Source: Acidimicrobiia bacterium (GTDB lineage Bacteria > Actinomycetota > Acidimicrobiia > Spongiisociales > JAHEDJ01). From it: a stretch of 32,498 bases of DNA. The notes under the pieces were generated by a model. It made no database searches and had not been told where the DNA came from. It worked only from the letters and a program-made list of their open reading frames with translations. Below, one piece after another: positions 1-32,498 of this stretch. Numbering within the stretch: position 1 is the first letter of the stretch; each line of letters begins with the position of its first letter. Location of the stretch: contig JARGFH010000023.1 of assembly GCA_029210695.1 (NCBI GenBank), forward strand, positions 1 through 32,498, read 5' to 3'. The position numbers were made by a program, and so were the translations under genes.

Positions 1-30
1 CACTACGCTCAACTGACCACTACCGGATGA
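1..30 (+). CDS. IS3-family transposase OrfB, C-terminal tail only (partial)
   Basis: The frame beginning at base 1 reads HYAQLTTTG and then a TGA stop at 28-30. Many IS3-family OrfB integrases end with a similar short hydrophilic tail after the last catalytic region, and the stop sits just inside a plausible IS terminus at 76. Only nine residues are visible, so the call depends on the neighbouring terminal repeat. The body of the gene lies outside the window. Confidence 0.4.
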   Translation, partial: HYAQLTTTG

Positions 31-76
31 CTTGGAAACCAAACAACCGAGTCTCCATCAAACCCAGGGCGGTTCA
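1..76 (+). mobile_element. Right end of an IS3-family insertion sequence (partial)
   Basis: The segment ends with GGGCGGTTCA at 67-76. Read from the other strand this is TGAACCGCCC followed by a GGAGACTC motif, which resembles the terminal repeats I know from actinobacterial IS3-family elements. A short reading frame ending at 30 fits the C-terminal tail of an OrfB transposase, so about 46 bases of non-coding sequence lie between its stop and the proposed tip, as expected for such an element. The rest of the element would lie left of the window. The assignment rests on motif memory and was not tested by a database search. Confidence 0.55.
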
Positions 77-80
77 CAAA

Positions 81-135
81 GCCAAACTCGGTTTGGCGGA
101 CTTCGTCCGGCAAATTGGAGTTGCTGCGCAACTCC
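81..135. repeat. Cluster of three consecutive perfect triloop hairpins
   Basis: Three perfect inverted repeats follow one another. They are a 7-bp stem at 81-87/91-97 with loop TCG, a 5-bp stem at 97-101/105-109 with loop TTC, and an 8-bp stem at 117-124/128-135 with loop TGC. They lie between the proposed IS3 end at 76 and the stop of rdgB at 186. Read on the minus strand they follow rdgB and could act as its terminator or as an mRNA stabiliser, but no clear U-run follows. A REP-like insertion target for the adjacent IS is another option. Confidence 0.5.
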
Positions 136-185
136 CGCCAGCGTGTGAGCTCCGCCTCGACAGGCCAGAACTCAGGACACCCGGG

Positions 186-767
186 CTAACGCTCGAAGTC
201 CGCCAGTTTCTCGGCCAGTGCCTGGAGCGCCCGCGCACGGTGGCTGATCCCGTGCTTCTCTCCGCCCATCTCGGAGAAGGTCCGGCCGGACACCGCGAAC
301 ACCGGGTCGTATCCGAAGCCGCCGGTCCCCCGCCGCTCCTGCGTGATGACCCCTTCGACAGAGCCTTCAGCAGTGATCACGCGTGACCCACACACCAGCG
401 CGACCGCCGTCCGGAATCGGGCCGCCCGATCCGTCACTCCGTCGAGCTCACGAAGGAGCCGATCGACGTTGTCTGCGTAGGTCGCGGCGGGGCCGGCGAA
501 ACGAGCCGTCTGCACACCGGGTGCGCCGTCGAGTGCGTCGACCTCGAGACCCGTATCATCAGCCAGGGCCGGGAGTCCCGTCGCTTCCGCCACGGCCGTT
601 GCTTTCAGCAGTGCGTTCCCGACCAGGGTCGGTTCCGTTTCCTCGACATCCGGCCAGTCCAAGCCGCGTACGATCTCACCGACGAGATCCAGCCCGGACA
701 GGACCGCTTCCACCTCGGCGATCTTGTCGGGGTTCTTCGAAGCGACCACAAGTCGCTGAATCCTCAT
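186..767 (-). CDS. rdgB: dITP/XTP pyrophosphatase, RdgB/HAM1 family
   Basis: This 193-residue protein hydrolyses non-canonical purine nucleoside triphosphates (ITP, XTP, dITP) to the monophosphate and pyrophosphate, cleaning the cytosolic nucleotide pool. Family landmarks are all present: the N-terminal ASKNPDKIAEV segment, LADDTGLEVDAL near residue 70, FGYDPVF near 150, and the C-terminal SHRARAL. The length is normal. The start overlaps the last bases of rph by 4 bp, so the two are translationally coupled, as in many actinobacteria. It is the last gene of the minus-strand operon, and the hairpin cluster at 81-135 lies just beyond its stop. Confidence 0.95.
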   Translation of the reverse strand: MRIQRLVVASKNPDKIAEVEAVLSGLDLVGEIVRGLDWPDVEETEPTLVGNALLKATAVAEATGLPALADDTGLEVDALDGAPGVQTARFAGPAATYADNVDRLLRELDGVTDRAARFRTAVALVCGSRVITAEGSVEGVITQERRGTGGFGYDPVFAVSGRTFSEMGGEKHGISHRARALQALAEKLADFER

Positions 768-1471
768 TCGGCGACGATCTCACGCTGTAAGGCGACAAGT
801 TCACGAATGCCCGTCTCTGCGGTGTCCAGGATCTGTTCCAGTTCGAGCCGGGTATACGGCTGGCCCTCGGCCGTGCCCTGCACCTCGACGAGGAGCCCTC
901 TGCCGGTCATCACCACGTTGAAATCCACCTCCGCCGCCACGTCGTCGACGTACTCGAGATCGAGCAACACCCTTCCCTCAACGATCCCCACGGAGATCGC
1001 CGCCACCTGATCGATGATCGGTACCTCTCCGATGAGACCTTTCTCTTTCGACCAGGTCAATGCATCATGGAGTGCCACCCATGCACCTGTGACGGCTGCC
1101 GTCCTCGTACCGCCGTCGGCCTGCAGCACATCGCAATCGACCCGAACCGTCACCTGTTCCATGCCCTCGAGACGGACAACCGAACGCAGTGAACGACCGA
1201 TCAATCGGGAGATCTCCTTAGACCTTCCCCCTGTGTAGGCGTCCCGGCGGATCCGTTGCGGAGATGACCCCGGCAGCATGCCGTATTCCGCAGTCACCCA
1301 GCCTTTCCCCGCGTCTCGCATCCAGCGGGGAACGTCCTCTTCGACGGCGGCGGTGCACAAGACCCTGGTCTCGCCCATTTCCATGAGAACGGAACCCGGT
1401 GTCATTCCGGTATAACCCCGGGTCATGCGCACGGGTCTCAGTTCATTCGCAGGTCGGTCACGGTGGCCCAT
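764..1471 (-). CDS. rph: Ribonuclease PH
   Basis: RNase PH is a phosphorolytic 3'-5' exoribonuclease that trims tRNA 3' tails using inorganic phosphate and acts as a hexamer in the cytoplasm. The 235-residue length is typical. Hallmarks are the N-terminal RPANELRPV, the GWVTAEYGMLP motif, the basic SPQRIRRDAYTGGRSKEISRL stretch with the conserved arginines, and DCDVLQADGGTRTA around residues 113-126. A GAGAGG Shine-Dalgarno-like sequence precedes the ATG by about 9 nt. The MBL-fold gene lies 45 bp upstream and rdgB overlaps downstream by 4 bp. Confidence 0.96.
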   Translation of the reverse strand: MGHRDRPANELRPVRMTRGYTGMTPGSVLMEMGETRVLCTAAVEEDVPRWMRDAGKGWVTAEYGMLPGSSPQRIRRDAYTGGRSKEISRLIGRSLRSVVRLEGMEQVTVRVDCDVLQADGGTRTAAVTGAWVALHDALTWSKEKGLIGEVPIIDQVAAISVGIVEGRVLLDLEYVDDVAAEVDFNVVMTGRGLLVEVQGTAEGQPYTRLELEQILDTAETGIRELVALQREIVAE

Positions 1472-1516
1472 TTGGAATTGCCTCTCGACTGGGACGATGC
1501 ACGCATTCTTGCAGTG

Positions 1517-2281
1517 CTACACCTTGACGCTGATGCCGGGAACCGCCAGCGCCACCGGGCGGCCAAATGTCCCCTCGGCTTCGGCGACACTGCGGGCGGG
1601 ATCGAGCGTCGGCCAGATATGGGTCAGCATCAACGCCCCTGCACCTGCAGCCCTGGCAACCTCGCCGGCTTCTCCGGCAGTGAGATGGTGGGGCCACGGC
1701 TTGTCGACTCCAGCTCCCTGATAGGTCGCCTCGCACAACAGCAGGTTGGTCCCTGCGGCCAGCCCGGCCAATCCCCCGCCCACCCCCGTGTCGGCGCTGA
1801 AGGTGAGGCTGCGACCATCGGCCTCGATGCGAACGCACAGTGTGGGCACCGGATGTTCGGCTATCGCAAACCTCAAGGTCAGAGGCCCCAGCCGGGTAGA
1901 ACCACCGGCCCCCATGATCCGGAAATCGAGAACATCTGAAATGGGGTGGCTGCCCTTGATCCGCGGTTCGCCTCCCTCGAGGAACCCCACCAGTCGATCC
2001 TCGAGTCCCTCCGGAACGTAGGTCGGGAAGATCAACCCGGGTCGGCGGCCGAAGCGCATGGCGTAGTAGAAACCGAAGATATCGAGGCAGTGGTCTCCGT
2101 GCACATGGGTCAGCACGATTCCATCGAGATCACCCGGATCGAGCTGATCCTGAAGCGCGGCGAACGTACCTGGACCGGCATCCATCCAGATACGGGTCCC
2201 CTCGTGCTCCACAAGATATCCGGAGGGAGGACGGCCCGGAGTACCGTATGTTCCGTTGGACCCGAGAACCGTGAGCTGCAC
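1517..2281 (-). CDS. Metallo-beta-lactamase-fold hydrolase, Rv1339-like
   Basis: A 254-residue MBL-superfamily enzyme related to RNase Z. The metal-binding motif THVHGDH gives H59, H61, D63 and H64. Later ligands are visible as AEHPVPT, FSADTG and LTHIWP. In Mycobacterium the homologue Rv1339, in the same context upstream of rph and rdgB, has been described as an atypical cyclic-AMP phosphodiesterase, so that activity is possible here. The GTG at 2281 was chosen because the conserved fold begins immediately with QLTVLGSNG, and because a TACACT hexamer lies exactly 7 nt upstream. Longer starts would run into the preceding gene. Confidence 0.85.
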   Translation of the reverse strand: MQLTVLGSNGTYGTPGRPPSGYLVEHEGTRIWMDAGPGTFAALQDQLDPGDLDGIVLTHVHGDHCLDIFGFYYAMRFGRRPGLIFPTYVPEGLEDRLVGFLEGGEPRIKGSHPISDVLDFRIMGAGGSTRLGPLTLRFAIAEHPVPTLCVRIEADGRSLTFSADTGVGGGLAGLAAGTNLLLCEATYQGAGVDKPWPHHLTAGEAGEVARAAGAGALMLTHIWPTLDPARSVAEAEGTFGRPVALAVPGISVKV

Positions 2282-2288
2282 CGGTAGG

Positions 2289-2294
2289 AGTGTA
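2289..2294 (-). promoter_or_regulatory. -10 element of a probable leaderless promoter for the MBL-fold gene
   Basis: TACACT is followed by 7 nt and then the GTG start at 2281, so transcription would begin at or next to the start codon. It lies in the 43-bp gap after the JAMM gene, making it an internal promoter of the operon. No good -35 is visible. Confidence 0.45.
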
Positions 2295-2324
2295 GGGAGC
2301 GGCAGAGGTTCTGGGTTGTGGGTC

Positions 2325-2744
2325 TTACGGGCGATCCAGACAAAGCGACTCTTCAGCCACAACTCCATCGCGAATCCGGTACGCCTTGACCTCCGGGTCG
2401 GCGGACTCGACCATTCCAACAATCACATACAACCAGTCGGGCTCGAGAGCCTGGCGGCGATCAGTACTCGATGGAAACGCGGCGCTGCGGGGGTGAGAGT
2501 GAAACGCGCCGACCAGCTCCCATCCGTTGCGCTCAGCATGCTGCAAAGACCGGAAGTGTTCAGTCGGGTCAACCGTGTACGTCACCGGAGAACGGTCTCC
2601 ATTCGTCAGGCAGTAACACATACGCAGGGCGCCGGTCTCGTCGGCCGCCAGCAGCCCGCAAGCCTCATTGGGAAATTCGAATCGGGCGTGAGCGATCATC
2701 GCCGCATAAATCAGTGTGGGAACGCGCATCGAATCACACGACAT
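2325..2744 (-). CDS. mec: JAMM/MPN+ metalloprotease, Mec-like
   Basis: A 139-residue JAB1/MPN domain protein with an intact JAMM zinc site: E27 in NEACGLL, then H82-x-H84-x7-S92-x2-D95. The mycobacterial homologue Mec (Rv1334) removes the C-terminal residues from the sulfur-carrier protein CysO after cysteine formation by CysM, and lies a few genes upstream of the same MBL-rph-rdgB set. Here neither cysO nor cysM nor murI lies between Mec and the MBL gene, so the substrate is open. An alternative start at 2729 would drop five residues. It is 22 bp downstream of the hemolysin III gene, in a probable operon. Confidence 0.85.
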   Translation of the reverse strand: MSCDSMRVPTLIYAAMIAHARFEFPNEACGLLAADETGALRMCYCLTNGDRSPVTYTVDPTEHFRSLQHAERNGWELVGAFHSHPRSAAFPSSTDRRQALEPDWLYVIVGMVESADPEVKAYRIRDGVVAEESLCLDRP

Positions 2745-2766
2745 CCGGGTCGGTCGTTGCGAAGGT

Positions 2767-3429
2767 TCATGCGACCAGCGGGACTACCCACAACCATACG
2801 ACGAGATAGTGAGCAACGGACCCGGCGACGACCAGCACATGGAATAACTCGTGATGCGAAAACACCCTGGGAAAGAGCTTCGGTCGGCTTGTCGCGAAGA
2901 TCACCATCCCGACGGTGTACGACAAGCCTCCAAGAAAGAGGAAAACGATTGCTTCCACCGGGAGACGTCGGGCGATCTCAGTAATCGGGACTACCGCGAT
3001 CCACCCCATGGTCGTCTGCAATGTGACCGAAAACCATGTGTGTACTTTGGGGAACAACAGCTTCTGACCGATTCCGACGATTGCGATCCCCCACACGACC
3101 GCCAGGGTGGCCGAACGCCACCGGCCGTCCAGCACGTTGTATGCGATGGGCGTGTACGAACCCGCGATCAACAGGAATATCATCGAATGATCGAGACGCT
3201 GCATCCGCTTCTTCCATGTGCTGTTCCAAGGAACGGAGTGGTACAGGCTGCTCGTGGTGTAGAGCAGGATGAGGCTGACGCCGAAGAACACCATCGACCA
3301 CATGCTCGGTCGGTTGTCCATCGTTCGAACGATCAGGTTGACGAGGCCGGCCACCGACAGAACCGCGGCAGTCCCATGCAGCATGCCCCGGACGGGGTTC
3401 TGCATTCGTCCGAGCGTTGCGCGTTCCAC
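2767..3429 (-). CDS. Hemolysin III / PAQR-family membrane protein
   Basis: A 220-residue integral membrane protein with about seven hydrophobic segments. Conserved HlyIII/PAQR motifs are visible in order: an early HG in GMLHGTAAV, SLYHSVPW, LDHSMIFLLIAGSYTP, and the C-terminal HELFHVLVVAGSVAH. The histidines, aspartate and serine are the presumed zinc-site residues of this superfamily. The cellular role is unclear; the name is historical. The GTG at 3429 is preferred because TACCGT lies 7 nt before it; the next option is ATG at 3405. It is the first gene of the minus-strand run reaching rdgB. Confidence 0.82.
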   Translation of the reverse strand: MERATLGRMQNPVRGMLHGTAAVLSVAGLVNLIVRTMDNRPSMWSMVFFGVSLILLYTTSSLYHSVPWNSTWKKRMQRLDHSMIFLLIAGSYTPIAYNVLDGRWRSATLAVVWGIAIVGIGQKLLFPKVHTWFSVTLQTTMGWIAVVPITEIARRLPVEAIVFLFLGGLSYTVGMVIFATSRPKLFPRVFSHHELFHVLVVAGSVAHYLVVWLWVVPLVA

Positions 3430-3436
3430 CGGGTTA

Positions 3437-3442
3437 ACGGTA
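3437..3442 (-). promoter_or_regulatory. -10 element of a probable leaderless promoter for the hemolysin III gene
   Basis: TACCGT is followed by 7 nt and the GTG at 3429. It sits in the divergent intergenic region shared with the plus-strand gene that starts at 3566. Confidence 0.45.
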
Positions 3443-3565
3443 CGCGATCCGTGGACGTACCGGAGCGGTGCGTTCGCCGGCGATTGGCGCGATCTGCAAC
3501 ATTCCATGCATGGCTGCCCCTTTACACCACGCAGAGTGGTCGTTATTGTGCTGAGGGGAGGCAAC

Positions 3566-4393
3566 ATGCACATCAAACGGGCCGGGTTCACGATCGTCAT
3601 CGCCCTCTCCATGGTCATCGCCACCATGGTTCCCGCTCAGGCACTTGGTCGGCGCGCCCTCTGGGTGTGGGATGGGCCGGTTGATGGGGTCATCACCTTC
3701 GCGGTGGATCACGGCATCACCGATCTCTACCTCCATTCCCCACCCGGATTCTCCGGTAGCCCGCTCTACGCCCCATTCATCGAGAGCGCCCATGCAGTGG
3801 GCATCCAGGTCTTCGCAATGGCAGGTGATCCCTTGTGGGCGTCAGACCGCGCACCCTGGAGCGAATGGGTAGACGAGGTCGTCGGTTTCAACGCATTCGA
3901 CGGTCTGGTGTTCGACGTAGAGCCCTACCTGAACTCCGACTGGAACACGAAGCGCCGGAACCGGCTGATCCAGTCGTATCTGGCGGGGCTCGACGAAGCT
4001 GCGCGCCACGCAGGACCCCTTCAAGTCCACACGGCAGTTCCGTTCTGGTGGGACGATCCGGCCTACCGCGTGAAGCGAACTGCCCTCGTCGAGCTCGTTC
4101 TGGAACGCTCGGATGGCATCGTGGTCATGGCCTACCGGGATTCTGCGGCCGGACCCGACGGCATACTCTCCCTCTCGCAGAACGAAGCCGACCTGGCCGC
4201 TTCGATGGACAAGCTGTTCGCTATCGGTGTCGAGACTGCACCGGTCGGTTTGGACAAGGTGTCGTTCGCCGAAGAGGGTACCGCGGAGATGGAGATTGAA
4301 CTGGCGGAAGTTGAAGCGGCGTATTCGGCCGTCCCACAATATTCCGGAATCGCGATCCATCACTACGCCTCGTACGCATCCATGAAGAACTGA
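3566..4393 (+). CDS. Secreted TIM-barrel glycosidase-like protein
   Basis: A 275-residue protein with a clear signal peptide: basic MHIKRAG, a hydrophobic core to about residue 22, and PAQA before the mature part. The mature chain reads like one (beta/alpha)-barrel. It alternates strands and helices such as ALWVWDG, DHGITDLYLHSP, GIQVFAMAGD, FDGLVFDVEPY, LQVHTAVPFWW, DGIVVMAYRD, ETAPVGLD and GIAIHHYASY. The FDGLVFDVEPY segment (about residues 112-122) resembles the strand-4 acidic motif of GH18-like barrels, so it may act on, or bind, a glycan; no specific substrate can be named. A strong GAGGGGAGG ribosome site precedes the ATG by 5 nt and fixes the start. Confidence 0.65.
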   Translation: MHIKRAGFTIVIALSMVIATMVPAQALGRRALWVWDGPVDGVITFAVDHGITDLYLHSPPGFSGSPLYAPFIESAHAVGIQVFAMAGDPLWASDRAPWSEWVDEVVGFNAFDGLVFDVEPYLNSDWNTKRRNRLIQSYLAGLDEAARHAGPLQVHTAVPFWWDDPAYRVKRTALVELVLERSDGIVVMAYRDSAAGPDGILSLSQNEADLAASMDKLFAIGVETAPVGLDKVSFAEEGTAEMEIELAEVEAAYSAVPQYSGIAIHHYASYASMKN

Positions 4394-4420
4394 TCGCCGG
4401 ACCGCCCGACGCTGCCGCGC

Positions 4421-6379
4421 TCAGAGCCGGCGGAGAAAGGACAGAACGTCCTCCCGATCGGCCGTGATTGGCATCGGGGGCAGCGACCCGAGCACCACCC
4501 GTCCGTATCGCATCTTCGCCAGCCGCGCATCGAGGATGGCCACCACTCCCCGATCGTAGGTTGTCCTGATCAACCGGCCGACTCCCTGGGCGAGCAACAT
4601 CGTCGCCCGCGGGAGGTCGACGGATTGGAAAGCCGATCGACCCTGCGCCTCGGCGAGTTCCCGTCGCGCCACCCACAAGGGATCATCGGGCCGCGGGAAC
4701 GGCAGACGGTCGATGACGACCAGTTCCAGTGCCCGGCCCGGGATGTCGAGTCCCTCCCAGAACCCCATCGTGGCGACGAGGACGGACGTCTCGTCCTGCT
4801 CGAATCGCTCAACGAGACGGCGCTTGGGAAGGTCCCCCTGAGCAAGCACCTCGAGGTCGGTACCCGCCCGCAACCGCTCAGCCGCCAGCTCGAGCATGCG
4901 GTAGCTGGTCGTCAGGACCAGGGCTCTCCCACCGGCCGCTTCCACGAGTGCAACGATCTCCTCGGCGGCGGCGTCTCGCCAGCCGGGTTGCCTGGGATCG
5001 GGCAAACCTGCGGCAACGTAGATGCGCCCCTGCGTCTCGTAGTCGAAAGGGCTCCCCACCGACAGCATGCGGGCGCCGAGCGGAACATCGTCGGGATCCG
5101 CCGCGAAACCCAAGCGGAGGGCGAACGGAAGGAGAGACCCTCCCACCGACAGCGTTGCACTGGTGAGGACGGCCGGGCGCTCGGAGAGAAGCCGTTCCGC
5201 CATCAGAGGCCCGACATCGATCGGAGCGACCTTGAAGCGTTTTCTCCGGCCGTCCGTTTCGACCCAGGACACGTGGGAATCGGGTGGGTCGAGGCCCATG
5301 GCGAGATCCCCGGCCAGGTGACCGCCCAATCTCATCGCCCTGGCACGTGCACCACGCAGACCGGAAGTGGCGGGCTCGGCAGCCCGAATCCGACCGTTGA
5401 TGCGAGCGACGACTGCCGCCGTCGAAGTGAACTCACCGCCGACGTTCGAGTTCCGGGGATCCGGCATGTGTCCCGCCGCCGCACCATCTAATTCGGTCTC
5501 CAACGCCCTGGCACGATCCCGCAATGGGTCGAGCAACCGGCGGGCATCTTCCGGCGGCATGACCCGTCTCGCAAAAGACGACACCGAACGATGGAATTGC
5601 CAGATCCGCCCCGGGGTCAGTTCGATACCAAGCGCAGAAGCCATCGTGTCCTCGAGCCGATGCGCCTCGTCGAAGATCACAACATCGTGCTCCGGCAAGA
5701 CACCGCCATCGAGCGCCATGTCCGCCCCGTAGAGGTGGTGATTGACGACGACGACGTCGGCAGTGGCTGCGCGATCGAACGCAGCCATCGCAAAGCAGTC
5801 AACCCCCTGCGGGCAGTCGTCCCTACCAGGACACTCCATCCCCGAGACAGAGACTTCCGACCAGATTTCATCCGGGACGGCCACGGGAAGATCATCACGA
5901 TCACCGGTTTCATGCACCCCGGCCCATTCGACAAGGGTGGCAATCAAGTCGGGCTCACGAGCTACGTCCGCAAAGAGATCGCCCTGTTCGAATCCCTCAC
6001 CCAACTCCTCGAGCTTGGACAAGCACAGGTAGTTCTGGCGACCTTTGATCACCGCCCACGAGAACCGCACGCCGAGCGGTTCGAGCGATTCAGCCAGAAA
6101 CGGCAGATCACGACCTGCGAGCTGATCTTGAAGGCTCTTCGTGGCGGTAGAAACCACAACCTTCTTCCCGGAGGCGACGGCCGGAATGAGATAGCCGAAA
6201 GACTTTCCCGTTCCGGGACCCGCCTCACACAACACGTGGGCGCCCGTTTCCAACGCCTCGGCGATGGCGCGCACCATCTCCACCTGACCTGCCCGGCGCG
6301 CTCCGCCCACCTTGACATCGACCACCGCATCGAGGAGCGCCTCGACACGGTCGGCAGGATCACTCGGGAGGGCCGGCAT
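4421..6379 (-). CDS. dinG: DinG/XPD-type ATP-dependent DNA helicase
   Basis: A 652-residue superfamily 2 helicase. Walker A GPGTGKS lies near residues 54-60, followed by STATKSLQDQL (motif Ia), FDEAHRLED (DEAH, motif II), SATLS (motif III), a VLTTSY segment and the C-terminal QGVGRLIRT (motif VI). Between motifs Ia and II four cysteines (in YLCLSK, MECPGRDDC and VDCFA) form the expected XPD-like iron-sulfur site, so it is probably a 5'-3' helicase acting on forked DNA, R-loops or G4 structures. The ATG at 6379 is preferred over 6442 because TACCAT lies 7 nt upstream and the longer start would leave only 17 bp to the divergent pfkA. Confidence 0.88.
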   Translation of the reverse strand: MPALPSDPADRVEALLDAVVDVKVGGARRAGQVEMVRAIAEALETGAHVLCEAGPGTGKSFGYLIPAVASGKKVVVSTATKSLQDQLAGRDLPFLAESLEPLGVRFSWAVIKGRQNYLCLSKLEELGEGFEQGDLFADVAREPDLIATLVEWAGVHETGDRDDLPVAVPDEIWSEVSVSGMECPGRDDCPQGVDCFAMAAFDRAATADVVVVNHHLYGADMALDGGVLPEHDVVIFDEAHRLEDTMASALGIELTPGRIWQFHRSVSSFARRVMPPEDARRLLDPLRDRARALETELDGAAAGHMPDPRNSNVGGEFTSTAAVVARINGRIRAAEPATSGLRGARARAMRLGGHLAGDLAMGLDPPDSHVSWVETDGRRKRFKVAPIDVGPLMAERLLSERPAVLTSATLSVGGSLLPFALRLGFAADPDDVPLGARMLSVGSPFDYETQGRIYVAAGLPDPRQPGWRDAAAEEIVALVEAAGGRALVLTTSYRMLELAAERLRAGTDLEVLAQGDLPKRRLVERFEQDETSVLVATMGFWEGLDIPGRALELVVIDRLPFPRPDDPLWVARRELAEAQGRSAFQSVDLPRATMLLAQGVGRLIRTTYDRGVVAILDARLAKMRYGRVVLGSLPPMPITADREDVLSFLRRL

Positions 6380-6386
6380 GGTCGGG

Positions 6387-6392
6387 ATGGTA
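6387..6392 (-). promoter_or_regulatory. -10 element of a probable leaderless promoter for dinG
   Basis: TACCAT is separated by 7 nt from the ATG at 6379. The -35 region is weak. The site is back to back with the promoter region of pfkA, which starts at 6460. Confidence 0.45.
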
Positions 6393-6459
6393 GGCCCGTT
6401 GATCGACCCAACAGAGCGCGCCGGGTATCGTTCGCCGCTCACGAACAGGACTCGAACCT

Positions 6460-7575
6460 ATGAACATCGGCATACTCACCGCAGGTGGCGACTCGCCCGG
6501 CCTCAATGCCGCCATTCGCGGAATCGGCAAAGCCGCCATCCGTTCGCACGGCATGTCGGTGATCGGTTTTCGGGATGGATTCCGGGGCTTGATGCAAAAC
6601 CGCCATCTGCGCCTCGACTCGGACGCCATGTCCGGCATCTTGATCGCGGGCGGGACGATTCTCGGGACCAGCCGGGATAAGCCCTCTCGTATGAATGTAG
6701 GCGGTGTCGAGATGGACATGACCGGGATCATGATCGAGACCTACGAAGCACACCATCTCGACGCCGTCGTCTGCCTCGGCGGCGGCGGCACTCAGAAAAA
6801 CGCCCTCCATCTCGCTGAGGCCGGGATGAATGTCGTCACCCTCCCCAAGACGATCGACAACGATGTGGCGGGGACGGACATCACCTTCGGCTTCGCCACC
6901 GCCATGGACATTGCCACCGAGGCAATCGATCGCCTCCATTCAACCGCCCACTCCCATCACCGGATCATCGTTGTAGAGGTGATGGGCCACAACGCGGGGT
7001 GGCTTGCACTTGGATCCGGCCTGGCGGGCGGCGCCGACGTGATCCTCATCCCCGAACTCCCTTTTCACATCGACGCAGTTGCCGAATCGATCCTCGCCAG
7101 GCAGGCGGCGGGCAGCCCGTTCAGCATCGTCACCGTCTCCGAAGGAGCAATGTCGGTCGAGCACGCCGAAGAGAGAAACCGACTGAAAGAAGTCAAGAGA
7201 ACTTCAGAGTCGGAAGAAGACCGAGTCGCAGCCGAACTGCGCCTCACCGAACTCAAGGCGGAGCGGGCAGACGCCACCCATCTTTTGTCACGCCAGCTCG
7301 AAGAGCGCACCCGTCTCGAGTCGAGGGTGACGATCCTCGGTCATGTCCAGCGAGGCGGCATCCCATCACCGCTCGACCGGCTCCTCGCCACCCGGCTCGG
7401 CACAGCAACCGCAGACTTCATTGCCGAAGGGCGGCACGGAATCATGGTGGCATCGCGAGGCGAAGAAGCCGTGCCGGTCCCGCTCGAGGAGGTAGCCGGA
7501 CAACGCCGGACGGTTCCACTGGACCATCCGTGGGTCAAGACGGCGCGCACCCTCGGGGTCTCCCTGGGGGACTAG
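6460..7575 (+). CDS. pfkA: 6-phosphofructokinase
   Basis: A 371-residue phosphofructokinase, which phosphorylates fructose 6-phosphate to the 1,6-bisphosphate in glycolysis. The N-terminus has [11 protein letters not shown] (residues 7-17), GGGGTQKNA at 107-115, and PKTIDND at 129-135. In family terms G110 corresponds to the Gly that usually marks ATP use, while K130 is the lysine typical of PPi-dependent enzymes. The donor is therefore ambiguous, although a related GGNGT/PKTIDND clade is commonly annotated as ATP-dependent. The Asp of the usual GGDG motif is Gly. The region around 225-290 is a charged, probably helical insertion. A TATCGT hexamer 28 nt upstream may be its -10. Confidence 0.9.
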
Positions 7576-7631
7576 ACGGACCGCCGGTTCTGATGAGGGT
7601 TTCCGAGTCGTGGCGTTCCGGCCGACCCGCC

Positions 7632-7892
7632 TCAGCCTCCTGGATACACCTGCACCCGGAGTCGAGCGAGGTCGTCATCCGAGACGCTCGTTCGTTTCGG
7701 AGGCCGGACCGGACCCTGCGAACGGTTGTCCCAGCCATCCCTGGCATCTGCCGCGGCGAGGCGGGCTATGTCTAGAGCGATACGGGCATGGGCAAGTTCT
7801 ACGACGGATCCGGGGTCGCGGGGAGCATCTTGATAGACGGCCCACCGGCCGACGAGGTTTGAGAAGGCATTGACGAATCTGAGGCGTTCCAT
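7632..7892 (-). CDS. Small conserved-looking protein of unknown function
   Basis: An 86-residue hypothetical protein. It starts MERLRFVNAFSNLVGRW and contains an Ala/Asp-rich amphipathic stretch, ELAHARIALDIARLAAADAR, followed by a basic, Pro-containing tail ending QVYPGG. There is no signal peptide or metal motif. It lies alone between pfkA (plus) and azlC (plus). A TACGCT hexamer 6 nt before the ATG supports it as a real leaderless gene. I do not recognise a family. Confidence 0.5.
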   Translation of the reverse strand: MERLRFVNAFSNLVGRWAVYQDAPRDPGSVVELAHARIALDIARLAAADARDGWDNRSQGPVRPPKRTSVSDDDLARLRVQVYPGG

Positions 7893-7898
7893 GCCTGC

Positions 7899-7904
7899 AG
7901 CGTA
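7899..7904 (-). promoter_or_regulatory. -10 element of a probable leaderless promoter for the 86-residue protein
   Basis: TACGCT is followed by 6 nt and the ATG at 7892. It shares the 85-bp divergent region with azlC. Confidence 0.4.
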
Positions 7905-7977
7905 TCCGGCCGGCGATGACCTGACTCGTCCACTCAGCCCAAAGCTGTGGGCCTTCCGGCACTAGCCTTGCTCGTTC

Positions 7978-8667
7978 ATGAATGGAAACACGAGCTACCG
8001 GCGCGGCGTGCGCGACGTCATGCCGATCCTCCTCGGGGTGATTCCGTTCGGGTTGATTGCCGGCATCTCATCGATAGATGCAGGACTCGATGTCTCGCAG
8101 GCGATTGGCCTTTCAGTCGTGGTATTCGCAGGTGCGTCGCAGCTGGCTGCGATTGCCCTCATCGGTGAGAACGCCGCGCTCGCCGTCATCATCCTCACCC
8201 CTCTGGTCATCAACGCCCGCTTCCTCATGTACAGCGCCTCGCTGGCTTCTCACTTTTCCGGCCTGCCGGTGTCCAGGCGGATCGTCGCTTCCTATCTTCT
8301 CACCGACCAGTCATACGCCTTCTCAATCATCCGGTACCGGGACGAGACCTGGGATCTCCGATCGCGTCTGAGCTACTACCTGGGAATCGCCACGACACTG
8401 TGGATTGTCTGGCAACTCTCGACCGCGGCGGGAGCGATTCTGGGAGCCGGTGTGCCCGACCCATGGTCGCTCGACTTCGCGGTTCCGCTCGTGTTCCTCG
8501 CCCTCCTGGTACCGGCAATCCGCGATCGCGCTGACGGTATCGCGGCCGCGGTGGCCGGAGCCCTGGTGATCATCGCCGCCGGGTTGCCCTACAACCTCGC
8601 CTTGCCCCTGGCGGCGGTAGCAGGCATCGCCGCCGGTGTTGGGCTCGAACGGAAGGCCCGGGCGTGA
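7978..8667 (+). CDS. azlC: AzlC-type branched-chain amino acid exporter, large subunit
   Basis: A 229-residue integral membrane protein. The N-terminal RRGVRDVMPILLGVIPFGLIAG, the FAGASQLAAIALIGENA repeat unit and the later MYSASLASHF and TDQSYAF motifs are typical of AzlC. AzlC pairs with the small AzlD subunit to export branched-chain or related amino acids across the cytoplasmic membrane. The downstream azlD overlaps it by 4 bp, so both subunits are made together. A TAGCCT hexamer 9 nt before the ATG suggests a very short or absent leader. No adjacent regulator gene is present. Confidence 0.9.
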   Translation: MNGNTSYRRGVRDVMPILLGVIPFGLIAGISSIDAGLDVSQAIGLSVVVFAGASQLAAIALIGENAALAVIILTPLVINARFLMYSASLASHFSGLPVSRRIVASYLLTDQSYAFSIIRYRDETWDLRSRLSYYLGIATTLWIVWQLSTAAGAILGAGVPDPWSLDFAVPLVFLALLVPAIRDRADGIAAAVAGALVIIAAGLPYNLALPLAAVAGIAAGVGLERKARA

Positions 8668-9002
8668 CGCGATACTCCCCCGTGACACTCTGGCTCGTCA
8701 TCCTGGCAGTCGGCATCGGGACATTTGCCCTCCGGTTCTCGTTCATCGCGCTGTCTGATCGAGCCGATCGACTGCCCGAGTCCGTGCAGCGCGCACTGCG
8801 GTTCATTCCACCTGCGGCTTTCGCAGCTATCGCCGCCCCGGCCTTCCTCGTTCAAGCGGGATCTATCGATGTCACGCTGGGGAACCTGAGATTGATTGCC
8901 GGCCTGGTCGCCTCGGCCGTCGCATGGAGGACGAAGAGCGTGCTGTGGACCATCTTGTCCGGCATGGTTGTTCTTTGGCTGCTCCAGGCCATCGCCGGCT
9001 AG
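8664..9002 (+). CDS. azlD: AzlD-type branched-chain amino acid exporter, small subunit
   Basis: A 112-residue protein with about four membrane segments. Motifs typical of AzlD are GTFALRFSFI near residue 20, then LRFIPPAAFAAIAAPAFL near 46-63 and RTKSVLWTILSGM near the C-terminus. It forms the small partner of AzlC. Translation starts with GTG at 8664 inside the end of azlC. Its stop at 9002 lies 6 bp from the stop of a short convergent reading frame. Confidence 0.88.
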   Translation: MTRYSPVTLWLVILAVGIGTFALRFSFIALSDRADRLPESVQRALRFIPPAAFAAIAAPAFLVQAGSIDVTLGNLRLIAGLVASAVAWRTKSVLWTILSGMVVLWLLQAIAG

Positions 9003-9008
9003 AACTCG

Positions 9009-9155
9009 TTAGTCGGGTCGCGACCGGGCCGGCTTCCGGCGCGGCTTGGTTGGTGGTCGTGGAGCGGTCCGTCGCGTTGGCCGGGGATGTGGTCTGGCAT
9101 TGGCCTGACGCTCCCGGGCGATCGCTCGAACGGCGCGCACGTCATAGTGGTACAT
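9009..9155 (-). CDS. Candidate 48-residue Pro/Arg-rich small protein
   Basis: The frame starts MYHYDVRAVRAIARERQAN and continues as a Pro/Arg-rich, strongly basic tail ending ARSRPD. It is preceded by a GGAAAGGACC ribosome-binding region. The 16 nt directly upstream (9157-9172) are identical to those upstream of the phosphomannomutase gene at 28004, which supports real translation. The basic tail suggests nucleic-acid or ribosome contact, but this is inference. An in-frame upstream GTG at 9224 would add a Cys/His-containing segment. No family is recognised. Confidence 0.4.
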   Translation of the reverse strand: MYHYDVRAVRAIARERQANARPHPRPTRRTAPRPPTKPRRKPARSRPD

Positions 9156-9156
9156 G

Positions 9157-9172
9157 ACGGTCCTTTCCGCGT
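9157..9172 (-). promoter_or_regulatory. Ribosome-binding region identical to that of the phosphomannomutase gene
   Basis: ACGCGGAAAGGACCGT lies one base before the ATG at 9155. The identical 16-mer directly abuts the ATG at 28004. Confidence 0.5.
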
Positions 9173-9242
9173 GGGTTCGTTGGTGGCACAGAAGATGCCC
9201 AAGGGGCAGGCAGGTGCCGGGCACTCCGGATCGGCGGCTCGG

Positions 9243-9314
9243 TCAGATGGCGAGAAGGTCGCTCGTCGATCCGGCGTACGCCGTGGTGCCGGAGAACATC
9301 GAGATTCGGATCAT
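9243..9314 (-). CDS. Candidate 23-residue small protein
   Basis: A very short frame reading MIRISMFSGTTAYAGSTSDL plus three residues. It has an excellent AAAGGAGGT Shine-Dalgarno sequence 6 nt before its ATG, one of the strongest ribosome sites in the window. A TAGGTT hexamer about 30 nt further upstream could be its -10. It lies upstream of the 48-residue frame on the same strand, and the two may form a small transcript. It could be a leader peptide or a small protein; no function can be read. Confidence 0.35.
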   Translation of the reverse strand: MIRISMFSGTTAYAGSTSDLLAI

Positions 9315-9546
9315 GTCGGCACCTCCTTTCGAGAGCGGTCTCAGACAACCTATCGCATCAGAAGGATCGACGCGGGGGAATATCGAGCCATGAGCTGCCG
9401 GCGATGGGCCGCGTGCCGCGAACCGTGAGCAATTGGCAGTAGGAAATAGCGAAATCGGCAATTGGCATTTGGCTCCGAACCGCGCGCAAACGGACGGCTC
9501 AATCCCAAAGCCCAGAGGCCCAATGCTTGAGGCTACGATCAGGCCG
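9315..9546. other. Non-coding stretch carrying degenerate heptamer motifs
   Basis: Apart from the ribosome site of the 23-residue frame and the promoter of plsC, no credible gene is seen. At 9423-9473 single or double copies of the same 7-mers that form the arrays at the right edge occur: CCGTGAG (9423-9429, the reverse complement of a CGGCTCA unit), AATTGGC (9431-9437) and GGCAATTGGCA (9457-9467). It may be a decayed or seed copy of the terminal array. Confidence 0.4.
9534..9539 (+). promoter_or_regulatory. -10 element of a probable leaderless promoter for plsC
   Basis: TACGAT is followed by 7 nt and the ATG at 9547. It argues for this start rather than the in-frame ATG at 9523, which lies upstream of the hexamer. 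Confidence 0.45.
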
Positions 9547-10347
9547 ATGGAGCAATCGCGTCCCCTGTGGCTTCGTTGCATCGACTGGGTGACCACTATT
9601 CCGATGGTGGTCGCGTTTGGAACGACCCTGGTCCTCGGTGACATCTGCGCTCGCATCGCCCGTCTCTTCAGCCTCCGGGCCATGGAGATCGCGGTCGGCG
9701 CAGCCCAGCGTGTCCTGATTTGGACGTTCCGCATTTCGGGCGTCCGGCTGACAGTGGAACGAGACCCGGCGGTGCTCGCCGGACGCGGCTACATATTCCT
9801 CTCGAACCACCAGAGCCTGTTCGACGTCCCGATCTTCGGCGGATTGCTGTTCTCGAACTATCCGAAATATGTGGCGAAGATCGAACTAGCCAAATGGATC
9901 CCGCTGATCTCGTTCAATCTAAAACGGGGTGGCAACGTGATCATCGATCGGGGGAACAGGATCGACTCGGTCCGCGCCATCGCCGCCTTCGCCGCCACCT
10001 GCCAGCAGCGGGATGTCTCCGCGGTGATCTTCCCCGAGGGAACGCGGTCGCGCGATGGCGCACTCAAGGACTTCCGCAAAGCCGGCACGGCGGTCCTACT
10101 CGACGCAGCACCCACCTTGCCGGTGGTGCCGACGACGATCGACGGATCCTGGCGGCTGTTGATCAACAAGATGTTCCCCATCCCATTCGGGACCAAGGTG
10201 CGGGTGCGATTCGGCGTCCCGATCGAGAGACGGGCCGACGACGCCGGGACCATGCTCGACGTGGCTCGTTCCGAGATCGCGCGAACACTCGATGAATGGA
10301 GAGCGGACCCTCTCCGACCAAACCCCGGTGGAGAAGGCCCCCCATAG
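9547..10347 (+). CDS. plsC: 1-acyl-sn-glycerol-3-phosphate acyltransferase family protein
   Basis: A 266-residue PlsC-type acyltransferase that would transfer an acyl chain to lysophosphatidate at the membrane in phospholipid synthesis. Motif I is SNHQSLFD with H88 and D93 (HX4D), motif II is around KIELAKWIPL and RGGNVIIDR, motif III is FPEGTRSRDG (EGTR at 164-167), and a VPTTIDGS segment follows. One or two hydrophobic segments near residues 15-65 anchor it. The stop lies 15 bp before the next plus-strand gene. Substrate position and acyl donor cannot be read. Confidence 0.87.
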   Translation: MEQSRPLWLRCIDWVTTIPMVVAFGTTLVLGDICARIARLFSLRAMEIAVGAAQRVLIWTFRISGVRLTVERDPAVLAGRGYIFLSNHQSLFDVPIFGGLLFSNYPKYVAKIELAKWIPLISFNLKRGGNVIIDRGNRIDSVRAIAAFAATCQQRDVSAVIFPEGTRSRDGALKDFRKAGTAVLLDAAPTLPVVPTTIDGSWRLLINKMFPIPFGTKVRVRFGVPIERRADDAGTMLDVARSEIARTLDEWRADPLRPNPGGEGPP

Positions 10348-10362
10348 TATGGTTGGAAGGTC

Positions 10363-10905
10363 ATGGGAGAGGCGATGGGGTCCAGGGTGGATATCGTTGG
10401 AACGCGATTCACAACCATTTTTCTGCTTGCTCTCGTCGTGCTCGGCGTTCAGCATGCGGCCGGAGCCGACGATTGCGAAACGAGCAACACCTTCCTCCTA
10501 GCCGACGGTCACATAGCCGCAGCCGCTACGACGGGATCGGCACCCACAGTCATCGAGATGGGCGGCCCATCCGAGTATTGGTACCAGCTGACGGACGACT
10601 CCTGGACAGTGACGATGCTGCAACTCGTCTTTGCCGAAACATCGACAGATGGCATCGATATCGGCGGGGGTCGTGTGATCCTCACTCCGCCTCCGACCGG
10701 CACCTTTGAGGCGAACGTCGCAGAAGCAATTTTCTGCCTCGCCGGGCCGGGCGAGGCTCCGGAAACCACCGGGTCGATTGAGGTTCTCCCCTTCACCGGC
10801 ACACAACTGCCCTACGGACCGGCTACGTTGACCGCCCTATGCCTCATCATCGGAGGCGGCGCGATCGGAATCGTCGACAGGAGTAACCGGGCCGGCCATG
10901 GCTGA
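10363..10905 (+). CDS. Secreted protein with C-terminal LPFTG sortase-type anchor
   Basis: A 180-residue exported protein. An N-terminal signal peptide (TRFTTIFLLALVVLG then HAAGADD) is followed by a mature domain of about 110 residues with two cysteines and several beta-strand-like segments (TVIEMGG, YWYQLTDDSW, MLQLVFAE). The C-terminus has the three-part sorting signal: LPFTG, then a hydrophobic stretch containing LTALCLIIGGGAIGIV, and a short tail with arginines (DRSNRAGHG). Sortase would link it to the cell wall. ATG at 10363 or 10375 is possible. Its 3' end overlaps a convergent gene by 69 bp. The mature domain is unassigned. Confidence 0.65.
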   Translation: MGEAMGSRVDIVGTRFTTIFLLALVVLGVQHAAGADDCETSNTFLLADGHIAAAATTGSAPTVIEMGGPSEYWYQLTDDSWTVTMLQLVFAETSTDGIDIGGGRVILTPPPTGTFEANVAEAIFCLAGPGEAPETTGSIEVLPFTGTQLPYGPATLTALCLIIGGGAIGIVDRSNRAGHG

Positions 10906-11166
10906 TCGATCAGCGGTTAGCATCCCCGCCTCGTCTTGTTCCGAGATGAGCCGCTCAGAACGAATCTCCTCTATCACATGCTCGACCTCGGGTTCGAGCA
11001 TTGCTGCCACCTCCATGGCTGCCATACCGCCGGCGCCTCTCGGCATCCGTTTTGTCCGATAGAAGATCCACCCCCGATCCTCCATCCATACCGCAACCCG
11101 GTGCACTCCATACGCAGCGCAGGCAACTCCGACCACGACCATCGAGATGACCAGCAGGGCTTCCAT
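10837..11166 (-). CDS. Small single-pass membrane protein of unknown function
   Basis: A 109-residue protein beginning with a hydrophobic N-terminus (EALLVISMVVVGVACAAYGVH). A short basic region (EDRGWIFYRTKRMPRG) follows, then an acidic helical stretch (MLEPEVEHVIEEIRSERLIS) and a disordered acidic tail. It looks like a one-TM anchored cytoplasmic helix. It lies just downstream of ssrA and its 3' end overlaps the convergent LPFTG gene. No family is recognised; the composition favours a real gene. Confidence 0.5.
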   Translation of the reverse strand: MEALLVISMVVVGVACAAYGVHRVAVWMEDRGWIFYRTKRMPRGAGGMAAMEVAAMLEPEVEHVIEEIRSERLISEQDEAGMLTADRSAMAGPVTPVDDSDRAASDDEA

Positions 11167-11194
11167 TGGTTCATGCTCTCACATGAGGAACGCG

Positions 11195-11226
11195 AAGGGG
11201 CCCCGGTATCGCTACCGGGACCCCTT
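11195..11226 (-). terminator. Strong hairpin downstream of tmRNA
   Basis: A 14-bp stem with a single mismatch (11195-11208 with 11213-11226) closes a 4-nt loop, 17 nt beyond the tmRNA 3' end. It is very GC-rich, as expected for a terminator or 3'-processing barrier, but no U-tract follows in the minus direction. Confidence 0.5.
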
Positions 11227-11242
11227 GCACTAGGTCGGCTAC

Positions 11243-11600
11243 TGGTGGAGGTGCGGGGAGTTGAACCCCGGTCCGCTGAATCATCGGCGCCGGCATCTCC
11301 GAGCGCAGCCTTCAGCAAGCATTCGGAACAGTGGGACTCTGATGGCTAGTTTCCCTCTGCCCTATCCGGAGTTGGTCTTAGCCCCTCAGTCCCGGAATCC
11401 CTCGGGGAGCATCCTGTATTGCGACGCCTGGATCCGGCGGGACAGGAACCCTCCGGGCAGACGAGCTGCGTTTAGTTACGCAGCCAGGGCGAAGTTATCT
11501 TCGGCACCTATTGGTGTTTCCCGGCTCTTTAACGAGGACTCCGGGGACCTCGGCTCGCTTCCGGCGCCTCAACATTCAACGTCGAAACCGTTTCACCCCC
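11243..11600 (-). ncRNA. ssrA: Transfer-messenger RNA (tmRNA)
   Basis: A 358-nt tmRNA that works with SmpB to rescue stalled ribosomes and tag the nascent chain for proteolysis. The 5' end GGGGGTG (11600-11594) pairs with CACCTCC before the encoded 3' CCA (11245-11243) to form the tRNA-like acceptor stem, with one G-U pair. GGTTTCGAC near the 5' end and GGGGTTCAACTCCCC near the 3' end are the tRNA-like D and T arms. The tag frame runs from the probable resume codon GCC at 11505 to TAA at 11476 and encodes AEDNFALAA, ending in the standard ALAA degron. smpB lies 204 bp upstream. That gap contains no other recognisable gene. Confidence 0.93.
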
Positions 11601-11804
11601 AATTGGGTTGTCCACCGATAGTGACAACGATAACGGGGCGCACGTATTCCACAAGGTGGAGTTCGAAGTTCCAGGTTTTGGTTCGGCCCGCCTCGAAGAC
11701 CCGAGGGTGCGAGTGCACCTTGCGTCGTCTTTGCCCACGGGCTTTCCAAAATTGCGGTAGCCCTCGATCTCGGGGGTGTGGCGATCTTCACCGTTGCGGC
11801 CACC

Positions 11805-12257
11805 TCACTGCCTCCCTCGATGGCGCAGAGCACGATCCATTTCTCGCTTCTGCTCTTTCGCCTTGAGCGACTGCCGCTTGTCGTACGCCCGTTTGCCCCG
11901 CCCCAGACCCAGTTCGGCTTTCGCCTTTCCCTCCTTGAAGTAGATGCGGAGGGGGATCAAGGTGAGGCCCTTCTCAGCCAGCTTGGCAGACACCCTGTCG
12001 ATCTCGCGTCGGTGCAACAAGAGCTTCCGGTCTCGTTCGGGTTCATGGCCGCCCAGCCTGGAGAATGCGTAGGGGGCGATATGGCACCCGACCAGCCACA
12101 ACTCACCTCCCCTGACGGTGACGTAGGAGTCCTTCAGATTCACTTGTCCGTCCCGCAGGCTCTTCACCTCGGAACCGACCAGAACGATCCCTGCCTCAAA
12201 GGTTTCGAGGATCTCGTGGTCGTAACGGGCACGACGGTTGGTGGTGACTACCTTCAT
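11805..12257 (-). CDS. smpB: SsrA-binding protein SmpB
   Basis: A 150-residue protein that binds the tRNA-like domain of tmRNA and fills the role of the missing anticodon arm in the stalled ribosome. Typical segments are the N-terminal NRRARYDHEI, ETFEAGIVLVGSEVKSLRDG, KDSYVTV, HIAPYA, and the basic C-terminal tail (GKRAYDKRQSLKAKEQKREMDRAL) that enters the mRNA channel. ATG at 12257 shares one base with the TGA of the M23 peptidase gene, so the two are coupled; a TTG one codon earlier is possible. Its RNA partner ssrA is the next gene downstream. Confidence 0.95.
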   Translation of the reverse strand: MKVVTTNRRARYDHEILETFEAGIVLVGSEVKSLRDGQVNLKDSYVTVRGGELWLVGCHIAPYAFSRLGGHEPERDRKLLLHRREIDRVSAKLAEKGLTLIPLRIYFKEGKAKAELGLGRGKRAYDKRQSLKAKEQKREMDRALRHRGRQ

Positions 12258-13447
12258 CAACCGCTGAGGTAGCCCATCGGATTGACCGGGGTCCCGAATT
12301 CACGGGTCTCGAAGTGAAGATGGGGACCCGTCGAGTAGCCGGTCGATCCGACGTACCCGATGGTATCGCCCTCGCTCACCGACTGACCGACGCCGACCGC
12401 CAGCGAACTCTGGTGGGCATAGAGAGTGGCCAAACCGCCGCCGTGGTCGATGACTACGGCATTGCCGTAGCCTCCGTACCAGCTCGCCAGAATGACAACA
12501 CCACTACCGGCGGCACCGATCGGGACGCCGCTGCCGACCGAGATGTCGATGCCGGTGTGGAGTTTCCGGACACCCGAGATCGGATGGATCCGGTATCCGA
12601 ATCCCGAAGAAACCGATCCGCTGACCGGCCAGCGGAGGGCACCAACCTTCTCGCCGCCGGTCGACTGCGCTGCCCGAATCGCAGCTTCCATGGCGGCCTG
12701 TTCTCGCTCGAGAGCGGTCAGCTCTCCTTCAACCTCGTTGATGTCCGACTGGATCTCCGCCAGAAGTTCCTTGACCGAATCCAGCTCGACCGCGACCTCG
12801 GCTTCTTTCTCTTCCAGAAGCGTGCGGTCGGCCACGAGTGCAACCCGCTCCGTCTCCAACTTCGCCAGGATTTCCTTCGTCCGCTCCTTATTGGCCTCGA
12901 TCTGCTCCTGCTGTAGTTCCTCTTGATGCTCGAGCACCTCCAGGCGGCGAATCAGGGCCTCCGAATCTTCGATCACCTGACCGGCGTATTCCAGACCGAC
13001 GGTGACATCGGCCATCTCGTCCACGGCCAGCAAGACCCCACCGACGTTCAGCGATCGGGACATATAGAGGTCCACAGCCCGCTCCTGAACTATCTCTCTC
13101 GTCTGGCGAGTCTCGAGCTGAGTTCTGGCGATCTGTGCCTCGAGATTCGACAAGGAAGTCTCGAGATCGGCGAGTTCGGATTCCTGATTGGCGATGTCGA
13201 GTTCTTTGGTATCGACCCGTGCCTGAACCTCGGCGATCTGCCCTTGCAGTTCGGAGAGCCTGGCCGCAACCGCAGCCACAGCGGAAGCGCGCTGGTCCTT
13301 GATCTCCTTCTGTGCTTTGATCTGGCTATTGAGCTGATTGATCTCCTTCTCGATCTCGCTCAGCTTCTGCTCATTCGACTGCGCGCCGACCGGCACCGCC
13401 AGGGCCAGCATCAGGAGCATCGCAATCGGGATCATCAATCGTCGCAT
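12257..13447 (-). CDS. Coiled-coil M23 peptidase, probable FtsEX-controlled cell-wall hydrolase
   Basis: A 396-residue exported protein. A signal peptide (MRRLMIPIAMLLMLALAVPVGAQ) is followed by a long coiled coil at about residues 25-260, rich in Glu/Gln/Lys/Leu heptads. The C-terminal LytM/M23 domain spans about 270-395. The zinc and catalytic residues are all present: H297 and D301 in KLHTGIDIS, then H376 and H378 in PHLHFE. The layout matches EnvC and PcsB, which are recruited by the periplasmic loop of FtsX. It starts five bases after ftsX ends, so it is probably the hydrolase or activator partner. The intact site suggests real endopeptidase activity, unlike EnvC. Confidence 0.88.
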   Translation of the reverse strand: MRRLMIPIAMLLMLALAVPVGAQSNEQKLSEIEKEINQLNSQIKAQKEIKDQRASAVAAVAARLSELQGQIAEVQARVDTKELDIANQESELADLETSLSNLEAQIARTQLETRQTREIVQERAVDLYMSRSLNVGGVLLAVDEMADVTVGLEYAGQVIEDSEALIRRLEVLEHQEELQQEQIEANKERTKEILAKLETERVALVADRTLLEEKEAEVAVELDSVKELLAEIQSDINEVEGELTALEREQAAMEAAIRAAQSTGGEKVGALRWPVSGSVSSGFGYRIHPISGVRKLHTGIDISVGSGVPIGAAGSGVVILASWYGGYGNAVVIDHGGGLATLYAHQSSLAVGVGQSVSEGDTIGYVGSTGYSTGPHLHFETREFGTPVNPMGYLSG

Positions 13448-13451
13448 CACA

Positions 13452-14339
13452 TCACTCTCTCAGGTACCTGCGAAGGCCGAGCGCCGAGCCCAGGAATCCG
13501 GCCAGGGCACCGAACAAGAGGAAGAGAATCGTCCATCGCCAGAAGAAGGAGTCGGCAACCTGGAAGTCAAACAAACCGATGGTGTCGTCGATGCTCTCCA
13601 AACGGGTCCGCGCAAAGAACACCATCACGACGGCAAAAAACGCACCACCGAAACCCTGAAGCATGCCCTCGAGGAGGAACGGGACACGTATGAACCAGTT
13701 CGAAGCACCGACCAGCTTCATGATGCCGATCTCCTCACGGCGCGCATAGATAGCCATTCTGATCGTGTTTGAGATCAGCACCACCGCCGAAGCCCCCTGG
13801 ACTATGGCCAGCACGACTCCGATCATGTTGAGAACGTTGCTGAGATCAGCCAGTTGCTCGATGCTCTCTCCGGGTGATGTCACTTCCTTGACCACCGGCT
13901 GGTCGATGAGTCGCAGCTGTATCGCCCGGTACTGCTCGATGTCGTTGAGTTTGATGCGAATCGAGGCCGGGAGAATGGCCGGATTGACGTTTTCGAGCAT
14001 CGCCGGGTTGGAGGCGAACATCTCCTGGAACTCCTGGTATGCCTCCGCCTTGCCGACGAAGGTCGCGGTGTCGACCTCCTCCCAGTCGTTGACCTGGTCG
14101 AGCAATCCCATCTGTGCTTCGAAGGTCACACCGTCGCGCACCTCGTCCTTCAACCAGACGATCACATGGACGCCGTCCTGCCATTGCAGGGTGTTCGACT
14201 TGACGAGCTCATTCAGCACCAGCGCGCTGAAGGCGAGCGTCAGCGAAACGAACACCGCCAGAATCGCGCCGACCACGACGAGGGCATTGCGACCCATGTT
14301 GACGAACGCCTCGCGCAGGAGATAGGTGATCCGGCTCAC
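13452..14339 (-). CDS. ftsX: Cell division ABC transporter permease subunit FtsX
   Basis: A 295-residue membrane protein with the FtsX topology: one N-terminal membrane segment ([21 protein letters not shown]), an extracytoplasmic domain at about residues 50-170, and three C-terminal segments. With FtsE it couples ATP hydrolysis to activation of a septal peptidoglycan hydrolase. The cytoplasmic [21 protein letters not shown] segment is strongly conserved in the family. Its start overlaps ftsE by 4 bp, and its stop is 2-5 bp from the M23 gene. Confidence 0.94.
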
Positions 14340-15136
14340 GATTCGGTCTCCTCAGAGGAATCGGTGTCGGACTCGGCGGCGCTGTGTTGTTCGGCCAGTT
14401 GGGTGAGATCGGCGACGACGTCTTCCACCGGCGGCAAGGCCACCTGCACCTCCGCGATGTGCTCATACCGTCCGCTCGACTGATCCCGCACGATTCGGCC
14501 GGCTTCCAGCTGAACAACGCGCCGTCTCATCGCGTCGACGATCGCATGATCGTGGGTTGCCATGACGATCGTGGTACCGGTTCGATTGATTCGGTCGAGC
14601 AGTCGCATGATCCCGACACTCGTGGCCGGATCGAGGTTTCCGGTCGGCTCATCTGCCAGCATGATTGGTGGTCGGTTCACGAATGCTCTGGCGATGGACA
14701 CACGTTGCTGCTCGCCGCCCGAGAGCTGTTTCGGTTTGCGCTCAGCCTTGTCGTCGAGCCCGACCAGTTCAAGGACCTGTCCCACCTGGCGCTGGATCAC
14801 AGAACGGGGACGGCCCAGCACCTCGAGAGCGAAAGCCACGTTCTCTGCCACCGTCTTGTTGGGAAGCAGTTTGAAGTCCTGAAACACGGTGCCGATCGAG
14901 CGCCGCAGGAACGGCACTTTCCAGGACGGCATCTTGGTGACATCCTTGCCCGCCACCCAGATGGATCCACGGGTTACATCGTCCTGACGGAGCATCAGTC
15001 GAATGAGGGTCGACTTCCCGGAACCCGAAGGGCCGACGAGAAAGACGAACTCGCCTTTCGGTACGTTGAGGGTTGCGTCGCGGACGGCAACGGAGCCACC
15101 CTCGTAGACCTTCGTGACGTCTTGAAGTCGGATCAT
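14336..15136 (-). CDS. ftsE: Cell division ATP-binding protein FtsE
   Basis: A 266-residue ABC ATPase that pairs with FtsX at the division site. Walker [10 protein letters not shown] is at residues 35-43, the ABC signature LSGGEQQ at 138-144, Walker B IMLADEP at 158-164, and the switch histidine in ATHDH follows. FtsE is usually about 225-230 residues, so this copy has a C-terminal extension of roughly 40 residues that ends in a very acidic Ser/Asp/Glu tail. A GGAG 8 nt before the ATG can serve as ribosome site. prfB lies 118 bp upstream, and a separate promoter in that gap is possible. Confidence 0.95.
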
Positions 15137-15254
15137 CTGAAAAACTCCGGGGTTGCGCGCCGGGCGCGGAAAATCCCACTAGATACCTGGACCCCTACTC
15201 CATCCCGCCAACGGCAGATTACCAAGGGGTCAACTGAAAGCGAATCAATGTAGG

Positions 15255-16374
15255 TCAAGTTGACGCCTCCTGCCGCGCCCGTCGCCAGTGCAGGTATGCC
15301 TCAACCAGGCCACGCAAGTCACCATCGAGAACACCCTGGATATTGCCGATCTCGACATCGGTACGAAGATCCTTGACCATCTGGTACGGCTGCATCACAT
15401 AGGAACGAAGTTGGCGCCCCCATGCTGCTTCGGTTTGCTCGCCACGGATCTCATCCATCTGGTCCCGCTGCTCCTGGCGGGCGAGGTCTGCCAGGCGCGA
15501 TTTGAGGAGGGCCATCGCTCTAGCCCGGTTCTGGATCTGGGACCGCTCCGCCTGGCAAGCCGCCACAGTGTTGGTCGGAAGGTGGGTGATGCGCACCGCC
15601 GAATCCGTGGTGTTCACATGTTGCCCCCCTGCCCCTTGCGACCGGAACGTGTCGATGCGCAAATCGTCCGGGTTGATCTCGATCTCAATGGTGTCGTCGA
15701 CCTCAGGGATGACATCGATCGCGGCAAACGAAGTGTGGCGCCTGGAATTAGCGTCGAATGGACTGATTCGCACCAAACGATGAACTCCTCGCTCGCCTTC
15801 CATGGTCCCGTAGGCATAGTCGCCGTGGACGGTGAACGTGGCGGACTTGATGCCCGCCTCCTCACCGGGGTTGATCTCGTCCACTTCAACCGCGAACCCC
15901 TCATCATCGAGGAAGCGGAGGTACATGCGCAGCAGCATCTCCGCCCAATCCTGAGCGTCGACGCCCCCCGCCCCGGCGTGCACAGAAACGATGGCGCCGG
16001 CGTCGTCGTACTCCTCGAAATACAGCGACTCCACTTCAAGTTTGGCCAGCTCCGTATCGACCGCTTCGATTTCCTTAGAAACCTCGGCGATTGCACTGTT
16101 GTCCGACTCGTCTTCTGCCATCTCGAGCAGGAGTTCGCCGTCCTCGATCGCGCCGTCCAGGCGCTCGAACTGACCGATCAATCGTTCAAAGCGTGCCAGT
16201 CGCCGCGTTGTCTCCCTGGCCGCGTTCGGGTCATCCCAAAGTTCCGGCGACGCGGCGCGTGTTCTCAGGGTGTCGAGTTCCCGTTCTTTTGACTCGAGGT
16301 CAAAGGAACCTCCTGGCATCGTCGAGCCGGGAACGCAGATCGTTGAGCGCGGCGCGTGGGTCGGTGATATTCAT
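15255..16374 (-). CDS. prfB: Peptide chain release factor 2 (with programmed +1 frameshift)
   Basis: RF2 recognises UGA and UAA and releases the finished peptide. The gene starts at ATG 16374. After 24 codons it meets an in-frame TGA at 16302-16300; skipping one base continues the protein as DLESKEREL to the stop at 15255, giving 372 residues. This is the classic autoregulatory site. The SPF tripeptide that reads the stop codon is in RISPFDANSRR, and the catalytic GGQ is in GAGGQHVNTTDSAV. A start at the downstream frame alone would lose the N-terminal helix. secA lies 60 bp upstream. Confidence 0.95.
16299..16314 (-). promoter_or_regulatory. Programmed +1 frameshift site of prfB
   Basis: AGGAGGTTCCTTTGAC shows the Shine-Dalgarno-like AGGAGG three bases before the slippery CTT TGA C. 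Low RF2 stalls the ribosome at the UGA and promotes slipping, so RF2 controls its own synthesis. Confidence 0.95.
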
Positions 16375-16434
16375 GAGTGGTCAGATGGTAATCAGTCGCC
16401 AGGAGCAGCAGGAACGCGTCCGATCAGTTCCGAG

Positions 16435-19080
16435 CTAGCTCCCGGTCGCGGCAGCAGCGCCGTGGCACTTCTTGTACTTCTTGCCGGAGCCACACGGGCA
16501 CGGGTCGTTCCGTCCAATCTTGTCCGAGTAGGCCTGCGCCCCGCTCGCGGACGTCGAAGATCCACCGCCGGAAGTCGCCACCTGGACCTTCGGCTTTTCC
16601 TCCTGTTTGGCGATCTGCGCATGGAAGAGGTACCGCACCGAGTCGCGCTTGATGGCGTCGACCATCTCGGAAAACATGTCATATCCCTCGCGCTGATACT
16701 CGACCAGCGGATCGCGCTGTCCCATTGCGCGCAGTCCGATTCCGGCCCGCAGATAGTCCATTTCGGCGAGGTGCTCGCGCCACTTGTTGTCGATGATCGA
16801 CAAGATCACGTTGCGTTCGATCTGCCGAAGTACCTCCTGGCCAAATTCCTCTTCGCGCTGCTCATACACCGCTTGCGCTTCGTTGAGCGTCGCCTCCACG
16901 ACATCGATCACCGAGATACCTCCCGGCCTGTCCACCTTGTCTCGAGTGAGCTCGGTCGGATACAGAACTGAGAGATCCGAAGCGAGCACGTCCCAGTCCC
17001 ATTCGGAAGGAGAGCTCTGATCCCTGATGATCGATTGGACCGTCTCCGCCAAGATCTCGTCGATCCACTCCTGAGCCAGCTCCGCGCTGGCGCTGCCTTC
17101 GAGGATCCCGGACCGCCATTCGTAGATCACCTGGCGTTGTTTGTTCATCACTTCGTCGTACTTGAGAACGTTCTTTCTGATCTCGAAGTTCTGCGACTCC
17201 ACCTGTCCCTGCGCTCGTTCAATGGAGCGGCTGACCATCTTGGCCTCGATCGGCATGTCCTCGGGCATCCGCAGCCGTTCCATGATCGAAGAGACGCGTT
17301 CACCCTGGAACCGCCGCATGAGCTCGTCCTCGAGCGAGAGATAGAAACGAGACTCGCCCGGGTCTCCTTGCCTGCCCGACCGCCCGCGCAACTGGTTATC
17401 GATCCGCCGAGATTCGTGGCGCTCGGTTCCAACGACATAGAGGCCGCCGGCATCGACCACGGTGCGATAGCCGTCCTCCAGGTCCGCCTGAAAACGGGCA
17501 AAGGCCTCGTCGTATGCCTCCTTGTATTCGAGCGATCCGGGTAGCAAGCCCCTCCGTTTCATTTCACCTTTGGCCAACCCATCCGCGTTGCCACCGAGGA
17601 GGATGTCCACCCCGCGACCTGCCATGTTGGTTGCTACGGTCACCGCACCAACCCGACCGGCCTGCGCAATGATCTCGGCTTCTCGAGCATGGTGTTTGGC
17701 GTTCAGCACCTCGTGTTTCACGCCTCGCTTCCGGAGCATCGTCGACAACCGTTCGCTCCGCTCAATGGAAACAGTTCCGACCAGCGTCGGCTGCCCGCGC
17801 TCGCTGCGCTCTGTGATGTCATCGATGACGGCGTTGAACTTCGCATCTTCCGTCTTGTAGACCAGATCCGGCTGATCGGTTCGGTCGATCGGTTGGTTTG
17901 TCGGTATCTCGACAACCTGGAGTCCGTAGATTTCGGCGAACTCAGCTGCTTCGGTCTTGGCCGTTCCGGTCATCCCGGACAGCTTGTCGTACATCCGGAA
18001 GTAATTCTGAAGTGTGATCGTTGCGAGAGTCTGGTTCTCCTCTTTGATCTTCACGCCCTCTTTGGCTTCGATCGCCTGATGAAGCCCTTCGGAGTAGCGG
18101 CGGCCGTCAAGTACCCGTCCGGTGAATTCGTCGACGATCTTGACTTCGCCGTTGTCAACGAGGTAGTCAACGTCCGTGCGGTAGAGAACCTTGGCCTTCA
18201 GCGCGACGTCGAGATGGTGGACGAGATCGACCGCCGCGAAGTCGTACATGTTCTCAACACCGAGGATCTCCTCAACACGGGAAACGCCCTCTTCGGTGGT
18301 TATTACCTGACGCTTTGCCTCATCGATTTCGTAATGCTCATCGACGCGGAGCCTGTCTACGATCCTGGCGAAGTCGCGGTAGTAACGCGCCGTATCGGCC
18401 ACCCGCCCGGAGATGATCAGGGGGGTCCGCGCTTCGTCAACAAGGATCGAGTCGACCTCGTCCACAATGGCGTAGTGGTGCCCGCGTTTGACCATCTGAG
18501 CTACCTGCATCGCCATGTTGTCGCGCAGGTAATCGAAGCCGAATTCGTTATTCGTCCCGTAGGTGATGTCCGCCGCATAGGCCGGCCGGCGCTCAGCGGG
18601 AGTCATGGCAGACTGAATGAGGCCAACCTCGAGACCGAGGAACCGGTGCACGCCACCCATCCACTCGGCGTCGCGTGAGGCCAGATAATCGTTCACCGTC
18701 ACGACGTGAACGCCTTCGCCCCCCAATCCATTCAGGTAGGAAGGGAGTGTGGCAACGAGCGTCTTCCCTTCACCCGTCTTCATCTCGGCAATCATGCCGC
18801 GATGAAGGGCACCGCCGCCGATCACCTGGACGTCGAACGGTCGCATGCCCAGCACCCGCCTGGCGGCCTCACGCACAACTGCGAAGGCCTCCACCTCGAT
18901 ATCGTCGAGCGAGGCACCGTTGGCCAGGCGATTGCGAAAGTCGGGCGTCTTAGATTGCAGCTCGGCATCGCCGAGCGCTTCGACCATCGGTTCGAGATCG
19001 GTGACGGCCGCCGTCAGGGCTTCGAGTTCGGTGAAGGCCTTGCCTTCGCCGACGCGAAGTATCTTGCTGAGAATGGACAT
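16435..19080 (-). CDS. secA: Preprotein translocase ATPase SecA
   Basis: An 881-residue motor ATPase that pushes unfolded preproteins through SecYEG. Walker A MKTGEGKT is at residues 100-107, with [10 protein letters not shown], the [19 protein letters not shown] motif II region, [17 protein letters not shown] and [12 protein letters not shown] following in the expected order. The C-terminus has the zinc-binding SEC-C motif [13 protein letters not shown] (residues 861-873), which binds SecB-like partners or ribosomes. TAAGAT lies 9 nt before the ATG, so a nearly leaderless transcript may start here, 53 bp after the HD-GYP gene. Confidence 0.98.
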
Positions 19081-19133
19081 GAGGGCCCAATCTTATCGGC
19101 GGCTGGAGGTACTGAGTCCGGCCGGCCTGATAT

Positions 19134-20474
19134 CTACGCGCTGCGGTACCCGGAGACCTCGAGCAAAGCAGCCGGGTCGATGCCCGCACCCGCCGGAGTT
19201 ACCTGATCCACGATCGAGCGGCCGTGCATCGAGAAAGGCTCGGGAACCTCGAGCGACTCGCCGGTCCCCGTCCTGACCAGGACCACGTCGGGATAGTCGG
19301 ACGCTTCGTCGTTGTTCCGGGTCACCATCACGAGTTCGCCCCCGGCCAGCTGAAGCAGCGAGCCGGTCGGGTAGACGCCGACCATCTTGATGAAAGCGTG
19401 TACGAGGCTGGGATCGTAGAACGTGCCCGCCCCTTGCAGGAGGACCTGCAGAGCACGGTTTGGCGTTTCCGCTCGCCGGTAGGAGCGGCGGGTGGTCAAA
19501 GCGTCGTACGTGTCTGCTGTTGCTACAAGCCGGCTGAAGAAGTGGCGCTCGCGGTCGTACACCAGCGACGGATAGCCCTGCCCGTCGAAACGAGCGTGGT
19601 GCTCGAACGCGACCACGGCTGCGATCTCCTGGCCCGGGGCGGCGGCGGCGAGGATGGCGGCGGCACCTTCCTGCGGGTGCAACTTGATCTCGGCCCATTG
19701 CTCCGGATTCAGCCGACCGGGATATTGAAGGGTCGAAGCTTGCACCCGGACTTTGCCGATGTCGTGGAGAAGTGCGCCAACGGCGAGCAACTTCAGCTCA
19801 TCCTCGGGCAGACCGGCGAGACGAGCGAGCGCAATCGAGAGAATGCACACGTTGACCGAGTGATAAAACGTGTACTCGTCGTGGCTCTTCATCGTGGAGA
19901 GCAGGAGCGAGGCGCTCGGCTGGGCGAGTGTCTGCTCGACGAGCTGTTCGACTGCCCAGGTGGCGCCGGTCAGGTCGAAGCCCTCATCAACTTCGAGCGC
20001 AAGGGCAACCCCCCGCAGCACGTCCAGCGAGCGGGCATAAGACCGGCGAAGCCCGGAGATCGCTTCGTCCGATTCGAGTTCGGCCCTGGTGAACGGTCCT
20101 TCGTTGAGTCGAATCGTGCCGCCTGCAGGAATGTCACCAGACAAACCGGCGGCGAAGGCCACCAGGTCGTACACATCGCCTTCCGATACCGGATATTCGA
20201 AAGAAATCGACTCAATGCCTCGACTCTGGAGATCGCGCAGCAGCTTGTTGAACTCGAGCGACGCATGAGCAAGCAGGCTCCGATTCTCATAAAGTGAATC
20301 GCCGAGTATCGACAGCACAACTTCACCGACCGAGTCCTTCGAGAGGGCATCGGCATTCTGCCGGAGCTTCGCCAACACTTCACCCGTCGCCGGGTGATCA
20401 ATCGGATAGAGGGTGAGCTGCTTGGTTGCCCCTCGGAGTTGTCCCAACAACGCCCGCGCCGCTTTTTCGCTCAT
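19134..20474 (-). CDS. HD-GYP domain phosphohydrolase with N-terminal accessory domain
   Basis: A 446-residue protein. Residues about 10-115 form an accessory domain (LYPIDHP, LSILGDSLYENR, GIESISFE) that resembles the N-terminus of the HEAT protein encoded next to it. Residues about 190-365 are an HD-GYP domain: H205, H237-D238 with K241 (HDIGK), H266, H292-H293 and DGQGYP at 297-302, then TADTYDAL with a further Asp. All the expected metal ligands are present, so it may be an active cyclic-di-nucleotide phosphodiesterase; the substrate is not shown by sequence. The usual HHE is HHA. A further C-terminal domain follows. It overlaps the HEAT gene by 4 bp. Confidence 0.88.
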   Translation of the reverse strand: MSEKAARALLGQLRGATKQLTLYPIDHPATGEVLAKLRQNADALSKDSVGEVVLSILGDSLYENRSLLAHASLEFNKLLRDLQSRGIESISFEYPVSEGDVYDLVAFAAGLSGDIPAGGTIRLNEGPFTRAELESDEAISGLRRSYARSLDVLRGVALALEVDEGFDLTGATWAVEQLVEQTLAQPSASLLLSTMKSHDEYTFYHSVNVCILSIALARLAGLPEDELKLLAVGALLHDIGKVRVQASTLQYPGRLNPEQWAEIKLHPQEGAAAILAAAAPGQEIAAVVAFEHHARFDGQGYPSLVYDRERHFFSRLVATADTYDALTTRRSYRRAETPNRALQVLLQGAGTFYDPSLVHAFIKMVGVYPTGSLLQLAGGELVMVTRNNDEASDYPDVVLVRTGTGESLEVPEPFSMHGRSIVDQVTPAGAGIDPAALLEVSGYRSA

Positions 20475-22366
20475 GTAGAGCTTCCCTTCAGTGCGTCCTT
20501 CGCCGAGCGTCGGAGTATCCGGGTCGACGAACTCAACGAGAACCGTTTCCTGGCAAGTTGCTCGAGCGCGGTGCGAGCTGTCGGCCCGGTTCGCTCCGAC
20601 AGCAAGTCGACCACCCGCTGTTTCTCAGACAACTCGAGACCGCGACGGTCCAGGGCGCCGACCAGCAAACGCTCGGCCGAATCGGTTTCGTGCGTTCCGA
20701 GCAACGCGATGGCCGTCTGCCGCACGCTGGCATGATCGTCACCCAGTGCCGTCTCAAAGAATGGAACGGCTTCATCACCGAGCATCGCCAGGCCGCGCAG
20801 TGCCTCGAGCCGTACCCGGTGGTCGGAATACGAAAGGACCGGGCGCATCATCCGGATAGCGCCGCGGTCACCTGTGTGCCGGAGGACGATGACGAGGTTG
20901 CGAACCAGGTACCAACGGGGATCATTGAGCCGGGCAGTCAGCGGTTCCGCATCCTCGCGGGCGACCTCCGAAAGAATGTCGACGAGCATCCGCCTGCGCG
21001 CGGCATCTTGCTCCTCAGCGAGAAGATCGATCAACACGTCGACGGAACTGGTTCCCAGAGCCTTGAGCAACTGCACCGCAGGAGCGGCCTCACCGCCTTC
21101 GGTCGCCTTCTGGACGACGGCACTCATGATCTCGGACGATGAAATCTGTCCGAGTGCTTCGTCGACCTCAGGGCGACGGTGTTCGGCAAACGTGCTGGCA
21201 TCCAGCACCGCCCGCAGCCACAACTCGGCGCGCCGGTATTGACCCCGCCGAACGGCAGTACCGACCTTACCCACCCAGATTCGCATCAACCGCCGGAATC
21301 GGTCGTCGCGGTCCTCCGCGAAGAGCAGTCCGCGGAACACCTCCAGCGCGTGGTAGAAGAAGTGCTGGGGGTTCGGAAACTCCGCGCGGAGCGCCTCGAA
21401 GAAGGCCGTTGGGTCCGCCTGGGCGCCTGCCAGGTCGCGGAGTCGCTCGTGAACGCTGACTGCCGCCACTTCTCGAGCGGCTTGCACAGCGTCGGTAGCT
21501 TGAATGAGCTCGAGCAACTCTTCGGGTCGGCCATCGACCCTGTCGGTTGATACTCGCGCATAGTCGAGGAGCAGGGCCAAGCCCGAAGGATCAAGACGCG
21601 GTGCCAGCCTCGCCAACTCGTTGCCGGCGAACTGATCGAGAAACGCCCGCTCTGCATCTGACTCCTGCTCGTTCAGGTAGCGAGCGAACACCTCCATGTT
21701 GGCCGGTTCCGGGATGTGGAAGAACGCCTCGACGAACGCCTTGACCACCTCCTCGCGCCCCTGGTAGTCCTCATCCTCAACGAGATCGAGCGTTGCCCGG
21801 TACTCCTCGAGGAACAGATCCGCCAGGCGGTCGGGATCTCCGCCGGCCTTCTCCATCAACGCCAGTGCGAACTCCTTCGGATCGGCACCCTGCTCGATGA
21901 CCGATTGCACCCGGTCGTCTCGATCGGTTGTCTCATCTTCCGCAACGGCCCTCAGTTGCGTACGCTGAACCACCGACATGCTGGCAACGCCATCTCGACG
22001 GAGGGCCGCAGCCACTCCGCCCGATGCCCGGACGGTGTCCTCCTCTTTCGCCAGGGATGCGAACAACTTGGCAACATCCAGCGCGGTCGGAGCATCTTCG
22101 AACCGTATCGATTCGATGTGGTGCACGAAACAACGTCTGGCCAGGCGTTCTGCTCCCTCGCGTTCGGTTTCGATTTCGAAGCCGTCTGATAGGAACCGCT
22201 GGCCTTCGATAGCGAGCGCCATATCGGGTTCTATCGAGTCGCGCAGGGTCTCGATGGCGCGCCGGAACGCGGGCTGCGTTTCTGGGTCCGGGTAGAGACT
22301 GTGAACGGTCCATGCGGTTCCCAGTGCCTCAACAGCGACCACTTGCGGGCGACGCTCTTTTGACAT
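20471..22366 (-). CDS. HEAT-repeat protein sharing an N-terminal domain with the adjacent HD-GYP protein
   Basis: A 631-residue, mainly helical cytoplasmic protein. Residues 15-110 contain LYPDPETQPA, LAIEGQRFLSDG and HIESIRFEDAP in the same order and spacing as the N-terminus of the HD-GYP protein. Helical repeats run through the middle, and the C-terminal part (about 430-600) has clear HEAT units such as VRNLVIVLRHTGDRGAI, VRLEALRGLAMLGDEAV and VRQTAIALLGTHETDSA. HEAT arrays are protein-binding scaffolds, so it may bridge the response regulator and the HD-GYP enzyme. Its ATG shares a base with the stop of the response regulator gene. Confidence 0.75.
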   Translation of the reverse strand: MSKERRPQVVAVEALGTAWTVHSLYPDPETQPAFRRAIETLRDSIEPDMALAIEGQRFLSDGFEIETEREGAERLARRCFVHHIESIRFEDAPTALDVAKLFASLAKEEDTVRASGGVAAALRRDGVASMSVVQRTQLRAVAEDETTDRDDRVQSVIEQGADPKEFALALMEKAGGDPDRLADLFLEEYRATLDLVEDEDYQGREEVVKAFVEAFFHIPEPANMEVFARYLNEQESDAERAFLDQFAGNELARLAPRLDPSGLALLLDYARVSTDRVDGRPEELLELIQATDAVQAAREVAAVSVHERLRDLAGAQADPTAFFEALRAEFPNPQHFFYHALEVFRGLLFAEDRDDRFRRLMRIWVGKVGTAVRRGQYRRAELWLRAVLDASTFAEHRRPEVDEALGQISSSEIMSAVVQKATEGGEAAPAVQLLKALGTSSVDVLIDLLAEEQDAARRRMLVDILSEVAREDAEPLTARLNDPRWYLVRNLVIVLRHTGDRGAIRMMRPVLSYSDHRVRLEALRGLAMLGDEAVPFFETALGDDHASVRQTAIALLGTHETDSAERLLVGALDRRGLELSEKQRVVDLLSERTGPTARTALEQLARKRFSLSSSTRILRRSAKDALKGSST

Positions 22367-23016
22367 CAGTCGATGTGTATCAATTCTTCTCGGAGGGCAT
22401 ACATCACAGCTTCGCCGCGTGAATGCAGCCCCAGTTTGTCCAGAATGTTGCGAACGTGGTTCTTGACGGTGTTCTCCGAGATATAGAGCATCTCGCCGAT
22501 TTCGCGGCTGGTCCTGCCCTGGGCGACTGCCTGGAGCACTTCGATCTCGCGACCGGTGAGCGCAGGCTTGCGGCCAACCACCACGTCACGATGACGCAAC
22601 ATCTGAGCGACAGTCTCGAAGAGCTTCATGCCCATCGCCGGCGAGACCACCGCCCCGCCGGCCACAACATCCTTCATGGCGGCCACCAGTTGAGGAAGCG
22701 GCGTCGTCTTGGTGATATACCCGACGCTGCCGGCCTTGATGGCCTTGAGGAGATCCTCCCCGGATTCACTGGCCGTCAACAACACGACTTTGGTCTTCGG
22801 GGCTGCTGCCAGGAGCTTGTCAACGACCTCCAGGCCGGAAATCCCGGGCATGAGAACATCGAGAACAACCAGGTCCGGTTGCTGCTCCTTGGCGACCTGC
22901 ACCCCGGCCAGGGCGTTTTCGGCGGTTCCCACAACTTCGAATCCGGCGTTCTCCAGAGCAGCAGACATCCCGGCCGTGAACAACTGAGCATCGTCGACGA
23001 TGATCACACGGGTCAT
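22366..23016 (-). CDS. NarL/FixJ-type response regulator
   Basis: A 216-residue two-component regulator. The receiver domain (residues 1-120) has acidic D8-D9, phosphoacceptor D53 in VVLDVLMPG, T81 and K103. The C-terminal LuxR-type helix-turn-helix is at about 149-213 (LTGREIEVLQAVAQGRTSREIGEMLYISENTVKNHV, here split by helices). It should bind DNA when phosphorylated. No histidine kinase is nearby, so it is an orphan in this window. It starts inside the end of hpf (4-bp overlap) and shares a base with the HEAT gene, indicating tight coupling. Confidence 0.92.
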   Translation of the reverse strand: MTRVIIVDDAQLFTAGMSAALENAGFEVVGTAENALAGVQVAKEQQPDLVVLDVLMPGISGLEVVDKLLAAAPKTKVVLLTASESGEDLLKAIKAGSVGYITKTTPLPQLVAAMKDVVAGGAVVSPAMGMKLFETVAQMLRHRDVVVGRKPALTGREIEVLQAVAQGRTSREIGEMLYISENTVKNHVRNILDKLGLHSRGEAVMYALREELIHID

Positions 23017-23558
23017 GCCGGCTCAATCAATCCGAGCGCGCCGTCCCGGCGGCGGTAGAGCACACTCGGCATCTCGCTATCTGCATTCTGAAAGAAGAAG
23101 AAACTGTGGCCCAGCAGATCCATCTGCAGCGCAGCTTCTTCCGGGGTCATCGGTTTCATGACGAACTGCTTCACCCTGACGATGGCGTGACCCTCATCAC
23201 CTTCTTCATCGAGGGACGCGAAGCCGATATCGTCTTCTTTCCGCCCCTTCCGTGACCGCTGAACAAGCCGCTCTTTGAGGCGGCGGAGGCGCTTCTCCAT
23301 CTTGTCAACCGCCAGATCGAGCGCTGCTTCAGCGGACTCGGCGGATGACTCGACGCGCATGATTTGGCCGGCCGCCCGGCTCGTCACCTCCACTTTGAAG
23401 CGTCCCTCGGTCACGCGACGATTCTGAGCCTCTGTGAACTCGACGTCTGCGTCGAGTATCCCATCGAAAAAGCGACCGGCGTGAGCGACCTTGGTCTCGG
23501 CCATCTCACGAAGTCGCTCGTCCACGCTGGTGTTCCTACCGCGGACTCGAACTTCCAC
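23013..23558 (-). CDS. hpf: Ribosome hibernation-promoting factor, long form
   Basis: A 181-residue long HPF. The N-terminal S30AE domain (about residues 1-105: MEVRVRGRNTSVDERLREMA through DKMEKRLRRLKERL) binds the 30S decoding region. The C-terminal domain (KQFVMKPMTPEEAALQMDLLG, FFFFQNADSEMPSVLYRRRDG) dimerises to make 100S ribosomes. It starts with GTG at 23558, behind a good GGAGG 6 nt upstream. The start lies inside the 3' end of comF (23-bp overlap). Hpf next to comF and secA is a common actinobacterial arrangement. Confidence 0.94.
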   Translation of the reverse strand: MEVRVRGRNTSVDERLREMAETKVAHAGRFFDGILDADVEFTEAQNRRVTEGRFKVEVTSRAAGQIMRVESSAESAEAALDLAVDKMEKRLRRLKERLVQRSRKGRKEDDIGFASLDEEGDEGHAIVRVKQFVMKPMTPEEAALQMDLLGHSFFFFQNADSEMPSVLYRRRDGALGLIEPA

Positions 23559-24180
23559 GCTCTACCTCCGATCCTGGGAGTTCCGGTTGGCTCACCAACC
23601 AGGGATACTCCTCACTCAAGAGACTAGTCACTTTCACCGCGCGTGTGGCGGTTACGGCGCCGACGACCATCCCATTCAAGACTCCCGCGGCCGACTGCAA
23701 GGTCGAGCCGGTAGTGATGACATCGTCGATGAGAAGTATCGGCTGGTTTGTTGCTTTGCTGAAGAACATCGGGGGACGTCGTCGAGCCGAGCCGCGACCC
23801 GTATGACTTGGCGTCCACAGCGGCGCACGCACGGCCCGTCCAATCGGATTCCCCGTCACCCGCCCCAGAACGCGGGCGAGGATGAGCGCCGCATCGACCC
23901 CGTAACGAAGTCGTCGGGTACCCGTCCTCGGTATGGGGACCAGCGTCCCCGAAAACCCTTCGATCAGTGGGGCCATGCGAGCCGCCAGCCATTCTGCAGC
24001 AGGGAACAGACCCTCGAACTTGAGTCGGTGGACCAGCCTGCGCGGTGTGCCCTCGTGCACAAACGCAGAACGGACAATCAGGCCGGCCGGCAGCCGTTGC
24101 ATCCCACCCCATCTCGTCCACTGCGAGCAGCCTTCGCAGACGATTCCGGAACTCCAACTGCGACATGCCAAACAGATCAT
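23536..24180 (-). CDS. comF: ComF-family phosphoribosyltransferase-like protein
   Basis: A 214-residue ComF/amidophosphoribosyltransferase-like protein. The N-terminal CLACRSWSSGIVCEGC supplies four cysteines for a zinc ribbon. The PRPP-binding motif ILLIDDVITTGST sits near residues 147-159, and LVPIPRTGTRRLRYGVD is the conserved middle motif. In competent bacteria ComF is needed for DNA uptake, but in actinobacteria the role is not established, and no other competence gene is present here. TACGGT 6 nt before the ATG suggests a leaderless message. The gene runs into hpf with a 23-bp overlap. Confidence 0.87.
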   Translation of the reverse strand: MICLACRSWSSGIVCEGCSQWTRWGGMQRLPAGLIVRSAFVHEGTPRRLVHRLKFEGLFPAAEWLAARMAPLIEGFSGTLVPIPRTGTRRLRYGVDAALILARVLGRVTGNPIGRAVRAPLWTPSHTGRGSARRRPPMFFSKATNQPILLIDDVITTGSTLQSAAGVLNGMVVGAVTATRAVKVTSLLSEEYPWLVSQPELPGSEVERGSSSPR

Positions 24181-24186
24181 GACGGC

Positions 24187-24192
24187 ACCGTA
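24187..24192 (-). promoter_or_regulatory. -10 element of a probable leaderless promoter for comF
   Basis: TACGGT is followed by 6 nt and the ATG at 24180. A direct repeat of GACTCGCG (24216-24223 and 24230-24237) lies just upstream and might bind a regulator, but this is unsupported. Confidence 0.42.
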
Positions 24193-24238
24193 TCGCCCCC
24201 TTGGGACAGAACCGCGACTCGCGACCAGTGACTCGCGT

Positions 24239-25486
24239 CTAGGTCCCTTCGTTCCAGGAGGCGAGGTAGCGCTTCTGTTCTTCGGTGAGTTGCTCGAGGC
24301 CGCATCCCATGGTGGCCAATTTGATCGTGGCTACTTCTGCGTCTAGATGCTCGGGAAGCGTGTAGATCTCAGGTTTCAGGGTATCCGCGTTGACGATCAG
24401 CCACTCGGCAGCCATTGCCTGATTGGCAAACGACATATCCATCACATCGGCCGGATGTCCTTCAGCAGCCCCGAGGTTCACGAGGCGGCCCTCCGCCGCC
24501 ACGAACAGGCTCCGGCCGTCGGCCAGGTCGAATGCCTCGAGATTCTCCCTCACCGGCCGCCGCGCCACGGCCATCGCCGCCAGTGCCGCCAGGTCGAGTT
24601 CGATATCGAAATGGCCGGCGTTGGAAAGGATGGCGCCATCCTTCATCCGCTCAAAATGACGGCCCCTTAGAACATGCTTGTTCCCCGTCACGGTAACGAA
24701 AATATCGCCGGTCGCCGCGGCATCATCGGCCGTCAACACTTGATGGCCGTCCATCGCAGCTTCGAGCGCACGGATCGGATCGACCTCAACCACGACGACC
24801 TTCGCTCCGAACCCCGAGGACCGGTCGGCGACACCGCGCCCGCAATCGCCGTAGCCGACGACGACCACCGTCGATCCGGCCAGCAGCACGTTGGTCGCCC
24901 TGAGGATGCCGTCGATCGCCGATTGCCCGGTGCCGTAGCGATTGTCGAAGAGGTGCTTCGTCGCCGAGTCGTTGACCGCAACCACCGGCAGTCGGAGCGT
25001 CCCGTCTTTCGACATCGCCCGCAGGCGAATCACACCGGTCGTCGTTTCCTCGGTTGAACCAATCGGATTCAATTCGGTGCGCTCCGTGTGGAGGATGGTG
25101 GCAAGGTCGGCCCCATCGTCCATAGTCACGTCGGGCTCGGCATCGAGCACGGCGTGGATGTGCCGGTAGTACCGGTCGGGGTCCTCACCACGCACCGCGA
25201 AGACCGGAATGCCGTCCTCGACGAGGGCCGCCGCCACGTCATCCTGCGTGGAGAGCGGATTGCTGGCGCACAGAAGGACGTTGGCGCCACCGTCCCGCAG
25301 CGCCAGCATCAGGTTGGCCGTTTCAGCCGTCACGTGAAGGCAGGCCGCCACGGTCCGGCCCTCGAGCGGGCGTTCGGCGCGGAACCGCTCTCGCAGGGAT
25401 TCCAGCACGGGCATTCTCCGGCCCGCCCAGGCAATCCGTCTGGCTCCTGCACCGGCCAGGGCCGGATCTGCAATATCGAAATCCAT
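24239..25486 (-). CDS. ahcY: S-adenosylhomocysteine hydrolase, short (archaeal/Thermotoga-like) form
   Basis: A 415-residue NAD-dependent enzyme that cleaves S-adenosylhomocysteine to adenosine and homocysteine, closing the methyl cycle. Seen are the N-terminal CLHVTAETANLMLAL, STEETTTGV, AVNDSATKHLFDNRYGTGQS, the Rossmann motif VVVGYGDCGRG and the C-terminal TEEQKRYLASWNEGT. It lacks the roughly 40-residue insertion and the C-terminal HYRY of the long form usual in mycobacteria and eukaryotes. ATG at 25486 is preferred because AAGGA lies 7 nt before it; GTG at 25501 would overlap the preceding gene by 4 bp. Confidence 0.92.
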   Translation of the reverse strand: MDFDIADPALAGAGARRIAWAGRRMPVLESLRERFRAERPLEGRTVAACLHVTAETANLMLALRDGGANVLLCASNPLSTQDDVAAALVEDGIPVFAVRGEDPDRYYRHIHAVLDAEPDVTMDDGADLATILHTERTELNPIGSTEETTTGVIRLRAMSKDGTLRLPVVAVNDSATKHLFDNRYGTGQSAIDGILRATNVLLAGSTVVVVGYGDCGRGVADRSSGFGAKVVVVEVDPIRALEAAMDGHQVLTADDAAATGDIFVTVTGNKHVLRGRHFERMKDGAILSNAGHFDIELDLAALAAMAVARRPVRENLEAFDLADGRSLFVAAEGRLVNLGAAEGHPADVMDMSFANQAMAAEWLIVNADTLKPEIYTLPEHLDAEVATIKLATMGCGLEQLTEEQKRYLASWNEGT

Positions 25487-25497
25487 GAGTTGATCCT

Positions 25498-26484
25498 TCA
25501 CAATCGGTTCTTTAGCTCGGTCAAAATGTCGACGGGCACAGGGTCGATCCCCGCTGCCTCGGCCACGTACACGGATACGAGGTCACCGATGAGCGAAGCC
25601 GTGGCGGAGCGCGCCAGCACCGAGGTACCGGTCGTCCACACCTCAACGGCCGCTTGGACGGTCGGGCCGACCAAGTCGGCCGTCAGCCTGAATCGGCGCG
25701 AAATCTCAGGCATTTCACCCTGGTCCCGCAAGACTACGAGTCCTGTTGTGCTACTCAAACCATGGTGCGAGGAGGCCCAACCAACGAGCTCGTTGTGGTT
25801 GAGCTCCGGCACAATCGACCAGTAGGCCGGCGTCTTGGCGTTCTCGTGGAACTGCTTTGCCCACCGTTGGGCGGCCACCTCGGTTGGGCCGGCCGACCCC
25901 CAGACGGCAACCAGACGGCCGGCGAGGGCATCCGCAATTCGACGGGCCTGATCGTGACCGGGACCAGCCCGCTCAACGCCCAGCAGGTCGGCGGTTTCCT
26001 TCCCCGCTTCAAGGAGCATCGGAACCGGATCACCGAGCGGCGAGGCGGCCGCCACGATTCTCAATACTGCCCCGACGAGGTATCCCAGCGCCGCCCGGGG
26101 TTGCATCCCGGCCGGAACACGAACGGTTGGCAAATCATTCGCACCGGCGACGCGGGTCAACTCGCCGCCCGTCGCCACGACTGCCACCGGCAAGCCGTAG
26201 TCGAGGGCAGCATCGACCGATGAGAGCGTTTCTGCCGTGTTCCCCGAGTACGACACGGCAACGACCACCGGTCGCACGTGCTCAGCCCAGGCAGGCAGTC
26301 CGTAGTCCTTGTGAATCCGCACGTCGACGCCTTCTGCCGCCGTAACGACGCGAACGAAATCCCCGGAAATCCCGGACCCCCCCATCCCACATACGAGCAC
26401 GGTCGAAGCCGGGGCAATGGTGGGAGCTTCGAGTTCGGACGCCCACCGGTACTGGTCCGGAAGGCTTTCGATCATGGCCCACAT
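25498..26484 (-). CDS. Bifunctional phosphoglucose/phosphomannose isomerase (SIS domain)
   Basis: A 328-residue SIS-domain protein. VLVCGMGGSGISGDFV near residues 29-44 is the sugar-phosphate binding start, VAVSYSGNTAETLSS near 73-87 is the second SIS motif, and the C-terminal half has WAKQFHENAKTPAYW and PELNHNELVGW, characteristic of bifunctional PGI/PMI enzymes. It would interconvert glucose 6-, fructose 6- and mannose 6-phosphate and so feed the adjacent phosphomannomutase. Its ATG overlaps the stop of that gene by one base. The mycobacterial counterpart (Rv3256c) lies next to manB in the same way. Confidence 0.85.
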   Translation of the reverse strand: MWAMIESLPDQYRWASELEAPTIAPASTVLVCGMGGSGISGDFVRVVTAAEGVDVRIHKDYGLPAWAEHVRPVVVAVSYSGNTAETLSSVDAALDYGLPVAVVATGGELTRVAGANDLPTVRVPAGMQPRAALGYLVGAVLRIVAAASPLGDPVPMLLEAGKETADLLGVERAGPGHDQARRIADALAGRLVAVWGSAGPTEVAAQRWAKQFHENAKTPAYWSIVPELNHNELVGWASSHHGLSSTTGLVVLRDQGEMPEISRRFRLTADLVGPTVQAAVEVWTTGTSVLARSATASLIGDLVSVYVAEAAGIDPVPVDILTELKNRL

Positions 26485-28004
26485 CAGCGCGGCTGCTCGG
26501 CTTCATCGATCAGCATGACGGGGATGCCATCTTCAACGGGGTACCGCAGCCCGCAGTCGAGACATTCGAGTTTGGAGGCACCGACGTCCTCGCGGAGATC
26601 CCCATGGCATTTCGGACATACCAGGATGGCCTTGAGCTCTGGAGCGATGAGCCCGGCAGGCGACGGGCTGCCCTCGATCACAGTGCGGACTTCGCTCACC
26701 ATGCGGTCCACCATCGCCGCGTCTGCCCCTTCCACGTTCAAGCGCAAGACCGGTTCGGTATTAGACGGCCGCAGGTTGAACCACCGGTCCGACCACGACA
26801 CCGTCAGCCCGTCGGTCTTGTCGATCTCGCCATCGGCGAACTTCCGCTCGACGGTGACCAGCGCCGCATTCTGATCGGCAACGGAGAGGTTGATTTCCCC
26901 GGATGCGGCGTACGGCTCGACTTCGGTGCGCAGTTGCGAGAGAGATTGCCCCGATTCGGACAGCACTTGAAGGAGCACCAGCATCGCCAGCATGCCGGAG
27001 TCGGCCCGGTAGTTGTCACGGAAGTAGTAGTGGCCGCTGTGCTCGCCGCCGAATATGGCGCCGGTCTCCGCCATGATCTGCTTGATGAACGAGTGGCCGA
27101 CGCGGGTGCGAATCGGCTTTCCACCGGCGGCGATCACGACCTCGGGCACCGCTCGACTCGTGATCAGATTGTGGACGATGGTCGCCCCGGGTTCCCGTGC
27201 CAGAAACCATTTGGCGATCAGCGCCGTTGTCGTGCTCCCCGACAGCGGTCGGCGCTGGTCGTCGATGAAGAAGGCGCGATCGGCGTCGCCGTCAAAGGCA
27301 ACGCCGAGGTCGGCGCCCTCTGTTTCCATCAACGCGATCAGGTCGACCAGATTGTCGGGGTTGAGCGGATCGGCCGGATGATTCGGGAAGGTCCCATCCG
27401 GCTCGAGATACAACGGGACCAGATCTGCGCTGATGCGAGCGAAGACCGCCGGAAGCACAACTCCTGCCATCCCGTTGCCGCCATCGACTGCCACTTTGAG
27501 GTTTCCGATGGCCGGTCCGTTCACGATCGAGAACAGATGCTCGATATATCCGGACAAACCATCGAAGTCGGCGGCCGACCCGGGTGTTTCGGCAACCGGC
27601 AACTCACCTTCCGCCATCGCCCGGATGTCCTGAAGCCCGGTATCGTGCCCCACGGGTGCAGCACCGGCGCGGCACAGCTTGATGCCGTTGTATTCGGGAG
27701 GGTTGTGCGAGGCGGTGATCATTGCCCCCGGGACTTCCTCGCGACCGGATACGTAATACACCGTGTCGGTAGCAACCTCTCCGAGATCGAGCACATCGAC
27801 ACCTTGACCTGTGATTCCTTCGATGAACGCACCGGCGATGCTCGGCGACGATGCGCGACAATCGCGACCAACTGCGATCCGATCGGCGGAGACGAACGAC
27901 GCAAACGCCGCGCCGATACGGCGGGCTCCCTCTGCGTCGAGGTCACCGGTGTCGGTGCGGCCCCGAATGTCGTATGCCTTGAAGATCATCTCAAAATCAC
28001 TCAT
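26484..28004 (-). CDS. manB: Phosphomannomutase/phosphoglucomutase fused to a Trm112-like zinc ribbon
   Basis: A 506-residue protein. Residues 1-445 are an alpha-D-phosphohexomutase: catalytic Ser99 in TASHNP, metal loop D238-G-D240-A-D242, substrate loop GEHSGHYYF at 320-328 and phosphate-binding RPSNTEPVLRLNVEG at 412-426. It converts mannose 6-phosphate to mannose 1-phosphate for GDP-mannose. Residues about 455-506 are a second domain with C463, C466, C481 and C484 and the Trm112-like pattern LVCPKCHG...LDCGLRYPVEDGIPVML. In Streptomyces-like genomes this zinc ribbon is a separate gene between manB and the SIS gene; here the two are one frame. An alternative start is ATG 27989. Confidence 0.92.
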   Translation of the reverse strand: MSDFEMIFKAYDIRGRTDTGDLDAEGARRIGAAFASFVSADRIAVGRDCRASSPSIAGAFIEGITGQGVDVLDLGEVATDTVYYVSGREEVPGAMITASHNPPEYNGIKLCRAGAAPVGHDTGLQDIRAMAEGELPVAETPGSAADFDGLSGYIEHLFSIVNGPAIGNLKVAVDGGNGMAGVVLPAVFARISADLVPLYLEPDGTFPNHPADPLNPDNLVDLIALMETEGADLGVAFDGDADRAFFIDDQRRPLSGSTTTALIAKWFLAREPGATIVHNLITSRAVPEVVIAAGGKPIRTRVGHSFIKQIMAETGAIFGGEHSGHYYFRDNYRADSGMLAMLVLLQVLSESGQSLSQLRTEVEPYAASGEINLSVADQNAALVTVERKFADGEIDKTDGLTVSWSDRWFNLRPSNTEPVLRLNVEGADAAMVDRMVSEVRTVIEGSPSPAGLIAPELKAILVCPKCHGDLREDVGASKLECLDCGLRYPVEDGIPVMLIDEAEQPR

Positions 28005-28020
28005 ACGGTCCTTTCCGCGT
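28005..28020 (-). promoter_or_regulatory. Ribosome-binding region of the phosphomannomutase gene
   Basis: ACGCGGAAAGGACCGT directly precedes the ATG at 28004 and matches 9157-9172 base for base. GGAAAGG is the likely 16S-pairing part. Confidence 0.55.
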
Positions 28021-28081
28021 TGAGCCCGGATTGTACGGCACGGAAGTGGACCCTTCTCTCCCGCCTAAACTCCCCTCGCCA

Positions 28082-28789
28082 ATGGTCAGTGTCTCGATTG
28101 TCATCCCCATCCACAATGAAGCCGGCTTCCTGGCTACCGCCTGGGCTCGGTTGCGCCCGGAACTCGAGCAACTCGAGGCCGACGTTTCTGTGTACCTAGT
28201 TGAGAACGGCTCGACCGATGAGACCCTTGCGATCGCACGGGGACTAGAAGGCTCGTCTGTCTTCGTGCTTTCGCTCCCCCAACCCGACTACGGGGCGGCG
28301 ATGCGGGAGGGGTTCCTGGCTGCCGCCGAAGCCGACTGGATCGTCAACTTCGATATCGACTACTTCTCGGTTCCATTCATCCGCGATCTCTTCGACATCG
28401 ACGCCGACGTCGTCATCGCCTCGAAACGCGCACCCGGCTCTGATGATCGGCGCTCTGCACTGCGGAGGGCCGGGACACGCACCTTCAATCTGCTGCTACA
28501 AACGCTCTTCGGGTCCCGGGTGTCGGACACCCACGGGATCAAAGGGTTCCGGGGCCAGGTGGTCACCCGGCTCGTCCCCATGACGACGCGCACCCTGGAT
28601 TTGTTCGACACCGAACTCGTATTGAGGGCAGAGATGGCAGGGCACCGCATTACCGAGGTGCCCATCGTGGTCGAGGAGCTACGAGAGACGAGGTCGTCGT
28701 TCGTCAAGCGGGTGCCGAGGACCCTCAAGGGCCTTCTTCAGCTCCGCCGGTCCTTCTCGAGTGAGCGCCGGAACACGAGATCCCGGTAA
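28082..28789 (+). CDS. Family 2 glycosyltransferase
   Basis: A 235-residue GT-A fold glycosyltransferase. It opens with VSIVIPIHNEAG, followed by VENGSTDETLAIARGL, GAAMREGFLAAAEADWIVNFDIDYF (acidic metal-binding segment near residues 98-100) and GIKGFRGQVVTRL. It has no membrane segment, so it may act on a nucleotide sugar at the cytoplasmic face. The ATG at 28082 was chosen because the fold begins at once and TAAACT lies 10 nt upstream. Its 3' end overlaps the convergent gtrA-like gene by 52 bp. Confidence 0.85.
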   Translation: MVSVSIVIPIHNEAGFLATAWARLRPELEQLEADVSVYLVENGSTDETLAIARGLEGSSVFVLSLPQPDYGAAMREGFLAAAEADWIVNFDIDYFSVPFIRDLFDIDADVVIASKRAPGSDDRRSALRRAGTRTFNLLLQTLFGSRVSDTHGIKGFRGQVVTRLVPMTTRTLDLFDTELVLRAEMAGHRITEVPIVVEELRETRSSFVKRVPRTLKGLLQLRRSFSSERRNTRSR

Positions 28790-29196
28790 CCGGCATATTT
28801 CGGAAACAAGATCACGATTACGGCCGAGAATTTGGCGATGTTGAGCTGCAGCACGGTCAGAGGCCCCCACAGAAGCTGCGCCCCTTCGACGATCGCCAAT
28901 GTGGCGGCCAGTGACAGGATGTTCACCACGTAGAAGACACCTGTTTCGCGGGTAGACCCCCAGCCTTCGTCGAGTTTGAAAGTCCACCGCCGGTTCAAGA
29001 CATACGACAGCGCGGTGGCCGCTACGTACGAGATGGTGACGGCTACCGACGCCTCCCACCGCTCGTTGGGAAGGACCAGCAGCAACACGTTGAAGATTCC
29101 AAAATCGATGATCGTGTTGAACCCGCCCACCACCGCCAGCCGGATGAACTGCCCGAGGGATTCCCGGTTCATGAAACTCTGCAGGTACCGCTTCAC
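28738..29196 (-). CDS. GtrA-family membrane protein
   Basis: A 152-residue protein with four membrane segments typical of GtrA: FIRLAVVGGFNTIIDFGIFNVLL, VTISYVAATALSYVLNRRWTF, YVVNILSLAATLAIVEGAQLL and NIAKFSAVIVILFPKYAGYRDLVF. GtrA proteins are thought to move lipid-linked sugars across the membrane for wall or O-antigen glycosylation. The GTG at 29196 overlaps the TGA of the upstream membrane protein by 4 bp, so they are coupled. It faces a glycosyltransferase gene, which fits a shared glycan role. Confidence 0.85.
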   Translation of the reverse strand: MKRYLQSFMNRESLGQFIRLAVVGGFNTIIDFGIFNVLLLVLPNERWEASVAVTISYVAATALSYVLNRRWTFKLDEGWGSTRETGVFYVVNILSLAATLAIVEGAQLLWGPLTVLQLNIAKFSAVIVILFPKYAGYRDLVFRRSLEKDRRS

Positions 29197-31514
29197 TTGG
29201 CGGTCGCCCTGCGCCACACGAACGGCAAGGTGATGGCCAGACCGACCACGGTCAGCACGATCCCGATCCACTCGGCCCAGGTTCGTTCAAACCGGAGCTC
29301 CACATGCCCTTCGGTAGGTACGACCACCATCAGCGATGGTGTCGCCCGGTACGGCCCATCGGCCCCTTCGGCCGTCCAGTTCGGAAAGTATGAGATCTTG
29401 ACGAGATGGGGCACTCCGATCGCCGTAGTGTCGAACGAGAGCGAGTCGTCGGTGATCTGCACGTTGGTTGCCGGAGCATGCTCGCCGATCGGGACGAGCG
29501 GTAGTTCATCGAGCCCGTCGATGCGGGGCCAGTTCGCAGGACCATTCGCAGTGACCCAGCGGTCGAGAAGATCGATATCGTCGTACCACTCGAAGGCAAG
29601 GTCCCCGAACGGCGATTTGCGTTCCTCGCCGGTGATGATGGAGAGGGGAACGCCGAGCACCTTGGCAAACAGGCTTCCGCCCCGTCCATCCGCGTAGACG
29701 GCCGGTTCATGGGTGGCAACCTCGACCAGGTCGTGGGAGGGCAGCTCGTACACACGGAATGGGCCGCTGGCGGCCACTTCTTCGAAAACCTCCGGCAGTG
29801 CGGCCGCTTCGGCCAACGCCTCCTCGCTGAAAGCAACGTAGTAGCGCACGCCGTAGATCTCGAGGTGCTCGACACCTCGCTCGAAGTCGAAGGTGTGGTA
29901 GTTGAGTCCGGGGATGGGGTTCGACGGCTTCCTGCTCATCTCGGCGGCGTTGAGAAAGTGAAACGGGGTCGTGAGCGAGGACTCGAAGAACAGGCCCTCC
30001 ATCGAGGGATGCCCATCCGACCAATAGGGGAACAGCATCAGCGACATCGAGGTGCCGTATTGATCCAGATAGTCGGAATCGACCTCCCATTGGATCCGCC
30101 CGTCGGGCAGGGTATCGATCGTCTCCATCAGCGCTTCGTACTCGGGCCAGGGCGCCTTGCTCTCGTAGCCGGAGTAGTTCCAGGTCGCCCATCCGGAGAG
30201 AAAGGCTATGCCGAGGCCTCCAGCCCCGGCGAAGCCCACCGAGCCGGCCAGCACCAGCACGATCGCGGTGCGAACCTCGAGAGCGAACACCATGGCGGCC
30301 AAAGCTGCCAGCGCCACGACCCCGGCCACGATCAAGGCAATCCCGGAATTCCCCGGCCGGCCGGAGAAGGCACCGGCCGCCATGAGGAGGGCGATGGTGA
30401 CCACCGCCGTGATCGGTTGCCAGAGGGCCAGTTGCTTCGGCAACCGCCTGGCGAGCCCCACCATCAGAGCACCGACTGCCAGACCTGCGAAGAACGACAA
30501 CCCGAAGAACCAGTATGGAAGGAGCCGGCCATTCCAGAGTTTCCATGGTTGCTCGGCGAAAGCCACCGGCAACCAGAAGTAGATCAACGGAATCAGGGTC
30601 AACCCGACGACCGGGACGGCCCTGGCGGTCTTCCGCACCGCCCACACCATGCCGACCACCGCCAGGGGAACGATCGGCCAAATTTCAACCGGGAACAACT
30701 CGTCCCACCTGGTGAGCGGCGACCAGGCCATGTCGGCGGTCAAACCGAATCTCGCCAGCAAAGGCAACGCCCAGAACCCTGCCACCGCGAAGCCGGCGAT
30801 CCAGGTAAACGCAATGCGTCCGGCCGCCCGTCTCCACATCAACATCGGCAGAGTTGCGAACACGATCACGATCGTGGTGATGACGTGACTGAGTGCTGTG
30901 AGCCCGAGCACCAACGCCGCAACAGGGAGCAAAGATGGATCGTCTTTGAGGCCGCGGATCAGAAGTCCGAAGTAGAGGAGCGACAAAGCGAACGACCACG
31001 AAAACGAAAACTCACCGGCCAGGGTGGAAGCGATATTCGCCCCGTAGATCGTGAAGCTCTCGATGAATACGAAACTGCCCCCGGCCGCACCCCCGACGGT
31101 GGCAACAGCACGGGAGAGTCCCATTGAGCGAGCCAGAAAGTACGCCGCCGGAGGAGTCGCCAGCAGACCGGCCACAGTCACCATCTTGAAGGCGATCCCG
31201 TACGGGAGGACAAGATCGAGGAACACGATGACGAGGGAGGGAAGCGGGAAGTAGAAATAGAAGATCGGGAACCCGGCGAACCAGCTATTGCTCCAACCCA
31301 TGATCTGCCCGGATGGCAACAACACGTCCCTGAGGAATGCGGGTCCGAGGACATGTGCACCCATGTCGCCACCCGCAGGGGTGTTGGCCGCAAAGATGAG
31401 ATCCGGTCGCATCACCCCCAGGATCAGGAGGCTGACGATGCCGACTCCGACGAGCGGGACCCAGTTGGGAGTGGAGTCCGATGCGGTGGCGGGCGAACGA
31501 CCCGATTGAGTCAT
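29193..31514 (-). CDS. Large multi-spanning membrane protein, PTPS-related (PF10131-like) / GT-C type
   Basis: A 773-residue integral membrane protein with about a dozen hydrophobic segments in its first two thirds, a large external domain at about residues 465-735, and a final membrane segment before a short basic tail. The NTPAGGDMGAHVLGPAF segment near residue 45 and SWFAGFPIFYFYFPLPSLV near 77 match the start of the 6-pyruvoyl-tetrahydropterin-synthase-related membrane family, which looks like GT-C glycosyltransferases. The name is historical and does not imply pterin chemistry. TAGCCT lies 6 nt before the ATG. It is coupled to the gtrA-like gene downstream. Confidence 0.72.
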   Translation of the reverse strand: MTQSGRSPATASDSTPNWVPLVGVGIVSLLILGVMRPDLIFAANTPAGGDMGAHVLGPAFLRDVLLPSGQIMGWSNSWFAGFPIFYFYFPLPSLVIVFLDLVLPYGIAFKMVTVAGLLATPPAAYFLARSMGLSRAVATVGGAAGGSFVFIESFTIYGANIASTLAGEFSFSWSFALSLLYFGLLIRGLKDDPSLLPVAALVLGLTALSHVITTIVIVFATLPMLMWRRAAGRIAFTWIAGFAVAGFWALPLLARFGLTADMAWSPLTRWDELFPVEIWPIVPLAVVGMVWAVRKTARAVPVVGLTLIPLIYFWLPVAFAEQPWKLWNGRLLPYWFFGLSFFAGLAVGALMVGLARRLPKQLALWQPITAVVTIALLMAAGAFSGRPGNSGIALIVAGVVALAALAAMVFALEVRTAIVLVLAGSVGFAGAGGLGIAFLSGWATWNYSGYESKAPWPEYEALMETIDTLPDGRIQWEVDSDYLDQYGTSMSLMLFPYWSDGHPSMEGLFFESSLTTPFHFLNAAEMSRKPSNPIPGLNYHTFDFERGVEHLEIYGVRYYVAFSEEALAEAAALPEVFEEVAASGPFRVYELPSHDLVEVATHEPAVYADGRGGSLFAKVLGVPLSIITGEERKSPFGDLAFEWYDDIDLLDRWVTANGPANWPRIDGLDELPLVPIGEHAPATNVQITDDSLSFDTTAIGVPHLVKISYFPNWTAEGADGPYRATPSLMVVVPTEGHVELRFERTWAEWIGIVLTVVGLAITLPFVWRRATAK

Positions 31515-31520
31515 GCCGGG

Positions 31521-31526
31521 AGGCTA
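31521..31526 (-). promoter_or_regulatory. -10 element of a probable leaderless promoter for the large membrane protein
   Basis: TAGCCT is followed by 6 nt and the ATG at 31514. It lies 22 bp after the zinc-ribbon gene, so this would be an internal start in the run of minus-strand genes. Confidence 0.4.
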
Positions 31527-31536
31527 CCGGCCGCGC

Positions 31537-31746
31537 TCAGGAACGCGGCTTCCGAACGAGTTCGAGAACGTCGCGCAGATCTAGGGATTCGCCGTCACGG
31601 TCCCACCACTTCTCATCGCATTTATGGCACGAGAAGAAATCCACTTCCGTTCCATCCGGAAGTTTCTGATGGATCTCGATCACTTCATCGACACCGCACC
31701 CGGGGCACTGCACGTTGGAGATGTCCTTCCCTTGAACCGACGGCAC
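31537..31746 (-). CDS. Small zinc-ribbon protein
   Basis: A 69-residue protein with two CxxC knuckles: CPGC at residues 14-17 and CHKC at 40-43, enclosing a short beta-rich part (VIEIHQKLPDGTEVDFFS). WWDRDGE and DLRDVLELVRKPR follow. The pattern is that of a rubredoxin-like or TFIIS-like zinc ribbon; no specific role can be read. It starts with GTG at 31746; the GAGGGG 11 nt upstream is a weak ribosome site. It follows the DUF6788-like gene by 28 bp on the same strand. Confidence 0.6.
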   Translation of the reverse strand: MPSVQGKDISNVQCPGCGVDEVIEIHQKLPDGTEVDFFSCHKCDEKWWDRDGESLDLRDVLELVRKPRS

Positions 31747-31774
31747 AGAATGTTAGTCCCCTCTGCCGTCAATC

Positions 31775-32044
31775 TCACCCTTCCTCGAGCAACTTCCCGA
31801 CATAACGGCTCCTCCGTCGACCATCCTCGCGCCAGTGGGCATACCAGTAGGGGCCGTGCGGGCAGCGGGTGCAGTTCGCTTTGCCGCAGCGGACCTGCTG
31901 CTGGCGAAGTTTGACGTCCGCCTGTGTCCCGGGAGGCAGCACCCCTGTCCTTTCGAGGTGAGCTGTCGCAAGGATCAACAAGCGGCGAAGTTCATGCTCG
32001 TCGAGATCTCGAACCGCGTCGATGAGGTCCCGGTCGAGCGCCAC
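31775..32044 (-). CDS. DUF6788-like small protein
   Basis: An 89-residue protein. An N-terminal helical half (LIDAVRDLDEHELRRLLILA) is followed by RCGKANCTRCPHGPYWYAHW and then SRYVGK. This CGK-x-x-C, HGPYWY and RYVGK signature is what I know from DUF6788 proteins, often found near mobile elements or as orphans. A zinc site is likely, and the basic C-terminus suggests nucleic-acid contact. It starts with GTG, 6 bp after the DUF3499 stop, so it is probably co-transcribed with it. Confidence 0.65.
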   Translation of the reverse strand: MALDRDLIDAVRDLDEHELRRLLILATAHLERTGVLPPGTQADVKLRQQQVRCGKANCTRCPHGPYWYAHWREDGRRRSRYVGKLLEEG

Positions 32045-32050
32045 GACGCG

Positions 32051-32275
32051 TCAGGCAACCTCGAGCGGAGCAAACAAACGAGCAGCCGTCCGGCGATCGG
32101 TGAGCGTCCAACCGAGTGGTGGGGTCATCCGATCTGAATGCTGGCCGCACATCAGGTATCCGGCGCCGGGCTGAAACCCATCGCCGATGTCGTCCAGCCA
32201 GATCGCCCGCTCCCCATAGTTGTAAGACATAATCGACGCCGCCGGCGCTCCACATCGTGCACACGATCCAATCAT
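32051..32275 (-). CDS. DUF3499-family actinobacterial protein
   Basis: A 74-residue protein of the actinobacterial DUF3499 family, recognised by C-x-x-C in SCARCGAPA, the motif MSYNYGERAIWLDDIG, the CGQHSDRMTPPLGWTLTDRR segment and the overall length. Two cysteine pairs or Cys/His would form a zinc site. The function is unknown. In many actinobacteria it lies directly upstream of manB; here a glycosyltransferase and membrane genes lie between them. The start at 32275 is fixed by TAGGTT 7 nt upstream and TTGGTG 17 bp before that. Confidence 0.8.
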   Translation of the reverse strand: MIGSCARCGAPAASIMSYNYGERAIWLDDIGDGFQPGAGYLMCGQHSDRMTPPLGWTLTDRRTAARLFAPLEVA

Positions 32276-32282
32276 GCGGGCC

Positions 32283-32311
32283 AACCTAGGCGCTCGACGG
32301 CCTACCACCAA
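32283..32311 (-). promoter_or_regulatory. Promoter of the DUF3499 gene (-35 and -10, leaderless)
   Basis: TTGGTG (32311-32306) and TAGGTT (32288-32283) are separated by 17 bp, the optimal spacing. The -10 is followed by 7 nt and ATG. This is the best-formed promoter in the window. Confidence 0.55.
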
Positions 32312-32316
32312 GGATT

Positions 32317-32348
32317 TCGTCTTACGTGCCGGTTCGCGAGTAAGACGA
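32317..32348. repeat. Nine-bp perfect inverted repeat followed by T-rich sequence
   Basis: TCGTCTTAC at 32317-32325 pairs with GTAAGACGA at 32340-32348 across a 14-nt loop. On the plus strand TTTTGTCATTTT follows, so it could be a terminator for plus-strand transcription, although no plus-strand gene ends nearby. It lies just upstream of the DUF3499 -35 and could also be an operator. Confidence 0.45.
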
Positions 32349-32369
32349 TTTTGTCATTTTGGGGCTTTT

Positions 32370-32404
32370 GGCAATTGGCAATTGGCAATTGGCAATTGGC
32401 AATT
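32370..32404. repeat. Tandem array of the 7-mer GGCAATT, five copies
   Basis: Five exact copies run head to tail. The unit contains AATTGG/CCAATT-type symmetry, so the array is partly self-complementary. It is separated from the next array by nine bases. Confidence 0.97.
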
Positions 32405-32413
32405 GCGAGTTTG

Positions 32414-32498
32414 CGGCTCACGGCTCACGGCTCACGGCTCACGGCTCACGGCTCACGGCTCACGGCTCACGGCTCACGGCTCACGGCTCACGGCTCAC
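32414..32498. repeat. Tandem array of the 7-mer CGGCTCA, at least twelve copies
   Basis: Twelve exact copies plus one base run to the window edge, so the true length is unknown. The unit differs in sequence from the preceding array but has the same 7-bp length. Confidence 0.97.

Follow-up and report, generated by a model that had tools for sequence, protein, structure and literature searches.

The fused gene and its neighbours

The window, i.e., the whole 32,498-nucleotide stretch of Acidimicrobiia DNA analysed here, carries on its minus strand a gene in which a phosphomannomutase/phosphoglucomutase (PMM/PGM) continues in a single frame into a small Trm112-type zinc ribbon. The frame starts with ATG and ends with a TGA stop (26486-26484), which is overlapped by the start of the following isomerase-like gene. 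The features of the locus are as follows.

26484-28004, minus strand: fused PMM/PGM and Trm112 zinc ribbon gene (506 aa; coordinates with stop included)
26673-28004, minus strand: PMM/PGM domains I-IV, residues 1-444 (Pfam, NCBIfam PRK09542.1, conserved columns)
26643-26672, minus strand: linker, residues 445-454, where the ancestral stop/start lay; a stop stands here in relatives
26487-26642, minus strand: Trm112 domain, residues 455-506, with the DGIPVMLIDEA tail (PF03966)
25498-26484, minus strand: SIS-domain bacterial phosphoglucose/phosphomannose isomerase-like gene (Pfam bact-PGI_C)
24239-25501, minus strand: sahH, S-adenosylhomocysteine hydrolase, next downstream after the SIS gene (Pfam, NCBIfam)
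28031-28789, plus strand: GT2 glycosyltransferase, divergent neighbour (Pfam Glycos_transf_2)
28738-29271, minus strand: GtrA/DPMS-type membrane protein (Pfam PF04138)
29193-31514, minus strand: upstream 773-aa protein, conserved across the order, no Pfam match at E<=0.001

Domains of the fused protein

The mutase part displays the four PMM/PGM domains in the order I-IV, all four Pfam models scoring above their cut-offs (PGM_PMM_I at residues 6-130, II at 152-249, III at 256-362, and IV at 370-440). Alignments reveal the four active-site motifs T97-A-S-H-N-P102, D238-G-D-A-D-R243, G320-E-H-S-G-H325, and R412-P-S-N-T-E-P418; one fused member (G004) has a serine replacing P413. We take TASHNP to be the catalytic-serine loop, DGDxDR the metal loop, GExSGH the sugar loop, and RxSNTEP the phosphate loop. 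From its sequence, the PMM part is apparently an intact mutase. The best-scoring NCBIfam equivalog is PRK09542.1 (phosphomannomutase/phosphoglucomutase), with 583.8 bits against a cut-off of 618 bits, so that an equivalog claim is not possible. Actinobacterial PMM/PGMs (PRK09542.1; structures 5BMN and 1K35) share the four domains and the four motifs but, unlike the fused protein, end without an extra C-terminal domain.

This C-terminal domain matches Trm112p (PF03966) over residues 459-493 with 32.2 bits, above the cut-off of 22, and falls below the NCBIfam cut-offs for Trm112_arch and YcaR (29.4 and 22.6 bits against 77 and 126). Its zinc ligands form two CxxC pairs, C463/C466 and C481/C484, at the residues given in the initial annotation. 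The best match in the PDB is SCO3027 of Streptomyces coelicolor (2KPI, E 5.6e-12). Both harbor the same small zinc ribbon and the same DGIPV tail, although SCO3027 is a separate 56-residue protein and not a fused domain. Its gene presumably adjoins a PMM gene. AlphaFold2 predicts both parts of the fused protein as folded, with a mean pLDDT of 91.7 and a pTM of 0.83, while the pLDDT drops below 50 at residues 446-449; this prediction fits a linker acting as a flexible tether.

Reality and distribution of the fusion

The initial annotation had described one frame joining the mutase to a four-cysteine domain, and this description holds. The position it gave for the junction, near 26630, lies already inside the Trm112 domain; the junction itself runs from about 26672 to 26643. 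A frame created by an error that removed a stop, the scenario by which the annotation could have failed, is ruled out by five separately assembled species genomes. The genome comparison shows that the frame runs through the junction without a stop in each of the five genomes of the window's uncultured genus (g1), the other four fused proteins having 82-95% identity to that of the window, and their linkers vary in sequence at a constant frame. A sequencing or assembly error is thus extremely improbable, although one contig of a metagenome-assembled genome of a second genus, g36 (contig C293 of G298), looks chimeric at this same gene; an error or frameshift origin was rejected on the five-genome comparison.

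Fusions are rare in the order. A search of its 138 genomes with residues 370-506 as query (matches at E<=1e-22) returned an unbroken match across the junction in 12 of them, five from the window's genus and seven from g36, a genus of another family in which all seven genomes carry the fusion; six further matches cross the junction with one stop. At the level of the class (390 genomes, E<=1e-20), the same 12 alone are unbroken, and 30 matches extend across the junction but contain one or two stops. In a sample of 396 genomes of the phylum, which contains no g36 genome, the window itself is the only unbroken match among the matches listed.

As had also been claimed, PMM and Trm112 are separate neighbouring genes in relatives: among 40 relatives, 23 have a same-strand Trm112 gene that follows PMM immediately. 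Five others are fused, all from the window's genus, eight have Trm112 on another contig, and four have no Trm112 row in the comparison. A further search located Trm112 elsewhere in two of these four and found none in the other two (G037 and G039).

Origins of the fusion

In a PMM tree of 47 sequences, the g1 and g36 fusions fall at two different positions, both well supported, and split genes lie in between; a single clade for both is rejected (dlnL 124.9, p-AU 6e-53, 32 sequences). Because the tree separates the two and the one-clade constraint is rejected, the fusion appears to have arisen at least twice; one fusion inherited by both genera was discarded on the same constraint. An ancestral fusion with many later splits may be an alternative. 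No split revertant was found within g1 or g36, and the sole candidate is the G298 contig C293. Its complete PMM is g36-like over the first two thirds, and the last third is no nearer to g36 than to a split gene; a second contig of this genome, C18, begins inside the fused gene and carries the fused 3' end. C293 thus seems to have been assembled chimerically within the mutase gene, and the idea that G298 is a split representative of the fused genus was rejected.

Split relatives illustrate how little separates the two states. In G027, the junction reads ...VKGI*MALIPDELAEILVCP, with the asterisk as the stop, TGAATG as stop and start, and both genes in the same frame; the stop in KGI*MALIPDEL stands at the linker site. 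In G336, it reads ...LERY*MASLLPEGLLEIMQCP, with TAGATG and again one frame for both genes. To judge from the sequences, such in-frame pairs are the likely precursor state, and stop loss between adjacent genes is the simplest route to the fusion that can be inferred. The six aligned g36 linkers have several lengths and are always in frame.

The tethered copy

No second Trm112 was found in the window's genome, which is 97.85% complete, by a search with PF03966. In 11 of the 12 fused genomes, no Trm112 other than the fused copy passes the Pfam cut-off, the exception being G298, with a second one on its chimera-like contig; G001 has an additional match of 14.8 bits, below the cut-off. Being the only Trm112 there, it has to function while joined to PMM; together with the two origins, this goes beyond what a single fusion would suggest. 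Both parts of the fused gene are under purifying selection, with NG86 dN/dS values of 0.06-0.08 for the PMM part in all seven pairs and of 0.03-0.08 for the Trm112 part in the four of seven pairs with finite dS, the other three being saturated.

The fusion would be partly nominal if the Trm112 part were also made separately, via an internal start or proteolysis. GTG, TTG, or ATG codons do occur near the junction in some members, but their positions are not shared within g1, and one member (G004) lacks all three from the end of PMM to the first cysteine. A separate product is therefore very unlikely, and an internal Trm112 start was dismissed for want of conserved candidate codons.

Trm112 position and zinc ligands across the order

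The eight Trm112 copies on other contigs are that of G035 and seven copies from families f6 and f7. In G035, Trm112 (4866-5036) is still flanked by the GT2 and sahH genes, which means that PMM is what moved there. Around the f7 copies are purA, purB, and a gene for a class-III aminotransferase; the f6 copies have a HIT-family gene nearby. ADSL, Aminotran_3, and HIT were each confirmed by Pfam on one locus, and the remaining neighbours, purA included, were named by eye.

Among the fused and adjacent copies of the order, the zinc ligands are CCCC in 32 of 35 and CDCC in the remaining three. By class, CCCC is found in 12/12 fused copies, 20/23 adjacent ones (the three CDCC copies belong here), and 0/8 of those on other contigs. 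The ligands are lost in seven of these eight, which are the f6 and f7 copies: three of the four cysteines are gone, leaving mostly C-S-D-T and in one case CSSP, and the IPVML-type tail is retained. Six more adjacent copies from the phylum are all CCCC. These patterns suggest that the zinc form of Trm112 goes with PMM linkage, a correlation resting on few lineages, since f6 and f7 may represent one or two events, or xenologues. Instead of orthologues that moved, the f6 and f7 copies may be replacements.

Trm112 of Pseudomonadota

Trm112 is present in 274 of 299 Pseudomonadota genomes. Among the 30 best-scoring loci, it stands beside LpxK in 18 and beside KdsB in 16, neighbour identities having been checked by Pfam on examples. 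This YcaR-type Trm112 belongs to the same family as the zinc ribbon of the window and also adjoins sugar-phosphate or nucleotide-sugar enzymes of the envelope; it differs in mostly lacking the four cysteines (CCCC in 1/30) and in being encoded by separate genes in the cases looked at. Among about 155 matches listed, the six longest open frames were retained as candidate Trm112-enzyme fusions, and all six proved to be chance upstream frames. Envelope enzymes acting on sugar phosphates or nucleotide sugars are thus frequent neighbours of the Trm112 gene, yet it is not tied to PMM everywhere. A literature search of limited coverage found no paper treating ycaR, lpxK, and kdsB together.

Possible function of the tethered Trm112

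In the available part of a 2017 review (PMC5372719), bacterial Trm112 is of unknown function and has no known partner, eukaryotic and archaeal Trm112 activate methyltransferases, and fusions to such enzymes occur for some bacterial Trm112. Trm112 is likewise covalently joined to an enzyme in those fusions, as far as that part describes them, but the partner here is a sugar-phosphate mutase and not a methyltransferase. Within a literature search of limited coverage, no paper was found joining Trm112 with phosphomannomutase, and no function of bacterial Trm112 appears in the titles or abstract openings of the related literature. The initial annotation had argued that the small protein acts with the mutase or the sugar-phosphate pathway rather than only in translation. 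Its basis stands, namely a true fusion, neighbouring genes in relatives, and no error; the contrast with translation has a weak premise, because the translation role is that of eukaryotic Trm112 and the available review text leaves the bacterial function unknown (PMC5372719).

The leading explanation, to which we give middling confidence, is that stop loss produced a genus-fixed fusion of PMM with the sole Trm112, and that Trm112 serves the mutase or the mannose-phosphate/envelope-sugar pathway. The stop, and with it the trm112 start, would have been lost between two closely spaced cistrons to yield one gene. The first four domains would make mannose-1-P/glucose-1-P, and the cell's only Trm112, on its flexible tether, would keep both parts at 1:1 in one place. 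Less certainly, Trm112 would be a small docking or stabilising module for the mutase itself or for the mannose-phosphate/envelope-sugar pathway, and tethering would substitute for a contact between two separate proteins, made in trans in relatives. The frame open in all g1 and g36 genomes, the second origin, the sole copy, the purifying selection, and the zinc form speak for this explanation; the low-pLDDT linker and the rarity of the fusions (12/138 genomes of the order) count against it. A dedicated partnership with PMM is further opposed by Trm112 lying far from PMM in f6 and f7, and beside LpxK/KdsB or elsewhere in Pseudomonadota. A link of Trm112 to sugar-phosphate metabolism is plausible. 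The second fusion event hints that PMM and Trm112 may work together.

A possible, though less probable, reading is that proximity in an operon is sufficient: stop loss joined coupled cistrons, and the two domains tolerate the fusion and work independently. The genes lie few bases apart, often in the same frame, so that little change is needed; the linkers vary and are flexible, other lineages have Trm112 at different places, and two fusions of tightly adjacent genes can arise without any partnership. Against this, each of the two separate fusions is kept in every genome examined of its genus, with no split revertant besides the chimeric-looking G298 candidate, and the zinc form tracks PMM linkage.

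It is unlikely that the tethered Trm112 instead docks a third protein, be it a SAM-dependent methyltransferase or the GT2 or SIS neighbour, and brings it to PMM. The methyltransferase links of Trm112 described in the available text of PMC5372719, the DGIPVML tail kept on the free C-terminal end, and sahH remaining in the cluster would agree with such a role. Opposed to it, no methyltransferase gene was recognised in the cluster, and no partner was found for the tethered Trm112. The SIS isomerase was also considered as its real partner. A SIS relative is present in G000, G001, G004 (where the contig end cuts it), and the chimera-like contig of G298, but the search found none in G002, G003, or the six g36 genomes whose fused gene is complete; in these, sahH is the next relative of a window gene after the fused one. 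This candidate is weakened, since the fusion persists in these eight genomes and is therefore not there for the sake of the SIS isomerase. Action of Trm112 on the mutase, favoured over a third protein or independent action, is our leading guess.

A wider and doubtful proposal is that zinc-bearing actinobacterial Trm112 is a subunit of PMM/PGM or of a pathway complex, in trans in most actinobacteria and in cis in two lineages. If true, this would be the first defined role for any bacterial Trm112 and would make Trm112 a general enzyme-docking module, also for enzymes other than methyltransferases. The twice-occurring fusion names a candidate partner for the widespread bacterial Trm112 and offers a single expressible protein for testing the PMM-Trm112 partnership.

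Other observations at the locus

The GT2, GtrA-type, and 773-aa protein genes (28031-31514) form a cluster that is kept beside the mutase across the order and possibly serves lipid-linked mannose transfer. A 531-aa open frame on the plus strand (26604-28199) is antisense to most of the mutase gene; GC-rich coding DNA probably accounts for it as a shadow frame.
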